DNA from: Planctomycetaceae bacterium
GTDB lineage: Bacteria > Planctomycetota > Planctomycetia > Pirellulales > UBA7805
DNA length: 64,000 nt
Direction: 5' to 3'
Assembly: GCA_902630355.1 (NCBI GenBank)
Contig: CACOUL010000001.1
Location: 62,001-126,000 of the forward strand
Each line of letters starts with the position of its first letter. The first letter of the stretch is position 1. The notes beneath the pieces are model-generated. The model had not been told where the DNA came from, searched no databases, and was given only the letters and a program-made list of their open reading frames with translations. The translations under genes were made by a program, and so were the position numbers. This document shows positions 1 through 64,000 of the stretch, in pieces.

Positions 1-751
1 GATGGGTAACGTCGCGGCGGCTTCCATCTTCGTACCCTGCGATCGCAACGATTCGATGCGAGGCGCCCACGCCGAGAGTCAGTTGGGCGGGGTAAAGAGC
101 CAAACGGTCCACTCGCGGGGGCTTTGTTTCGTCGTCAAGTGCGCCCTGCCTAATCCACTCCGCGAGCGTTCTGTATTCTACGCTTCCGGGTTTAACGCGA
201 CTCCCACCGGTATGTGGTACTGCACCAATGGCTTTTTTCAAAAGTAGACTTTCTTCCGGCAAACTTTTATTGACTCTCCGTCCGACCCATTGCCGGGTGA
301 TGACCTGATAATCGCCGGTTGGATCATATCCGAAGAGGGAGAGCCCGAATCCGTCCTGACCGGAGGCCGCTCCGTGGCATGCACCACTGTTACATCCCGA
401 CTTCGTGAGCACCGGAATCACGTCGTTTCGAAAACTAATTTGCTTCTCGGTCGGCAGTCGCTGGACCCGCAGAGGTATCGATAGAGACTGATCTCCTCTC
501 CCGACAATCAAGCGTGTTTCACCGGGCTTCATCGGATAAACCGTTAGACCGTCAATGCGCGCGACCTGCTCGTTCTCTATTTGCAATTCGCATTCACTTG
601 TCACGTCGTAGTCCCGATCGCCCCTCGACTCCGTGGCCACAATCGATGCAGGATGTCCGTCGAGCACCACCTCCTCCGGAACCACCGAGAAACCATTCGG
701 CATCGCCGTGGCAACGAGTACGACCAGCGGAAAACACGTGGCGTGGATCAT
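1..751 (-). CDS. Ig-like / DUF1549-type planctomycete cytochrome protein (3' part outside window)
   Basis: Reading the minus strand from an ATG at 751 gives an open frame that runs off the window edge, so only about 250 N-terminal residues are visible. A hydrophobic leader (residues 3-18) indicates export. Residues 28-100 resemble a bacterial Ig-like domain, and a second Ig-like stretch starts near 225. Between them is CNSGACH (C120, C125, H126), the haem-like motif typical of planctomycete proteins carrying DUF1549 and DUF1553 downstream. The start codon overlaps the stop of the PPC-domain gene as ATGA, implying translational coupling. The family is surface or periplasmic and of unknown biochemical role. 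The DUF1549/DUF1553 part is expected but not visible here. Confidence 0.8.
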   Translation of the reverse strand, partial: MIHATCFPLVVLVATAMPNGFSVVPEEVVLDGHPASIVATESRGDRDYDVTSECELQIENEQVARIDGLTVYPMKPGETRLIVGRGDQSLSIPLRVQRLPTEKQISFRNDVIPVLTKSGCNSGACHGAASGQDGFGLSLFGYDPTGDYQVITRQWVGRRVNKSLPEESLLLKKAIGAVPHTGGSRVKPGSVEYRTLAEWIRQGALDDETKPPRVDRLALYPAQLTLGVGASHRIVAIAGYEDGSRRDVTH

Positions 752-3219
752 GGCCTTCCATTCCCCTTTTCGCGGCGCTTGCGCGCCTCGGAACGAAGAC
801 GCTCCAACCGGGTCAGGGCATCTGCATTTTGAGCTACCTGAGAATCCTCGGCATCCGGCTCGCTCCCTGAAGTGATCGTCAGCGTCACCGCATCACCCTT
901 GGAGGTAATCTGTTCTCCACCCACGGGGACATGCAACCGTAACCCAATCCCCCGATAGGCATCGGGTGCCACCGCATTGTCGACCGACAGCGGAATTGAT
1001 ACCTGCTCGTCTCCGGAACGAAACGTGCCGCCCTCGCTGCGAACTCCTTCGGGCAACCCGGTGAGTTCTACTGTGGCTTCACCTTCAAACGGCTCCAGGC
1101 CGACGACCTTGCCCGCGAGCGTCGCCTTTCCACCAACCGAAAGTTCAGTATCAGCAATCGCAACTTGAGCGTAGCCCTTGCGGACATTCAAAGGCACCAT
1201 TTGGGTCGAAGCCCACATCCAATTATTTTCCTGACCTGCGACCCCCATGACGTAAAGCTGCCAATCGCGCGGAGTGATCATCGGATGGGCCGTGAGCTTA
1301 AAGGTCGCTTCCGCCTCACCCGGCGGAATCACCTCTCCGGAACTCGTTGTGATGCCCGGGGGAAGAAACGGCATGGTCAGGCGAATCTCCTCATCAAATC
1401 CCTTGTCTCGCACTGCGCGCACCGTAAGCTCCCATTCACCGTTTCGAACAATCGGACCTTCCGGCGGGATCGCCTCCAACCGGAAGGGAAGTTGATCGAC
1501 GACCGCAATCGGTACGCGATCGGCAATCCGTGTCTTCAACAAGGTGTTTCCCGGATTGGCACGCAGTAAATCAGCAAAGTGATAGTAGCCTCCGCGAATA
1601 TTCGTTCCTTCATCCTCGGGGCGTCCTACCATTTCGAAGAGACCTCCGGTCAGTGGCGCATCGTCAGCAGCAGTAAACACCACAGGAAAGGCAGTGGTCC
1701 CGGCGGGTATCGTTTGCGTCTCGAGCGTAACCCCCTCTGGAAGCTGAGGAATCTCCAAGGCCATACGACCATTAAAATCTCGCGTACGAATGCGCACCAA
1801 CGCTGCAAAGCGGTTGCCCCGGCCGACAAATATCTGTTGGCGGTATTGTCCGTACAACTCATTGGGATCCTGCACGCGCGGCAGCCGCACGATCAACCAC
1901 GGATTCACTGTGGAACACTCAAGGCGATAAACATGCAGTGGACTCCCGGCGCCGAGTCGGTCGCGTATTTCGACATAGTAGGTGCCATCGCTCGGAACTT
2001 TCACGCGCAAATAGCTATCCGGCCCGCGTGGCTCCGCATCCGCGTGCTCGGTTACCCGGCCGCCGTCATCATTTGCATTCAGTCGAACACCTTGCTGATC
2101 GTAGATCGAAATAGCTGAATCGAGCGGACTCCGCATGCGGCGCGCGAAGATTTCGACGTTCAAAACCTGGCCCTCTTTTGCCTCAAATGCATACCAATCG
2201 CGGTCGCCTGGCACCGAGATCACTCCGCAAGGCGCCTGCGCAACGCTAAATCGATTGGCAGCATCCCGCCGATCATTAGGCTCATTTTCTAAGAGATTTT
2301 CATGATCGCTCACGCGAAACGGGATGGGGGTCGGTGCGTGTCGCCCCTCCGGGCCGAGTGCAAAACTAAAGCTGCGTCCCGGGTTTTTGGGTACCGTTAC
2401 CTTCCGAGAATACGCTCCAGCGCCGTCGCCGCGAAACTCAACCGTCAATGCGGAATCTTTGGCCGCCCCGGGAGGAAATATCGCCTGCGGACGCGGAAAC
2501 GTACCGGCAACGAGCACGTAATGACTTTGATCATTCCCCTCGCCGAGCAACTCGCGGATCTCGATTTCGTATCGACCGGTTTTCTCAATCGCGTAGGCAA
2601 ACATCGGGTCACCGACCGTAAACGGATGGCCGGTCGATTCCACCAACCGTTTGCCAGCGTCATCAAAGAGCGTCACAACCGTGTCGAGTGCCGTGTTTCC
2701 AAGGCGCATAGCAAGCACCTCGACTCGAAGAATATCACCCTCGGCGAGATCAAGTTCATAACGATCTGTATCTCCGTGGGGCAGGGTACCGTAATATGCG
2801 AAGCCGGGTTCGATTTGCTGTAAATTGCCCTCTCGGCCCTCGTCCGGTCCTCCCTCAGCTTCAGCCTCGGCTTTTAACGCGTGCGGAACTACGTAAAGCG
2901 GGCGATACTCCGTCAGTCCGGATCGCGTGCGCAGGTGTCCAATGTGTTCGCCAATCCGGCAATCTTCAGCTACGCGTAAGATGACGCGACACGTCTCCTG
3001 CTCATGCCGGATATCCACCACTTCAAAGCCTTCCTCATAGAAGTGCAGATCGAGCGGATCCTCCATCCGCTCTCCTTCCAAAATCAGCTCGGTGGTCGCG
3101 CCCCGCTCGATTGCACCGGGAACAAATCGCGCCAGTCGAGGAGATGCCGCCTGACTCGCCGAAACGGCAATCAGAAGACAAGTGACGAATGTCACTTTGA
3201 GAATGGCCCGTCGACACAT
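748..3219 (-). CDS. Exported PPC-domain (pre-peptidase C-terminal) repeat protein
   Basis: Encodes about 823 residues from the ATG at 3219; a TTG nine codons upstream (3246) is possible, but neither has a strong Shine-Dalgarno site. A signal peptide precedes a long beta-rich protein. Two segments, about residues 165-235 and 345-430, have the PPC pattern: a Gly-Asp-x-Asp strand, an asymmetric core about lifestyle of the domain seen as L-D-T/S-x-V/I-T/S-L/I-F/Y-D, then a G-x-Y-x-[VI]-x-[IV]-x-D/E-x-L-G end. The C-terminal 25 residues are charged and probably helical. It lies 29 bases after a DUF1501 gene and overlaps the next gene by four bases, so the three form one operon. PPC domains usually help secretion or substrate contact; no catalytic domain is recognisable. 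Probably a surface structural or adhesion partner of its neighbours. Confidence 0.75.
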   Translation of the reverse strand: MCRRAILKVTFVTCLLIAVSASQAASPRLARFVPGAIERGATTELILEGERMEDPLDLHFYEEGFEVVDIRHEQETCRVILRVAEDCRIGEHIGHLRTRSGLTEYRPLYVVPHALKAEAEAEGGPDEGREGNLQQIEPGFAYYGTLPHGDTDRYELDLAEGDILRVEVLAMRLGNTALDTVVTLFDDAGKRLVESTGHPFTVGDPMFAYAIEKTGRYEIEIRELLGEGNDQSHYVLVAGTFPRPQAIFPPGAAKDSALTVEFRGDGAGAYSRKVTVPKNPGRSFSFALGPEGRHAPTPIPFRVSDHENLLENEPNDRRDAANRFSVAQAPCGVISVPGDRDWYAFEAKEGQVLNVEIFARRMRSPLDSAISIYDQQGVRLNANDDGGRVTEHADAEPRGPDSYLRVKVPSDGTYYVEIRDRLGAGSPLHVYRLECSTVNPWLIVRLPRVQDPNELYGQYRQQIFVGRGNRFAALVRIRTRDFNGRMALEIPQLPEGVTLETQTIPAGTTAFPVVFTAADDAPLTGGLFEMVGRPEDEGTNIRGGYYHFADLLRANPGNTLLKTRIADRVPIAVVDQLPFRLEAIPPEGPIVRNGEWELTVRAVRDKGFDEEIRLTMPFLPPGITTSSGEVIPPGEAEATFKLTAHPMITPRDWQLYVMGVAGQENNWMWASTQMVPLNVRKGYAQVAIADTELSVGGKATLAGKVVGLEPFEGEATVELTGLPEGVRSEGGTFRSGDEQVSIPLSVDNAVAPDAYRGIGLRLHVPVGGEQITSKGDAVTLTITSGSEPDAEDSQVAQNADALTRLERLRSEARKRREKGNGRP

Positions 3220-3248
3220 AAGATCGCTCGCAGTACGAGATATCAATT

Positions 3249-4535
3249 CTACAACAGCAACTCTTTCCGCACTTCGCCGCCACGAACGATCTCGATGGGG
3301 CGATCACCGGGCGCCATCAATGTCTCTCGACTATCGATTCCCAACAAGTGATAGATCGTGCTCGTCCAATCAGGTATGGTCAGCGGGTCGCGAGCCGGCT
3401 CCGCTGCGATCGCATCCGATGCTCCATAGACGAGACCGCGCTGGACCCCGCCTCCCGCCATCGCGATACTGAATACCTTGCCCCAGTGGTCGCGGCCCGC
3501 AAGCGTATTGATGCGTGGAGTTCGCCCGAATTCAGTGGAAGCGACCACCAGTGTCCGCTCGAGCATTCCCCGTGCCTCAAGGTCGGTAACGAGCGCGGCA
3601 AAGGCTTGATCAAATGGCGGAACGTGTTTCTTGATTCCTGGCTCGAGCTTCGCGTGATGATCCCACTCGCCATATTGCACAGTGATAAACCGAACCCCCG
3701 CTTCTACAAGCCGACGCGCCATCAGCAAACGCGCACCCACCTCGCTTGGACCGTACGCCTCACGCGTCGCTTCACTTTCCCGGGAAAGGTCAAACGCCTT
3801 TTTCGCCCGCTCGGAATGAATGAGGGCATAAGCCCGCTGATAAAATGAATCGAGCGCATCGAGCTGGTCGTCGCTGTGGGCGATTGAAAAATCACCGTTC
3901 ACCGCGGAGAGCATCTTTTTACGTCGCTCGAAGCGGTCACCGTCGATTCCCGCAGGCAGACTCAGATCACGTACCTTGAAATCATCCTTGACGGGGTCTG
4001 CCCCCAATGAGAAGCCGTTGTATTTTGCACTGAGAAAACCGGGTCCTGAGGAAGCATCGATCTGGTTCGGAATATTGATGAAGGGCGGCATTTCATTACG
4101 ATCGCCCAACTTGTAGGAAACGACACTCCCAAAACTCGGGTACGATACGACCGGACTCGGATCGTAACCGGTGAACATAATATGGACGCCGCGGTCGTGA
4201 TCATTCTCCCCGTGGGTCATCGAGCGGATCGTGGTAATTCGGTCCGCAATTTTTGCCGTGTGGGGCATCAATTCGTTGAAGCGAATTCCCGGCAGCACGG
4301 TCGGAATACTGCCGAACATCCCCCGGTTTTCTACCGCTGCGTTCGGCTTCGGATCCCACGATTCCTGCTGCGCGATCCCACCCTGCAAAAACAGATAGAT
4401 AATCGAGTCGGCCTTTGCCAAAGGCGATACGCCGCCGAACGATTGAAGGCGAAACAGATCGGGAAGCGACAGGCCAATACCGCCGGCAAATCCGAGGCGT
4501 AGCAATTGACGACGTGAGTGGGTGGGGCGTGGCAT
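3249..4535 (-). CDS. DUF1501 protein with Tat-type leader
   Basis: A 428-residue protein. Its N-terminus has SRRQLLRLG followed by a hydrophobic stretch, a Tat-like signal, so it is probably exported folded. The body matches DUF1501, a sulfatase-like alkaline-phosphatase-superfamily fold: FLQGG with a following SWDPKP near the start, RSMTHGENDH in the middle, EFGRTP, then AGRDHWGK and AGGGVQRG towards the C-terminus, and a final HLLGID. The family is abundant in planctomycetes and usually sits beside DUF1549/DUF1553 proteins, as here. The enzymatic activity of the family is not established. It is the first gene of a three-gene minus-strand operon. The ATG start at 4535 places the twin arginines at residues 8-9. 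Confidence 0.88.
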   Translation of the reverse strand: MPRPTHSRRQLLRLGFAGGIGLSLPDLFRLQSFGGVSPLAKADSIIYLFLQGGIAQQESWDPKPNAAVENRGMFGSIPTVLPGIRFNELMPHTAKIADRITTIRSMTHGENDHDRGVHIMFTGYDPSPVVSYPSFGSVVSYKLGDRNEMPPFINIPNQIDASSGPGFLSAKYNGFSLGADPVKDDFKVRDLSLPAGIDGDRFERRKKMLSAVNGDFSIAHSDDQLDALDSFYQRAYALIHSERAKKAFDLSRESEATREAYGPSEVGARLLMARRLVEAGVRFITVQYGEWDHHAKLEPGIKKHVPPFDQAFAALVTDLEARGMLERTLVVASTEFGRTPRINTLAGRDHWGKVFSIAMAGGGVQRGLVYGASDAIAAEPARDPLTIPDWTSTIYHLLGIDSRETLMAPGDRPIEIVRGGEVRKELLL

Positions 4536-4572
4536 TTTCCCATTATAGCAAGAGATTCAGCTCGTCATACGT

Positions 4573-4995
4573 CTAATATGACATCGGTTTTTTAAGATCG
4601 CACCACGGTTTTTCCTCACAGACATCAACCAGCGCTGGTCCATCAAAATGAGCGGGAGACAAAATTGCTAAAAACACCAATGGTTCCGCTGAATTGTTAT
4701 ACGTCCCATGTACGACATTTTCCGGGATATGCGCTGCCTCACCAGGCCCCAGCCGCCGGCACTCCTCGTCAACCCACTGCTCCGCGGTACCCGAGATCAC
4801 ATAAATGATCTCTTCCAACTCCGGATGCCGATGAAACTGATGCGCCTTACCCGCAGGCATGCGGACCCGCACAAGCAACAAGCCCTCTGCCGCAGCCAAT
4901 CCCGGACGCACAAGCCAATCGTGTGGACCCCAGGGCAACTCATCAACCTCGACGTCATCCGATCCGATAAAACGCAACAGTTTTTCTTTGCCCAT
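4573..4995 (-). CDS. Small single-domain cupin protein
   Basis: The chosen start gives 140 residues (ATG at 4995) because GAGGAA lies about eight bases upstream; a longer frame to 5151 would overlap the divergent MoaD-like gene and adds no conserved sequence. Cupin motif 1 is visible as HQFHRH...E followed by YVISG, and motif 2 as GEAAHIPENVVHGTYN, giving the usual metal-binding His/His/Glu/His set. No signal peptide, so cytoplasmic. It is transcribed divergently from the molybdenum block with about 150 bases between, so shared regulation is possible. Substrate unknown; the family ranges from sugar isomerases to dioxygenases and small-molecule sensors. Confidence 0.8.
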   Translation of the reverse strand: MGKEKLLRFIGSDDVEVDELPWGPHDWLVRPGLAAAEGLLLVRVRMPAGKAHQFHRHPELEEIIYVISGTAEQWVDEECRRLGPGEAAHIPENVVHGTYNNSAEPLVFLAILSPAHFDGPALVDVCEEKPWCDLKKPMSY

Positions 4996-5144
4996 CAAAT
5001 CGATTCCTCGTTTGCACGCTCGTTTGCACGATTGGTGATCTTTATCCGGACCACCCTCCACAAGTATACTGCCCCATAAGTCGGCGTGAAGGAGAGCTGA
5101 TCGGCCGACCGACAGAATCCGACCCGAAGACAGAAAGATTATAC

Positions 5145-5423
5145 GTGACAATTACGGTCTATTTCACGGCTCATCTCAAGGCGGCCGCTGGCAGTGCGCG
5201 TCAAACGCTCCCGTTGGAACCTGGCGGCACGCTCGCAGATTGCTTTAGCCTCGTGTGCGACCGCGCGAGTGATGCGCTTCGAACCTTGATCGTCGACGAG
5301 CGGGGAGAACTCCGCCCCTCGATCATCCTTTGCGTGAACGATGAGCAGACATCCCTGACCGACCCTACCCCACTAGCAGAGGATTCTGAAGTCACCTTCC
5401 TCGCTGCGATCAGTGGCGGGTGA
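5145..5423 (+). CDS. MoaD/ThiS-family ubiquitin-like sulfur carrier
   Basis: A 92-residue beta-grasp protein starting at a GTG. It begins with the ITVYFTAHLK strand, has the acidic loop and a VNDEQT turn, and ends exactly in Gly-Gly (SGG), the tail that an E1-like enzyme adenylates and that is then thiocarboxylated. In molybdopterin synthesis MoaD donates sulfur to precursor Z together with MoaE; ThiS and CysO relatives serve other pathways. The next gene is a HesA-type E1 enzyme seven bases downstream, and modABC follow, so a molybdenum-cofactor role is most likely. MoaE and MoaA are not in this window, so which pathway it serves is inferred. Confidence 0.82.
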   Translation: MTITVYFTAHLKAAAGSARQTLPLEPGGTLADCFSLVCDRASDALRTLIVDERGELRPSIILCVNDEQTSLTDPTPLAEDSEVTFLAAISGG

Positions 5424-5430
5424 ATCGACG

Positions 5431-6207
5431 ATGTCCGGAGAAGACCACGTGACCGAACACCGGCACCAATTAACGGACGAGGAACGGGCGACCTACGAAT
5501 GGCAAATGTGGGTTGACGGATTCGGTGAGCAGGGCCAGGAAAAACTAAAATCCGCAACCGTTCTGGTCTCCCGCGTTGGCGGTTTGGGCAGCGTGGTTGC
5601 CTATGAACTCGCAGCCGCCGGGGTGGGGCATTTGATCATCGCGCATGGCGGTAACATTAAACACAGCGACTTAAACCGCCAGCTCCTGATGACGCACGCG
5701 CGGCTCGGCACCTCGCGCGTTGCCTCCGCCGAGCAGCGACTGCACGATTTAAACCCCTCGATGAAAATCACGTCCTTTGCTGAAAATGTTTCTTCGGAAA
5801 ATATCGATCGGCTCGCGGCACAAGCGGATTGCATTGTGGACTGCGCACCGCTTTTTGAGGAACGATTTCTCATGAATCAAGCTGCAATAAGTCGAAACAT
5901 CCCACTTGTTGAGTGTGCGATGTTCGACTTAGAATTTCAGCTAACAACGATCATTCCCGGGCAAACGCCATGCCTTCGATGCCTCTATCCACAAGAGGTA
6001 CCTCATTGGACACGGCAATTCCCCGTATTCGGCGCTGTCTCGGCGACGGTTGGCGCAATGGGTGCGATGGAGGCGATCAAGGTGCTTTCCGGGTTGGATG
6101 CCCCCCTGTACGGTAAGATGCTCTGCGGCGATCTACGATTGATGAGATTTCGCACCCTCGCAATCAACAAAAACCCACAATGCGTTGCGTGCGGAACACC
6201 GGCTTGA
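5431..6207 (+). CDS. hesA: HesA/MoeB/ThiF-family E1-like adenylating enzyme, HesA type
   Basis: About 258 residues from the ATG at 5431 (a GTG at 5413, inside the MoaD-like gene, would add six residues; GGCGGGTGA precedes the ATG). The Rossmann nucleotide loop RVGGLGS is present, then AHGGNIKHSDLNRQ and VDCAPLFEERFLMN, which I recognise as the HesA version of motifs that in MoeB read DxD...SNLxRQ and DCTDN. Two CxxC pairs (CLRC and CVAC) should bind zinc. E1 enzymes of this family adenylate the C-terminal Gly of MoaD-like carriers, and one is encoded directly upstream. HesA proteins are known near nif genes and have been linked to molybdenum supply. Cytoplasmic. Confidence 0.85.
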   Translation: MSGEDHVTEHRHQLTDEERATYEWQMWVDGFGEQGQEKLKSATVLVSRVGGLGSVVAYELAAAGVGHLIIAHGGNIKHSDLNRQLLMTHARLGTSRVASAEQRLHDLNPSMKITSFAENVSSENIDRLAAQADCIVDCAPLFEERFLMNQAAISRNIPLVECAMFDLEFQLTTIIPGQTPCLRCLYPQEVPHWTRQFPVFGAVSATVGAMGAMEAIKVLSGLDAPLYGKMLCGDLRLMRFRTLAINKNPQCVACGTPA

Positions 6208-6279
6208 GATAGTCACAAAAACGCCCCGGCTAGGCAGTGGTCAATTACGTTTTTAGCGCGGGTGACATAATTCGATCTG

Positions 6280-7884
6280 ATGAAATCAACCCTCTTACCG
6301 TTTCGCCGACTTTCGCTTTTATCTTTGTTCGTGGTCTCGGGTGTCGCGCTCAGCATTCTCTTTGCCTCATTATCGTGGCTCGCCCGAGAAACCGGTTCGA
6401 GTCGCGTCTTCGATGGGGACCAGTCAGAACCGATCACCGTATTTGCTGCGGCCGGCATGCGCTATCCCATCGACCAAATTGCTGATGCTTATACGGCAGA
6501 ATACGGGACACCGATTCAAATACAGTATGGCGGATCAAATACGATGCTCTCACAACTCGAGGTGGGGCAGGGGGCCGATCTCTATATCGCCGCCGATGAA
6601 CAATATGTCGATCTTGCCCGAAACAAAGGCCTCGTGAATGAAAGAATGGCGATCGCCTCGCAAATCCCGGTGATCGTAACACGCCGAGGCGGACCGCACG
6701 ATATTTCTGATGTTTCAGACCTTTACCAGCGCACGCTTCGTTACGCGATCGGCGATCCACACGCGGCGGCCATCGGAAAAAAAACAAAAGAGGCACTCTC
6801 TCAGGGCGACGCCTGGGCAAAGCTCGTCGAGGGCGCCACGGTCCTCAAACCGACAGTCAACGAGATCGCGACCGCTGTGAGTCTCGGAAGCGTCGATGCG
6901 GGCATCGTGTGGGACAGCACAGCCGCTCACTATCCGGAGCTCGCAATCATCCGCGACCCTCGCTTGAGTCGTGGCGTATCGGATGCCGAACTTGCAATCA
7001 CATCGACCACCAAAAACGCCACCGGGGCACTTCATTTTGCCCGATACCTCACCTCCGCTGATCGAGGACTGCCCGCGTTTCAACAGCACGGATTCACACC
7101 GATTCAGGGCGATGACTGGGAGGAAACACCTCAAATCACATTTTTTGCCGGGGCGGTCAATCGACGTGCTGTCGAACCGGCGATCGAGGCATTCGAAAAA
7201 CGCGAAGGCGTGAAGGTGAACACAATCTATAACGGATGCGGCATCCTTACCGCCCAAATGCGATCCCTGCACAATAACCAAGGAGACGGCTTCCCCGATT
7301 CCTTCATGGCGTGCGACGTGTATTACATGGATGCCGTTCAGGATCTCTTTATGTCACCGGTGAACATTTCGGACACCGACATTGTGCTGGTTGTGCCGAA
7401 GGGAAACCCGAAGAACATCGCGACCCTCAAGGACCTTATCCGGCCCGGCATCCGCGTTGCCATCGGTCAACCGCGCCAGTGTACGATCGGGACCCTGACG
7501 CGACGTCTGCTCGAAGATCAGAACCTAGAAGAGAGGTTACTCCAGAGCGACAACATTGTGACTGAAACAACGAGCAGCGCACTGCTGGTGCCGAACATCG
7601 TTACCGGATCGGCAGACGTGGCGGTCGCCTACCGAGTGGATGCACAGTCAGTTGCAGACCAGGTCGATATCGTGCCGATTGACTCACCCCTCGCTAAGGC
7701 GATCCAACCTTTTGGCATTTCGAAACAGAGCAGATCAAAACGACTCAACGCGCGACTTTTTGACGCCATCTCGGCTGCCAAAGGAAATTTCGTCGATCAA
7801 GGCTTTACCTGGCGACTCGTCGATGGCGAGCGTCCAGCAATCTCCGCACCGACGAAGACGGAACCGAAAGACAGTGAACCTTAG
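6280..7884 (+). CDS. modA: Molybdate-type ABC transporter binding protein with two tandem ModA-like domains
   Basis: 534 residues, about twice the usual ModA. An uncleaved-looking hydrophobic segment (residues 11-33) without a lipobox Cys suggests a membrane anchor or signal. Domain 1 (about 50-282) starts ITVFAAAGM and contains YGGSNTMLSQLEVGQGADLYIAADEQY. Domain 2 (about 285-515) starts ITFFAGAVNRR and contains NGCGILTAQM and DVYYMDAVQDLF. Both follow the ModA/SBP type II plan with a strand, a Ser/Gly-rich oxyanion loop and a hinge (VNEIATAVSLGSVDAGIVWD in the first, LLVPNIVTGSADVAVAYRVD in the second). The gene lies 72 bases after the E1 gene and is followed by ModB and ModC. It should deliver molybdate, tungstate or a related oxyanion; the ligand cannot be read from the sequence. 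Confidence 0.85.
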   Translation: MKSTLLPFRRLSLLSLFVVSGVALSILFASLSWLARETGSSRVFDGDQSEPITVFAAAGMRYPIDQIADAYTAEYGTPIQIQYGGSNTMLSQLEVGQGADLYIAADEQYVDLARNKGLVNERMAIASQIPVIVTRRGGPHDISDVSDLYQRTLRYAIGDPHAAAIGKKTKEALSQGDAWAKLVEGATVLKPTVNEIATAVSLGSVDAGIVWDSTAAHYPELAIIRDPRLSRGVSDAELAITSTTKNATGALHFARYLTSADRGLPAFQQHGFTPIQGDDWEETPQITFFAGAVNRRAVEPAIEAFEKREGVKVNTIYNGCGILTAQMRSLHNNQGDGFPDSFMACDVYYMDAVQDLFMSPVNISDTDIVLVVPKGNPKNIATLKDLIRPGIRVAIGQPRQCTIGTLTRRLLEDQNLEERLLQSDNIVTETTSSALLVPNIVTGSADVAVAYRVDAQSVADQVDIVPIDSPLAKAIQPFGISKQSRSKRLNARLFDAISAAKGNFVDQGFTWRLVDGERPAISAPTKTEPKDSEP

Positions 7885-7931
7885 TCCGCGCTCACCTGCC
7901 TGACACCTCGCTGGCCCGAGGATGCTTTTGC

Positions 7932-9350
7932 ATGTCTCAACCAAACCGACAGAATGAGTGGAAATCGCAGGGATCGGGCGATACTCTGTTCTTCCTCACG
8001 CTCGCAGTACTCGGCGGTACCTACGTGGTTCTCATTCTGCTTCTGCTTATAGCAGATATCGCATACCTTTTCCGCGCACCTATTCAGGAAGAGGTCGTCC
8101 TCGACTTTTTTCAGCGTCGAGACGTAGCTACGGCAGGCGACACGTCCCACTCGGGGGACTATCCGCAATACGCATTAACCATCTGTGCCGGGGAGGGAGA
8201 CCAAAAGCCCGTATTGTTCGATACGACCCGCCCTGAAAACTTCCCCGCGTGGGGAAGTCCCCACCGCGATTTCGGCGGCCCTGGTTCCGGATCAGGTGGT
8301 GGCAGGGCGACGCCACTTCCTAATAATCGCTCGCTCGGAAACATTCTCGTTCCCCCCGGAAACCCTCCCCCCTCGCCAGGCCGGATTCAACTTCATTGGG
8401 AGCAACCCGTCACGCTACGAAAGTTACTCTTTATGGCAGGCGACCGGCCAGTAGCCGTCACGCTTCGCGATCTGGCAGGAAAAGAAATCGCCCTCTCTTC
8501 TCAAGGTGGCAGCGGTCCGGGGTCAGTGCATCAAGTTGCCCCCGCAGCAGACCAGATTACCGATGCGGATATCGAATTTCCGCAAGGTGGCGGAATCGCC
8601 GAAGTTCGCTTTGCCTGGCCCGGAAGACTTCTCTCAAACTGGGAGGTTCGTTCCCCGTGGCTCAGTCGCCTCATCTACAATCCCGTGATCGACGCGCTGG
8701 CAAAGCCCGAGATTCAATACTCGCTTGCTCTCAGCCTGATTAGTTGTACGGTCACCGCCATCATTTCGCTTTGGATTGCCGTCCCACTTGGGTATCTACT
8801 CTCGCGTTTCTCCTTCGCTGGCAAAGGGTTTATTGACGCAATTCTCGATATTCCAATTGTGCTCCCACCCCTGGTGGTGGGACTAAGCTTACTCATCCTC
8901 TTTCAATTCATGCCCTCCAAATTCTCCTCACTGGTGGTTTACCAGGTCCCGGCGGTGATAATCGCGCAGGTCGCCGTCGCGTGCGCGTTTGCCGTGCGAA
9001 CGATGAAAGCCGCGTTTGATCAGATCGATCCACGCTGCGAGCAGGTCGCATTAACCCTCGGATGCAGTCGCGCAGCAGCCTTTTCTCGTGTGGTTCTGCC
9101 TGAAGCCGTCCCCGGCATGCTGACGGCCGGAACCCTTGCCTGGGCGCGCGCCCTCGGTGAATTTGGCCCACTTCTCATTTTCGCGGGGGCGACCAGAAAC
9201 AAAACCGAAGTGCTCTCGACTTCAGTATTTCTCGAGTTAAGCGTAGGCGATTTGGCGGCCGCCGTTTCGATTTCGCTCATCATGATTCTCGCTGCGGTCA
9301 TCGTCCTGGTCCTAACACGCCTCTGGGGAACCAAGACGATCTCGCTCTAA
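7932..9350 (+). CDS. modB: Molybdate-type ABC permease (ModB) with large extracytoplasmic insert
   Basis: 472 residues, about twice a standard ModB (~225). Residues 18-43 form a first membrane helix. Residues about 55-245 are hydrophilic, rich in Gly, Pro and Ser, with beta-like stretches, and should face the extracytoplasmic side. From about residue 255 onward it is an ordinary permease with five membrane segments and the EAA loop around LGCSRAAAFSRVVLPEAVPGMLTAGTLAW, which contacts the ATPase, followed by ARALGEFGPL. It lies 47 bases after modA and 20 before modC, so the three are one transcription unit. The family imports molybdate or tungstate. The insert is not a domain I recognise. Confidence 0.85.
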   Translation: MSQPNRQNEWKSQGSGDTLFFLTLAVLGGTYVVLILLLLIADIAYLFRAPIQEEVVLDFFQRRDVATAGDTSHSGDYPQYALTICAGEGDQKPVLFDTTRPENFPAWGSPHRDFGGPGSGSGGGRATPLPNNRSLGNILVPPGNPPPSPGRIQLHWEQPVTLRKLLFMAGDRPVAVTLRDLAGKEIALSSQGGSGPGSVHQVAPAADQITDADIEFPQGGGIAEVRFAWPGRLLSNWEVRSPWLSRLIYNPVIDALAKPEIQYSLALSLISCTVTAIISLWIAVPLGYLLSRFSFAGKGFIDAILDIPIVLPPLVVGLSLLILFQFMPSKFSSLVVYQVPAVIIAQVAVACAFAVRTMKAAFDQIDPRCEQVALTLGCSRAAAFSRVVLPEAVPGMLTAGTLAWARALGEFGPLLIFAGATRNKTEVLSTSVFLELSVGDLAAAVSISLIMILAAVIVLVLTRLWGTKTISL

Positions 9351-9370
9351 GTCAAAGCAACGCACACGAC

Positions 9371-10072
9371 ATGATTGAACTGAAAAATATTACCGTCTCC
9401 GCAGGCGATTTCACGCTCGCTGATATTTCTCTCACGGTCCCCACGGGTGCTTACGGCATCTTAATGGGAGCGACCGCCGCGGGAAAAACCACGTTGCTCG
9501 AATCGATCGCCGGACTTCAAACGGTGAGGGACGGCGCAATCCATCTGGGCGGAGCGGACGTCACCCAACTGCATCCTGCCGAACGTGATATTGGCTACCT
9601 GCCGCAGGATGGCGCTCTATTCTCAAAAATGAACGTTCGCGATCACCTTGCCTTCTCGCTTGAAGTCCGCGGCGCCGCGAAGGACACGATACGCGACCGG
9701 ATTGCCGAACTATCATCGTTACTCGGCATTGATTATCTACTCAACCGCGGAATCCGAGATTTAAGCGGCGGTGAAAAACAGCGCGTCGCGCTCGGCCGCG
9801 CATTATCTGCCCATCCAAGAACACTCCTGCTCGATGAGCCGCTCAGTGCACTCGACGAAATCACCCGTCAGCAAATGTACGACCTTCTCAAGAACATCCA
9901 AGCACGCATCGGTGTGACAACCCTTCACGTAACGCACCACATCATTGATGCTGAAAATCTCGGTGATACGTTCCTTTATTTGACCGGCGGACGCATACAG
10001 CAACTCGATCTTCCGTCGCTCCGCAACGAACTGAAAAACAAGGGCGGGGTCTCTCCCGCAAACGCCGACTAA
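9371..10072 (+). CDS. modC: ABC transporter ATPase, molybdate type (ModC-like)
   Basis: 233 residues. Walker A is GATAAGKTT with an unusual Ala-Ala in place of the common Ser-Gly pair, Q-loop GYLPQDGALF, signature LSGGEKQRVALGRAL, Walker B TLLLDEPLSALD, and H-loop HVTHH. Length and motifs fit the ModC nucleotide-binding domain, but the C-terminal molbindin (TOBE/MOP) domain of classical ModC (~350 residues) is absent, so feedback by oxyanion binding at that site is not expected. It powers the ModA/ModB pair encoded just upstream and acts on the cytoplasmic membrane face. The gene ends the Mo block; 57 bases separate it from the esterase gene. Confidence 0.88.
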   Translation: MIELKNITVSAGDFTLADISLTVPTGAYGILMGATAAGKTTLLESIAGLQTVRDGAIHLGGADVTQLHPAERDIGYLPQDGALFSKMNVRDHLAFSLEVRGAAKDTIRDRIAELSSLLGIDYLLNRGIRDLSGGEKQRVALGRALSAHPRTLLLDEPLSALDEITRQQMYDLLKNIQARIGVTTLHVTHHIIDAENLGDTFLYLTGGRIQQLDLPSLRNELKNKGGVSPANAD

Positions 10073-10129
10073 TTCGTATAGTTACGTTTCCGCAGAAACG
10101 CTCACTCGCGCCCAACAAGGGAAGGCACC

Positions 10130-11710
10130 ATGTGTCATTTATCACGTTGTTTTTTTAGCACCGCCTGCTTTATATTGTTTTTGTGCGCATCCGCCTCACT
10201 ACCCGCGGATGTTACGCTGCCGAATATCTTTGCCGACCACATGATCTTTCAGCGCGACCAGCCGATTCGCGTCTTCGGTCAAGCTTCGCCGGGTGAGTCG
10301 ATCACCGTCACATTTGCTGGCGAGTCGGGAAGCACAGAGGCTGCGGCGGATGGGCATTGGCGAGTGCAATTACCGGCGGTCGCGGCGGATCGCTCCGCCC
10401 GCACATTAACGGTTAAAGGCAACAACACTGTAACGTTCGAAGACATCCTGGTGGGTGACGTCTGGCTTTGTAGCGGACAATCAAATATGGAGTGGACCCT
10501 CACTAACACTTCCCGCGGCATCAAGGAAATTGCGGCAGCCAATTATCCCGAAGTGAGGCTCTTTAACGTCACCGGACACACGCAGAGTCGGACACCGAAA
10601 AATAACACGACCGGAACTTGGCACCGATGTACCCCAAAAAGCGTGCGCGGTTTCTCGGCAGTCGCATATTTCTTCGGCCGCACACTATATCGGGAATCGA
10701 ACGTCCCGGTCGGCCTGATTGGCACCAACTGGGGTGGCACCCGGATCGAACCTTGGATTCCTAAAGAAGGCTTTGAGGGGATCGAGGAACTCGGCCGATA
10801 CCGTAGCGGATTGGACCGCCTCGACCTGAAAACCCCTCACGGAAAATCAAACCATCGCGATTACCTCCGTCGTGTCGAAAGCTGGCTGGGCGACGCTCAG
10901 ACGAAAATCGACCAGGGAAATCATCCCGGATCACCTCCGTCACCGCCGAGTTTTAGCACCGTTGATGGAGCTACCACAATTTACAATTCCATGGTTCACG
11001 GGATCGCACCCTTCAGCGTGCGAGGTGCGATTTGGTACCAGGGCGAATCCAATGGCGAGGAGGGGGACAGCTACTATCACAAAATGCGGGCGCTGATCGC
11101 CGGCTGGCGTAAGGCGTTTGAAAACCCAAACCTGCTCTTTTATTTCGTCCAACTCGCGAACTGGCAGGCACCGACAGAGGATCCCGCCGGTGGCGACGGT
11201 TGGGCTGCCGTCCGCGATGCGCAGCGGAAGGCACTGAGCATTCCGCACACCGGAATGGCTGTGACCACCGACATCGGCGATGCAGGTGATATTCACCCGC
11301 GAAACAAGCAGGATGTGGGTGACCGGCTCGCCCAATGGGGGCTGCGGGACGTACACCAACGCGATGTGATCCCTTCCGGACCCCTTTTCAAATCGGCCAA
11401 GCAAGAGGGAGATTCGATCCGAATCACCTTCGATCACGTTGGCGATGGGTTGATGGCGGCAACGAAGGATGGTCTCAGTCCACCGCAAGAAGAACGCGAT
11501 GGCAAATTGCGCCGTTTTGCCATTGCCGGAGACGATCAAAACTGGGTTTGGGCCGATGCTGTCATTGATGGCCCGACTGTCGTTGTCTCCTCCCCGGAGG
11601 TGAAACATCCGGTGGCAGTCCGCTACGCCTATTCGATGAATCCCGAGGGCGCCAACCTCTATAACCGAGCCGGACTCCCGGCGTCCCCTTTCCGAACCGA
11701 TGCGTGGTAG
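10130..11710 (+). CDS. Exported sialate O-acetylesterase-like SGNH hydrolase
   Basis: 526 residues with a signal peptide (hydrophobic residues 9-22). The SGNH/GDSL-type family motifs are clear: CSGQSNMEW with nucleophile Ser118, IWYQGESN (the second conserved block) and DIHPRNKQDVGDRL carrying the catalytic Asp and His. The family removes acetyl esters from sialic acids or from plant and algal polysaccharides such as xylan or pectin; planctomycetes carry many copies. GGAAGG lies about six bases before the ATG. The preceding modC gene is unrelated in function and the spacing is 57 bases, so co-transcription is uncertain. The true substrate is not predictable here. Confidence 0.88.
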   Translation: MCHLSRCFFSTACFILFLCASASLPADVTLPNIFADHMIFQRDQPIRVFGQASPGESITVTFAGESGSTEAAADGHWRVQLPAVAADRSARTLTVKGNNTVTFEDILVGDVWLCSGQSNMEWTLTNTSRGIKEIAAANYPEVRLFNVTGHTQSRTPKNNTTGTWHRCTPKSVRGFSAVAYFFGRTLYRESNVPVGLIGTNWGGTRIEPWIPKEGFEGIEELGRYRSGLDRLDLKTPHGKSNHRDYLRRVESWLGDAQTKIDQGNHPGSPPSPPSFSTVDGATTIYNSMVHGIAPFSVRGAIWYQGESNGEEGDSYYHKMRALIAGWRKAFENPNLLFYFVQLANWQAPTEDPAGGDGWAAVRDAQRKALSIPHTGMAVTTDIGDAGDIHPRNKQDVGDRLAQWGLRDVHQRDVIPSGPLFKSAKQEGDSIRITFDHVGDGLMAATKDGLSPPQEERDGKLRRFAIAGDDQNWVWADAVIDGPTVVVSSPEVKHPVAVRYAYSMNPEGANLYNRAGLPASPFRTDAW

Positions 11711-11858
11711 CACAGGTTTGCGGCAATATTCACCCGAATAGGGGGCGAACTTGCCTGAATTTGCCCCCTTAGGTTATCTTGTAGGGCAGAATCGCAAGCG
11801 CGCCGGCGCTCACCGATCAAGTTTACCTTCCCACCTCGGCCGAATCAGAGGCACCTCC

Positions 11859-13193
11859 ATGACGATCCGCAATACATCACGACGAAAATTCATCCAATCG
11901 GGCGCGTTGGCCGCCGCCACTGTTCCATATTTTGCCTGGGCTCAAAAGTCCTTTGCCAACGACTCGGCAAATGATCGCCCTCGAATCGGATGCATTGGAA
12001 CGGGGAGCATGGGAACCTGGGATGCTCGCGACCACGCTAATTATGGCGACATTGTGGCGGTTTGCGATGTCGATACTCGGCATGCGGATCGCGCGAAACA
12101 CGATGAGAAGATCGGGAAGGGCAAAGCGGATACTTACCGGGACTATCGTGATGTTCTGGACAGAAATGACGTCGATATAGTCAGTATCGTCACCCCGGAT
12201 CATTGGCACACGAAAATTGCGATCGAGGCACTCCAGTCCGGCAAGGATGTGTTTTGCCAGAAACCCTTAACTCTGACGCTCGAAGAGAACAAACTGATCC
12301 GGGATGCCTGCCGAAAATACCCAGACCGCACGTTCTTTGTCGGCACCCAACAGAGGAGCAGTCGGCCCCTCTTTTTGCGTGCTGTGAACATGGTGCAGAA
12401 AGGGCTCCTCGGCGACATTAAGAAGGTTACAGTCGGAATCGATGGCGCCCCGACGGGCGGTCCATTCCCCACGGCGGAAGTACCCAAGGAACTCGATTGG
12501 GAGATGTGGCTCGGCCAGGCACCGATGGTCGACTACCGCGAGAAGCGATGCCACTATCAATTCCGTTGGTGGTACGAGTACTCGGGCGGCAAATTTACCG
12601 ACTGGGGTGCGCATCACGTCGATATTGCAACCTGGGCGCTCGGGCAGGATGGCGAGGGCATGGGCCCCGTGGAAATCGACGGGACGTCCGTCAAGCATCC
12701 GGTTCCCTACAAAGAAGGGTTTGCGGAGGTTGATCACTCCTACAACGCATCTCACGATTTCTCAATCCCCTGTCGTTTCGCGAATGGGACCGAAATGATC
12801 GTGACCAGCGCACCGCCGAACGGCGTATTGTTCGAAGGTACCAAAGGCCGGATGTTTGTGAATCGTGGCCGAATTTCCGGAAAGCCAATCGACGAAGATT
12901 GGGATGCCGGGCATTATGGACAAGACGATCTGGCACGACTGTATAAAGGCAAGCCGCACGAAGGCCACAAGCAGAATTTTTATCGCACCCTTCGGGAAGG
13001 CGGCCTGCCGGTTTCGGATGTGTACAGCCATCTCCAGGCGATGAATACGTGTCACCTTTGCACCATTGCGGCGCGAACTGGCAAGAAAATCAAATGGGAT
13101 CCCAAGACCGAACAGATCATGGGCGACGATCATGCTCAATCGTTCGCATCGCGCACCCCACGTGCCGGATACGAGATTCCGCGAGTCGGTTGA
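11859..13193 (+). CDS. Tat-exported Gfo/Idh/MocA-family oxidoreductase
   Basis: About 444 residues from the ATG at 11859, chosen because AGAGG lies upstream and because SRRKFIQSG then forms a proper Tat leader; the frame is open to 11751. The NAD(P)-binding Rossmann motif is IGCIGTGSMG with the acidic end VCDVD. The Gfo/Idh/MocA signature EALQSGKDVFCQKPLTLT contains the conserved Lys, and WGAHHVDIATWALG holds the active-site His region. Such Tat-exported members carry tightly bound cofactor and oxidise or reduce sugars or cyclitols outside the cytoplasm. It follows the acetylesterase in the same direction, consistent with glycan breakdown. The particular sugar is unknown. Confidence 0.88.
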   Translation: MTIRNTSRRKFIQSGALAAATVPYFAWAQKSFANDSANDRPRIGCIGTGSMGTWDARDHANYGDIVAVCDVDTRHADRAKHDEKIGKGKADTYRDYRDVLDRNDVDIVSIVTPDHWHTKIAIEALQSGKDVFCQKPLTLTLEENKLIRDACRKYPDRTFFVGTQQRSSRPLFLRAVNMVQKGLLGDIKKVTVGIDGAPTGGPFPTAEVPKELDWEMWLGQAPMVDYREKRCHYQFRWWYEYSGGKFTDWGAHHVDIATWALGQDGEGMGPVEIDGTSVKHPVPYKEGFAEVDHSYNASHDFSIPCRFANGTEMIVTSAPPNGVLFEGTKGRMFVNRGRISGKPIDEDWDAGHYGQDDLARLYKGKPHEGHKQNFYRTLREGGLPVSDVYSHLQAMNTCHLCTIAARTGKKIKWDPKTEQIMGDDHAQSFASRTPRAGYEIPRVG

Positions 13194-13266
13194 CCCTGAG
13201 TGTAATTCGACAATTTTGCCAATAGTTCCGCTTCTCAGCCCCGCGCATTTGAGATAAAACACTCAC

Positions 13267-14289
13267 ATGCACGAGGACCAAAGTGGAAAACTTCCTCCCG
13301 GACAACAACTGTTGCGACCGGGCCGCTGGCCCACGGTGGGCGAGAAGCCACCTGAAGGTCCGTTTGATCGCTGGACCCTGAGCGTGCGGGGTTGTGTCAC
13401 TCAGCCCAAAACACTATCGCTTGAGCAACTTCTCGCCGAGCCACATGAAGAGCAAGCGATTGATATCCATTGCGTGACTCGCTGGTCGCGGCTCGGTGTT
13501 CCGTTTACGGGAATTCCCCTGGCGCGTTTCCTCTCCCCCGAAGCACTCACCGCCGATGCAAAGTTTGTTTCGTTTGTCGCGCGCAGCGATCGAGGCCACT
13601 CCAGTAGCGTGACCCTCGAGGTAGCGAGAATGTCTCTTCTCGCCTTGTATGCTGAAGGCAAGCCGCTGGCAATCGAATATGGCGGACCGGTGCGGGTCAT
13701 CGTTCCCGGACGCTATTTTTATAAAAGCGTCAAGTGGCTCGAGGCGATCGAAGTACTCTCCGAAGATCAACTCGGATACTGGGAACGCGACGCCGGATAC
13801 CACAACAACGCCGATCCCTGGCAGGAGGAGCGATATCTTGCCAGCGGGATCACCAAACAGCAAGCCAACCGGCTGATTGCCGATCGGGACTTCTCCAGGC
13901 AGGACTTGATGGGGATCGATGCCTCTCACAGACACCTCGAACGCCTCAAAGCCAAGGACGCACTTTTAAGAAACGCGAATTTCACCGGGTCTCAATTAGT
14001 GGAGGCCTGTTTCGATGGCGCTAATCTCGCCAACGCGTGTTTTCGCCGCGCTGACCTGAGTGGCGCCAGTTTTATCGGTGCGGATCTCGAGGGGGCAAAC
14101 CTCGTGGGGGCTAACTTAGCGGGTGCTGACTTAACTGGTGCCTCTCTCTTTGGGGCCGATTTTATCTCTCTCGACGATCGCCAGGAACATGCGACGCTCG
14201 ATGAAAATACCAAGTTATCGGCCAGTCAGATCACTCTGCTCGCCGACCACCAGGAAGCTTTCCTCAAAGACAAGACCACGATGCCATGA
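13267..14289 (+). CDS. Sulfite-oxidase-fold molybdopterin enzyme fused to pentapeptide repeats
   Basis: 340 residues. The first ~200 match the oxidoreductase molybdopterin-binding domain of the sulfite oxidase/YedY group: RWTLSVRG, then [21 protein letters not shown] with C69 as the expected Mo ligand, and [19 protein letters not shown] towards the end of the domain. From about residue 230 to 300 runs a pentapeptide-repeat helix (units such as [25 protein letters not shown]). There is no Tat or Sec leader, unlike YedY/MsrP, so it should act in the cytoplasm. Its ATGA overlap with the PLP enzyme gene shows close coupling. Likely substrates are sulfur oxides or sulfoxides, but none can be assigned. 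Confidence 0.85.
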
Positions 14290-16061
14290 AGACACCCGAG
14301 ATCTCCGATGCTCAGCGGCGGCTTTCTCCGCGACGCAATTCGTCCGAAGCCAATAATCTTGAGGGCCTGGTTGCCGAGCAGCTCGCGCACTTTTCCATCC
14401 AGCGCAATACCCCGTTCGGCGACCATCTCGCAGCGATTGCAATGCATCTTTACCAAGGCCAGCAGAGCGTGGAGTCGCTTTGGGAGACAACGCTTGCGGA
14501 AATGTCAGAACTCAATTCAAGCGACCGGATCGCCCGTTTCAATGCACTCAAATTCCTGTCTTTTCAGCTGGCGAAAATCCTGGACTCCGTCCAATCTCCG
14601 TTTCGACGATCCTATCAGTCCCTCAACATGAGTGCGGCGACAAAAACGGCTAAGGGCCCGTATCCGATCATCGACAACGTTACGGCGCTGTTCTCCGCCA
14701 CGCCGGTGATTTCCAGAACGGCGACCTATATATACGCCTGCGCCGAATGGATCGAGGACGCTTTCGTCGGCAAAGAGCCGATGCTAGAAATCTACTCGCG
14801 CCTGCTCAATCCCACGAGCATCTCGCTCGCAAATTACATTATCGACTTGGAGACGGATGCCGATGCGACCGACTACCTAGCCTGGAACTACAGCAGCGGC
14901 ATGGCCGCGATCGATGCGACGCTTTCCCATCTGCTCGGCCGCGATGACATCCTGATAACGAGTCGCAATATCTACGGGGGTGCACATCAATTAATACACG
15001 ATTGGTTTGCAAAACCCGGCAACCTTGCGGTTGCAGTCGAAACATTTGACGGTTTCACGGCAGCGGACTTTACGCAGTGTTACGAACAAGCCCTCGATAA
15101 ATACGCCGATCGCGTTGTGCAGGGTCGCCGGATTTACCTCTACCTTGAGTCACCGTGCAATCCTCACGGATACGTCCTCGACGTCCCGGCAATCTGCAAG
15201 GCGGCCCACGACCGCGGCGTCCGCGTCATGCTCGACGCCACCGTCGGCACACCATTCCTTCATCGGCCACTCGCTCACCCGAAACCGGACCATCGTCCCG
15301 ATTTCTTGATCCATAGCTACACAAAAGACCTTTCGGGATCGGGAAGTGTGATCGCAGGCTGCGTTATCGGACGCAACGAAGACATGTTTCTCCCGAAGGG
15401 CTTTGATGACGGCACGCGTAAATGGAGCGACACAATGTTCTGGAATGTCTATTACGTCAAAGGCGCGTTCCTGAGTGCCGATGCCGCGTTTGAGGTGATC
15501 CAGGGAATTCGCACCCTCGATGTCCGCATGCTTCGAAAATGCATTAATACGATCGTGCTAGCCCGGTATTTAGACGCACATCCCGCTATCACGGTCCAAT
15601 CCAACGCACTTCGTGCCAACGACAATCATGCGCTCGTCTCAAAGTTATCTTATCTGGGACTCTCCGCACCGCTCTTTACAATTGACCTGGGCAACCTTCC
15701 CCGCAGTTGTTTCCAGCGGTTTTTCGATTCGCTCTCACCGGTGTTCAGTCACATGATTAGCCTCGGTCAGTCCAACACGATCGTCAGCTGCCCATCCTTG
15801 ACCACACACTCGGAACTCGATGAGGCCGCCCTTCGGGATGCAGGCCTGACACCAACGACGATCCGCTTTTCGATTGGTGATGAAGACCCGCTCGATCTGA
15901 TTGCACACCTCAAGGCGACGGCCCATGCGACCATCGATGCGCATGTACCCGGATTCAGCGACCAGTTCCTCGATGAGGCAGCAACTGCAGACCTCGTTCG
16001 CAATTGTTACCTCGCAACGCACGAGTCGTTCATCGAGAACCGCTTGGATTGTCTGGTGTAA
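14286..16061 (+). CDS. Cys/Met-metabolism PLP-dependent enzyme with N-terminal extension
   Basis: 591 residues versus about 400 in cystathionine gamma-synthase/lyase and O-acetylhomoserine sulfhydrylase. From about residue 140 the fold-type I pattern is clear: YSRLLNPTSISL, WNYSSGMAAIDATL, the loop RNIYGGAHQLI, ESPCNPHG, VMLDATVGTPF, and SYTKDLSGSGS with the Schiff-base Lys. The first ~130 residues are helical-looking and unmatched. The final 30 residues also extend beyond the core. It starts inside the stop codon of the molybdoenzyme gene (ATGA), so the two products are probably made together. A C-S bond-forming or -breaking reaction is expected; the precise substrate is unknown. Confidence 0.83.
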   Translation: MKTPEISDAQRRLSPRRNSSEANNLEGLVAEQLAHFSIQRNTPFGDHLAAIAMHLYQGQQSVESLWETTLAEMSELNSSDRIARFNALKFLSFQLAKILDSVQSPFRRSYQSLNMSAATKTAKGPYPIIDNVTALFSATPVISRTATYIYACAEWIEDAFVGKEPMLEIYSRLLNPTSISLANYIIDLETDADATDYLAWNYSSGMAAIDATLSHLLGRDDILITSRNIYGGAHQLIHDWFAKPGNLAVAVETFDGFTAADFTQCYEQALDKYADRVVQGRRIYLYLESPCNPHGYVLDVPAICKAAHDRGVRVMLDATVGTPFLHRPLAHPKPDHRPDFLIHSYTKDLSGSGSVIAGCVIGRNEDMFLPKGFDDGTRKWSDTMFWNVYYVKGAFLSADAAFEVIQGIRTLDVRMLRKCINTIVLARYLDAHPAITVQSNALRANDNHALVSKLSYLGLSAPLFTIDLGNLPRSCFQRFFDSLSPVFSHMISLGQSNTIVSCPSLTTHSELDEAALRDAGLTPTTIRFSIGDEDPLDLIAHLKATAHATIDAHVPGFSDQFLDEAATADLVRNCYLATHESFIENRLDCLV

Positions 16062-16106
16062 TGGAAAACGATGAGATGCCGAACAGCGAACTCGTTTGCC
16101 TTCACC

Positions 16107-16382
16107 CTACGGGGCTGTCTCATACATTGCAGCCAGGCAAAGCACAAAAAGAGCCAACGCCGATCCCGTGAAGACGACCATCACTTGTACGATCTTCCAC
16201 TCACGTGCGTGGACGCAACCGATAATAAACCCACCGACAGGCGTTAACAGCACCGACAGGACTGCTAAAAGAAAGGCGCGATGCCTCAACGCCGAAACGA
16301 CCTGGACAATCCAGCAGAAGAGCAGTCCGCTAAGACACGCCCAAAAGAGCCAGTCTGTGATATCAAGGAATGCAATTGCCAT
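16107..16382 (-). CDS. Small three-helix membrane protein, unknown function
   Basis: A 91-residue frame from the ATG at 16382 (a GTG at 16436 would add 18 residues). It has three clear hydrophobic segments: roughly residues 10-30, 36-54 and 66-86, separated by short charged loops (SALRHRAF and HAREWK). There is no recognisable family motif. It is alone between two convergent and divergent neighbours, and no strong Shine-Dalgarno site is seen, but the strand-consistent hydrophobic pattern argues for a real gene. The opposite-strand frame over the same bases has no such pattern. Confidence 0.5.
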   Translation of the reverse strand: MAIAFLDITDWLFWACLSGLLFCWIVQVVSALRHRAFLLAVLSVLLTPVGGFIIGCVHAREWKIVQVMVVFTGSALALFVLCLAAMYETAP

Positions 16383-16492
16383 CGGACACGCTCGCTCGCT
16401 GTCGATTCTCCAATGATCGATGCTGCACACAGCCACATCACAACCGATGCTGTCCTATTTTAATTCAAAACGGCGACCTGTCACGCGTTTTT

Positions 16493-17857
16493 TTACCGTT
16501 TATCGCGCACTTTATAGAGGTGGGTGTCGGTCCGGATCAGCAGCGCATCGCCCGCAACCGCAGGCGACGCAAGGATCCGGCCGTCGAGTTGATTCTCAGC
16601 GACCGACTCAAACGAATCTCCGGCCCGAAAAACAGTACTCCTGCCATCGTCGCCGAAAAAATAAAGACGCCCGCCCGCAGCGATTGGTGATGCGGAGTAA
16701 CCTCCCCCGAGCCGCTTACGCCACCGAGGGGTTCCTGAAATTGAGTCTAAGCACGTCAACACACCACCGCGATCAGAGATAAAATAGAGGTCGCCCTCCA
16801 CCAGCAGTGGCGAAGATTTCTGCGGAACCTGCTTCGTGTACTGCCACTCCACCGATGGTGGCGCATCAAACCTGATGGGGCCGAAGGCAAGCAAGTGCGA
16901 CGATACATATCCGGTGCAAACGTAGACTCGGTCACCCTGAATCACAGGTCGCGGGACAATCGAGAATCCGAGTACCCCGAACGGCACTTTCCACAATTCC
17001 CGTCCTGTCCGTGGATCGTATGCGTAAAGCCAATTTGCTGCCGGCGAGATGAGGATGTCACGACCCGCATCCGACATGAGCACCGGCGTACCATATGCTT
17101 TTTTTAGTTGTGGATTGGAATGCATCGCGCCGGTACGCTTCGTTTTCCAGGCAAATTTCCCGGTTGCCGTATCGATCGCTGCAACATATTGGCGATCGCT
17201 TCCATCGCAATGAAAAATCAGCAGATCCTTCCATAGCAAGGGACTGCTTGCCGGTCCATTTTCGTGCATCACCTGATGCTCGGTATTTTCCCATAATTTC
17301 TCGCCCGTTTCGGTGTCTACACAAACGGTCCCAAACGTGCCGAAATGACAGTAAAGCTTGCCGTCGTCCACAATCGGGGTCGGAGTTGCATAACTATTCT
17401 CAACGTGAACCCACTGTGGTTTATCGACATGGAGCAATTGGATCTCTTTGATCATCTCGCCCGTGTGAAGATCGAGACAGATCGCCTTCATCGTTGCGTA
17501 ATCAGATACCGTGATCGGTTCGCTCCCAGTATTGTCCACGGTCCGCCGGATCACCTCTTCCGGGCTACTCTCTTGATGAAAGGCCGTGGTCAGCCAGACG
17601 CGATCGCCGTCGATGACCGGCGCTGAATAACCGGTACCTGGGATCTTCGTCTTCCAATCGATGTTCTCCACCTCCGACCATCGACTTGGCAGGGCGTCAC
17701 TCGCCGCATGGCCTTGTCCACCCGGACCGCGAAAGTTTTTCCACGCCGCACCGGCTTGGGTCGCCTGCTCAGGAACTTCTGCCCTGAGCGATGCAGTGGA
17801 ATCAAGAAAAACCACGATTCCCAGCACCAGCAGCGATCTCGTGTATTTGTGATACAT
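16493..17857 (-). CDS. Exported PQQ-like beta-propeller protein
   Basis: 454 residues with a signal peptide (hydrophobic residues 9-24). Repeated blade motifs of the PQQ/quinoprotein type are present: GDRVWLTTA, DGKLYCHFGTFGTVCVDTETGEKLWE, VAAIDTATGKFAWKT, WLYAYDPRTGRELWK, VLTCLDSISGTPRW, with the D-x-x-T/S-G-x-x-x-W pattern in most. It begins NFRGPGGQG, typical of planctomycete PQQ-binding-like repeat proteins. It could be a quinoprotein dehydrogenase without catalytic insert or a scaffold like BamB; the acidic and calcium ligands of true PQQ enzymes are not obvious. Transcribed divergently from the DUF1080 fusion gene. Confidence 0.82.
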   Translation of the reverse strand: MYHKYTRSLLVLGIVVFLDSTASLRAEVPEQATQAGAAWKNFRGPGGQGHAASDALPSRWSEVENIDWKTKIPGTGYSAPVIDGDRVWLTTAFHQESSPEEVIRRTVDNTGSEPITVSDYATMKAICLDLHTGEMIKEIQLLHVDKPQWVHVENSYATPTPIVDDGKLYCHFGTFGTVCVDTETGEKLWENTEHQVMHENGPASSPLLWKDLLIFHCDGSDRQYVAAIDTATGKFAWKTKRTGAMHSNPQLKKAYGTPVLMSDAGRDILISPAANWLYAYDPRTGRELWKVPFGVLGFSIVPRPVIQGDRVYVCTGYVSSHLLAFGPIRFDAPPSVEWQYTKQVPQKSSPLLVEGDLYFISDRGGVLTCLDSISGTPRWRKRLGGGYSASPIAAGGRLYFFGDDGRSTVFRAGDSFESVAENQLDGRILASPAVAGDALLIRTDTHLYKVRDKR

Positions 17858-17953
17858 TGTTACTTAGCAATCCAACTTCTTGCCTCACGCGGTAACCGCA
17901 GGCAGGCACATCCTCGATATCATCCACGACGTTTGAGATACAGAGATTACTTT

Positions 17954-19909
17954 ATGCCAATCCTTTCCGCGCGACTAGCCTTTTTGTCCACCCTTCTGAT
18001 TCACTGTCTATCCCTTACGCTCGCGGCCGACGATCTCACCGAATCGTCCTCCCCAACGCGTCCTCCGTGGGATCGTGGCTGGGAACGACTTTTCGACGGA
18101 AAAACAACGGACGGCTGGAAATGTTATGGCTCAGATCGGCCGATCACGGGGTGGCGCATCATCGACGGTGCGCTGGTGCGGGACAGCGACGGTGCGGGCG
18201 ATATTATTACGGAAGACCAATTCGACCATTTCGAACTCGAGTTCGAATACCGGATTTCGCCCGGCGGCAACAGCGGCGTGATGTTCCACGTGGACGAGGC
18301 CCTCCCGTACTCCTGGATGAGCGGGCCCGAAATCCAAATCCTCGACAATGAAAAAGGGGCCGATCCCCAGCATGCCGGATGGCTCTATGGGCTGTATCAA
18401 CCGGTGAAAGCAAAGCGAATTGCCCGAGCTGAATCTCTAGCGGGTATCGCGGCACCCGAAATTATCGACGCCACCCGTCCGGCCGGGGAGTGGAACCACG
18501 TTTATCTCCGCGTCACGCCACATCAGGGCGAAGTGCTTCTCAACGGGGTTCGCTACTATCGCTTTCAGAAAGGCTCACCCGATTGGAAGCAGCGGGTCGC
18601 AAAGAGCAAATTTGCGGCCTATCCCGCCTTCGGAACCGCGCCGACCGGACACCTCTGCCTGCAGGACCATGGAAATCCCGTCGGCTACCGAAATATCCGC
18701 ATCCGTCGGTTGGATGCGGATGGATCGCTCAAGCAAGGCGACACTGCGCCACTACCGATCGACGGCGTTACGGCGTTCGCGGGGCTCTCACTCCCGCCAA
18801 ACCATCCCGCACTGGCGGAGGGAAAAGCCCCCAACATCCGCCCCGTCGCCCTGCACGATCTCGGCAAGGGAGACTTTATCACGGCACTTCAACGCGGTGA
18901 AATCTATCGTATCGCTCCCCGCGGAGACCGGTTTAAAATGATCGAAATTGCAAACCTTACGGATCGTGTTGCCGATTTTAGAAAGGGGAATGAAGAGGGC
19001 CTGCTCGGCCTTGCGCTCCACCCGCGTTTCGCCGAGAACCGACAGGCACTCATTTACTACACTGCAAAAACCCCACCACGCCGTTCAGTTGTCTCGAGAC
19101 TCACACTACCGAAACAATCGATCGCTGATACCACGCCGGTTGAGGACGTTTTACTCGAGATCCCACAACCGTTTGCCAATCACAACGGTGGATCGATCGC
19201 CTTTGGTCCCGACGGTTATCTCTATATCGGGCTCGGGGATGGCGGCGGACAAAACGACCCACTTGCCAACGGACAAGATCGCTCCTCGCTACTTGGAAGC
19301 ATTTTGCGGATCGATGTTGATTCCTCGTTGCCGGGGATGAAATACGCCATCCCCGAGGATAATCCACTCCTTGGCGACGAGGGCTTCCGCGGAGAAATCT
19401 ATGCGTATGGTTTTCGCAATATCTGGCAACTTTCGTTCGATACCGGGACCGGCGACCTCTGGGCAGCGGACGTCGGGCAAGACCGCTACGAAGAAATCGA
19501 TCGCATTATTGCCGGCGGCAACTATGGATGGAGTCTCCGCGAAGGCACGCTTCCATACCAGAATCCGCTACACCGGCAGACCGCGGACGCTGGTGCCTTA
19601 ATCGAGCCGGTATGGCAGTACGACCGCCACGATGGCCGTTCCATTACCGGCGGCTTTGTGTATCGCGGCGCCGATTTGCCACTGATACGCGGACACTACC
19701 TCTTTGCCGATTACGTATCGGGCAACATGTGGGCGCTTGAGCTTACAGACGATCAACAACGGGGCGTCAGCGCCAAACCGCTCAAAGGCAACGGCCTTCC
19801 TGTGATCGCATTCGCACGGGACCACCGTGGCAGCGCTTATTTCCTTACCGAAGGCGCACCGGAACGGGCTTTTTATCGCTTGATGCAGTCCCCACCTGTC
19901 GACGACTGA
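17954..19909 (+). CDS. DUF1080 (3-keto-glycoside hydrolase-like) fused to glucose/sorbosone dehydrogenase propeller
   Basis: 651 residues from the ATG at 17954, the start that exposes a proper signal peptide. Residues about 45-250 are DUF1080: RLFDGKTTDGWKCYG, FELEFEYRISPGGNSGVMFHVD, WNHVYLRV, GHLCLQDHGNPVGYRNIRIR. Residues about 265-650 are the GSDH/sorbosone dehydrogenase six-bladed propeller: GLLGLALHPRF, NHNGGSIAFGPDGYLYIGLGDGG, YAYGFRNIWQLSFD, WAADVGQDRYEEID, GNYGWSLREG. DUF1080 proteins have been linked to hydrolysis of 3-keto-disaccharides; GSDH members oxidise sugars with PQQ. The fusion suggests extracytoplasmic oxidation and cleavage of a glycoside, which is inference. It ends one base before the convergent PEP-CTERM gene. 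Confidence 0.88.
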   Translation: MPILSARLAFLSTLLIHCLSLTLAADDLTESSSPTRPPWDRGWERLFDGKTTDGWKCYGSDRPITGWRIIDGALVRDSDGAGDIITEDQFDHFELEFEYRISPGGNSGVMFHVDEALPYSWMSGPEIQILDNEKGADPQHAGWLYGLYQPVKAKRIARAESLAGIAAPEIIDATRPAGEWNHVYLRVTPHQGEVLLNGVRYYRFQKGSPDWKQRVAKSKFAAYPAFGTAPTGHLCLQDHGNPVGYRNIRIRRLDADGSLKQGDTAPLPIDGVTAFAGLSLPPNHPALAEGKAPNIRPVALHDLGKGDFITALQRGEIYRIAPRGDRFKMIEIANLTDRVADFRKGNEEGLLGLALHPRFAENRQALIYYTAKTPPRRSVVSRLTLPKQSIADTTPVEDVLLEIPQPFANHNGGSIAFGPDGYLYIGLGDGGGQNDPLANGQDRSSLLGSILRIDVDSSLPGMKYAIPEDNPLLGDEGFRGEIYAYGFRNIWQLSFDTGTGDLWAADVGQDRYEEIDRIIAGGNYGWSLREGTLPYQNPLHRQTADAGALIEPVWQYDRHDGRSITGGFVYRGADLPLIRGHYLFADYVSGNMWALELTDDQQRGVSAKPLKGNGLPVIAFARDHRGSAYFLTEGAPERAFYRLMQSPPVDD

Positions 19910-19910
19910 T

Positions 19911-20795
19911 TCAGACGGCCGACCGGCGACGACGTACCGCAGCGACTCCACCAAGGGCAATCAGTACCAACGTCAGCGTCGCGGGCTCCGGCACTCCCGA
20001 GCCTCCTCCGCCATATGGATTACCATAGCTCGTCTGGTAACCGTAAGGACAATGGTATGGCGGATCGACGCCGTAAGGGACGATTGCCTGATACTCAAAA
20101 GCCACCTCATAAAACCGATCGCCAATCAGCGGTACCGAAACTGCCGGATGCGGACCATAAAAATCCGAGTAAACCCGGGCGCCCGATCCAGGGTGGATCT
20201 CCGTGACAAACACATTCTTTTTTGTTTCAAAGGCGTTCAGTGCGAGCTTATCGAAGAGCAGATAACCGACCCGCGCTCCGCTCGTTCCACCGCCATGGCT
20301 GGCATCGATATAGAACTTTGACAGCGTTTTGACTTCAACTTTCGCATCTGACGGATCCCCTGCTGAGTTGTGGGCATCCATCGCACTCATCGTACCCGAG
20401 ATATCGAGAGTAAATTGATCGTCCGGTAAGGTCGAACCTAAAACGGGCGAGCCGAAATCGAGATTAAACCGAGTGGCCCCGGTGATATAATCCTTGGCAT
20501 AGGTACTCCCGCCCCCGGGAGTCAGCATCAGCGGCGCTGCCACACTGTCGTAATGATTCGAAAGATAGGAATTGGCAATCACATGGGGGCCGGTCGCCGT
20601 CGAGGTATCGGTGGTACCGGACCCATGAGTATCCTCGTAAATCAGCCACATCTCGGTGTCGAGCGTAGCAAAATTGGGCGCAAAGTCGTGTAAGACTGAA
20701 TCTCCATGCGCCGCTGCGTCGGTGAACAGGATAAGCGCCATGCATACGCAGAATAGGCGAGCGACCGCCGGGCAGATCGTACTATTTCGTCTCAT
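19911..20795 (-). CDS. PEP-CTERM sorting-signal protein
   Basis: 294 residues with an N-terminal signal (hydrophobic residues 12-27) and a classic C-terminal tripartite sorting signal: VPEPATLTLVLIALGGVAAV then a basic RRRRSAV. In the known system exosortase cuts or processes this tail and the protein reaches the cell surface or matrix. The middle (residues 35-265) is Gly/Ser/Asp-rich and beta-like with no motif I recognise, and a GYQTSYGNPYGGGGSG linker precedes the signal. No exosortase gene is in the window. Transcribed divergently from the kinase gene with about 350 bases between. Confidence 0.85.
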   Translation of the reverse strand: MRRNSTICPAVARLFCVCMALILFTDAAAHGDSVLHDFAPNFATLDTEMWLIYEDTHGSGTTDTSTATGPHVIANSYLSNHYDSVAAPLMLTPGGGSTYAKDYITGATRFNLDFGSPVLGSTLPDDQFTLDISGTMSAMDAHNSAGDPSDAKVEVKTLSKFYIDASHGGGTSGARVGYLLFDKLALNAFETKKNVFVTEIHPGSGARVYSDFYGPHPAVSVPLIGDRFYEVAFEYQAIVPYGVDPPYHCPYGYQTSYGNPYGGGGSGVPEPATLTLVLIALGGVAAVRRRRSAV

Positions 20796-21146
20796 TAGTC
20801 TTCACCCCTCATGTATTAAATCTGAACGACCGTTCTGTCGTTGGGGCACGTGAATACACTTCCGCGCCCGGCCATGAGGCCATCGACCAACAACTCACTC
20901 AACCGTTCACATTCTCTTGGCCGCCCGATAGTCTAAATGAGTTCTCGGGACTGTCAATGAGTTTGAAATTGTTTCGTCGGGACGTCGTACGCGACCAAAA
21001 ACGCCCAATCCGCCGTAACCGCAGTATATGGCGACTCTTATAGCAATCGCATAAACTTATCCACAGATGCAGTAAGGTTCACGCGTCCCCTTTCCAATCG
21101 CTAAAACCAATTGGTGCGAGTCGCCTTTGCAAGTTGAGTTGATCCG
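20796..21146. other. Divergent intergenic region between PEP-CTERM protein and kinase
   Basis: About 350 bases without a supported gene. It should hold both promoters. A short imperfect inverted repeat (ACGAC CGTTCT GTCGT, near 20825-20840) is visible on the PEP-CTERM side. No convincing -35/-10 pair, tRNA or terminator was found. The stretch just before 21147 carries no strong Shine-Dalgarno site. Confidence 0.4.
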
Positions 21147-22130
21147 ATGTCCGATAAACCACACCCCTATCCGGGAATTTATCTCTCCACGACCGATACA
21201 GCCCTCCCGGAATGGTTTTCGAACAACTTTGAGAAATACGTCAACCTTCAACCGATGCCTCAAGGGGGCAGGGGGATTCTGTATTCGTGTGACGATCTCA
21301 ACTTGGGTCGTAAGGTCGCCCTCAAGACTCTCGCGCCCGATAAGAAAGATTCGCCCGTCGACCGTAAACGCCTGTTGCGTGAGGCGAGGGTTACCGCCCA
21401 GTTGGCCCATCCCAACACGATACCGGTCTACGAGATCGGCATCACGGATCAAGATGCCATCTACTTTACGATGAAAAAGGTCGAGGGAGAGTCACTCTAC
21501 GAAATTTTGGTCCGAATTGCGCGGGGCGATGCACCGACGCTCGAGCGACACCCGCTCGAGCAGCGCATCGGGATTCTGCTCAAGGCCCTCAGTGCCCTTC
21601 GCTACGCGCACACCCACGGTGTGGTCCACCGCGATGTGAAGCCCGAAAATATCCTTGTTGGAATCTTTGATGAGGTGTATCTCATGGACTGGGGAGTGGC
21701 CAAGGTGTGGGGTATGCCACGCGACGAGGCAATCGAAGCCTCGTTCGATCTACCTGAGAGCGATCGCATCACGCTCGCCGGAAAGCGCCCGGGTACCCCA
21801 CTTTACATGGCCCCCGAGCAAATCCGCGGTACCCCGCCGGTCGATGAGCGGTCGGACATCTTCTCATTTGGAGTCATGCTCTATGAATGCCTCGTGCAGC
21901 GCGAACCGTTTCGAGGAAAAAGCATCGATGAGACGTTTAAAAATATCCTCCACCATACCCCACCGCCACCGAGCACGATTCGCAGCGAACTGAAAAACAC
22001 ACCGATCTTCGACGAGATCTGCGGTCGAGCGTTGAGTAAAAACTCGGCTGATCGCTATCAATCGGCGGGCGAACTGATGGCGGTTCTCCAGCGCGGCCGC
22101 AACCAGCTACTCAAGCGAGATGCCGACTGA
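21147..22130 (+). CDS. Soluble Hanks-type Ser/Thr protein kinase
   Basis: 327 residues, a bare kinase domain with no membrane segment or extra sensor. The Gly-rich loop is degenerate (PQGGRGILY), the ATP-lysine is in VALK (Lys60), the catalytic loop is HRDVKPENIL (Asp163), the metal loop is DWG (181-183) rather than DFG, and the activation segment ends APEQ. DWG is a known variant in planctomycete kinases. It should phosphorylate Ser/Thr of cytoplasmic proteins. The next gene, in the same direction after 280 bases, is glutamine synthetase; a link in nitrogen control is possible but unproven. Confidence 0.9.
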   Translation: MSDKPHPYPGIYLSTTDTALPEWFSNNFEKYVNLQPMPQGGRGILYSCDDLNLGRKVALKTLAPDKKDSPVDRKRLLREARVTAQLAHPNTIPVYEIGITDQDAIYFTMKKVEGESLYEILVRIARGDAPTLERHPLEQRIGILLKALSALRYAHTHGVVHRDVKPENILVGIFDEVYLMDWGVAKVWGMPRDEAIEASFDLPESDRITLAGKRPGTPLYMAPEQIRGTPPVDERSDIFSFGVMLYECLVQREPFRGKSIDETFKNILHHTPPPPSTIRSELKNTPIFDEICGRALSKNSADRYQSAGELMAVLQRGRNQLLKRDAD

Positions 22131-22332
22131 CTAGCACACGCGATGTTCACGAATGCGTTGTATCGCCGCATTTCGTGCCTAAATTTTGCCCAAAACCCCA
22201 GCGCTGCGGTGCCACCAATTGCAAACTTCCCCGCATAATCTAAGATAAATGGAAGTCCAACTCGGTTGGCATTCAAGTTGCTGCCACTACCGGTTGAGAT
22301 GACGCCGTTGGATCATCGCACGGTCGGAATTA

Positions 22333-22343
22333 GGCGGACCGCC
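22333..22343. repeat. 11-base palindrome upstream of glnA
   Basis: GGCGG A CCGCC, flanked by GTCGG on the left and CGAC on the right, so a longer imperfect hairpin is possible. It lies 68 bases before the glnA start and could be an operator or a leader stem. The function is only inferred. Confidence 0.3.
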
Positions 22344-22410
22344 CGACGCTCTGCATCCTCGCAAAGCATCAATATTTCTAAACCCTTTTATTGTTTACAA
22401 GAGGCCGAAG

Positions 22411-23439
22411 ATGAGTAGTAAAACGAAGCTCGAATACATCTGGCTTGATGGATACAAGCCGACGCAAAGCCTGCGATCAAAGACCCGTGTCGAAAACAAT
22501 TTTGGTGGTTCGCTGGAAGATTGCCCCATGTGGTCCTTTGATGGAAGCAGCACAGAACAGGCAACGGGCGATGATTCCGATTGCCTGCTTAAACCCGTCG
22601 CACTCTTCCCGGATCCATGTCGCAAGAATGCATTCCTGGTCATGACCGAAGTCCTCAACGCTGATGGTACCCCGCACGATTCCAATGGCCGGGCCACGAT
22701 CGACGATGATGATGAAGACTTTTGGTTTGGGTTTGAACAAGAATATTTCCTCTGGTGCACCAAAAACAACAACCCTCCGGGCTTTCCCGCCGGCGGCTTT
22801 CCCGGCCCCCAGGGACCCTACTATTGCTCGGTAGGAGCAGCTAACTGTCACGGACGCCAATGCGTGGAAGAACATCTCGATGCGTGCCTCGAAGCGGGCA
22901 TCAATGTCGAGGGCATCAACGCTGAGGTGGCAGCCGGACAGTGGGAATTCCAAGTTTTTGCCAAAGGCGCTAAACGTGCTGGCGACGAAACGTGGGTGGC
23001 CCGCTACATTCTGGAGCGATGCGGCGAAAAGTACGGCTACGCTATCGACTGGCATCCGAAGCCGCTCGGCAAACTCGATTGGAACGGATCAGGCATGCAC
23101 GCCAATTTTTCCAACGAGATGATGCGATCGTCTGGCGAGGAAGAAGTGTTTACTAAAATCTGCAATGGTTTCGGCGCGGTCGTCGATCGCCACATCAGCG
23201 TTTACGGCGCCGATAACGACCAGCGATTGACCGGTGAACACGAGACCCAATCGATCGACCAATTCAGTTTTGGTGTCTCGGATCGCGGAGCGTCGATTCG
23301 CATTCCCGTCGGCACGATCGACGATGGCTGGAAGGGCCGACTGGAGGACCGACGGCCCGCTTCCAATGCAGATCCCTACAAGGTGGCTGCAGCTATTATC
23401 AAGACGGTCAAAGAGGCTTGCCCTCAGCCCGTCGCCTGA
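22411..23439 (+). CDS. glnA: Glutamine synthetase, type II (eukaryotic-type)
   Basis: 342 residues, fitting the short GSII class (about 350) rather than bacterial GSI (~470) or GSIII (~700). Motifs: YIWLDGY, MWSFDGSSTEQA, FGFEQEYFL with metal-binding Glu, NAEVAAGQWEFQV, NGSGMHANFSNE, TGEHETQSIDQFSFGVSDRGASIRIP, and the C-terminal DRRPASNADPY. The enzyme makes glutamine from glutamate, ammonia and ATP, in the cytoplasm. AGAGG lies about six bases before the ATG, and a strong terminator follows. Unlike GSI, type II lacks the adenylylated Tyr loop, so GlnE-type control is not expected. Confidence 0.93.
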   Translation: MSSKTKLEYIWLDGYKPTQSLRSKTRVENNFGGSLEDCPMWSFDGSSTEQATGDDSDCLLKPVALFPDPCRKNAFLVMTEVLNADGTPHDSNGRATIDDDDEDFWFGFEQEYFLWCTKNNNPPGFPAGGFPGPQGPYYCSVGAANCHGRQCVEEHLDACLEAGINVEGINAEVAAGQWEFQVFAKGAKRAGDETWVARYILERCGEKYGYAIDWHPKPLGKLDWNGSGMHANFSNEMMRSSGEEEVFTKICNGFGAVVDRHISVYGADNDQRLTGEHETQSIDQFSFGVSDRGASIRIPVGTIDDGWKGRLEDRRPASNADPYKVAAAIIKTVKEACPQPVA

Positions 23440-23457
23440 TCGACGTCAATCCTCACG

Positions 23458-23497
23458 AAACCCCCAACGGCGTCGCTGCCGCTGGGGGTTTTCTTTT
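23458..23497 (+). terminator. Rho-independent terminator after glnA
   Basis: A stem of CCCCC A (one A-C mismatch) CGGC pairing with GCCG and T GGGGG around a six-base loop, followed by TTTTCTTTT. It lies 19 bases after the glnA stop and separates it from the PhyH gene. Confidence 0.85.
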
Positions 23498-23599
23498 GAC
23501 CCCTATGTTGCGGCAACGACTATGATAGAAAGGCGGTCAACTGAACGCTCGGGGGCTCAAGTGACGCACCGAGGCGGTGCCGCCCATGTGGAACTCACC

Positions 23600-24475
23600 A
23601 TGCCTGAATTCGATCTCTCCTCAACGCACGAACCGTTAACGGATTTGTTTCGGCACACTTCGGCGTCATCCGCGGCACTCTCCCAGGACCAGATCGACTC
23701 CTTCCAGCACAACGGATATCTGAAGAATATCCCCATCCTCTCGACCGACCAGGTTGAAATTCTTTGCAATGAACTTGATGCACTCAGTGCCGCGGACCAT
23801 CCGGCGCGCGAGCTGTGGTACGAATTTCACAGCAATGAGTCGTCGAGCAATGGTTCGGTCCTGTTCCACGCACTGGGAGCATGGAGGATCAGCCCTGCGT
23901 TTCACGATGCGCTCTGGAATCCGCGGTTTACGATCCCCGCACGACAGTTGCTCGGCGGGTCGGTACGATTCTGGCACGATCAGGTCTTTTGTAAACCGCC
24001 TCGCTGCGGAGGCCCGGTCGCCTGGCATCAAGACTACTCCTATTGGACGCGTACCGGTCCGATGAATCACCTCACCTGCTGGATCGCCCTGGACGACTGC
24101 GACCGGGAAAATGGCTGCCTGCACTACATTCCCGGCAGCCATCGCTGGAGCCTCTTGCCGATGCCGGAGATTGCCGGATCGCTCGACGAAATCCGGCAGA
24201 ACCTAAGTCCCGAACAGCAGCAGCAGTTTGACCATCCGGAAGCAATCGAAATATCAGCCGGCGAGGCGTGCTTTCATCATCCACTCACGCTCCACGGTTC
24301 CGACAAAAATCGCTCCGATCGACCGCGCCGCGCGATGGTGATTAATGTGATCCTCGACGGAACGAAATCGCTTTCCGATGAACCGCTCCTCAAGGGTGTC
24401 GATCCGATTCCCCACGGCGAGCCACTCGGCGGACGCTTCTTTCCGCTCCTCACTGCCGGCGAGACGTCGCCCTAG
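23600..24475 (+). CDS. Phytanoyl-CoA dioxygenase (PhyH) family protein
   Basis: About 291 residues from the ATG at 23600; an ATG at 23522 is also in frame but the extra residues are not conserved-looking and run close to the glnA terminator. Iron ligands are visible as WHQDYSYW (His and Asp) and HHPLTLHGSDKN (distal His), and the 2-oxoglutarate Arg is likely in RPRRAMVINVI. WIALDDCDRENGCLHYIPGSHRW is a family hallmark. These Fe(II)/2-oxoglutarate enzymes hydroxylate diverse small molecules in the cytoplasm. Its substrate is unknown. It overlaps the tail of the convergent creatininase-family gene by four bases. Confidence 0.88.
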   Translation: MPEFDLSSTHEPLTDLFRHTSASSAALSQDQIDSFQHNGYLKNIPILSTDQVEILCNELDALSAADHPARELWYEFHSNESSSNGSVLFHALGAWRISPAFHDALWNPRFTIPARQLLGGSVRFWHDQVFCKPPRCGGPVAWHQDYSYWTRTGPMNHLTCWIALDDCDRENGCLHYIPGSHRWSLLPMPEIAGSLDEIRQNLSPEQQQQFDHPEAIEISAGEACFHHPLTLHGSDKNRSDRPRRAMVINVILDGTKSLSDEPLLKGVDPIPHGEPLGGRFFPLLTAGETSP

Positions 24476-25242
24476 AGATACGGCAGCATACCCTTTTCGG
24501 CGTTGGCGAGACTCACCATCAGCTTGCCAAGCGCTTCTATAATCGCCTCGCAGTAAGCCCGTCCCTTTTCCTCGGTCGCCGTCGAGGGGTCACCGCAGCC
24601 GGTGTCGGGGTGCGTCGCCGACCACGGCCTCGGTGTCCAGACACCGCTTTGGCGAATCCCGTCGATCTGAAATGGATTGGCACTCCCGCTTTGTGCCTGC
24701 TGCATTTCAACCAAATCGGGATAGAGGTGTAGCATCACACTCGTCTCAAACTCATCCGCATGGTCCCCCGGATTCTCAAATACTGCTTCGAATACCTCGG
24801 GACATAGACGGAAAAAATCGACGACGACGATCAGAATATCGAATTCGCCCATTAGATCGCGAACCAGCGGCTGAAAGTGATTTCCCCCATGGCCGTTGAC
24901 GATCACGAGTCGGTCGATTCCTTGCGTCACCAGCGAACGGACAACATCCCGCAGCAGGGCATAGGCAGTACTGGTCGACACACTCACCGCGCACACCTGG
25001 TCGAGTTGCTGTTCGTCGTTACCAAACGGTACGGTCGGCAACACCACCACTTCGGCCCCCTGCGCATCGGCTTGCTCTGCAGCCTTTTCCGCAATCGTGC
25101 CGGCCTCCAGGACATCGGTCCCATAGGGCAGGTGGTGGTTATGCGATTCAGTCGCCCCCCAAGGCAACACCGCAACCTTGGGTGGCCTCTCGAGCAACTG
25201 TTCGTGATTTGCCTCGAGCAAGAGATATCTTCGTGGCGCCAT
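24472..25242 (-). CDS. Creatininase-family amidohydrolase-like protein
   Basis: 256 residues. Metal-binding motifs of the family are present: PWGATESHNHHLPYGTD (Glu, His, Asp), NGHGGN and HADEFETS (His, Glu). The family includes creatinine amidohydrolase, MftE of mycofactocin synthesis, a formamide hydrolase of riboflavin synthesis, and the diketo-inositol hydrolase IolN of Thermotoga. It is the last of nine same-strand genes that include a sugar ABC importer; an 80-base gap precedes it with a possible -10 box, so it may also have its own promoter. Ring opening of an imported keto-cyclitol is a reasonable hypothesis but not shown. Confidence 0.85.
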   Translation of the reverse strand: MAPRRYLLLEANHEQLLERPPKVAVLPWGATESHNHHLPYGTDVLEAGTIAEKAAEQADAQGAEVVVLPTVPFGNDEQQLDQVCAVSVSTSTAYALLRDVVRSLVTQGIDRLVIVNGHGGNHFQPLVRDLMGEFDILIVVVDFFRLCPEVFEAVFENPGDHADEFETSVMLHLYPDLVEMQQAQSGSANPFQIDGIRQSGVWTPRPWSATHPDTGCGDPSTATEEKGRAYCEAIIEALGKLMVSLANAEKGMLPYL

Positions 25243-25264
25243 TGGGACTTAATCCTCATCTAAC

Positions 25265-25270
25265 ATTATA
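25265..25270 (-). promoter_or_regulatory. Possible -10 box (TATAAT) before the creatininase-family gene
   Basis: On the minus strand TATAAT lies 22 bases before the ATG at 25242. No good -35 hexamer is found at 16-18 bases upstream, so it may be weak or activator-dependent. Confidence 0.35.
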
Positions 25271-25322
25271 ACTATCGAGCCTCCGGCACGATCGCAGTGC
25301 CCGACGAGGAAGCCCACCATTT

Positions 25323-26570
25323 TCAATTACCCTTCCCGGGCGGTTCTGCGAGAACCTGAGGCTCAAAATCTTCCTGCAGGAACGCAATCTGCTGGGCAAC
25401 CTCTTGGACCGATGCCTCGTTTGTGTGGAGCGTGTAGGTCAACTTGAATTCAGCTGATTCCCCGGCAGACAGTTTTTGCAGCCTCCCCGCTTTGCGCTCC
25501 ACGCTTCGATTAAATGGATAATTGGTTCCAGGCTCAATCCCCATGACATAACCGCTGCGGGGCAGGGCAGTATTTTTCCAAATCGTGAGAAAAGGCATTT
25601 GACCCAATGAATATTTCACGGAACAACCTAACTTTTTATTCGCATTCTGAAGAAGCACTAGCGTCTCCCCCTGTGGATCGGAAAGCGGTTCAATCAGAAA
25701 TACCTCTTCCTTCTTTCCAGCCACCGGCCCGGAGATCTGCTGGAATCCTTCAAGCGACTTGGCGGCAGTAGCATTCATCGGCTGAACCTTTCGAATGGGT
25801 ACCGCGAGGCTCGCACCCGACTCAAGGAGCGGGGGCCCAAAATTCGCGTGATAAATCACCTCAAACTCCTGCGATTCAGCACCACGATTGGTCACAACAT
25901 CACGTATCTCAAACTCGCGACTGCCCACCACCATCGAAATCTGCGTTTGCAACTCGAGGGCGCCACCGTAAAAGCTGATCTCATCCACCCGGCCGCGAAG
26001 CCTGATGATGGGAGGCGGCCCCGGTTCAACCGAGACGGTCACCTCGGACGCGGGGATGTTTCCAATTTTCCCGTGCAGGGTAAGGCGCCGCTCCGAAGTA
26101 GCACCCGTGTTATCGCGGAACGTGTCGATGCCCGGGTGTCCGGCAAACTCCAAGCCGCATCGCACCAGCCATTCATTGAATCCATCAAGCCACCCCAGTC
26201 CCTCGCGATCGTGCAAGTTAATCAGCGAAGGGTGAACGACCTCGCGAACCGGCGAATCCCAGCCGAGGCGGAGTGGGCCCATCGTCACTCCTAAAATACT
26301 CATGCCGCGAGTGGGCACCACGACCATCTTGAGGCGACCATTGTCGATGGTCACAACATCGACACCTTCCTGCTTTCCCCCGTGAAGGACCGATTTGATG
26401 ATAGAAAACTCGGTTCCTTGTTCAGCCTCTCCCTTGTACTCCCAATTCCATTCCCGGATATTTTCCTCGACACTGATCAACGTCTCGCTTACCGGTTCGG
26501 CCGCTGACGCGCCGCAGGCCGCTATGAGGACCAAGAGGGCGCTCGCAGCGCGTGGATCAAAACGATTCAT
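25323..26570 (-). CDS. DUF4432 aldose-mutarotase-like protein, exported
   Basis: 415 residues with a signal peptide (MNRFDPRAASALLVLIAACGASA). The rest matches DUF4432, a galactose-mutarotase-like beta-sandwich: VVTIDNGRLKMVVVPTRGMSILGV, LGWDSPVREVVHP, FNEWLVRCGLEFAG, LTLHGKIGNIPASEV, YHANFGPPLL, and GYVMGIEPGTNYPFNRS near the end. The LIAACG could also be a lipobox. Members bind sugars and are assumed to interconvert anomers. In this operon it follows the ABC permease by 65 bases and would act outside the cytoplasm on the imported sugar. Its reaction is unproven. Confidence 0.82.
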   Translation of the reverse strand: MNRFDPRAASALLVLIAACGASAAEPVSETLISVEENIREWNWEYKGEAEQGTEFSIIKSVLHGGKQEGVDVVTIDNGRLKMVVVPTRGMSILGVTMGPLRLGWDSPVREVVHPSLINLHDREGLGWLDGFNEWLVRCGLEFAGHPGIDTFRDNTGATSERRLTLHGKIGNIPASEVTVSVEPGPPPIIRLRGRVDEISFYGGALELQTQISMVVGSREFEIRDVVTNRGAESQEFEVIYHANFGPPLLESGASLAVPIRKVQPMNATAAKSLEGFQQISGPVAGKKEEVFLIEPLSDPQGETLVLLQNANKKLGCSVKYSLGQMPFLTIWKNTALPRSGYVMGIEPGTNYPFNRSVERKAGRLQKLSAGESAEFKLTYTLHTNEASVQEVAQQIAFLQEDFEPQVLAEPPGKGN

Positions 26571-26635
26571 TCTATTTTCTCCCGTCGCGGTTTGTCCTCA
26601 GCTCAATCATTGACCGGATCAAGAATTCTAACCTA

Positions 26636-28000
26636 TCAGGGCCTTGCCGATATCCGTCTCACCAGCGCAACAAACTGCCCCTTTTTCAATGAATCAACAA
26701 ACACCGCTAAAAGAATCAGGGCCCCCATGACAACACCCTGGGTATAGCTCTCAATATTCATGAGATTCATCCCATTACGTATCACCGCAATCGCGAGTGC
26801 CCCACAAAGGGTTCCAAATATTTTACCTTCCCCTCCGGCGAGGCTGGTTCCTCCCACGACCACCGCGGTAATCACATCGAGCTCTAGCATCACGCCGTAA
26901 AGTGGTGAGCCACTTTTGAGCCTCGAAGCCTCAAGTACGCCACCCACGCCAGCCAGAGCACCGGAAGCCACATACGCAATCATCAACACCAGCGCAACGG
27001 GCACCCCGGACAATCGCGCGGCCTCCCGATTACTACCCACGGCATAAAACCATCGGCCCAAAGTGGTTTTTGTCATCATCAGGTGCGCAGCACCGTAGAG
27101 CACCAGCATTACGACAACCTCATTGGGCACCCCCAGGGGTTTTCCCACGGCCAGCCATGAAAACGACTCCGGGACCTGGTAGACCGACTGGCCCTCGGCG
27201 AGGATTTGGGCCAGTCCACGTGCAATCGACATGGTGGCCAACGTGACGATAAAGGGAGGCATCCCAAACCAGGTGATCATAGCACCAGAGAGCGTCCCGA
27301 CCAGAGCGGCAAGGCAGACAGCCACGCCGACCGCAGCGCAAATCCCACTCCAGTCAGCATCCGTACCGCCAAAGAAGTCGCGCATTGCCATCGCCGCTGT
27401 GACTGCGGAGAGCGCGACAAGACTTCCCACCGAGAGATCGATCCCACCGGTTATGATCACCAACGTCATGCCGATGGCAATAATGGCAATGACGGCCGAC
27501 TGTCCTGCAACATTTTTAAGATTCCCGGGCGTGAGAAAATTAGAGGAAGTTGCTTTACGAGGAAAAATCAGTGGCACATCAGCCCATGGCGGATACTTTT
27601 CTCCGCGATCAAGCAACAGTGACCAGTGTGACACCGACCGCGTTCCAACAATTGCGCTCGCCACGCTTCCATCGCTGGCACGGCGTTCAAGTTCCGCGCG
27701 CACGACGCGCGGTGAATCCCCATCGAGAAACAAAACCTGCGCGTCTGAAAACCCGCTTTCCTCTTTGATGAACGAAGTGAATTCTCGGTCCTCCGGTGAA
27801 CTTTTGGCAACAACGAGGATTGTGCCGCCCGAGTGCGTGATTTCACGCATCCGAGGAAGCAATTGTTCCGCACCGCGACTTCCGGTTGGAATTTGCGTAT
27901 CGAGTGTTGCGATTGAGAAAAACAGACAAAGCCCCAGCAATACTAGAAGCATGCTGTATTCAATGAGGAATTTTTTTACGGCTTGTCCGACGCGGTTCAT
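26636..28000 (-). CDS. Sugar ABC permease (RbsC/CUT2 type) with extra extracytoplasmic domain
   Basis: 454 residues versus about 325 for RbsC. A first helix (residues 14-33) is followed by about 115 hydrophilic residues (38-152) that look like a small alpha/beta domain, ending LTPGNLKNVAGQ, where normal CUT2 permeases begin. From there the family pattern is clear: GMTLVIITGGIDLSVGSLVAL, PPFIVTLATMSIARG, YAVGSNREAARLSGV, DVITAVVVGGTSLAGGEGKIFGT, ending in LAVFVDS. The start overlaps the ATPase stop as ATGA. It forms the membrane channel for a pentose, hexose or cyclitol. The inserted domain should lie outside the membrane. Confidence 0.88.
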   Translation of the reverse strand: MNRVGQAVKKFLIEYSMLLVLLGLCLFFSIATLDTQIPTGSRGAEQLLPRMREITHSGGTILVVAKSSPEDREFTSFIKEESGFSDAQVLFLDGDSPRVVRAELERRASDGSVASAIVGTRSVSHWSLLLDRGEKYPPWADVPLIFPRKATSSNFLTPGNLKNVAGQSAVIAIIAIGMTLVIITGGIDLSVGSLVALSAVTAAMAMRDFFGGTDADWSGICAAVGVAVCLAALVGTLSGAMITWFGMPPFIVTLATMSIARGLAQILAEGQSVYQVPESFSWLAVGKPLGVPNEVVVMLVLYGAAHLMMTKTTLGRWFYAVGSNREAARLSGVPVALVLMIAYVASGALAGVGGVLEASRLKSGSPLYGVMLELDVITAVVVGGTSLAGGEGKIFGTLCGALAIAVIRNGMNLMNIESYTQGVVMGALILLAVFVDSLKKGQFVALVRRISARP

Positions 28001-29502
28001 GATGATTCATTCCCAAATGCCACATCCATAATCTGCCTCTGACTAAGCGATGACTGGTTTTCAAATTCCGCCGCAATCGTTCCATGCCGCATCACGAGAA
28101 TGCGGTTTGCCATCCCCATAACTTCGGAGAGGTCCGAACTGACCATCACCACCGCCTTCCCCTCATCGGTGAGCATCCGCACCAGTTGGTAAATTTCATA
28201 GCGGGCAGCCACGTCGATACCGCGCGTCGGCTCGTCCAATAGAATCACCTGACACTCGCGGCATAACCACCGGGCGAACAGTAACTTTTGCTGGTTCCCC
28301 CCTGAGAGCGTTACGGCTCGACTTTCAACTCGGTCCGATGCAAGCTTCATCTGAGACGCATAGCGGCGAAATGCCGCGCTCTCGGCCGCCTCACGAATCA
28401 ACCCGAATCGGCTGAAGCGATGTAGATTGGGCACCGCAAAGTTTTCTCGCACGCTTCGCTCCAAGAAAAGGCCATCTGCCTTTCGATCCTCCGGTAGCAT
28501 ACAGACGCCTTGCTCAAGCGCCTCCCGCGGCGATCGCGGACGAAGGGCTGTGCCGTCGATCATCATGGTTCCCTCGGTCGCCACATCGGCACCGCACAGC
28601 AATCGCAATAGCTCGCTTCGTCCACTGCCCACCAACCCGGTGATGCCCACGATTTCCCCCGCTTTGACGTCAAAGCACACGGATCGTACATCGTTCCCCC
28701 TGCCCAAGCCGGAAACCGAAAGCAGAACCTGCTCCTTGCTGCGGGACCGGGGCGGAAATTCGCCCACCAAATCCTCACCCACCATCGAACGGATCAGATC
28801 GGCGCGTTCGATTTGGCTCGTATGAAACATATCCTCTGTACATCCGTCCCGTAACACCTGTACCCGATCGGTCCATTCGAGAATCTCTTCCAGCCGATGG
28901 CTAATGTAAATGATCGCCATTCCGTCTTGCTTTAATTTCCCGAGGAGTTTCTGGAGCCGTTCCGCTTCCCGGGCTGACAGGGCCGTAGTCGGCTCGTCAA
29001 GAATGAGAACCTGCGCGTCGATTTGCAATGCCGCCGCAATTTCCACCACCTGCTGTTCTGCAACCGATAAATCGCGACACAGCTTATGGGGATCGATATC
29101 AACCCCGAGCAGACCAACGAGCTTTCGGGTCTCTTCTACTTCCTCTGCGCGACGAACCCACCCGCGCGAGGCAAGAAACATGTTCTCCCAGACCCGGAGC
29201 GTCGGAATTAAGCTCATCTCTTGATGGATGATGGCGATGCCAGAGTCCCTTGCCCTGCGCGGCGACTCCAGTTCGCATGGCCGCTGGTGGAGAAATATTT
29301 GGCCCGCATCGGGGTACGTGGCGCCCGAGAGAACCTTCATCAGCGTGCTTTTGCCCGCTCCGTTTTCTCCGACCAGGCCAAGAATTTCTCCGCTGGACAA
29401 ATCAAGATCGACGCCCCCCAGGGCCTGGACACCCGGATAGGCCTTACAGATGCCCCGCATCTTCAGAATCGGTTGCTGCGCATCAGTGGTTGATTTACAC
29501 AT
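27997..29502 (-). CDS. Sugar ABC transporter double ATPase (RbsA/MglA type)
   Basis: About 501 residues from the ATG at 29502, chosen because GGAG lies five bases upstream; a frame to 29553 is open. Two nucleotide-binding halves: the first has LVGENGAGKSTLMKVLSGAT, signature LSVAEQQVVEIAAAL and VLILDEPTTAL; the second has the degenerate Walker A GLVGSGRSELLRLLCG typical of this family, LSGGNQQKLLFARWL and VILLDEPTRGID. It energises the CUT2 importer with the permease just downstream (four-base overlap). Cytoplasmic, membrane-associated. Confidence 0.93.
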   Translation of the reverse strand: MCKSTTDAQQPILKMRGICKAYPGVQALGGVDLDLSSGEILGLVGENGAGKSTLMKVLSGATYPDAGQIFLHQRPCELESPRRARDSGIAIIHQEMSLIPTLRVWENMFLASRGWVRRAEEVEETRKLVGLLGVDIDPHKLCRDLSVAEQQVVEIAAALQIDAQVLILDEPTTALSAREAERLQKLLGKLKQDGMAIIYISHRLEEILEWTDRVQVLRDGCTEDMFHTSQIERADLIRSMVGEDLVGEFPPRSRSKEQVLLSVSGLGRGNDVRSVCFDVKAGEIVGITGLVGSGRSELLRLLCGADVATEGTMMIDGTALRPRSPREALEQGVCMLPEDRKADGLFLERSVRENFAVPNLHRFSRFGLIREAAESAAFRRYASQMKLASDRVESRAVTLSGGNQQKLLFARWLCRECQVILLDEPTRGIDVAARYEIYQLVRMLTDEGKAVVMVSSDLSEVMGMANRILVMRHGTIAAEFENQSSLSQRQIMDVAFGNESS

Positions 29503-29553
29503 GATACTCCGTGAGGGGATATTGGCTCTCGCATGTGCCTGATCTATCGTCAC

Positions 29554-30441
29554 TCAAACCGAAAACACGCGCTCGAGCGATTCTCGCATCACGCGCGTAT
29601 CCGCATCGATGCCGGCCCAATGCCGGATACCAATCGCTCCCTGAGCAACCAACATCTCCAGACCATCAATAATTTCACATCCGCGATCTGCGGCACGTTC
29701 AAGAAATCGGGTGCGCGGTGGATTGGGAATCACATCGGCCACCAACATCCTGCTCTGCAGCGATTCGTACTCGACCTCAACAACCGCTTCGGTATCGGGA
29801 AACAGACCAATGGATGTGGCATTAATCACAAGATCGGTGTCTTGCGGAACCTCATACGCACACTGCCACGGCACAAACTCTGCCGTGAGTCGGCCACCCG
29901 TCGTTTCGCGTACGCGACCTTGCAACAGCTCGGTCAAAGACCCTCCGCGGGATACCGACCGGTTCACGATCGTAATGTGCGAGACTCCCTCCAGTGCCAG
30001 TTCGACGCTAATCGCCCGCGCGGCACCTCCAGCGCCGAAGAGGACAACCCGTTTGTCGTTAACATCCATGCGCCCCGCGACACTTTCTAGAAATCCCTTG
30101 CCATCGGTATTTTCACCTATCCACTCCGTCCCTCGCCGAACGACACAGTTCACGGCCCCCATCAACTCCGCGGACTCACCGAGTCCGTCGAGATACTCAA
30201 TCACCGCCACCTTGTGTGGGATAGTGCAATTAAAGCCAACAAACCCCATCGCCTTCGCGCCCGCTACCGCGGCCTTGAGATCCGCGGGTTCCACTTCGAT
30301 TGAGAGATAGCGCCATTCCAGACCATGGTGCGCATAGGCCGCCTCCATCATCGCCTGAGTTGGATTTTCCGCGATCGGCTGTCCGAACGCACCGGTCAAT
30401 TCTTGCTTAAAGTTAAGTGCCTCTGGCATTTGAAACGGCAA
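29554..30441 (-). CDS. Shikimate-dehydrogenase-like (AroE family) dehydrogenase, altered substrate motif
   Basis: About 295 residues if translation begins at the TTG at 30441, nine bases after GAGGAGG; the ATG at 30429 (291 residues) is 21 bases from it. AroE features: NCTIPHK with catalytic Lys77, ENTDGKGF with Asp113, LFGAGGAARAI for NADP, NRSVSRGG after the second strand, and GLEMLVAQGAIGIRHWAG at the end. The motif that normally reads HSxSP and anchors the shikimate carboxylate is here ENPTQ (residues 25-29), so both Ser are changed. Set inside a sugar ABC operon between binding protein and ATPase, it probably oxidises or reduces a ring polyol rather than serving aromatic synthesis. This is inference. 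Confidence 0.83.
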   Translation of the reverse strand: MPFQMPEALNFKQELTGAFGQPIAENPTQAMMEAAYAHHGLEWRYLSIEVEPADLKAAVAGAKAMGFVGFNCTIPHKVAVIEYLDGLGESAELMGAVNCVVRRGTEWIGENTDGKGFLESVAGRMDVNDKRVVLFGAGGAARAISVELALEGVSHITIVNRSVSRGGSLTELLQGRVRETTGGRLTAEFVPWQCAYEVPQDTDLVINATSIGLFPDTEAVVEVEYESLQSRMLVADVIPNPPRTRFLERAADRGCEIIDGLEMLVAQGAIGIRHWAGIDADTRVMRESLERVFSV

Positions 30442-30445
30442 CCAT
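30413..30445 (-). other. Ten-codon out-of-frame mini-ORF at the AroE-like start
   Basis: The ATG at 30445, five bases after GGAGG, opens a frame MVAVSNARGT and stop that is out of frame with the dehydrogenase and contains its ATG candidate at 30429. It has the best-placed ribosome site of the junction. It may be a small leader ORF that tunes translation, or chance. Confidence 0.35.
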
Positions 30446-30455
30446 CGTCGCCTCC

Positions 30456-31430
30456 TCAATCGAGCGTGGGATCATTTTCTGCGTCAGCCTTCCGATAAAG
30501 TGCTGTCGGGATAAGCACCTCTGCCTCCACCTCCTCGCCATCGAAGTGCGCAAGGATCATCTCCATCGTCTTCTTTGCCATCCGGTCTGGAAATTGAATC
30601 GGGTCGGCGTAAATACGTCCACTTCGAATCGCCTTCTTTCCTTCAGGTTGTCCATCGAATCCGATTACAACCACCTGTTGCTCCTTGCCATCTTCTTCGA
30701 GTGCGGCACAGGCGCCGAGTGCCGAAGGGTCATTGATGGCAAACACGCCCACCAGATCGCTGTGCGCCTGAAGGATGTCCTTCATTGCCCGATGTCCGGT
30801 GGATCGGTTCCCCCCCGAGGGAAGTTCACTCACGATTTTGACAGCATCTTGGCCGGCGCGATTGTGTTGATCGATTACCGCCTTAAATCCCTTGACGCGG
30901 AGCAGGCAGGACTCAGTGACCTTGTGGTCGAGTATCGCAATCGGTCCTCCACGTCCGTCGAGTGCTTCGAGCATCGCTTCACCGGCTTGCCTGCCGCCCA
31001 TCTCGTTATTGGTTGCCACGTGGCACACCACCTGACAGCCATCGGCCAAACATCCGTTATCGACGGTGAAGACCGGAATTCCCGCCGCGTGCGCCTCGGC
31101 AATCGCCGGTCCGATCGCCCGGGAGTCATACGGGGCAAGGACGATCGCGGCGACACCGCTCACGATAAAATCCTTTACTTGCGCAGACTGCTTTGCGGCG
31201 TCCTCATCCGCACCCACGACCGTCACATCGTAACCCGCCACTCGTGCCTCTTCGGCGATGGTGTCTCCAATCACCTTGAAAAAGGGATTGGTGAGCGTCA
31301 TCAGCGAGACGCCAATCGTCCCCCGCGATGTTCCGCTCTCAGGCGCCGCCGAGTCTCCCTGTGGAGAATGGCACCCGATCAGCGTGAAGAAAATAACAAA
31401 ACCTAAGCTCGCAAGGCGAATGACGCTCAT
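30456..31430 (-). CDS. Sugar ABC substrate-binding lipoprotein (RbsB-like, periplasmic binding type I)
   Basis: About 324 residues from the ATG at 31430, which AGGGG precedes by eight bases; a GTG three codons upstream is possible. A lipoprotein signal ends LIGC with Cys20. The mature part matches RbsB-type proteins: IGVSLMTLTNPFFKVIGDTIAEEARVAG start, VSGVAAIVLAPYDSRAIGPAIAEAHAAGIPVFTVDN, then GRQAGEAML, VFAINDPSALGACAALEE, VVVIGFDGQPEGKKAI. It delivers the sugar or cyclitol to the permease and ATPase encoded downstream. Anchored on the outer face of the cytoplasmic membrane. Confidence 0.92.
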   Translation of the reverse strand: MSVIRLASLGFVIFFTLIGCHSPQGDSAAPESGTSRGTIGVSLMTLTNPFFKVIGDTIAEEARVAGYDVTVVGADEDAAKQSAQVKDFIVSGVAAIVLAPYDSRAIGPAIAEAHAAGIPVFTVDNGCLADGCQVVCHVATNNEMGGRQAGEAMLEALDGRGGPIAILDHKVTESCLLRVKGFKAVIDQHNRAGQDAVKIVSELPSGGNRSTGHRAMKDILQAHSDLVGVFAINDPSALGACAALEEDGKEQQVVVIGFDGQPEGKKAIRSGRIYADPIQFPDRMAKKTMEMILAHFDGEEVEAEVLIPTALYRKADAENDPTLD

Positions 31431-31476
31431 CAAACCCACCCCTTCAAAATAAAAAACTACGTACCATCGTTTTCAT

Positions 31477-32145
31477 TTATTGCGGTTGTATGCGGACATT
31501 TCGCCAGGCAACCTCATAGGGACCTTGGCCGCGCCCGATCCCATGGACTTGAAGGCCGATAAAGCCCTCCGGGTGTGTCTTGGCGGCTTGTTCGTCGACC
31601 AGCGTGCCGATCTTCTCGCCGTTAATCCATGTTTCGATCTTCGGGCCACGCGCTACCACGCGATAACGATTCCACCCATCGTCGTCAAAATGTGTATGTC
31701 GCTTTCGGTCTTCTTCCGGAGTCAACCAGCCACGCCCCGTTGCTTCCCCGTAGACATACCCCGAGAGACCACCGGCAGCGGTCGATTCGATTTCGACCTG
31801 TGGTCCATTCACTCGCCCCGAACCCTCCTTCGCCTGCGAGCGAATCTGCACACCCGAATTAAGCCTCGGGTCACACTTCACTTCAAATTCGAGAATAAAG
31901 TCGCCGTAAGGCTCGGTGGTGCATAAAAACGAGTTCGGACTCCCATCGGTGGTGCGTCCCACGATCGCGCCGTCCTCCACGCGGTAATGGGCGGTCCCGT
32001 TTTTTTGTACCCAGCCCTGAAGCGTGCTACCGTCGAAGAGATTCTTCCAGCCCTCGGTGGCCTTTCCCCAGCCGAGGCTCACCGTGCCGAGGACGACAAT
32101 GAGAGTGAACGTCAATTTTTGCATCCGCTGTACTCCACAGAACAT
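31477..32145 (-). CDS. Exported DUF1080 protein (3-keto-disaccharide hydrolase-like)
   Basis: 222 residues from the ATG at 32145, five bases after AAGGAG that overlaps the stop of the TPR gene; an internal ATG at 32124 also has GGAG. Signal peptide LTFTLIVVLGTVSLGWG. DUF1080 pattern: NLFDGSTLQGWV, FILEFEVKCDPRLNSGVQIRSQ, GPQVEIE, WNRYRVVARGPKIETWINGEKIGTLVD, GFIGLQVHG, AWRNVRIQ. Some DUF1080 proteins cleave 3-keto-glycosides. It is 46 bases before the binding-protein gene and probably belongs to the same operon, where it would release the imported sugar. Confidence 0.87.
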   Translation of the reverse strand: MFCGVQRMQKLTFTLIVVLGTVSLGWGKATEGWKNLFDGSTLQGWVQKNGTAHYRVEDGAIVGRTTDGSPNSFLCTTEPYGDFILEFEVKCDPRLNSGVQIRSQAKEGSGRVNGPQVEIESTAAGGLSGYVYGEATGRGWLTPEEDRKRHTHFDDDGWNRYRVVARGPKIETWINGEKIGTLVDEQAAKTHPEGFIGLQVHGIGRGQGPYEVAWRNVRIQPQ

Positions 32146-32154
32146 AGTTTCTCC

Positions 32155-32796
32155 TTATTCGTTGCCATCGTGTCCCGGCACTGACGCCTTCTCACGATCA
32201 CGACCTAGACAAACGCGAGCGACATCCTGCATATAGGAGCCCTCTAGCGATTCTTCCGCCGCAAGCGCCAGGTGTTTTTTCGCACTCTGATGGTCGCCAG
32301 CCACCTCATACTGCAACCCAATATACAGATGCGCATACATTCGCGAACGGGGTGTGCCATCCTTCTCCGCTGCCGAGAGCACTTTCTCGCGGGATCCCTT
32401 ACCTGAATACATCAGATAAATCTCTCTCATCGGCACGCGGACATCGTGTTGCAACTCAATCGGCATCATCTGCTTTTGCGCAAACTCGAGTCCTTTCAAC
32501 CTGCCGACACACAGGAAATGCCAGGCCGCGTTTTCTACATCGTGCGGGTTGACCTCCTTATGGATTTCAAACTGCTTACGGCCCGCATCATACTGCCCCA
32601 GACAATACTGACTGATTCCCCGCTGCCAGAGATACGGCTCAATCCGCGGTTCGATGGCAATGGCCCGCTCAAACTCTTTCAGGGACTCTTCCACGCGGGC
32701 CTCACGGAAAGCCCGCATCCCGCGATCGACGCAGGCGGAGGCGGTTTCCTGATCGTTTGCACAGAGTACTGCGATGATAAAAAGAATTGCATTCAT
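32155..32796 (-). CDS. Small TPR-containing protein, probably exported
   Basis: 213 residues from the ATG at 32796. A short hydrophobic leader (MNAILFIIAVLCA) precedes TPR-like helices: CVDRGMRAFREARVEESLKEFERAIAIEPRIEPYLWQRGISQYCLGQYDAGRKQFE shows two consecutive repeats, and a third near YAHLYIGLQYEVAGDHQSAKKHL. The central block AAWHFLCVGRLKGLEFAQ is shared by planctomycete TPR proteins of unknown role. It lies between the GH-like gene and the DUF1080 gene with gaps of 46 and 9 bases. TPR proteins bind partners; none is known here. Confidence 0.75.
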   Translation of the reverse strand: MNAILFIIAVLCANDQETASACVDRGMRAFREARVEESLKEFERAIAIEPRIEPYLWQRGISQYCLGQYDAGRKQFEIHKEVNPHDVENAAWHFLCVGRLKGLEFAQKQMMPIELQHDVRVPMREIYLMYSGKGSREKVLSAAEKDGTPRSRMYAHLYIGLQYEVAGDHQSAKKHLALAAEESLEGSYMQDVARVCLGRDREKASVPGHDGNE

Positions 32797-32842
32797 CTTG
32801 ATGTAACATTCCCTCGCAGTTGATTTGCCGACCGATCCGCCT

Positions 32843-33781
32843 TCATTGGTTCTGCTCGCCCGCTGGATGGAAGACACGAAGTGTCGGATGGGGCGTGTAG
32901 AGTCGAAAGCCGTCATCCACCGCAACCAGTTGTCCGCTTGAGAAGTCACCTTCGAGGATGGGATTTGCGGGACATTTCTGCCACTCAATGAGGTCATCCG
33001 ATACGGCAAGACACATCCGCCAATCCCCGCGCCACTTCGGATCGGCGTTGGCGTGATAGACGGCATAGTAACGCCCGTCGATTTTGATGATTTGATTCAG
33101 TGCAATCGCGTAACGGTCGTATGCCTCAGGCCCCAGTGCGATCACCGGAGTGTCGCTTACGTTCGTCCATACCTTACGGTCTTTCGACGTCGCGACCCAG
33201 ATGCCGCGATCACCCCGCTCGTAAAACAGGTACCACGTATCACCGTCACGGAAGAGTGTGGGTGTGCCATAGGGCCCCTCACTAATCGGATCCCCGTTTT
33301 TTTTCCGGACATCGAGTCTCTTGTAGCCGGTCCAATGGACACCGTCGTCCGACCGTAGCGTGTGTGCGATATCCTCGCGTCCTTCAGCCACCATGATAAA
33401 TTCGCCACCATCCCTGACGACCTGCATATCTTCAACCCACTCATCCGCAACAAGGGGCGAGGAACTTATGCGCTTCCATCGAATACCATCTTCGCTGGTC
33501 GCATACCCGAGCCGGCGCAAATCAGACTTGCCGAGATTGTAACCCGTATACCAAAAGTGCCACTTGCCTCCATCCCGCAATATCCAGCCCCGTTCGCGAA
33601 TCCGTTCGTCCCATGCTCCCGGACCACCTCCCGTAAAGATCGGATTCTCTCCGTCCGCGACCCAGCGGAGCAGGGCAGGGGGAAACGGATCATCACCCCG
33701 GTCTTCTCCATTGCTTTGGCTTAGAGCGAGGCCGCACCCCACCAGGATCACCGCCATTAGAGGGAGAGTTATTTGCTTCAC
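32843..33781 (-). CDS. Exported five-bladed-propeller glycosidase-like protein (GH43/GH130-related)
   Basis: 312 residues starting at a GTG. Leader MKQITLPLMAVILVGC with a lipobox-like LVGC. Repeated blades: KWHFWYTGYN, LGYATSEDGIRWKRI, FIMVAEGRED, VHWTGYKRL, YGTPTLFRDGDTWYLFYERGD, IWVATSKDRKVWT, YYAVYHANADPKW, CLAVSDDLIEWQKCPANPIL. This is the pattern of GH43-, GH32- and GH130-like beta-propellers, but the catalytic acids cannot be placed with confidence, so it may be an enzyme on glycosides or a binding relative. It is the first gene of the nine-gene minus-strand run and is divergent from the DUF1549 gene. Confidence 0.72.
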   Translation of the reverse strand: MKQITLPLMAVILVGCGLALSQSNGEDRGDDPFPPALLRWVADGENPIFTGGGPGAWDERIRERGWILRDGGKWHFWYTGYNLGKSDLRRLGYATSEDGIRWKRISSSPLVADEWVEDMQVVRDGGEFIMVAEGREDIAHTLRSDDGVHWTGYKRLDVRKKNGDPISEGPYGTPTLFRDGDTWYLFYERGDRGIWVATSKDRKVWTNVSDTPVIALGPEAYDRYAIALNQIIKIDGRYYAVYHANADPKWRGDWRMCLAVSDDLIEWQKCPANPILEGDFSSGQLVAVDDGFRLYTPHPTLRVFHPAGEQNQ

Positions 33782-33921
33782 GAATTGAAATCTACTTCGG
33801 AGGGAAATGGAAAACCTGCGTCAGTATAAATCCCTAAACCACCCTCTCGCAATCACCCGCTTCCTGGCGAAATGCCCATGTGTTGTTTACCTCCCCCATC
33901 GGTGCAGGTTAAAATGTGGTC

Positions 33922-36900
33922 ATGCGATGGCCCACCCCCAACCCCGCCCACACCAGGTCTCTCGCCGCCTGCGTGTTAAGCCTCTCTCTGGCTTGGTGCC
34001 CCCTTAGCGCAGCGACTGCAGAGGACGATGCGGTCGATCGCGATTTCGTGCAGCAGAAAATTATTCCGCTCCTCGAGGCTCGATGTTTTACCTGTCACGG
34101 GCCGGAAGAGATTCGCGAGGAGGAGCATCCCGCAGGCGGCCTGCTGCTCACCTCGCGCGACGCGATGATGCGAGGCGGCGATACGGGCCCGGCAATCATC
34201 CCGAGCGATCCCGAGCAAAGCCTGCTGATGAAGGCCGTCGACTGGGAGGAACTGGAGATGCCCCCCGATACGAAGATGCCTGCACAAGAGACCGAACTGT
34301 TCGCCCGCTGGATCCAGGCGGGGGCACCCTGGTACGGCCCGGCGGATCCCGAAGAGCAAACGATCAAGGAGCCCTTTCCGCTCGAGTCGCGAAGAGCGGA
34401 ACACTGGTGCTGGGCGCCACTCCAGTCGCAACCCATCCCTTCGGTCGTCGACGCGGACTGGTGTCGTAACTCAATCGATTACTTTTTGGCCGATGCGCGG
34501 GATCGCCAAGGGCTCAGTTCTGCACCCGATGCCGATCGACGCACATTGGCCCGGCGGATCTACTTTGCAATCGTCGGACTGCCACCGACCCCCGCCGAGG
34601 TCGATGCTTTCGACTCGGACCCGGCCGACGACGATCAAGCCATCGAAGCACTCGTAAAACGGCTCCTTGATTCGGAACACTTTGGTGAACGCTGGGGTCG
34701 CCATTGGCTCGATCTGGTGCGGTATGCCGAATCGCGCGGGCACGAGTACGATTTCGACACACCCAATCCATGGCATTACCGCGATTACGTGATTCGCTCA
34801 CTCAATGCCGACCTGCCATTCGATGAGTTTTTTATCGAACACGTGGCGGGCGATCTGCTCAACGAGCCGCGCACGCACGCCGATCACCACGGCAATGAAT
34901 CGATTCTCGCTACCGGCTTCTGGTACCTGGGTGACTGGATCCACTCACCGACCGACATTCGAGCCGACGAGATGGAACGCATCGACAACCAACTCGATGT
35001 CTTCGGCAGAGCGTTTCTCGGACTCACCATTGCGTGCGCTCGGTGTCACGACCATAAGTTCGATGCGATTTCGACCGAAGACTACTACGCTTTAGCAGGC
35101 TATCTCCAAAGCTCATCCTATCGGCAGGTCCGCTTCGACACGATGCTTCACAATCAGAAAATCGCGGAAGCAATCTGGACCCTCAGGGAACAGACATCAC
35201 AGAAGGCAAAGGAAACGCTACGGCGCAACTGGGACGCCCACCGCGATGCGATCCGCCGGGAGATCGTCGCCGGGTTCATGACCCCCGAGGATTCCTCCGA
35301 TCCGGTGAGTTGGACAAAGATTCTATACGATGCAAAAAATGACTCGTCCCATCCGCTCTTCTTGCTCGCGGCGGCCGCCGCGCGTCCTCCAGAAAATCGG
35401 ATCCGATACTGGAAGAAGCAGTTTGCAGAAATTGGTCCGATCGATGAAACGGACAACAAGATCGTATTTGACTATCGCGAAGACGCCTCCCTGAGGCAGG
35501 ACGGATTTGCGTTCGGCCGACGCGCACGACGCCCCGGCGAGCTTTCCTTCAGCGACGAGCACGGGGAGCCGCAACTCCACGTATCGATCGAACCGGCGGC
35601 AAGTCATGACCTCCGGTGGCCCGCCCTGGCACTTGCGCGGGGCACCCAAAAAGACCAAGGATTCCTGGAAGATCTCGATCGGCCCGGACAGACGCTCAAG
35701 ACCGATACCTTCGAAATCGATGGCGCCGTACACTGCCTCGCTCGCGGCAAGGGCACTCTGCAAATGGTTGTCGCCTCGCACCGCATGATTAACGGACCGC
35801 TTCACAACGACCTGGTGCAAAAATTCGACACCGAGGGCAAGTGGAAGTGGATATCGTTTGACCTTTCGCGGTACACCGGAGAGAGAGCCCACCTCGAATT
35901 TGTACCGGAGGCCGGAGCGGTGCTCGATTTGCAAGCGCTCGCAACGGGACCGACGCCGCCTCGCCTTCAGCCTCTCGGCGAGCGGGTTGCTCTTGCGAGC
36001 AATACTGCCGAACCGGAATCATTTCAAAAGCTCGCTGAAGCCTACGCCGAAATGACGGTGCGGGGAATCGAAGCGGCCCTCTTCGGCACCCAGCGGCAAA
36101 ACGAGAGACTCACGGCTGAATATGCGCTTGCCGATTGGGCACTCCAGCATCCCCATATTGCCGAGGGGCTCAGCGAACCGGCCCGCGACCTGCTGCTCCA
36201 CCACGGCGAACGGGAGGACGCGCTTTTAGAACAGGTGCGGACCCACTCACGGACCGCATTGGCGATCTGGGATGGCGATGCTGAGGATGAAAATATTTTG
36301 ATTCGCGGCTCCTCGAAAAACCCCGGCACAATCGTTCCTCGCAGGAACATCACCGCGCTGCGGCACAATCGCTCGGCGGACGAAAAAGCGGGCAGTGGAC
36401 GCCTCGAGTTGGCTTACCAACTGGCCGACCCGCAACTCAATCCACTGCTCAGTCGGGTGATCGTCAACCGCGTCTGGCATCACCTCTTCGGCCGAGGAAT
36501 CGTCGGTTCGGTCGATAACTTCGGCTATCTCGGAACGCGTCCCACCCATCCGGAACTTCTGGACCATCTTGCCCTCGAATTCGTCGAGGAGGGCTGGAGC
36601 CTTAAACAGTTGATCGAAAAAATGATCACTTCGCGCACCTTCCGACAGCAATCGACTCCTCACGATCACCAGGTCGCCCAAAAAGATCCGGAAAACAACT
36701 ATCTCTCGCATATGTCGCTGCGACGACTCGAAGGCGAAGCCATTCGCGACTCGATCCTTGCGGTGAGCGGCAGGCTCGACCGGAAGGTGGGTGGGCGCAG
36801 CATCCCGATTCACTTAACAAAATTCACCTCTGGCCGCGGTCGCCCCGCGAGTGGTCCGCTCGATGGCAACGGACGCCGAAGCATTTACCTGTCGGTGCGC

Positions 36901-37296
36901 AGGAATTTTCTCTCGCCCTGGATGCTTGTTTTCGATACACCAATTCCACTCGGCCCGGTGGGACGTCGCAATCAATCGAACGTACCGGCCCAACCGCTGG
37001 CACTGCTCAACGACCCCTTCGTGCTCGAGCAGGCGCGACTCTGGGCTGAAAAGACGTTGGCAGATCCGTCGCCCGACGGCGACCCCCTCACGGAAGAATC
37101 CATTATTTCACGCCTCTACGAGGATGCGTTCGCCCGTCGTCCCCGCCCCGATGAGATTGCTCGCGGAAAGGCTTTTATCACTCATCTCGCCAAAGAGCGC
37201 GGCATTCAACCCGGCGACCGGGCTGAGAGCATCGATTTGTGGGCGGAATACGCTCATGTGCTGCTCAATACTAAAGAATTTATTTTTCTTCCCTGA
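33922..37296 (+). CDS. PSCyt1-DUF1549-DUF1553 planctomycete surface cytochrome-like protein
   Basis: About 1124 residues from the ATG at 33922 (a GTG at 33916 is also possible). Signal peptide with an SLAWCPLSAA end. PSCyt1: IIPLLEARCFTCHGPE with one CxxCH haem-like motif. DUF1549 (PSCyt2): about residues 180-430, with FGERWGRHWLDLVRYAES, FDEFFIEHVAGDLL and TIACARCHDHKFD, a second CxxCH. DUF1553 (PSD1) at the C-terminus: NPLLSRVIVNRVWHHLFGRGIVGSVDNFG, HPELLDHLALEFVEEGWSLKQLI, NVPAQPLALLNDPFV, ending LLNTKEFIFLP. A central concanavalin-like segment is possible. Usually paired with a DUF1501 protein, which follows 38 bases downstream. The role of the family is not known. Confidence 0.92.
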   Translation: MRWPTPNPAHTRSLAACVLSLSLAWCPLSAATAEDDAVDRDFVQQKIIPLLEARCFTCHGPEEIREEEHPAGGLLLTSRDAMMRGGDTGPAIIPSDPEQSLLMKAVDWEELEMPPDTKMPAQETELFARWIQAGAPWYGPADPEEQTIKEPFPLESRRAEHWCWAPLQSQPIPSVVDADWCRNSIDYFLADARDRQGLSSAPDADRRTLARRIYFAIVGLPPTPAEVDAFDSDPADDDQAIEALVKRLLDSEHFGERWGRHWLDLVRYAESRGHEYDFDTPNPWHYRDYVIRSLNADLPFDEFFIEHVAGDLLNEPRTHADHHGNESILATGFWYLGDWIHSPTDIRADEMERIDNQLDVFGRAFLGLTIACARCHDHKFDAISTEDYYALAGYLQSSSYRQVRFDTMLHNQKIAEAIWTLREQTSQKAKETLRRNWDAHRDAIRREIVAGFMTPEDSSDPVSWTKILYDAKNDSSHPLFLLAAAAARPPENRIRYWKKQFAEIGPIDETDNKIVFDYREDASLRQDGFAFGRRARRPGELSFSDEHGEPQLHVSIEPAASHDLRWPALALARGTQKDQGFLEDLDRPGQTLKTDTFEIDGAVHCLARGKGTLQMVVASHRMINGPLHNDLVQKFDTEGKWKWISFDLSRYTGERAHLEFVPEAGAVLDLQALATGPTPPRLQPLGERVALASNTAEPESFQKLAEAYAEMTVRGIEAALFGTQRQNERLTAEYALADWALQHPHIAEGLSEPARDLLLHHGEREDALLEQVRTHSRTALAIWDGDAEDENILIRGSSKNPGTIVPRRNITALRHNRSADEKAGSGRLELAYQLADPQLNPLLSRVIVNRVWHHLFGRGIVGSVDNFGYLGTRPTHPELLDHLALEFVEEGWSLKQLIEKMITSRTFRQQSTPHDHQVAQKDPENNYLSHMSLRRLEGEAIRDSILAVSGRLDRKVGGRSIPIHLTKFTSGRGRPASGPLDGNGRRSIYLSVRRNFLSPWMLVFDTPIPLGPVGRRNQSNVPAQPLALLNDPFVLEQARLWAEKTLADPSPDGDPLTEESIISRLYEDAFARRPRPDEIARGKAFITHLAKERGIQPGDRAESIDLWAEYAHVLLNTKEFIFLP

Positions 37297-37334
37297 GACA
37301 GGCTATGATATGAGTAACCATCAGGAGAGCGCCT

Positions 37335-38777
37335 GTGTATCCATGTCATAAGATCGCTGCCACTCCCACGAGTCGCCGAAGCATGTTGCGGCGCACTGCG
37401 GCGGGCTTCGGAGCGCTCGCCACTGCAGCCCTCTTTGCCGAGTCCAGTCCATCGGTTGCAAACGGTGACGAAGCCATCGATCCGTTCGCACCGCGCAATC
37501 CGCATTTTGCGCCCCGTGCAAAGAACATCATCTTCCTCTACATGGATGGCGGGCCGAGCCAGGTCGATTCCTTCGACCCCAAGCCACGATTGGAAAAAGA
37601 TCACGGCAAGCCTTTCCCGATGAAGATCGACACGAAGACCCTACAGTTCAACAACATGGGGAAAACGCTGCAGAGTCTTTGGCCCTTTCAGCAACATGGA
37701 GAGAGCGGAATTCCGGTAAGCGACCTGTTCCCGCACATTGCGAAACACGTCGATAAGATGGCGATGGTTCGCTCGATGACATCCAAGTTTTCGGAGCACA
37801 CGTTTGCCAATTATTTCCTCCACACCGGCCACGGGATTCAGGGACGGCCGAGCACCGGTTCTTGGGTCACGTATGCCCTCGGCAGCGAATGCAGAAACTT
37901 GCCCGGATTCATCGTACTCAACGGCGGACTGACCCCTCCGGGAGGATTGGATAACTTCAACAGCGGATATCTTCCGGCGAGTTATCAGGCCTCGGTGTTC
38001 CAGCCCGGTGAATCACCGGTTGCGAACATTCCCTCAACCCTTGCCAATGCGCAACTCCAACGCGAGAAGCTTCGCCTGATCCGGCAATTGGACGACCGAT
38101 ATCTCAAGGAGTCTGGCGATTCCACAGCGCTCGAAGCGGCAATCGCAAATTATGAGATGGCCGCCCGCATGCAAACGGCCGTGCCTGACCTGGCCGATCT
38201 GAGCGACGAAACCGAGGCGACCAAAAATATGTACGGGCTCGAGGCCGAATTTGCCAACACCCGCAGGTACGGGCGGATTTGCCTGCTCGCCCGGCGACTG
38301 ATCGAACGCGGCGTGAGGTTTATCGAGTTGACATGCACCGACGGAAATGGCGACCGCTGGGACCAGCACAGCGGGCTCCGCGAGGGGCATACTAAAAATG
38401 CCCTGGCGGTTGATCAGCCGATCGGCGCACTACTCGCCGACCTGGAGATTCGTGGACTGCTTGACGAAACCCTTGTCCTCTGGGCGGGGGAGTTCGGCAG
38501 GACACCATTTGCCCAGGGAACCGATGGCAGGGACCACAATCCCTTCGGCTTCACGGTCTGGATGGCTGGTGGCGGGATACGCGGCGGCACTGTCTATGGG
38601 GCGACCGACGAATTCGGCTACAAAGTGGTCGAGAACAAGCTGGAAATTCACGACCTGCACGCCACCCTCTTGCATCTACTCGGCATCGATCACGAAAAGC
38701 TGACTTTCCGGTTCAGTGGTCGCGATATGCGACTGACCGATGTCCATGGCCGTATCATTCACGACATCATCGCCTGA
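37335..38777 (+). CDS. DUF1501 protein with Tat-type leader
   Basis: 480 residues from the GTG at 37335, seven bases after AGGAG. SRRSMLRRTAAGFGALATAALFA is a Tat leader. DUF1501 signatures: IFLYMDGGPSQVDSFDPKP, SDLFPHIAKHVDKMAMVRSM, HTGHGIQGRPSTGSWV, RRLIERGVRFIELT, DQHSGLREGH, VLWAGEFGRTPFAQGTDGRDHNPFG, GGIRGGTVYGATDEFGY, and the final LHLLGID. It is the usual partner of the DUF1549/DUF1553 gene just upstream and should be exported with it. The biochemical activity is not established. Confidence 0.93.
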   Translation: MYPCHKIAATPTSRRSMLRRTAAGFGALATAALFAESSPSVANGDEAIDPFAPRNPHFAPRAKNIIFLYMDGGPSQVDSFDPKPRLEKDHGKPFPMKIDTKTLQFNNMGKTLQSLWPFQQHGESGIPVSDLFPHIAKHVDKMAMVRSMTSKFSEHTFANYFLHTGHGIQGRPSTGSWVTYALGSECRNLPGFIVLNGGLTPPGGLDNFNSGYLPASYQASVFQPGESPVANIPSTLANAQLQREKLRLIRQLDDRYLKESGDSTALEAAIANYEMAARMQTAVPDLADLSDETEATKNMYGLEAEFANTRRYGRICLLARRLIERGVRFIELTCTDGNGDRWDQHSGLREGHTKNALAVDQPIGALLADLEIRGLLDETLVLWAGEFGRTPFAQGTDGRDHNPFGFTVWMAGGGIRGGTVYGATDEFGYKVVENKLEIHDLHATLLHLLGIDHEKLTFRFSGRDMRLTDVHGRIIHDIIA

Positions 38778-38850
38778 GCCATTTCCGTCCGTTCAACTCA
38801 TGCGGACCGTCCCAGCGATGCACCCGCGGATTGCAATCAGTACGCTATGT

Positions 38851-38889
38851 GTCGCTTTACGATGTCGCTTTACGGTATCGCTTTACGAC
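38851..38889. repeat. Three tandem 13-base repeats at a convergent junction
   Basis: Units GTCGCTTTACGAT, GTCGCTTTACGGT and ATCGCTTTACGAC follow each other directly. The third covers the stop codon of the minus-strand NHL gene. The DUF1501 gene ends 73 bases earlier on the other strand. Likely a small replication-slippage array. Confidence 0.6.
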
Positions 38890-40007
38890 CGCTTCGCCAG
38901 GCGAGTGATTCTTCCCGGCGCGACCCATTCGGCAACAAAGATATTCCCGTCCGGATCAAAACACGCGTCGTGCGGATGAAGAAAACGTCCCGCCTTCCAT
39001 TCGTCCGGGCGGGTACGGAGTGCCATGCCGTCTTTGAGCACCGCCTCTCGCCATGCGGGATCTTCACCCAATTGCGCGACCACGCGATTCTCACGGTCCA
39101 ATAGAGTAATCCGGGCGCTCAAGTCGGGTACTAGGAGGGTATCGCCATACACATCGCAGTTGGCCGGCAGGATGAATCCATCCTTCGTCCGGCGATGTTC
39201 TCCGTCAAGGGTGAACCACTGGAGACGCCCGTTGACGCGATCTGCAACGACCACCTCTGGCTCATCTCCCCGTGCATCGAGCCAGAGGCCGTGCGGAAGG
39301 TTAAACTCTCCATCGTCCTTGCCGGGCGAACCGAAGGCCGACATCCATTTCCCGTCCGCGTCGTAGCGATGGATACGAAAGGAGCCATAGCCGTCGGCGA
39401 GCATAAAACCGCCATCCGGCATGAAGGCAAAATTGGTGGGCATAAAACGGTCGCGACCCCAGGTCCCGGTCGTCGCCTGATGTTCTCCATCCGCATAAAG
39501 CCCCGACTCCATTGGCGCACGCTTCAGCCAAACTCGTTCTCCTCGCAAATCATATTTTGCAAAATTCTTGAGATGCTGATACGCAGTGATGTAGAGAAAC
39601 TCACCGTCCAGTTCGCTTCGAATCTCAAGCCCGTGTCCGCCACCCTGAAACTCACTGCCAAACGACCGCACGAAACGGCCCTCGGAATCGAACACGAAAA
39701 TCGACGGATGATCCTCGAGTTTGCGATTGCCTTCATGAATGACATAAAGATTACCAACTCGATCCACCGCCACATTGTGCGTCGTCTGCCACGAATACTT
39801 GTCCGGCAGTGTCGGCCAGTCGTGTTCGACTTCATAGGTGTGCTCACCGCTTCCGACAACCACTGCCGGTTTGCCTCGCTTTTCGGTATGAACTGCCGGT
39901 GACCGCCGCCGCCATCGCCATTTCCGTGCCATCGCTTCGTTGACCGACAACCCGCCAACCACGCCAGCGGCAGCGGTGAGCATGAATTTCCTTCGTGACG
40001 ATTGCAT
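38883..40007 (-). CDS. Tat-leader NHL-repeat beta-propeller protein
   Basis: About 374 residues from the ATG at 40007, which AAGGAG precedes by seven bases. SRRKFMLTAAAGVVGGLS is a Tat-like leader. Six propeller blades of the NHL type: VAVDRVGNLYVIHEG, IFVFDSEGRFVRSFG, GLEIRSELDGEFLYITAY, GFMLADGYGSFRIHRYDADGKWMSAFG, LPHGLWLDARGDEPEVVVADRVNGRLQWFTLDG, and HDACFDPDGNIFVAEW. The fold resembles peptidyl-alpha-hydroxyglycine lyase and 6-bladed sugar lactonases, but planctomycete copies are uncharacterised. It converges on the DUF1501 gene. Function unknown. Confidence 0.85.
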   Translation of the reverse strand: MQSSRRKFMLTAAAGVVGGLSVNEAMARKWRWRRRSPAVHTEKRGKPAVVVGSGEHTYEVEHDWPTLPDKYSWQTTHNVAVDRVGNLYVIHEGNRKLEDHPSIFVFDSEGRFVRSFGSEFQGGGHGLEIRSELDGEFLYITAYQHLKNFAKYDLRGERVWLKRAPMESGLYADGEHQATTGTWGRDRFMPTNFAFMPDGGFMLADGYGSFRIHRYDADGKWMSAFGSPGKDDGEFNLPHGLWLDARGDEPEVVVADRVNGRLQWFTLDGEHRRTKDGFILPANCDVYGDTLLVPDLSARITLLDRENRVVAQLGEDPAWREAVLKDGMALRTRPDEWKAGRFLHPHDACFDPDGNIFVAEWVAPGRITRLAKRS

Positions 40008-40293
40008 GTAACACTCCTTTAGATTCCGCCTGGCCGGCCTTGGAAAACGATCGGATGACCCCAATTCGCACGATTTGGACCCGAATCGCGGTCTTCTATA
40101 CACTAACCTCGAGGCTGAATTCGCGAAAGATTAGGCCATAATCCCGGCAAATCTTCATCTTTGCCCCTTTTCTCCACCGCTATCGCGTAAGGGGATGAGC
40201 GGCCACTCGCATCGGCCAGGGCGGGATCCGCTTCACAGCCTGTTTGCACTCGCAGCACCCCATCGACTCCACAGCCGTGCAGACAGGCTTTTT
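40008..40293. other. Intergenic region with a long hairpin, possible small RNA
   Basis: About 286 bases between two minus-strand genes. On the plus strand it contains AGGGGATGAGCGG, a later CCGCTT, and then a 12-base stem followed by a T run at 40237-40295. The middle has several GC-rich self-complementary segments. No tRNA, 4.5S or tmRNA signature could be found. The minus-strand parvulin gene reads into it. Confidence 0.4.
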
Positions 40294-40295
40294 TT
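40237..40295 (+). terminator. Hairpin plus T-run, terminator-like on the plus strand
   Basis: AGCCTGTTTGCA (40237-40248) pairs with TGCAGACAGGCT (40278-40289) with a single G-U, around a 29-base loop, followed by seven T. There is no plus-strand gene upstream, so it could end a small RNA. The long loop makes it weaker than a standard terminator. Confidence 0.5.
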
Positions 40296-40575
40296 ATTCC
40301 TCGCGGCTCGTCACCTCCAGCAGGTGATATCCGAACTCGGTACGTACCGGACCCTGAAGTTCACCCACCGGGCTTGAAAACACGACGTCGTCAAATTCCT
40401 TTACCATCTGGCCGGGCGCAAATGAGCCCAGATCGCCGCCGCGTTGTCCGGACGGACACATCGAGTGCTGCAGAGCGAGCTCTTGAAAATCACCACCCGC
40501 CTCGATCTGCGTTTTGATTTGATTGCATTCCTCTTCCGACTCGACCAAAATGTGTCTCGCAGTTGCTTTGCTCAT
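40294..40575 (-). CDS. Small cytoplasmic parvulin-type peptidyl-prolyl isomerase
   Basis: 93 residues from the second of two adjacent ATGs (40575), six bases after GGGAG; the first ATG (40578) is only three bases away. The protein is a bare rotamase domain: ARHILVESEEECNQIKTQIEAGGDFQELALQHSMCPSGQRGGDLGSFAPGQMVKEFDDVVFSSPVGELQGPVRTEFGYHLLEVTSRE shows all parvulin landmarks including the C-terminal GYH. No signal or anchor, so cytoplasmic, matching PpiC of E. coli. It speeds prolyl cis-trans turns during folding. Confidence 0.93.
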   Translation of the reverse strand: MSKATARHILVESEEECNQIKTQIEAGGDFQELALQHSMCPSGQRGGDLGSFAPGQMVKEFDDVVFSSPVGELQGPVRTEFGYHLLEVTSREE

Positions 40576-40672
40576 CATGTACTCCCTGTGATTCGGCGCC
40601 CCGGCACACCATAACCGGAAATAGCTCAAGGCGATAGTTACCTAAGACCAACGCCTCCGACCGAGCGGGAGA

Positions 40673-41812
40673 TCAGGCCGCATTGTCGAACATCGAGACG
40701 ACATAGGTTGCAAACAGCAGCAGGTGGACCGCTCCCTGCAAAACACTGGTCCGCCCGCTTCCGAAGGTCACGATCGATACCATCAGCGTCAAACTCAATA
40801 GAAAAACATCGAGCCAGTTGAGTCCCAGCACGATGCCTTGATCCAAAAAGATGGAAATACCAAGCACACAGGGAATCGTGAGACCAATCGTCGAAAGTGC
40901 CGCCCCGAGACTGATATTAATCGAACGCTGCAACTTGTCAGACCGCGCCGCCTTGAGTGCGGAGATTCCCTCGGGAGATAACACCAGAATCGCGACAAGA
41001 GCACCACCCAATGCCGCAGGCACCTGCGTTTTCTCGATCGCATGGTCCACTACCTCTGCCAATGTCTCCGCCAGAACGACGATCGGAATCATCGTGGCAA
41101 TCAACAAGAGTCCCGACCGCGCACATCGCCATTTAATTTGAGTGTTGTCCTGAAATTCAACCCCGGACAATTCGCTCGGATCGCCCCCGCGGAACATATC
41201 GCGATGCCGCGTCGTCTGAATTCCCAGAAAGATGATGTACAGCAGCGTGGTCGAAACCATCAGATAGATGCCGAGCATGTCCGATACTCTGCCGCCGGGC
41301 GCCGAATCGGTCAGACGAGGAAGGACCAGTCCCAGGAGGGAAAGCGGTATCAAAACGCCAAGATACGCGTTCGCCCCCCGCAGATTATAGGACTGCTCAA
41401 AGTGACGGATCCCGCCGACGAGTAAGCTGAACCCAACAACCCCATTAAGGACAATCATCAGCACCGAAAATATGGTATCGCGGGCAAGCGTCGGATTATT
41501 TTCACCGTGGAGCATGACGCTCGCAATCACTGCGACCTCGATGATCACAACCGACAGAGTGAGGATGAGCGTTCCATACGGTTCTCCCAAGAGACCAGCG
41601 AGTCGCTCGGCATGCCGGACGACCGAAAACGAGGATGTCAGCATCACCACAAAAACAATGACGAACAAAAGACCGATTGCCACGGGAGCGAGCGAACTGA
41701 CCACAAGGGATTCACTCATCGCAATCGAGGCAATCATCATCGGGTAACTGACGAAGAGAAGCCAATTGCCGCTTCCACCCGAAGACCGCTCAACTTCATT
41801 TGAGGCACTCAC
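40673..41812 (-). CDS. ChaA-type calcium/sodium:proton antiporter
   Basis: About 379 residues from a GTG at 41812 with GGGGAG eight bases upstream; a TTG at 41818 is also open. Ten or eleven hydrophobic segments in two halves. The alpha-repeat motifs with the ion-binding Glu are GEPYGTLILTLSVVIIEVAVI in the first half and LVAILVLSPEGISALKAARSDKLQRSINISLGAALSTIGLTIP in the second, as in the CaCA superfamily and ChaA. It should expel Ca or Na in exchange for protons across the cytoplasmic membrane. A charged loop around residues 200-230 separates the halves. Single gene between the parvulin and a divergent transporter. Confidence 0.88.
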   Translation of the reverse strand: MSASNEVERSSGGSGNWLLFVSYPMMIASIAMSESLVVSSLAPVAIGLLFVIVFVVMLTSSFSVVRHAERLAGLLGEPYGTLILTLSVVIIEVAVIASVMLHGENNPTLARDTIFSVLMIVLNGVVGFSLLVGGIRHFEQSYNLRGANAYLGVLIPLSLLGLVLPRLTDSAPGGRVSDMLGIYLMVSTTLLYIIFLGIQTTRHRDMFRGGDPSELSGVEFQDNTQIKWRCARSGLLLIATMIPIVVLAETLAEVVDHAIEKTQVPAALGGALVAILVLSPEGISALKAARSDKLQRSINISLGAALSTIGLTIPCVLGISIFLDQGIVLGLNWLDVFLLSLTLMVSIVTFGSGRTSVLQGAVHLLLFATYVVSMFDNAA

Positions 41813-41966
41813 TCCCAAGGCTCCCCTGTCAATAAACCATCGTTGCTGCGACTACCGCTGAGACTACCGTAACCTTCGCTGCCTGCCACACACCACTCCC
41901 GATTACCCCTTCACGTGCTGTAAGTATTGCGTTGCGGGTCGCTGATGCAGACGTTAATCTAACCGC

Positions 41967-43430
41967 ATGACTGCTCAGCACTCAGAGGGCCCCATTCTAA
42001 CTCGATCATCCGACCTTCGCATCGGGCGTCTGGCGATCTGCGCAGTCGCGGTCGCATATCTTTGGCTCCAATCGCCACCGGACGGATTATCGACGAGTGG
42101 ATGGCACGTCTTCATCGTCTTTCTGGGCACCATTCTCGGTTTCATCTTGAGACCCATGCCGATGGGTCCTCTCGTTTTGCTCTCGCTGGCCACTCTTATT
42201 CTCGCTGAGTCGATCGGCGGCGCACCGCATCTATCGATTAAATCGGCGCTTTCCGGCTTTGCGAATTCCACCACGTGGCTCGTCGTACTCGCCATCCTCC
42301 TCTCGGGTACGGTCATCCGCACCCAATTGGGAACGCGCCTGGCTCTACTCTGCTTTTCCCTGCTCGGTCGCTCGTCGCGCGGCCTCGCCTATGCCATCGG
42401 CCTCACCGAATTAATCCTCGCGCCATTCATCCCATCCAACACTGCTCGTGGTGGCGGCGTGATTGCTCCGGTCGTTCGCAGCATCAACGAGGCGCTTCGC
42501 GAATCACTCGACGCACCTTCGCTGCCTATCGAGCGTTATTTCATCAGTTGCGGCGCACACTCAAATTTGATCGCGTCGGCAATGTTTCTCACTGCCATGG
42601 CCGCCAACCCCCTCGTGGCCGCGGCCGGACTGGAGGTGTACGGGATCGATTTCACCTGGACGATGTGGTTTGTTGGTGCCATCGTACCCGGTCTCGCCGG
42701 ACTGTTCCTCCTGCCGCTACTGCTTCGCGTCATCTTTCCTCACGACGTGTATGCTGTGACTGCTGCACGGCAGCGGGCGGCGGATCAACTTGAAGAACTC
42801 GGCCCGGTAACCCGAAACGAAATGCTGCTTATCGGGATTTTCATCGCAATGATCTCACTCTGGATCACCTCCCCATGGCACGACATATCGACCACCGCGG
42901 TCTGTCTGTGTGGAGTCGTAGCCGCACTTCTGCTTCGTATTGACCGGTGGGAACACTTCATCGGGCACGCCGAAGCGTGGGACACCTTGGTCTGGCTCGG
43001 TGGACTGCTGACGATGGCCAACGCACTGAAACATTATGGTGTGATTCACTTTTTTTCGGGTCGGGTAAGTCAAGAACTATCGCTTACAACCCCGCTGCTT
43101 GTCGCCCTCGCACTTGCACTACTCTATTTTTATTCAATGTACGGTTTCTCAATGCTGACCGGACACATCATCGCACTCGCCGCGGCATTCTTCATTCTCG
43201 GACAACAAGCAGAAACCCCGCCGCTCTTGATGATTCCGTTGATCGCCTACCTTTCAACCCTTTGCGGATGCCTCACCAATTACTCCACCGGGCCGGTGAT
43301 CATCTATTTCAATCAGGGATGCATTCCGCCTGCCACCTGGTTCCGCAGCGGCTTCTTGGTTTCGATATTCCACCTGACAATCTGGCTGGGCCTCGGCCTC
43401 CCCTACTGGAAATGGCTCGGTTGGTGGTAA
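41967..43430 (+). CDS. DASS-family anion:sodium symporter (dicarboxylate/sulfate type)
   Basis: 487 residues with about 12 hydrophobic segments. The family signature is TTWLVVLAILLSGTVIRTQLGTRLAL and the SNT motif LILAPFIPSNTARGGGVIAPVVRSI; the C-terminal half carries TLVWLGGLLTMANALKHYGV and ITC-like elements, ending in SLCG-type LSTLCGCLTNYSTGPVIIYF with NxTGP. The usual substrates are malate, succinate, citrate or sulfate driven by Na. Which is transported cannot be told. No operon partner; divergent from chaA with about 154 bases between. Confidence 0.88.
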   Translation: MTAQHSEGPILTRSSDLRIGRLAICAVAVAYLWLQSPPDGLSTSGWHVFIVFLGTILGFILRPMPMGPLVLLSLATLILAESIGGAPHLSIKSALSGFANSTTWLVVLAILLSGTVIRTQLGTRLALLCFSLLGRSSRGLAYAIGLTELILAPFIPSNTARGGGVIAPVVRSINEALRESLDAPSLPIERYFISCGAHSNLIASAMFLTAMAANPLVAAAGLEVYGIDFTWTMWFVGAIVPGLAGLFLLPLLLRVIFPHDVYAVTAARQRAADQLEELGPVTRNEMLLIGIFIAMISLWITSPWHDISTTAVCLCGVVAALLLRIDRWEHFIGHAEAWDTLVWLGGLLTMANALKHYGVIHFFSGRVSQELSLTTPLLVALALALLYFYSMYGFSMLTGHIIALAAAFFILGQQAETPPLLMIPLIAYLSTLCGCLTNYSTGPVIIYFNQGCIPPATWFRSGFLVSIFHLTIWLGLGLPYWKWLGWW

Positions 43431-43472
43431 ACAAGGCACGAGCAATCCGGTCCGAGACACCGCTTCACACAC

Positions 43473-44168
43473 CTAGAGTCGCCAATGAACATCCCGACCA
43501 AACAGTGCGGTTTCCGCACGCGCGATTGCGAGGCGATCTAAAAATAAATCACGGGGGATATCTTTCGCGCCGAAACTCAGCAAATGGGTGGTCATCTGCT
43601 GAATGTCGATGAGCGAAAATCCACCGGAACGCAAATGTTGAATCAAGGCGACGAGTGCAAGCTTCGACGCCCCCGACTCGTAAAAGAACATTGACTCGGC
43701 CGCGAACATACCACCAATCGCCACCCCATAGATCCCTCCGATCAATCGGCCCCGTGCACTTACTTCAACACTGTGCGCAACACCCATGCGATGCAAGCGG
43801 CAATATGCCTCGACCATCGACGGCGTGATCCACGTATTGCCGACTCGATCGCCGGCTTGACTGCAACCCTCAATCACCTCCTCGAACCGCTCGTCGGCGC
43901 TCACTTCCCACCGAGTACCTTTCAGCGTGCTCCGCAAGCGTCGTGGAATATGAAAATCATCAAACTCAATCACGGCGCGTGGATCGGGTGACCACCAGGC
44001 GAGGACCATCTCATCGGTCTCCTCGACACCCACCGGCCACGGAAAGATTCCATGTTGGTATGCGTCCAGCAGCACCTCCGGTTCGAGGATTCCGCCGACT
44101 GCGACCAACCCCTCGGCATCCGCCTCGTCCGGTCGCGGGAAATATCGGGGAACCGATTGAGAACCCAT
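43473..44168 (-). CDS. aat: Leucyl/phenylalanyl-tRNA--protein transferase
   Basis: About 231 residues from the ATG at 44168; the upstream frame to 44504 is unconserved and crosses the promoter of the next gene. Landmarks: RYFPRPDEADAEGLVAVGGILEPEVLLDAYQHGIFPWP, WWSPDPRAVI, CSQAGDRVGNTWITPSMVEAYCRLHRMGVAHSVEV, GGIYGVAIGGMFAAESMFFYESGASKLALVAL, and GFSLIDIQQMTTHLLSFGAKDIPRDLFLDRL. It transfers Leu or Phe from tRNA to the N-terminal basic residue of proteins, feeding ClpS/ClpAP degradation, in the cytoplasm. Single gene, divergent from the htrA-type gene. Confidence 0.95.
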   Translation of the reverse strand: MGSQSVPRYFPRPDEADAEGLVAVGGILEPEVLLDAYQHGIFPWPVGVEETDEMVLAWWSPDPRAVIEFDDFHIPRRLRSTLKGTRWEVSADERFEEVIEGCSQAGDRVGNTWITPSMVEAYCRLHRMGVAHSVEVSARGRLIGGIYGVAIGGMFAAESMFFYESGASKLALVALIQHLRSGGFSLIDIQQMTTHLLSFGAKDIPRDLFLDRLAIARAETALFGRDVHWRL

Positions 44169-44242
44169 AGTGCAAAACGAGAAAAAACGAGGATGAAAAT
44201 AAGATTTGCAAACAAACCCGATGCCTTGCCAAATGCACGGTA

Positions 44243-44248
44243 TATAAT
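44243..44248 (+). promoter_or_regulatory. Possible -10 box for the HtrA-type gene
   Basis: TATAAT sits 65 bases before the ATG at 44313, preceded by GCACGGTA. A good -35 is not seen at 16-18 bases upstream, so the match is only moderate. Confidence 0.4.
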
Positions 44249-44312
44249 ACCCCCGGGCACCTGTACCTTCCACATCGCCGATCCGCTGAATCAGAAAGCG
44301 TAGAGTGACCCG

Positions 44313-45461
44313 ATGCAAGAACAACATCCCGACGAAACGCCCACGCCGAGCACCTCGCTGAAACAACCGGTGGAACTGACCAGCACCCGACCAAAAGGAC
44401 CTTCCCCACTGCTGCGTATCTTTCCCCGTTTTATCCTTCTTCTGCTGATCCTCTCTATCCCCCTTTATGCCGAATGGATCGGTTACCTGATTACAAAGGG
44501 TCAAGTGCGAGCGACCCGCGATTCGCTCTCTGAGTTCAATTCGACCAGCTTTGCCGGCACCTCACGACTCGTCGCCGACACGATTGCGCGAAGCGTCGTG
44601 CACATCAGTATCTCGGGTGACGTTGGCGGCTATCATGGACAATCCGCGGGACAGGGATCCGGAATCATCGTCGACCCGGAAGGTTACATCTTAACCAATC
44701 ATCATGTGGTCGACCGAGCCGAACACATCACCATCACCCTCTACGATTCCACCAAACACAGAGCCACCTTATTGGGCATTGACCCGCGAACCGATCTTGC
44801 CTTGCTTAAAATCGACACTACGCTCTTGCATGCTGCTCGATGGGGCGAGAGCGATCAGCTCGCTCCAGGAGACCCGATTTGGGCGATCGGCAGCCCTTAC
44901 GGATTGGAACACAGCGTTAGTTTCGGAATCGTCAGTGCGCTGAGTCGTAACGGGATCGGCAGCGGGGGATACGACGGACTCATTCAAACCGATGCAGCGC
45001 TCAACCCGGGTAACAGTGGCGGGCCACTGGTCAACGCGCGTGGTGATCTCGTCGGCATTAATATGGCGATTGTCGGTCCCAGTAATCGCGGAATCAGTTT
45101 TGCGATACCGAGCAGTATTGCTCGCGACGTCTATCGACGATTGAAAACGAGTGGGTCACCCACCGGAGGCTGGATCGGTGTGAGGCTTCAATCAGCTCCC
45201 CGAGGTGCGCTCGCAGACACAGAGGCCTCGGGGGGTGCCATGTTCATCGACATTCTCCCCGACTCGCCTGCCGCAGCGGCCGGGTTACGACAAGGTGATA
45301 TCGTCACGGCATGGGGAGGCGAACTGGTCCTCTCGCCGCAACATTTTTCCAATCTTGTCGGTTCATCGCTTCCGGGCTCGTCGGTGGTCGCCGAGCTGAT
45401 CCGCGACGGTGAGACGATTTCCTTAACGGTGCGGATACGCGAAAAACCACGGGTTCGTTAA
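44313..45461 (+). CDS. Membrane-anchored HtrA/DegP-family serine protease with PDZ domain
   Basis: 382 residues. A basic N-terminal tail (1-35) precedes one hydrophobic segment (36-57), so the protease faces outside. The trypsin-like triad is His131 (TNHHVV), Asp161 (RTDLALLK) and Ser235 (GNSGGPL). SGPLVNARGDLVGINMAI and the loop GISFAIPSSIARDVYRRL complete the core. One PDZ domain follows at about residues 290-375, with GWIGVRLQ and AAAAGLRQGDIVTAWGGE. It should degrade or refold misfolded envelope proteins. It precedes dnaG with a 280-base gap holding two promoters. Confidence 0.92.
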   Translation: MQEQHPDETPTPSTSLKQPVELTSTRPKGPSPLLRIFPRFILLLLILSIPLYAEWIGYLITKGQVRATRDSLSEFNSTSFAGTSRLVADTIARSVVHISISGDVGGYHGQSAGQGSGIIVDPEGYILTNHHVVDRAEHITITLYDSTKHRATLLGIDPRTDLALLKIDTTLLHAARWGESDQLAPGDPIWAIGSPYGLEHSVSFGIVSALSRNGIGSGGYDGLIQTDAALNPGNSGGPLVNARGDLVGINMAIVGPSNRGISFAIPSSIARDVYRRLKTSGSPTGGWIGVRLQSAPRGALADTEASGGAMFIDILPDSPAAAAGLRQGDIVTAWGGELVLSPQHFSNLVGSSLPGSSVVAELIRDGETISLTVRIREKPRVR

Positions 45462-45505
45462 AGGGATCTCCGACACACCACGCAGGCGCCGCTGTCCCTG
45501 CATGC

Positions 45506-45533
45506 TTGTCATTTTTCCGCATTCTGAGATAAT
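45506..45533 (+). promoter_or_regulatory. Sigma-70-like promoter upstream of dnaG (distal)
   Basis: TTGTCA (45506-45511), 16 bases, then GATAAT (45528-45533). It lies about 210 bases before dnaG and may act with the nearer promoter. Confidence 0.55.
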
Positions 45534-45577
45534 TACGACGCTGCCAGGATGGCGGCTGCCAATGCTCCGGGTTCGCG

Positions 45578-45606
45578 TTGACCTGGGTTGGGCGCCGCGC
45601 TATAAT
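45578..45606 (+). promoter_or_regulatory. Sigma-70-like promoter upstream of dnaG-rpoD (proximal)
   Basis: TTGACC (45578-45583), 17 bases, then a perfect TATAAT (45601-45606). Transcription would start near 45613, giving a 5' leader of about 130 bases before the dnaG start at 45743. Confidence 0.75.
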
Positions 45607-45742
45607 CCGCGTCCCTGTCTGGATGACGGGACTCGGCCCCCGCAGTCGTGCCGAGGATTTAGGAGGGTCAAGGAAGACTCGTGCTGTGGCGCTCGATTGA
45701 TTGCGCATCTTCCTCGATCGGTAAGCGTCACAGGAGCTATCG

Positions 45743-47587
45743 GTGTCACAGGCATCGGCATCAGACGTCAAAGAGCAAGTCCGACAGGCGACTGACATTG
45801 TCGACCTCATCGGCTCATCGCTCACGCTGCGTCGTGAGGGACGACAGTACCGCGGTACTTGTCCTTGGCACGACGATACGCGGCCGAGCCTTCAAGTGAA
45901 CCCGGAACGTCAGAGTTGGAAGTGCTGGGTCTGCGATATCGGTGGCGATATCTTCAGCTTCGTCATGAAGCGTGATGGGCTCACGTTCCCCGAGGCGTTG
46001 GAATTACTGGCAGATCGAGCCGGCGTCACGCTGCAGCGACGTGGAAATGCGAAACACCACAACCAGAAAAAAGAGCTCTATCGCTGCGCCGCCTGGGCTG
46101 AAGAAGTCTACCATCGCACCCTCTTGGAAGACCCCGCCGGCGCACCGGCTCGCGAGTACCTTCAAGAGCGGAAAATGAGCGACGAAATGATTCGCCGATT
46201 CCGTCTCGGCTTCGCTCCCGACGACTGGAACTGGCTCATCCGGCAAGCGGAGCGGGACTCAATCCCTATCAACGAACTTTCGGTACTCGGCCTGGTAGCG
46301 ACTTCCTCGAGGACCGGAAGACCGTACGATCGATTCAAGGGCCGCGTTCTCTTTTCCATCCGTGACGCGCAGCAACGCCCGATCGCGATGGGCGGCCGAA
46401 TCCTCCCTCAATGGGCCGAACAGAATCCGGCAAAGTACATCAATTCTTCCGAGTCGCCGCTCTTTTCCAAAAGCCAATCTCTTTATGCCCTCGACGTTGC
46501 GAAAGACCACAAGACACCATCGGGCGAGACTCGATCAATGATTGTGATGGAGGGCTACACCGATTGTCTTGCCGCGCACGAATATGGGTTTACCAATTGC
46601 GTCGCCTGTCTCGGTACGGCGCTGACCGAACAACACGTGCAGTTGCTATCGCGTTATGCAGACCGCATTACCCTGGTACTCGATGGCGATACGGCTGGCC
46701 TCGCCGCCGCCGACCGTGCCCTTAATCTCTTTCTATCGGGCGGTCTCGAGTTACGAATTTTATCGCTCCCCGAAGGGCTCGATCCTTGCGACTACCTTCA
46801 GGACTCGGGTCGGGAGGCATTTTCAGAGTTATTGCGGAGTGCACCCGACGCACTCGAACATAAAATCAACATCACCACCCGCGGGAAAATGCCCGAAATC
46901 GGGACACACCAGGCGGCGAGCGCCCTCGAAGATATTTTGGTCACGATGGCCCGAGCGCCCTCGCTGCAAAAAGGCGGTGACACCAAGCACAAATTGCGCG
47001 AGGAGGCGATCCTGGCGCGCATCGCGCGCGATTTTCACGTGCCCGATGATACGATCCGCACCCGCCTGCGGGAACTCCGAGGTCAAAATGAACGGGTACG
47101 TTCTTCCACTGGCAGGTCGGTCGATCAGATTCCGCACGACCAGCCGATTCAAATTCGGGATCCGTGGGAACAGGAACTGCTCGAAATACTCCTGCAGGAA
47201 CCTGAAGCAGTTCTCAAGTGTGCCGAGTCCGTTACGCCCGACGAACTGAGCGACCCGGTGGCGCAGGTGATTTACCGGCAGGCAATTGTCATGGCCGAGG
47301 AGGGAACTACTCCCGATTTCTCCCAACTCATCACCGCGTTTGACAACCCATCGATGAAAAACTTACTCGCGACACTCGACGATCGTGGCTTAGCCCGCGG
47401 GGGGAGTGAACTCGCAAAACAACTCCCAGATCTCCTCGCCAGTCTCCATGCACGAACTGAACAATCGGCGCAACGTGACCGAATTGCAACGATGCGAGGT
47501 GGCGAAATTGCAGAGGATCGCAAACTGGAAATGCTTACTGAGATTATTGCAAACGAAAAAAAGAGATATGGGCAACCACCTCACTAG
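45743..47587 (+). CDS. dnaG: DNA primase
   Basis: 614 residues starting at a GTG seven bases after GGAG. N-terminal CHC2 zinc finger: CPWH and CWVC; RNA polymerase core and TOPRIM with EGYTDCLAAHEYG and LDGDTAGLAAADRAL metal-binding residues, and GLDPCDYLQ. The remaining ~200 residues form the helicase-binding part. It makes RNA primers for the replication fork. The gene is followed after about 105 bases by rpoD on the same strand, as in the macromolecular synthesis operon, but rpsU is absent upstream. Confidence 0.95.
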   Translation: MSQASASDVKEQVRQATDIVDLIGSSLTLRREGRQYRGTCPWHDDTRPSLQVNPERQSWKCWVCDIGGDIFSFVMKRDGLTFPEALELLADRAGVTLQRRGNAKHHNQKKELYRCAAWAEEVYHRTLLEDPAGAPAREYLQERKMSDEMIRRFRLGFAPDDWNWLIRQAERDSIPINELSVLGLVATSSRTGRPYDRFKGRVLFSIRDAQQRPIAMGGRILPQWAEQNPAKYINSSESPLFSKSQSLYALDVAKDHKTPSGETRSMIVMEGYTDCLAAHEYGFTNCVACLGTALTEQHVQLLSRYADRITLVLDGDTAGLAAADRALNLFLSGGLELRILSLPEGLDPCDYLQDSGREAFSELLRSAPDALEHKINITTRGKMPEIGTHQAASALEDILVTMARAPSLQKGGDTKHKLREEAILARIARDFHVPDDTIRTRLRELRGQNERVRSSTGRSVDQIPHDQPIQIRDPWEQELLEILLQEPEAVLKCAESVTPDELSDPVAQVIYRQAIVMAEEGTTPDFSQLITAFDNPSMKNLLATLDDRGLARGGSELAKQLPDLLASLHARTEQSAQRDRIATMRGGEIAEDRKLEMLTEIIANEKKRYGQPPH

Positions 47588-47692
47588 GAAGCACGCCCGA
47601 AGGATCGCGTAGTTCGCAACCCACGGATGGGAGACGATGCCGATCGACGTTTATCACTCTTATCGCGCAGGAAGCGCGGGGGGAGATGTACT

Positions 47693-49342
47693 GTGACCTA
47701 CTCAGACCCGGAACTCCGAAAGCTCATTCAAAAAGGCAAAAGCCAGGGATACCTCACCCACGATGAGGTCATCTCATACCTACCCGACGAGGAAATGGGC
47801 TCGGAGAAAGTAGATCTTCTTATTTCCGCCCTCGATGAGAGCCGGATCGACTTGCTGGCCTGCCCGCCTCACAGTGCCGCCGGACAGAGCGATTCAGCCG
47901 CCGAGGAGTCGGAGGACGATTCGGCGCCATCGCTCGAACTCGCCCCCCTCGAAGCCGTTAAGGGAAGTTCGGACCCGATTCGAATGTACCTCACACAGAT
48001 GGCGGAGATCCCGCTCTTGGAGCGAGAGGAAGAGATCGCCCTTGCTAAAAAGATTGAGATCACGCGCAGATCATTCAGGCGTTCGCTCCTCTCTTGCGGC
48101 TACGCGCTTGAGCAGACAATCGACTCCCTCGATAAGGTCCATCGGGGCATTTTACCGTTTGATCGTACCATCAAGGTATCGCTCACCGAACGGCTCACGA
48201 AAGAGCAGGTGCAAGCCCGCATGCCGCACAACCTCCCTACACTCCAACACCTAGTGAGCTCTGCGCGTGGTTGCTTCACCAAATTAATCAACCTGAGAAC
48301 ACACCGCCATGAGTGGACCGAATGCCGCAGTCGCTTTTTGCGGTTGCGTAAAAAATGCCTCACGCTGGTGGAAGAATTAAGTTTGCGATCACGCCGCATT
48401 CAACCGATGATCGCCCATTTGGAACAATCAGCGCAACGAATGAATCAATTGCGATCGCTTATTCGCCAGAATCGCAATAGCCCGCTGCTCGCGGCGCAAA
48501 CCACCAAATACCGTAAAGAGCTACACCGATTGATGATCGAAACCCAAGAGAGTCCGCGGAGCCTGACCAAGCGAGTCGAGAAGGTACGACGCCTTTACGA
48601 TGACTTTGAGGCCGTGAAGCGGCAACTCTCCGGCAGTAACCTGCGACTCGTCGTCTCGATTGCCAAAAAATACCGCAATCGCGGGCTCAGTTTTCTGGAC
48701 CTGATCCAAGAGGGCAATACGGGACTCATGCGTGCGGTCGACAAATATGAATACCGTCGAGGTTACAAGTTTTCGACCTACGCGACTTGGTGGATTCGTC
48801 AGGCGATCACCCGGGCAATTGCCGATCAGGGTCGTACGATTCGTATCCCGGTACACATGATCGACGTATTAACGAAACTTCGACGCGTGGCAAAATCGCT
48901 CGAACAGGAGACGGGCCGGACACCGACAACCGAAGAAACAGCCCTCGCAGCCGGCGTGAGCATCGAAGAAACTCAGCGGGTACTCGATATCGGACGACAT
49001 CCGGTGAGCCTTGACCGACCGGTCGGAGAAAGCGAAGATAATAGCTTCGGCGAGCTGATCGAGGACAGCACCTTCGACAACCCACTTCGACTTGCGAACC
49101 ACGGATTGCTGCGAACTAAAATCGATGAACTTCTCAAGACCCTTACCTACCGAGAGCGTGAAATCGTCCGGCTGCGTTACGGACTCGACGACGGTTACAC
49201 CTACACGCTCGAAGAGGTCGGACGTATATTCCGGGTCACCAGAGAGCGGGTTCGACAGATCGAAGCGAAGGCACTTCGCAAGCTGCAAAATCCCGTTCGT
49301 TGCGGCCGCCTGGAAGGCTTTCTTCCAGCCGAAGCGGCATAA
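47693..49342 (+). CDS. rpoD: Primary RNA polymerase sigma factor (sigma-70)
   Basis: About 549 residues from the GTG at 47693, preceded by GGGAG; a frame to 47627 is open but gives non-conserved sequence. Region 1.1-like N-terminus ([21 protein letters not shown]), region 1.2 ([22 protein letters not shown]), a long non-conserved region, region 2 ([60 protein letters not shown]), region 3 and region 4 ([46 protein letters not shown]). It directs the housekeeping promoters, including those upstream of its own operon. A strong terminator follows. Confidence 0.95.
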
Positions 49343-49364
49343 CGCTCCATGCCCCAAGGCAATC

Positions 49365-49397
49365 AAGCCGCTGGCCCCAAGCCAGCGGCTTTTTTTA
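49365..49397 (+). terminator. Rho-independent terminator after rpoD
   Basis: AAGCCGCTGGC pairs with GCCAGCGGCTT around CCCAA and runs into TTTTTTTAT. It lies 23 bases after the rpoD stop. Confidence 0.92.
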
Positions 49398-49432
49398 TCT
49401 CTCCTCTCTCCCAGTGTACGAGGTGAAGCGGA

Positions 49433-50143
49433 ATGAATTCTACAAGCACAGACACCATGTCGATCCTTCACGGCATACTGAAAACGATCACCGACAAACA
49501 GCAGCAGTTAGAACGTGGCCCCCTACGCGTTGGTGCACATCAGCATCGGGTTGATAGCCTGACCACCGAGATGGAGACGGCACAGCAGAATCATCGTGAT
49601 TCGCGCATGACTGCCGATAACAAACAGTTGCAGCTGAAATCATCGGAAACAAAGATTGAGGAACTGCAAACAAAGCTCAACACCTGCAGCAGCAACCGTG
49701 AATACCAGGCACTACTCGAACAGATTGCCGCTGATCAAATGGCCGGAAGCGTGCTGGAAGATGAAATACTCGATGCACTGGAAACCGTTGACACGCTGGG
49801 CGAACAGGTAACCCTCGCCACCAAGACGGTCGAGGAGGCCAAGGGGAAATTGAAAGAAGAAACAGTTCAGGTCCAGGCTGAGGCGGAGGTGCTCCGCAGA
49901 GAAATCGAAGCACTTGAGGCCGAACTCGCTGAGGCAGAAACATCTCTACCGCCCGAGATTCGCCCCGATTACGACCGCATCGTGAAAACTCGAAGGGATG
50001 ATTCGATGGCTTCGGTCAATGATGGAATCTGCGAAGGCTGCTTCCAACAGATCACGCCGAATATGATCGCCCAACTGGCGCTTAAAGAGTCGGTCATTTG
50101 CACCTCCTGCGGGCGACTTTTGTATCCCGCATCGTCAGACTAA
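49433..50143 (+). CDS. Coiled-coil C4 zinc-ribbon protein (CdsZ/CT398-like)
   Basis: 236 residues. Residues about 15-185 form a long charged helical pair (DSLTTEMETAQQNHRDSR ... KLKEETVQVQAEAEVLRREIEALEAELAEAE), and the end is a C4 zinc ribbon: CEGCFQQ and CTSCGRLL. NREYQALLEQIAAD is a landmark of the zinc-ribbon domain family that in chlamydia regulates sigma-54 and type III secretion. In other bacteria the role is unknown. Cytoplasmic. It follows the rpoD terminator and has a 4-base tail overlap with the convergent glcF gene. Confidence 0.85.
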   Translation: MNSTSTDTMSILHGILKTITDKQQQLERGPLRVGAHQHRVDSLTTEMETAQQNHRDSRMTADNKQLQLKSSETKIEELQTKLNTCSSNREYQALLEQIAADQMAGSVLEDEILDALETVDTLGEQVTLATKTVEEAKGKLKEETVQVQAEAEVLRREIEALEAELAEAETSLPPEIRPDYDRIVKTRRDDSMASVNDGICEGCFQQITPNMIAQLALKESVICTSCGRLLYPASSD

Positions 50144-51414
50144 CCGCCCTTGATCTCGCCGAGCGTCCCGCGGTAGGCGGCATCGAGCAACTCGACCGTG
50201 TGTCTTACGCGAAGCGAACTGGCCAGATTCCGCAAGTGAACGTCCACCTGCGTCATACACCCGATGTTGCCCATCACCACCACGTCGGGCTCTGTACTCA
50301 GGATCGCCTTTGCCTTCCGCTCACCGAGACTGTTCGCCAGTTCAGGCTGCTCAAGCGAATACGTCCCAGCTGAGCCGCAGCAGAGATCGCTCTCCGGTAT
50401 TTCTACGAGTTGCACTCCGGGAATGCGCCTCAAAATTTCTCTCGGCGAGTTACGGACCTGCTGTCCATGCACCAGATGACACGCATCGTGGTACGCGACG
50501 CGCAGAGTGCCTTCCCAAGCCGGGGGATCCTTAATCCCGATATCGCAAAGATATTCGCTCACATCGAGGGCTCGAGTGGAAAACTCGGACGCCGCTCGCG
50601 ACTCTCCGCGCAACCACATCGGATACTCTTTCAAACCGGAACCGCACCCGGCCGCGTTCGTGATGACTGCGTCCACATCGTGTGGAAATACCTCGATATT
50701 TTTTTCCGCCATACGCCGGGCATCCTGCATCGCACCGGTATGCGCCGCCAAGGCACCACAACAGACCTGCTCCGGCGGCACGACCACCTCAATTCCGTTG
50801 ACCGCCAGCACCCGCATCGTCGCCATATTGATCTCCGGAGCCAGTACCTGCTGCGCACATCCCGAGAGCATCGCCACGCGTCCGCGTTGTGGTCCTTGTG
50901 CGGTCATGCACTCCGGCAACACCACCGCTGATGGTATTTGCTGCGGCACAAGTTGCGTCAACGCCCCAAAGCGACCAGGCATCCATCGCAACAACGGACG
51001 AAACCACATCGAGAAACGGAGTGCCCAGCGAAAACGGAAAGGGTAGGGGAGGGTGCGAAGAAGCATTGCCCGCAGGACTCTCGATGCAATGCCTCGTTTC
51101 CTCGTTCGCTCCGCGCGAGCGCGATAGAGCGTAATCAGGGCATCGTACTCAACTCCCGAGGGACAGGCGGTCACGCAGCCAAGACACCCGAGGCAACGAT
51201 CGACGTAGGGCGCCGCCGCGTCCGTTGTCAGCGACCCCTCAAGCACTTCCTTCATCAAGAAGATGCGTCCTCGAGGCGAGTCCATTTCTTCGCCCAGTTC
51301 CAAATAGGTCGGGCAGGCAGGCAGGCAAAACCCACAGTGGACGCACGCCTCGATGGCAGTTGCCATCGATCCTTCCGATTCACTCAAAGATTCCACTACG
51401 ATGCGATGCTGCAT
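50140..51414 (-). CDS. glcF: Glycolate oxidase iron-sulfur subunit
   Basis: About 424 residues from the ATG at 51414, four bases after the glcE stop. Two 4Fe-4S motifs are present: CVHCGFCLPACPTY and CLGCLGCVTACPSGVEYDALI. Two CCG domains follow, with CCGALAAHTG and CCGSAGTYSLEQ as the Cys-Cys-Gly cores, and NIGCMTQVDVHL near the end. It passes electrons from the FAD subunits to the membrane chain when glycolate or D-lactate is oxidised. The gene is the last of glcDEF. Confidence 0.93.
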   Translation of the reverse strand: MQHRIVVESLSESEGSMATAIEACVHCGFCLPACPTYLELGEEMDSPRGRIFLMKEVLEGSLTTDAAAPYVDRCLGCLGCVTACPSGVEYDALITLYRARAERTRKRGIASRVLRAMLLRTLPYPFRFRWALRFSMWFRPLLRWMPGRFGALTQLVPQQIPSAVVLPECMTAQGPQRGRVAMLSGCAQQVLAPEINMATMRVLAVNGIEVVVPPEQVCCGALAAHTGAMQDARRMAEKNIEVFPHDVDAVITNAAGCGSGLKEYPMWLRGESRAASEFSTRALDVSEYLCDIGIKDPPAWEGTLRVAYHDACHLVHGQQVRNSPREILRRIPGVQLVEIPESDLCCGSAGTYSLEQPELANSLGERKAKAILSTEPDVVVMGNIGCMTQVDVHLRNLASSLRVRHTVELLDAAYRGTLGEIKGG

Positions 51415-51418
51415 TAAT

Positions 51419-52492
51419 CTAGCCCGATTGGTTCGGGGATTTGTCGGTGAATTTTTGCTGTGGATCAAAAATACTGCGGAGTCGTTCCAAGAACAGATTC
51501 GGTACGTCCGGTATAAACGATGGCACCTCACCTCTCAGGACGACTCCGGGCAGCGATGCCAATTCTGGATCGGCAAGGTCGTCTGCGTCGCTGAAGCCGA
51601 GATAGAGAACGTTACCTCCACAGCCGTAGCGGCGGGCAATAGGCCGACTGAGACTACAGAAATATCGCTCAAGATTCCGAATCCGGCCTGGCGTAATTGC
51701 CAACTTCACAAGCGAACGCTGGTCGTGGACCCACTTGAACTCTTTGGCGGAACTCCAAATCGATTCGTCGTCGTCGTGCCGCTGAACCTCGCAACCCTCT
51801 GGCAGTGCGTCTTTAAATCGCTGAATCTTTTTTTCGATTGCTTCCGGCATGCCGCCAAGACGAGCCCACACGCTATCGGGCGGGCTCATGTCCAAGGAAA
51901 TCAGATCCCACGGCCCCATGGCGACCACTCCCATCACATCGACTGCCGCATTCGCGTCCCCACACCGCAACTCAAGCGTCACCATCGCCTTCGGCTTCGG
52001 AAAAACCTTGAAGGTCAGTTCCGTCATGACGCCAAAGCGGCCTTGCGCGCCAACCATCAATTTTGGCAAATCGAATCCTGCCGCATTCTTGACAACCTTC
52101 GCTCCGCCAACGAGCATCTCCCCGCCGCCGCTGATCATCTTCAGACTGATAATGAAGTCCCGTATTCCGCCGTATCTCCAACGCCCCGGCCCGGAAATTC
52201 CGCTGGCCACAGTGCCCCCAAGCGTTGCACCCGCCTTCGCCAGCGGCGGATCGAACGGCAGGTATTGCCCCTTCTCCGCGAGGGCCGCATCGATCTGGCC
52301 TATCGGTGTTCCTGCCAGTGCCGTCACCGTATATTCGTCTGCCCGATACTCGACAATTCCCGAAAGACGCCGCATCGAGACGGTCGGATTGTGAGAAAGA
52401 CCTGGCTTGCTGCCACCACCGACCGCGCGGACGACCTCGCTTGAGGTTACATGCTTTTTCAACTCGTCAATCGTGTTTACTTCAACCACCAT
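51419..52492 (-). CDS. glcE: Glycolate oxidase FAD-binding subunit
   Basis: About 357 residues from the ATG at 52492; a TTG at 52504 overlaps the glcD stop and is possible. FAD_binding_4 motifs: VRAVGGGSKPGLSH, DPPLAKAGATLGGTVASGISGPGRWRYGGIRDFIIS and GGAKVVKNAAGFDLPKLMVGAQGRFGVMTELTFKVFPKP are all in place. GlcE works with GlcD and GlcF in oxidising glycolate to glyoxylate. Middle gene of the operon. Confidence 0.92.
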   Translation of the reverse strand: MVVEVNTIDELKKHVTSSEVVRAVGGGSKPGLSHNPTVSMRRLSGIVEYRADEYTVTALAGTPIGQIDAALAEKGQYLPFDPPLAKAGATLGGTVASGISGPGRWRYGGIRDFIISLKMISGGGEMLVGGAKVVKNAAGFDLPKLMVGAQGRFGVMTELTFKVFPKPKAMVTLELRCGDANAAVDVMGVVAMGPWDLISLDMSPPDSVWARLGGMPEAIEKKIQRFKDALPEGCEVQRHDDDESIWSSAKEFKWVHDQRSLVKLAITPGRIRNLERYFCSLSRPIARRYGCGGNVLYLGFSDADDLADPELASLPGVVLRGEVPSFIPDVPNLFLERLRSIFDPQQKFTDKSPNQSG

Positions 52493-52500
52493 CGTGATGC

Positions 52501-53946
52501 TCAATTACGGAATATGATTCCCTCTTTCTCGAGTGGATGCAACCCAGGGGTCATCAGGGCCGGCGCCTCGCTGGAGGCGAGCATTTTACCGCGATTCGAT
52601 AATCGCTTTGGATCTACTGCATCGCGAAGCCGGTGCATGAACTGCGTATCTTCAGGCCCGTACATTTCAGAAAGATAGCTGAGTTTCTCCAGGCCGACTC
52701 CATGTTCTCCCGTGATCGAACCCCCAAGTGCGATACAAAGCCTCAGTATTTCGGCCGCACACTGCTCGGCCTTTTCGTAACTTCCTTCCACTCGTCCGTC
52801 GTAGAGGATAAGAGGATGCAAATTACCGTCGCCGGCATGGAATACATTGGCGACCCGGATGCCGTGCCTCTCGGAAATCGCAGTAATCTCCTCGAGCGCC
52901 TCGCCGAGCCTGGACCGCGGCACGACACCATCTTGCACAATAAAATCCGGGCTCAAACGTCCAGCTGCGGAAAATGCACTTTTTCGCCCCTTCCAGATCG
53001 TCATTCGCTCCTCGGCATTTTTGGCGGGGCGGATATCGAACGATCCGGACTGCGCGAGCAGACTCAGCAGCAGCGGCTTTTCCGCCTCCACCTCCTCGCT
53101 CAGACCCTCCAATTCCACGATCAGAACTGCCGCAGCGCCCTCCGGATACTCGGCTCCCACCGCTGCGTGAGCCGCTTCCATCGTGAGCGCATCCATGATT
53201 TCCACTGCGCCGGGCAAGAGCCCCGATGCGACCAGCAAAGATACCGCGTGCCCCGCTTCAGCCAAAGACGAGTAGGCGGCAATCACAGTGAAGAATGATT
53301 CCGGTTTCGGCAACAGTCGAACCGTAATCTCCAGCGCAATTCCAAACAGTCCCTCGGAGCCTACGAACATTCCGGTGAGGTCCGGCCCACAATGCTCCAG
53401 ACTCGACCCGCCCAACTCTTGAATTTCCCCCGTGGGAAGCACAATCTTTAATCCGAGGACGTGATTACTCGTCATCCCGTATTTCAGGCAGTGCGCACCT
53501 CCCGAATTAAACGCGACATTACCTCCGACCGTACAAACCGGTCCACTCGATGGATCGGGTGCGTAGTAAAGTCCGTCCGCCTCACAATGGGTTGATATTT
53601 TGGCGTTGATCACTCCGGGCTCGACAACCATACGGCGCTCGTCGGGCACGTACTCAAGAATGCGATCCAATCGATTCATTGCAATCACGAGACCGCCTTC
53701 CACCGGCACTGCACCGCCCGAGAGACTGGTGCCGCTGCCGCGCGCCAGAAAGGGAACGTCTTCTGCAGAACACAACGACACGGTCTTCACAACCTCGTCT
53801 GCAGAGAGCGGCAATACGATCCCCTTTGGTTTCGCGCGAAATGCCGTGAGACCGTCCGACTCGTACGGAAGCACCTCCGCCTCTTTCCAGAAGACTCGTT
53901 CCTTCGGATAGATCGAACAGAGTGCACGGTAGAATGGGTCAGCCAT
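52501..53946 (-). CDS. glcD: Glycolate oxidase subunit, FAD-linked oxidase
   Basis: 481 residues from the ATG at 53946. FAD-binding domain: [82 protein letters not shown], and [24 protein letters not shown]-terminal FAD-oxidase part: [17 protein letters not shown] and [12 protein letters not shown]. It oxidises glycolate or D-lactate and is the first gene of glcDEF. The next upstream gene, MarC, is separated by about 50 bases and is unrelated. Confidence 0.94.
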
Positions 53947-53995
53947 GGGAATAAGCGTATCGATCTTCGGGTCGCATCGTGTCGGTCAACGGCAA

Positions 53996-54700
53996 TTAAA
54001 ATGCGAAATGCTTCGTGGCCTGCGAAAACGCTTCGTGCGCACCGCTGGAAATAAACCCCCAACTGTGCAGCAGGTGCTCGGCGCCGGTAATCATCATTTG
54101 AATTGCGATACAGATCAGCAAAAACCCCATGATTCGCGTGATGGCATTCATACCATTCACTCCCAGTACTCGCAGAAGCAGGTCTGAGTGACGCAGGCAG
54201 ATCCACGTCACGAGACTCACGGCTGCGATCGCCAGGCTAACCGCCAGGTAGGCGCTCCAGTCGTCCCCGCTCGTCCCTTCTTTGATTTTGGCCGACGCCG
54301 CGATGACGACAGCCAACGCGCCCGGACCGGCAATCAGCGGCAGAGCCAAAGGGCAGAACGAGATGTCGGCCATTTTGGTCGATTCCTGTTTTTCATCGGA
54401 CGAATGGGAATTTTCCTCCTTAGGCGACAGCAGGGAAAAGCCGATCCTTGAAACAATCAGCCCTCCCCCGATCCGCACTCCATCGAGGGTAATACCGAAA
54501 AATTCCATAATGTACGTTCCGCCGATAAAAAAAACGAACATCAGCAGAAAGCTGTAGAGGGACCCCTTGAAGGCCTGCTTACGGCGAAAGGACGCATCAT
54601 CCCCTTCTGTGATACTCAGAAAAATGCCGATATTCCCAAAAGGGTCTGTTATCACGAATAACGAGATAAAGATAGCGATGAAATGCTGCCAGAAATCCAT
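53996..54700 (-). CDS. MarC/YchE-family membrane protein
   Basis: 234 residues with six hydrophobic segments. DPFGNIGIFLSITEG, GIVIA-like GGLIVSRIGFSLLS, and CPLALPLIAGPGALAVVI with the repeat G-P-G match the MarC family. NAITRIMGFLLICIAIQMMITGAEHL is the conserved last helix pair. The transport role is unproven, though older work suggested antibiotic resistance. Single gene, divergent from putA. Confidence 0.92.
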   Translation of the reverse strand: MDFWQHFIAIFISLFVITDPFGNIGIFLSITEGDDASFRRKQAFKGSLYSFLLMFVFFIGGTYIMEFFGITLDGVRIGGGLIVSRIGFSLLSPKEENSHSSDEKQESTKMADISFCPLALPLIAGPGALAVVIAASAKIKEGTSGDDWSAYLAVSLAIAAVSLVTWICLRHSDLLLRVLGVNGMNAITRIMGFLLICIAIQMMITGAEHLLHSWGFISSGAHEAFSQATKHFAF

Positions 54701-54834
54701 ACGACCGCTTCCTCAGTGGTGTGCGAATTTTTCTCGTGCGACCGAGATCTATAATAGGTCGGGGAAGAGAACAATGACAGAGCAGGGGCTACCTTTTTTG
54801 CCGGTGGATCAAAAGAATACAGGCCGCCTTCGCC

Positions 54835-54855
54835 AACGGGCTTTTTCGGCCCGTT
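54835..54855 (+). promoter_or_regulatory. Short hairpin upstream of putA
   Basis: AACGGGC pairs with GCCCGTT around TTTTTCG, 55 bases before the putA start. Could be a leader stem or an operator; no T run follows, so not a terminator. Confidence 0.3.
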
Positions 54856-54909
54856 AACCCGATAGGCGACCGAGGGAACATCTCCCAGCGGAAAGTAGCG
54901 AGCTATCTC

Positions 54910-57900
54910 ATGAATGGACCGATCCACGCTCAAGTACACGCATTGCTCTTCGGCGAGACGTCCTCCACATCAGTCGAGAGCCTTCGATCGCGGGCCATAC
55001 AAATAGCGAGGATTATCCAGACCCGGGCGACCGAATTGCAAACGCCCCACGAACGATCGCAACAACACGAACTGGATCAACTGATTCAGAATCCCGCTGA
55101 CAAAGCAACGCTCATGAGCATGACCGACCAGGCATTCCGCTCCGAGTCGTCGCGGAGGGCGATGGACCAACTGATCCACATTTTAGACGTTCAGGGAATT
55201 CCTCAATTCTTCGGTCGCTTCGACCGCACCCTCCTGCACGGATTGCGAACGTTTGGAAGTTATTTACCGGGTGTCGCCACTCCGCTCGTTCGCGAAAAGA
55301 TGCAGCGAGAAACCGCCAATGTCATATTGCCAGCCGAAGAGGAACACTTGACTGAGCATCTTAAGCAGCGGCAGCACGACGGCATCCGGATGAATGTCAA
55401 CCTTCTCGGCGAAGCAGTACTCGGAGAACAGGAGGCAGAACGCCGCCTTTGCGATTACCAACGTTTGCTCGAGCTCGACGAACTAGAGGTCCTCTCGGTA
55501 AAAATCTCAAATCTTTATTCACAGATTCGTCCCGTCAGTCGCGATTGTTGCGTGCCGATTCTCTGCGATCGCTTCGAATCGCTATTACGGAAGGCGTCTC
55601 ACGAGACCTTCACACGCGCGGATGGCACCCGGGTCTCAAAGATGATCTACCTCGACATGGAAGAATACCGCGATATGGAAATCACCGCGGAGATGTTCGC
55701 CGCGACGCTCGATCGCGCGGGACTCGAACGCGCGCGGGCCGGCATCGCACTCCAGGCCTATCTTCCGGATTCGTATGCTGTTCAACAACGGATTACCGAA
55801 TGGGCACAGAGGCGCACCCGCGAGGGAAAAAGTCCTATCACGATCAGAATCGTGAAAGGTGCCAATATGGAAATGGAGCGCGTCGAAGCGTCCATTGCCG
55901 GATGGGTTCAGGCACCTTTCCAATCCAAGATTGAAACCGATGCCAACTATAAGCGAATGCTCACCTATGGACTGGCCGATCGGCGCGCCGAATCGGTTCA
56001 CTTGGGTATCGCCTCCCATAACCTTCTCGACCTCTCCTATGCGCTCGCGGCTGCCGCAGATGCCAATGCATTCAGCTCGGTTCAGTTTGAAATGCTTGAG
56101 GGAATGGCAAATCATCAACGAAGGGCGCTGCATGAAGTGGCAAACAACCTGCTTTTGTACGCCCCCGCCTGCAAACGAGATGATTTTATCAATTCCATCG
56201 GATATCTCATTCGGCGACTCGACGAAAACACGGGACCCGCTAATTTCCTCCGACATGCCTTTCGCATCGAGGTCGAAAGTAATACCTGGTCGGAACTAGA
56301 AGCCCAATTCACCGATTCATTTTCAGTCACCTCGCAATTGAGTTCCTCTCCGCGTCGCCTGCAGAAGTCGAACGCTGCCTGGACTAAACCTTCCTCGTGG
56401 CGGAATTTCCAAGGCTCGGTCCCCACCGATTTTATTTTGCCGCCCGGCAGACAGTTGGCACGCGATGTCTATTCGGCGATCGAGAAACAGGACACACCTT
56501 TGCCGGTTCAGGTGGTCTCGGTGATCGATGGCAGATCGCCCGAGCAATACCGAGAGACCCTCCGCCGGGAAGACCCTTCTGCTCCGGGCCGAGAGGCGGT
56601 CAGCACACGGATCCCGAATCCGGAAGAAATCGCTCGAGCGGTGCCTTGCGCCCACGCAGACCCCGATGCGTGGGGACGCCGCAAGCCGCAGGAACGGTGC
56701 GACACGCTTTTGCGGGTTGCAGCAGCCATCGAATCCAATCGGCGAGAACTGATGACCGTAGCCATGCTCGAAGTCGGCAAAAGCTGCGAGGAGAGTGACC
56801 CGGAGGTATCCGAGGCGGTCGACCTCTTGCGCTTTTATGCAATTGCTGCAGAGGAAATGTCGCGACTCGATTCAATGGATGCTTCCCCACGCGGCCCGGT
56901 GGTCGTCCTCTCGCCTTGGAATTTTCCGATCGCCATTCCCTGTGGCGGAATTTCCGCAGCCCTCGCGACCGGGAATTGTGTGATTCTCAAACCTGCACCT
57001 GCCGCCGCCGCGACCGCGCAGCGACTGTGTCAGATATTCTGGGAATGCGGGATTTCTAAATCGACACTTCAACTCGTTCCGTGCTTCGGTCGCGATGCGG
57101 GCACCCAACTGCTGAGCCACCCCCAAATCGATTCCGTCATCCTCACCGGCGGCACACGGACTGCCGAGGCAATCCTCAAAGAAAACCCACGCTTGCGGTT
57201 ATTCGCAGAAACTGGTGGAAAGAATTCAACCATCGTCACCGCCATCTCCGATCGCGAGCTGGCGATCAAGCACGTCGCCTACTCGGCTTTCGGGTTTAGT
57301 GGCCAAAAGTGTTCGGCCACCTCGCTGCTCATCCTCGAAGCCGAAGTATATGACGACCCGCAGTTTCAATCTGCCCTGGTTGATGCGGTTGCCAGCCTCC
57401 CGGTGGGTCCGGCGTGGACTCCAGCGACCCGCATCGGCCCGCTGATCGACCCGCCAAAAAATGATTTACTCCGTGCGATTCAAAGTCTCGACGAAGGAGA
57501 GAGTTGGGCGCTGCCGCCGGCAATCGATCCCTCAAACGCACGCCTCGTACATCCCGGAATCAAGTGGGGCGTTCGAGCCGGCTCGTATTCTCACCAGACG
57601 GAGTTTTTTGGCCCGGTCCTTTCGGTCATGCGGGCAGATGACTTGGATCATGCGATCCGGATTGCCAACGACACTCCCTACGGACTCACCGCCGGACTCG
57701 AAAGCCTCGACGATCGGGAGCAAGACACCTGGGCACAAAAGATCGCGGCGGGCAACTTATATATCAATCGGCCTACCACCGGCGCGATTGTTCTACGACA
57801 ACCCTTTGGTGGATTCGGCAAGAGTTGCTTCGGCCCCGGGTTCAAGGCTGGCGGTCCCCACTATGTGAATCTTTTCACCCGCTTTTCCCACCGCCCGACG

Positions 57901-58557
57901 TCCACTGTGGAAGTTGCCCCCTTAATCGGCCCTCTGAAAAAATTCGGTGAGTGGTTGCACACGATGGAAGCTGACCAAATCCTCTCGACGCCAGCGGTGC
58001 ACTCGCTCAACGCGACACTTCACGACTACGAAAACCAGTTCATTCGAGAATTCAGCAGCGAACACGACCATTTCCTCCTTGTTGGCCAGGACAACATCCG
58101 GAGATACCTCCCGGCGGAACGCTTGATGATCCGCATCGAAGAAGATGATTCGGTCGAGGATATTTTACCCCGGATCGCTTGCGGCTACCTCACGAACCTT
58201 CCCTTTACCATTACTCTCTCCCCGAAATGCGGTAACGCAATCCGTCGATTGTTCGGTGCGATCACTGCAGGTGCCCCCGATCGAATGACATCTGCAGTGA
58301 TGGACGACGGCGAACTTTGCGATACGATTACAGCGGGCGAATGCAGAAGGATTCGTTATTCCGGCAAACGCGATGTGACAGACCGGGTACGTGCAACCGC
58401 CCACATGCACGGTACGGTTCTAATCGAAAGTTCAGTCGCGCATCACGGAATGATTGAGTTGGCGTGGTACTTTCGCGAGCAGAGTCTCTCGGTAGACTAC
58501 CATCGTTATGGAAATCTCGGCCATCGTAGCGGAGAAAAACGGCAGATGCCGCAATGA
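54910..58557 (+). CDS. putA: Bifunctional proline dehydrogenase / L-glutamate-gamma-semialdehyde dehydrogenase
   Basis: 1215 residues. Proline dehydrogenase domain about 130-450: MNVNLLGEAVLGEQEA, SVKISNLYSQI, YLDMEEYRDMEIT, GIALQAYLPDSY, IRIVKGANMEMER, GVATHN-type LGIASHNLLDL. Aldehyde dehydrogenase domain about 570-990: SPWNFPIAIPCGG, ETGGKN with Glu767, FSGQKCSA with Cys801, EFFGPVLSVMR, NLYINRPTTGAIVLRQPFGGFG. A further ~200 residues form the C-terminal domain of long PutA proteins. The ProDH FAD and ALDH NAD sites are linked by substrate channelling in the family. No DNA-binding ribbon-helix-helix is seen at the N-terminus, so it should not repress its own gene. Confidence 0.93.
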   Translation: MNGPIHAQVHALLFGETSSTSVESLRSRAIQIARIIQTRATELQTPHERSQQHELDQLIQNPADKATLMSMTDQAFRSESSRRAMDQLIHILDVQGIPQFFGRFDRTLLHGLRTFGSYLPGVATPLVREKMQRETANVILPAEEEHLTEHLKQRQHDGIRMNVNLLGEAVLGEQEAERRLCDYQRLLELDELEVLSVKISNLYSQIRPVSRDCCVPILCDRFESLLRKASHETFTRADGTRVSKMIYLDMEEYRDMEITAEMFAATLDRAGLERARAGIALQAYLPDSYAVQQRITEWAQRRTREGKSPITIRIVKGANMEMERVEASIAGWVQAPFQSKIETDANYKRMLTYGLADRRAESVHLGIASHNLLDLSYALAAAADANAFSSVQFEMLEGMANHQRRALHEVANNLLLYAPACKRDDFINSIGYLIRRLDENTGPANFLRHAFRIEVESNTWSELEAQFTDSFSVTSQLSSSPRRLQKSNAAWTKPSSWRNFQGSVPTDFILPPGRQLARDVYSAIEKQDTPLPVQVVSVIDGRSPEQYRETLRREDPSAPGREAVSTRIPNPEEIARAVPCAHADPDAWGRRKPQERCDTLLRVAAAIESNRRELMTVAMLEVGKSCEESDPEVSEAVDLLRFYAIAAEEMSRLDSMDASPRGPVVVLSPWNFPIAIPCGGISAALATGNCVILKPAPAAAATAQRLCQIFWECGISKSTLQLVPCFGRDAGTQLLSHPQIDSVILTGGTRTAEAILKENPRLRLFAETGGKNSTIVTAISDRELAIKHVAYSAFGFSGQKCSATSLLILEAEVYDDPQFQSALVDAVASLPVGPAWTPATRIGPLIDPPKNDLLRAIQSLDEGESWALPPAIDPSNARLVHPGIKWGVRAGSYSHQTEFFGPVLSVMRADDLDHAIRIANDTPYGLTAGLESLDDREQDTWAQKIAAGNLYINRPTTGAIVLRQPFGGFGKSCFGPGFKAGGPHYVNLFTRFSHRPTSTVEVAPLIGPLKKFGEWLHTMEADQILSTPAVHSLNATLHDYENQFIREFSSEHDHFLLVGQDNIRRYLPAERLMIRIEEDDSVEDILPRIACGYLTNLPFTITLSPKCGNAIRRLFGAITAGAPDRMTSAVMDDGELCDTITAGECRRIRYSGKRDVTDRVRATAHMHGTVLIESSVAHHGMIELAWYFREQSLSVDYHRYGNLGHRSGEKRQMPQ

Positions 58558-58583
58558 ATTTCGCGATAAGTCCCGGATTACAG

Positions 58584-59654
58584 CTACCGCTCGTCCACCA
58601 CTTCGCCATCCCAGCGAATCTCGGTCTCCGGCAAATGGGATGCGAGGAATTCGACCCCCGCCGCAGTCACATGGGTCCGCGTAATGATCAGGGTTTTAAG
58701 CTTCGCGAGTTTGCTTAACTCCGGGATTGCCGCGTCAGAAATGTTGGTGGATCCGAGATGAAGAAACTCAAGGTTCTGCAGGCCTGCAATATTTTGAAGC
58801 GAGCGATCGGTGATCAGCGTCTTATCGAGGTTGAGCCACTTTAATTTTTTCATTCCGGCCAAATGGACGGCGGCCGTGTCGGAAATCGGCGTGTCGTACA
58901 GATTGAGCTTCACGAGCTGAGGTATCGCGACCAGAGCCCCAATCGCATCTTCCCGTAGATTCTTGCATCCACTGATATCGAGGCTTTTCAGACGCGGATG
59001 GCGGGAAACCGCCGTCAAACCCTTCCCTTCCACTTCACTGCCGGCAACCCGCAAAGTGCTCAGCCGCGGAAGCGTCGCGAGCATCACGAGCGCCTCATCG
59101 CTAATGCGGGTCCCTGCCAACCCAATCTCGCGTATCTCTGGGTGTCCTTTGAGTCGCGCAACACCTTCATCACCAACCGCGGTAAAGTCCAACAAACACG
59201 CCTTGAGCGACTGATGCTCAGCGATCGACTCCATGGCCCGATCGCTGATACGCGTCTTCCCATTTTTCCCCGAAAGCCGAAGCACCTTAAGCGTGGGGAG
59301 TTGCTCCAACTGCCAAATCCCGTTGTCGCTGATCCCGCAGCCACGGAGATCAATGTTTTCGAGCGACGAGAGCCTCCCGAGGGCTGTCAACTCTGCGTCG
59401 GTCACGCCGGTGTCGGCAAATACCACGCGTGAAAGCTTGGGATATTTTTCCAGTCCCCGTAACGTTTCAGCGGAGACGAAGAGCCCTCGCAGATCGATAG
59501 CGGTGACCTCACCATTGTCATTGCGGGTCACAGTTGCTTCGTCCAGCACCGAGGTTTCCCGATCCCGTTCTTCAGCCTCCGCCCGCAAAGGGCAGGGGCC
59601 TCCGTATCCGACGACGCGGCAGACAATCCCCAGCGCGAGCAACCATTGTTTCAT
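58584..59654 (-). CDS. Exported leucine-rich-repeat protein
   Basis: About 356 residues from the ATG at 59654, which has GAGTGGG upstream; a GTG at 59681 is also in frame. Signal peptide (WLLALGIVCRVVGYGG). Eight or more LRR units of about 24 residues, cysteine-containing type, such as LSSLENIDLRGCGISDNGIWQLEQLP, LPTLKVLRLSGKNGKTRISDRAM, HPRLKSLDISGCKNLREDAI and MKKLKWLNLDKTLITDRSLQNI. Planctomycetes carry many such proteins. It likely binds partners at the envelope; the ligand is unknown. Confidence 0.88.
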   Translation of the reverse strand: MKQWLLALGIVCRVVGYGGPCPLRAEAEERDRETSVLDEATVTRNDNGEVTAIDLRGLFVSAETLRGLEKYPKLSRVVFADTGVTDAELTALGRLSSLENIDLRGCGISDNGIWQLEQLPTLKVLRLSGKNGKTRISDRAMESIAEHQSLKACLLDFTAVGDEGVARLKGHPEIREIGLAGTRISDEALVMLATLPRLSTLRVAGSEVEGKGLTAVSRHPRLKSLDISGCKNLREDAIGALVAIPQLVKLNLYDTPISDTAAVHLAGMKKLKWLNLDKTLITDRSLQNIAGLQNLEFLHLGSTNISDAAIPELSKLAKLKTLIITRTHVTAAGVEFLASHLPETEIRWDGEVVDER

Positions 59655-59704
59655 CCCACTCACCGATATCACTTCGTTCACTTTTGGCCCGGGTTTTCAA
59701 ACGC

Positions 59705-60799
59705 TCAGCAATCACTTCGATCCGCAACGCTATAAAAATATTGCTCATATTTTTCGATGATCCGCGGCAGGGCAAAATCACGGATTCGATGATTACCTGC
59801 CTCGACCAACGCAGCGCGCCGGTCTGCGGCCTCGCCGAGCGACTGGATATTTTCAGTGAGGCTCTCCACTTCAATCTGGCAAAGCTCGCCATCGATGCCT
59901 GGAGTAATAATTTCCTCAGGACCCGTCGGGCACCGAGTGGCCAAAATTGCCACCCCCGCCGCGAGTCCCTCGAGCACCACGTTCGGCAGGCCCTCCCACC
60001 GTGATGAAAGAACCAGCAGATCGGAGGCACGCATCAGCGCGTGCGGGTTTTTCTGGAATCCCATGAATTGAACCCGGTCTCCCACATCGAGCGATTCAGC
60101 CAGATCGGTTAACTCGGACTCGAGCGGCCCAGTCCCCAGAATTCTCAATCGCCAGTCCAAATTCTTCAGCTCCGCCACCGCGCGAATAAGGAGATCAAAT
60201 CCTTTTTGGTAGCTCAGGCGTCCGACGGCTAAGATTTGAAACGATCCGTCGCCAAAAGGGGGCGCTCCCTCCGCCGCGGCATGTATTTCTTTGATATTGA
60301 CCGGGTTATTGATCACCGTAATTTTTTCTGCTGACAATCGATAACGAGATTCGAGGTAGGCCTTCGTTCCCTCAGCCGGAGCGATGTAATGGTCTGCAAG
60401 TCGAAAGCCGAGGCGATTGACGAGCATCGCCATGCGATCCTGCTTAAATTGATCTGCCGGGCGACTCTCCGTTTCCCGAATCACTGCCACCGCCCCCACC
60501 CGGGCCATACGCACGGCAATCGCCGCGATCGGCAGCATCATGATGAACACAACATCTGGCTTGATGCGACGGATTTCATCTCGCAAAAAAAATAACTTGG
60601 CCAGCTTTCTGCGATCGCCGGGACCCGTCACTTCGATATCATCGGGGATTTCTTCGACGTACCGTCCCTCGAATTTTTCCACATAGAGGTGAACAGAAAA
60701 ACGATCACGATCCAGGTGATTGAGGAGATGAACCATCACCCGTTCCGCCCCACCGCCCTGAAGCGACGGGATCACCATCAATAGTTTTACTTTACTCAT
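59705..60799 (-). CDS. Glycosyltransferase family 4 protein
   Basis: 364 residues. N-terminal GT-B half: MVIPSLQGGGAERVMVHLLNHLDRD, the family's GGGAERV loop; C-terminal half: ILAVGRLSYQKGFDLLIRAVAEL, LRILGTGPLESELTDLAESLDVGDRVQFMGFQKNPHALMRASDLLVLSSRWEGLPNVVLEGLAAGVAILAT. The E-x7-E motif (EGLPNVVLE) is the donor-binding site. It transfers a sugar, probably to a surface polysaccharide or lipid, at the cytoplasmic membrane. The acceptor is unknown. It stands between the LRR gene and recG. Confidence 0.93.
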   Translation of the reverse strand: MSKVKLLMVIPSLQGGGAERVMVHLLNHLDRDRFSVHLYVEKFEGRYVEEIPDDIEVTGPGDRRKLAKLFFLRDEIRRIKPDVVFIMMLPIAAIAVRMARVGAVAVIRETESRPADQFKQDRMAMLVNRLGFRLADHYIAPAEGTKAYLESRYRLSAEKITVINNPVNIKEIHAAAEGAPPFGDGSFQILAVGRLSYQKGFDLLIRAVAELKNLDWRLRILGTGPLESELTDLAESLDVGDRVQFMGFQKNPHALMRASDLLVLSSRWEGLPNVVLEGLAAGVAILATRCPTGPEEIITPGIDGELCQIEVESLTENIQSLGEAADRRAALVEAGNHRIRDFALPRIIEKYEQYFYSVADRSDC

Positions 60800-60887
60800 G
60801 CGTTATCCCACCGATGACTCAAGGGCAGACTCCAGAGTAGACGGCCGACTGATTGCCTTCAAGGCTCATGCGATCGTTCCTGCAGAC

Positions 60888-62975
60888 TCAGCCCACATCC
60901 CCGAGTTGGAGAACGCGGCCATACCGCAGCAATACCCTTTCGCGAATCAACCGGTGGGAATCCTCGGCAAGACCAGGGTCACCCTCCAACAGGCGATCCG
61001 CGTCCAGTTTAGCCCGCTCGACCGTGGCTGAATCGCGGATCAGATCGGCGATGCGCAACGGAGGCATTCCGTGTTGACGCGTTCCGAAAAGGTCCCCTGG
61101 GCCTCGATTGGCAAAATCGAGCTCCGCCAACTCGAAGCCGTTCGTCGTTTGGGTGAATGCTTCCAATCGCTCTCGAGTCGCTTCCTGACTCAGATCCCCG
61201 AAGAGAGCACAATAGCCGGGATATTTACCGCGACCCACGCGGCCTCGCAACTGATGCAGTTGGGCCAGTCCAAATCGCTCCGCGCCTTCAATTGCCATCA
61301 GGCTGGCGTTCGGAACATCAACCCCCACCTCAATCACGGTCGTGCTGATCAAAACCTCGGTCTTCCCGCTATAGAAGTCTTGCATCACACTCTCCTTCTC
61401 ACGCGCCGACAGTCGACCATGGAGCATTGCAATCCTCCGGTCACTCAAGACTCCATTTGAAAGTTCCTCATACACTCGATTGAGGCTCGCCACATCCCAC
61501 AGCTCCGAATCTTCAATCAACGGAGCAACCACGTACCCCTGACGCCCCTCCATGATTTGTTGGTTAAAAAATTCCCACCACCGCACTCGCTCGTTATCGG
61601 ACGGCAGGTAGGTATGAATCGGCTGACGCCCGGGCGGAGCATCAGTCAGTGTCGTCACGTCGAGATCGCCAAAGAGCGTCATCGTCACCGTGCGCGGAAT
61701 CGGCGTGGCCGTCATCACCAAATAATGAGGCCCCGCATCTTTGAGTCCGGCCCGCTGGCGGACTCCAAACTTATGCTGCTCGTCGATAATCACGAGGCCG
61801 AGGTTCTCAAACTCGATATCGGGCTGAACCAACGCGTGCGTACCAATCACAACATCGATGGCCCCCTGAGCAAGTTCTGCCACAACCAGCTCGTGCTGAC
61901 TTTTTCCCATACCACCAATCAACAATTCGGTACGGACGCGGCTCTTGGCGAGAAACTCACCAAACACCCGCGCGTGCTGCCGCGCAAGGACCTCGGTCGG
62001 GGCCATAATCGCCACTTGGTACCCGTGCGCCACGGCGAGTAACGTTGCGTACAGAGCAACGACCGTTTTTCCACTGCCTACGTCTCCCTGCAATAAGCGA
62101 TTCATCGGATGCGTGTGGACGAGATCCTCCGTCAAATCGGCGATCGCGCGGTTCTGGCCCTCGGTGAGGGCAAAGGGGAATCTTCTTCGGATCCTCGCAT
62201 CGATTTTTGCCGTCGACTCGAGCGACGGAGCGGTCGACACTGAGGCCCGCATGCCGCGGCGCAGACCCAACCCGAGTTGCAATAACAACAGTTCCTGATA
62301 CACCAGGCGTTCCCTCGCCGCTTTTAATTCCTCATGAGACGTCGGCAGGTGAATCCCCGCCAGCGCCTCGCGGATCCCCACAATCTTCCATTCCTTGAGC
62401 AAGTGATCGGGAATGACCTCGTCTACTTCATCGAGACACGCCTCCAACACCTTCCGCATGGTGGCGCGTAGGTGGCCCTGGCGAATGCCCTCAGTAAGCG
62501 GATACACCGGAAGCAGCCGGCCGACGACCGACTCCTCATCGCTTTCCACATATTCATTATGGGGATGGGTTACCTCCCAACGACCGTTACGCAATCGGAA
62601 CTTGCCGGAGACCAGCAGCGTGCTATCCGTGGTAAATCGCTTTTCCAGAAAAGGCTGATTAAACCAAATCGCTGTAAAAACACCATCTTCCGCCTTCAGC
62701 GTGACCTCTAAGATAGAACGGCGAGGTCCGATTGACCGCGATGAGACGTCCTCGATCGTCCCCAGCATCGTCGCCTGCGTCTCATCTTCGAGGTCCCCGA
62801 CCCCGCTCAATTGAGTGAGATCCTGATAATCGCGCGGAAAAAAATAAAATAGATCTCTCGCAATCGTGATCCCCAACCGGGCATACGCCTCAACACGTCG
62901 AGGACCGACCCCGGTCACATATTGGATGGGGGTCGTAAGTGTCAGCTCACTGCCTGATTGCGAAGGCGCGGACAT
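60888..62975 (-). CDS. recG: ATP-dependent DNA helicase RecG
   Basis: About 695 residues from the ATG at 62975 (a longer frame to 63044 is open). N-terminal wedge/OB domain (YVTGVGPRRVEAYARLGITIARDLFYFFPRDYQD). Helicase motifs: ALTEGQNRAI, Walker A GDVGSGKTVVA, IIDEQHKFGVRQR (motif II), VMTATPIPRT (III), MLHGRLSAREKESVMQDF (IV), VLISTTVIEVGVDVPNASLMAIEGAERFGLAQLHQLRGRVGRG (V-VI). It remodels stalled forks and Holliday junctions. The stop lies 88 bases before the GT4 start. Confidence 0.95.
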   Translation of the reverse strand: MSAPSQSGSELTLTTPIQYVTGVGPRRVEAYARLGITIARDLFYFFPRDYQDLTQLSGVGDLEDETQATMLGTIEDVSSRSIGPRRSILEVTLKAEDGVFTAIWFNQPFLEKRFTTDSTLLVSGKFRLRNGRWEVTHPHNEYVESDEESVVGRLLPVYPLTEGIRQGHLRATMRKVLEACLDEVDEVIPDHLLKEWKIVGIREALAGIHLPTSHEELKAARERLVYQELLLLQLGLGLRRGMRASVSTAPSLESTAKIDARIRRRFPFALTEGQNRAIADLTEDLVHTHPMNRLLQGDVGSGKTVVALYATLLAVAHGYQVAIMAPTEVLARQHARVFGEFLAKSRVRTELLIGGMGKSQHELVVAELAQGAIDVVIGTHALVQPDIEFENLGLVIIDEQHKFGVRQRAGLKDAGPHYLVMTATPIPRTVTMTLFGDLDVTTLTDAPPGRQPIHTYLPSDNERVRWWEFFNQQIMEGRQGYVVAPLIEDSELWDVASLNRVYEELSNGVLSDRRIAMLHGRLSAREKESVMQDFYSGKTEVLISTTVIEVGVDVPNASLMAIEGAERFGLAQLHQLRGRVGRGKYPGYCALFGDLSQEATRERLEAFTQTTNGFELAELDFANRGPGDLFGTRQHGMPPLRIADLIRDSATVERAKLDADRLLEGDPGLAEDSHRLIRERVLLRYGRVLQLGDVG

Positions 62976-63101
62976 GGGGCATCCGTGAAAGGGGCCGTGA
63001 TCGTTTCTGCGGTTCAATATATGGAGAAAGATTGCGGGCAACAACGGGAATTCATTATCGCAGTCTTGTGCTCGGGCGCCGGCAGGTAACCGAGTCAGCG
63101 G

Positions 63102-63560
63102 TTAAAGCAGTCGCTGATAGGCAGACACCGCCATCGCATCGCATTCTTCGTTCTCTTCATGTCCCGAATGGCCGGCGACCCATGAAAACTCGACCGCATG
63201 TCGCGCGACGAGTTCGTCGAGCGCTTTCCATAATTCAAGATTTTTGATCGGCGCTGTCTTTTTGCCGACCCGTCGCGCCCAGCCGTTTTTTTTCCAGTTC
63301 GGCATCCACTCGCTCAGTCCCTTACCGACGTATTGGCTGTCCGTATAAAGCACCACACGACAGGGACGCTGCAGGGCCCGCAACCCCTCGATCACTGCCA
63401 TTAGTTCCATTCGGTTATTCGTCGTTTCGTTCTCGGCACCCGACTGCCGCTTTTCGTTACCCGTGCGGAGATGACGCAGTATGTATGCCCAGCCTCCGGG
63501 CCCCGGATTTCCTGAACAGGCGCCGTCGGTAAAGAGATGAATCTGTGCCTCTGCAGACAT
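63102..63560 (-). CDS. rnhA: Ribonuclease HI
   Basis: 152 residues. All catalytic acids are present: [16 protein letters not shown] (Asp), [13 protein letters not shown] (Glu), [24 protein letters not shown] (Asp), and [14 protein letters not shown] (Asp). The basic loop needed for hybrid binding is also seen ([12 protein letters not shown]). It removes RNA from RNA-DNA hybrids such as primers and R-loops. Cytoplasmic, single gene. Confidence 0.95.
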
Positions 63561-63586
63561 GCCTGAATTACTCGCCTGGGGTCAGA

Positions 63587-64000
63587 TCAGAGTTGTGCGG
63601 AATCACCGGCCGTCGGTGGATCAAAAATAACACCCTCTTGATGCCGGGAGAGATCGGGTCGCGGTGGCTTGGTCAACTCGTCGAGCTCTTGAGATAAAGA
63701 TGATTCCAATCGTGGCTGCTCTTCACAGACCCACGGGAGATGGACCGTAAAAGTGCTCCCCTTACCCAACTGGCTCTCCACTGAAATTTCCCCGCCAAGC
63801 AAACGGCATAGCTCCTTCACAATCGACAACCCGAGCCCCGTACCCGAATATTCACGCGTCATGGCATCGGGCGCAATATCCTGTCGACTCTGCCTGAATT
63901 TTTCGAAAATGATCCCTTGGTCCTCTTCCGCAATACCGACACCCGTATCGACCACCTCCAAGACCAGACGCCTGCGACCGTCACGGTACACGCGGAGATC
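63587..64000 (-). CDS. Histidine kinase C-terminal ATPase part (N-terminal region outside window)
   Basis: The frame enters from the window edge (DLRVYRDG...) and ends at 63587, so only the C-terminal 137 residues are visible. They are the HATPase_c core: [27 protein letters not shown] (G1 and F boxes), [38 protein letters not shown] (G2 and end). About 45 charged residues follow. A sensor and the phospho-accepting His are expected upstream. Signal and partner regulator are unknown. Confidence 0.88.

Follow-up and report, generated by a model that had tools for sequence, protein, structure and literature searches.

Sulfite oxidases carry an Arg-Asn-His motif. Discussion of pentapeptide helices usually treats them as modules for binding or mimicry. 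Within the sulfite oxidase (SO) family, subgroup 3 has been described in a review as "uncharacterized, single-subunit, cytoplasmic" enzymes of environmental bacteria and archaea (PMC7759655). The Mo-ligand Cys of the family is missing from PruR proteins, which are exported or periplasmic (PMC13259868). The gene considered here comes from a planctomycete MAG (2.56 Mb, 70.5% complete) and joins a SUOX domain to a pentapeptide-repeat (PPR) β-helix; it lies in a stretch of 64,000 nucleotides (herein the window), and its features are as follows.

13255..13257, + strand: in-frame TAA stop, 12 bp upstream of the start codon; the ATG at 13267 is the first start after it
13267..14289, + strand: SUOX-PPR fusion gene, an ORF of 340 aa from the ATG at 13267 to a stop ending at 14289 (Pfam; homologues)
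13363..13782, + strand: SUOX domain (Oxidored_molyb, PF00174), residues 33-172 (Pfam 106.5 bits against a cut-off of 24; fold match)
13471..13473, + strand: codon of Cys69, the predicted Mo ligand, in HCVTRW (83/83 fusions, 22/22 SUOX-only proteins)
13591..13599, + strand: R109-G110-H111, fusion-specific loop of the SUOX domain (H111 in 83/83 fusions; Y/W/F in SUOX-only proteins)
13798..13800, + strand: codon of Tyr178 (profile alignment to the sulfite oxidase active-site Tyr; chicken Y322, Starkeya SorA Y236)
13882..14166, + strand: PPR β-helix, residues 206-300, 19 pentapeptides in about 4.75 coils (Pfam, AlphaFold2, length)
13969..14154, + strand: conserved outer stripe on helix face 1, comprising R235, N253, S/A255, D273, E275, G276 and G296 (entropy)

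Distribution and reading frame of the fusion

A homologue search of 84,980 species genomes left 80 loci, about 65 of which encode the full-length fusion; the remainder align only over residues ~1-190. Among 58 related genomes searched, the fusion is present in 21, its own genome included. Besides Planctomycetota, at least six more phyla include carriers (Acidobacteriota, Acidimicrobiia, Chloroflexota, Myxococcota, Zixibacteria, Tectomicrobia and, by label, a few Pseudomonadota records), although single taxon labels may be wrong because many of the carriers are MAGs. Identity to congeners is lowest at codon position 3 in both the SUOX and PPR halves; for the PPR half compared with the homologous locus L033, identities at positions 1, 2 and 3 are 0.66, 0.79 and 0.38, a constraint-like pattern. 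The original prediction had allowed that the PPR part might arise from a misplaced stop. As the fusion recurs in many genomes and its PPR half is under coding constraint, that alternative is refuted, and a chimeric assembly is ruled out on the same grounds. Our literature search for a SUOX and PPR fusion found no relevant paper; the fusion is genuine, conserved and, as far as searched, apparently new to the literature.

The in-frame TAA makes an N-terminal Tat extension impossible, and homologues begin at the same LPPGQ motif as the 340-aa protein, so a lost Tat signal or a wrongly placed start is excluded. The absence of a Tat signal had been predicted from the window, as had the intact Mo-ligand Cys69 motif and a C-terminal repeat helix, and all three hold; the profile search proposed for the domain pair places both Oxidored_molyb and Pentapeptide far over their cut-offs. 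A contrast drawn with periplasmic MsrP was misplaced, since the closest relatives are signal-less, single-domain SUOX-only proteins of about 190-220 aa with 38-47% identity. Judged from its sequence, the fusion protein is a real and conserved entity, a predicted cytoplasmic small molybdenum-enzyme domain followed by a short repeat rod of near-constant length.

The SUOX domain among its relatives

Membership of PF00174 is indicated both by the Pfam score and by the fold: the best PDB match of the SUOX part is MsrP/YedY (1xdy; Foldseek E 4.9e-14, 28-30% identity over 174 columns), and other sulfite oxidases match as well. C69, V70, T71 and W73 are retained in 83/83 fused homologues, and CVTxW is also invariant in 22 SUOX-only relatives. 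Y178 is present in 83/83 fusions and 21/22 SUOX-only proteins. In independent profile alignments it falls on residue 236 of Starkeya SorA and residue 322 of chicken sulfite oxidase, the latter being the residue at which the match to the chicken enzyme ends; the PDB lists Y236F and Y322F mutants of sulfite oxidases. By alignment, then, Y178 occupies the place of the active-site Tyr of sulfite-oxidising enzymes (SorA/SorT/SoxC), a new feature that is absent from MsrP.

Each described relative shares part of this picture. MsrP/YedY offers the closest solved fold (1xdy/1xdq) and a Cys at the same position, but it has a Tat signal, CVEAW in place of CVTRW and, in E. coli, Phe in place of Tyr178. 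The NCBIfam equivalog score for MsrP is 74.1 bits against a cut-off of 207, and the protein's own genome (70% complete) has no PF01794 match that would indicate an MsrQ-type gene. With the sulfite oxidases and dehydrogenases (SorA, SorT, chicken SO) the fusion shares the fold, the Mo-ligand Cys and the Tyr, but it lacks their Mo-co dimerisation domain (Pfam scan), heme domain or partner, and signal; Pfam finds no domain in it besides Oxidored_molyb and PPR, and hence no heme domain. Scores for SorA, SorT and SoxC (42.1, 31.4 and 27.8 bits) are far from their equivalog cut-offs of 420-600, and the Arg-Asn-His motif was looked for in the fusion protein and not seen. The pocket residues of the family are neither those of MsrP nor those of a canonical sulfite oxidase.

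The fusions and their SUOX-only relatives fit subgroup 3 by its description (PMC7759655; the review gives no sequences), with a single predicted Mo subunit, no export signal and no heme. Since that subgroup is described as cytoplasmic, the missing Tat signal is the expected state and no surprise. Indirect signs of a bound Mo-pyranopterin are MoaA, encoded in the same genome, and the MoeB-like and ModABC genes close by. The small Mo domain of the SUOX-only relatives shares CVTxWS, KSxKW and GYHNxADPWxEER with the fusions; the SUOX-only proteins end at the last of these motifs, beyond which the fusion continues into its PPR helix. Fused SUOX domains also have a signature of their own, not previously described: R109, H111 and Y152 (replacing W), to which S114 can be added. 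Because this signature tracks the fusion, it suggests that the arm affects the catalytic part.

In a tree, fusions and SUOX-only proteins fall on the two sides of one branch, that is, one change (SH-aLRT 86, by a quick method and with the root unsure). In none of the 58 related genomes were both forms detected (21 and 7 genomes; Fisher p = 0.034), which is consistent with alternative forms of one enzyme; in a wider phylum sample, with seven candidates per genome scored, the exclusion is not significant (0 of 7, p = 0.24).

The genome holds a second PF00174 ORF (L176; G000 contig C19, around 8200-8700) that reads QIQDVSRVD, with no Cys at the Mo-ligand position and no obvious signal. From its sequence, the product may bind pterin in the cytosol, in contrast to the exported PruR type.

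The pentapeptide-repeat arm

The repeat scores 64.7 bits against PF00805 (cut-off 20.2). An AlphaFold2 model built with 56 aligned homologues has the SUOX domain followed by a regular β-helix from ~207 to 298; the mean pLDDT is 92.5, and a pTM of 0.75 beside it means that the model does not fix with confidence how the two domains lie to each other. Foldseek matches the PPR part to the structures of HetL, 2f3l and NP275. It shares a right-handed quadrilateral β-helix with the stand-alone PPR proteins HetL, NP275 and Alr5209, but here the helix forms an arm of near-constant length on an enzyme, and one of its outer faces is strongly conserved. The distance from the junction to the last coil is exactly 109 aa in 65/76 fusions, 111-114 in ten and 127 in one.

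Outer positions of the helix were ranked by entropy in a sequence set filtered to under 70% identity. Conservation is far stronger on one face than on the other three, a feature not described before: face 1 (centres 214, 234, 254, 274 and 294) has a mean entropy of 1.19 bits, compared with 2.38, 2.47 and 2.18 (Mann-Whitney p = 2.6e-5). R/K235, N253, S/T255, D273, E275 and G276 are kept across phyla. Face 3 is also Leu-centred yet unconserved, so Leu packing alone cannot account for the conservation of face 1. The top inter-domain covariation in 72 related sequences, confounded by phylogeny, includes the pairs R72-R235, R72-N256 and G177-N256. We infer that face 1 serves as an interface, which may lie close to the Mo site, and the idea of a "binding arm" in the original prediction is a sensible one.

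Gene neighbourhood and candidate function

The following genes of the window flank the fusion.

5413..6207, + strand: MoeB/ThiF-type adenylyltransferase (Pfam ThiF; same block in three related genomes)
6280..10072, + strand: molybdate-type ABC transporter genes (profile matches; genus-level synteny)
6280-7884, + strand: double ModA-like binding protein, two tandem solute-binding domains in one chain (two PF13531 stretches)
7932-9350, + strand: ModB permease, 472 aa, with an N-terminal extension of ~240 aa before the transport domain that is kept in the genus
9371-10072, + strand: ModC, within the molybdate-type ABC transporter genes
10130-11710, + strand: SASA esterase, between modC and the fusion gene, short gaps (Pfam)
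11751-13193, + strand: Gfo/Idh oxidoreductase, start uncertain, between modC and the fusion gene, short gaps (Pfam)
14286..16061, + strand: PLP enzyme of the Cys/Met metabolism family (PF01053), 591 aa, overlapping the fusion gene by 4 bp (ATGA; Pfam)

The block from moeB through modABC, the SASA and Gfo genes and the fusion to the PLP gene is kept in three related genomes of the genus and not outside it. The 3.2 kb between modC and the fusion gene (10072 to 13267) had been pointed out in the original prediction; the distance is correct, but the arrangement is a genus-level one, and the PLP gene directly overlapping the fusion had been overlooked. A scan for a single moeB-to-PLP operon found promoter-like sites at chance, terminator-like sites above chance and no clear operon boundary.

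By sequence the PLP enzyme is closest to O-acetylhomoserine sulfhydrylases and methionine gamma-lyases. It shares with the former the fold, the Lys, Tyr, Arg and Asp landmarks of the PLP site and the YGG motif, but differs in having long extensions at both the N and the C terminus of its 591 aa, and it reaches no NCBIfam equivalog cut-off. Proteins of this family (about 590-630 aa, with a long N-terminal extension and no curated NCBIfam equivalog) are common in Pirellulales; we presume a possible relationship to fungal Yll058w-type homocysteine synthases. This homocysteine-synthase-like gene adjoins the fusion in 20 loci, a new observation, and is its only recurrent immediate neighbour, in several gene contexts and once divergently (L046). 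The adjacency is lineage-bound: no PLP gene lies close to most fusion loci, several genomes carry it in the absence of the fusion, and genome-wide association is not enriched (8 of 58 genomes with both, p = 0.57).

Around the fusion loci we found no conserved redox-partner operon, the neighbours being housekeeping or lineage-bound; PADLOC returned no match to a defence system, and phage families gave generic matches only. Where the PLP gene is missing, the fusion often (L161, L169, L171, L174, L175 and L059) lies near an apparent MtdB-type methylene-tetrahydromethanopterin dehydrogenase gene and an ATP-grasp gene (C1 metabolism; by eye). In Acidimicrobiia (L086, L088, L090 and L093) the gene order is conserved, with the fusion flanked by a LytR-type gene and trpS, both named by eye.

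By enzyme class the fusion protein is likely a two-electron oxidoreductase that works in the cytosol with a molybdenum cofactor; it would be a member of the small subgroup 3 to which one lineage added a C-terminal PPR β-helix. The SUOX domain would bind the cofactor with Mo on Cys69, as its conservation suggests, and the helix sits where classic sulfite oxidases carry their dimerisation domain. The arm is best read as a fixed docking or active-site-shaping element, a rod of ~4.75 coils whose conserved face would dock on a constant partner. Most likely it would bind close to the Mo site, on the protein's own SUOX domain or on another copy of the protein, where it would shape or cover the substrate pocket; a separate redox partner appears less likely. 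The match of Tyr178 to the sulfite oxidase Tyr, together with the recurrent homocysteine-synthase-like neighbour, points to a small sulfur oxyanion or S-oxide in the cytoplasm as the probable substrate. We consider this reading as a whole, a subgroup 3 oxidoreductase with a docking arm and such a substrate, to be somewhat probable. A stronger version may be possible, though we would not expect it to be right: a distinct class of cytosolic molybdoenzyme in which the charged face (R235, N253, D273 and E275) comes to lie over the Mo site by docking, within one molecule or across a dimer, together with the fusion-only R109/H111 loop. The helix would then be part of the active site or its gating, which, if true, is an unusual role for a pentapeptide repeat.

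A plainer account, unlikely yet with an appreciable chance of being correct, is that the PPR is an ordinary tail, which lends a standard group-3 enzyme stability or a means of dimerising and no further function. The position of the helix in place of the sulfite oxidase dimerisation domain and its nearly constant length are as such a tail would have them, and in other genomes the same role seems to be taken by SUOX-only forms; the changes at R109, H111 and Y152 inside the SUOX domain, which track with the fusion, argue against it. Docking on a separate protein, either an electron donor or acceptor or the PLP enzyme itself, would instead turn the fusion into an enzyme for channelling or scaffolding in the synthesis of sulfur amino acids. 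The 4-bp overlap, the 20 loci with differing flanks (one divergent), the retained landmarks and sulfhydrylase-like YGG of the PLP enzyme, and the conservation of face 1 all suit this account; we nevertheless judge it improbable, for the PLP gene is absent near most fusion loci, occurs alone in several genomes and co-occurs at chance, and face 1 is equally conserved in phyla where no PLP neighbour is seen.

Two further accounts seem very improbable. In one, the SUOX domain is a non-enzymatic, PruR-like pterin sensor and the helix its signalling output: PF00174 is common to PruR-type pterin-binding proteins, whose fold is matched (7kos), and a domain with a repeat arm resembles a sensor-effector layout, but PruR is exported and lacks the Mo-ligand Cys (PMC13259868), whereas Cys69 is present in 105/105 sequences and there is no export signal. 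Scarcely credible, finally, is a DNA-mimic, gyrase-binding or toxin-immunity module (Qnr/MfpA-like) fused by chance. Over the repeat, NCBIfam gives weak matches to Qnr, MfpA and HetL that all fall well short of their cut-offs, and the PPR part of the planctomycete examples is mostly acidic (pI about 5); yet the best Qnr/MfpA score is 30.7 bits against cut-offs of 240-500, there are only about 4.75 coils, the charge is unconserved (pI 9.5 for everything past the junction in L083), and no resistance or topoisomerase context was seen.

Although widespread, subgroup 3 of the SO family is described as uncharacterised. The fusion constitutes a well-defined subfamily of it whose residues can be tested (C69, Y178, R109/H111 and the R235-N253-D273-E275 face) and which has a candidate metabolic neighbour; this could open the substrate question. 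A PPR helix of near-constant length that forms part of an enzyme in several phyla would show functional coupling clearly.
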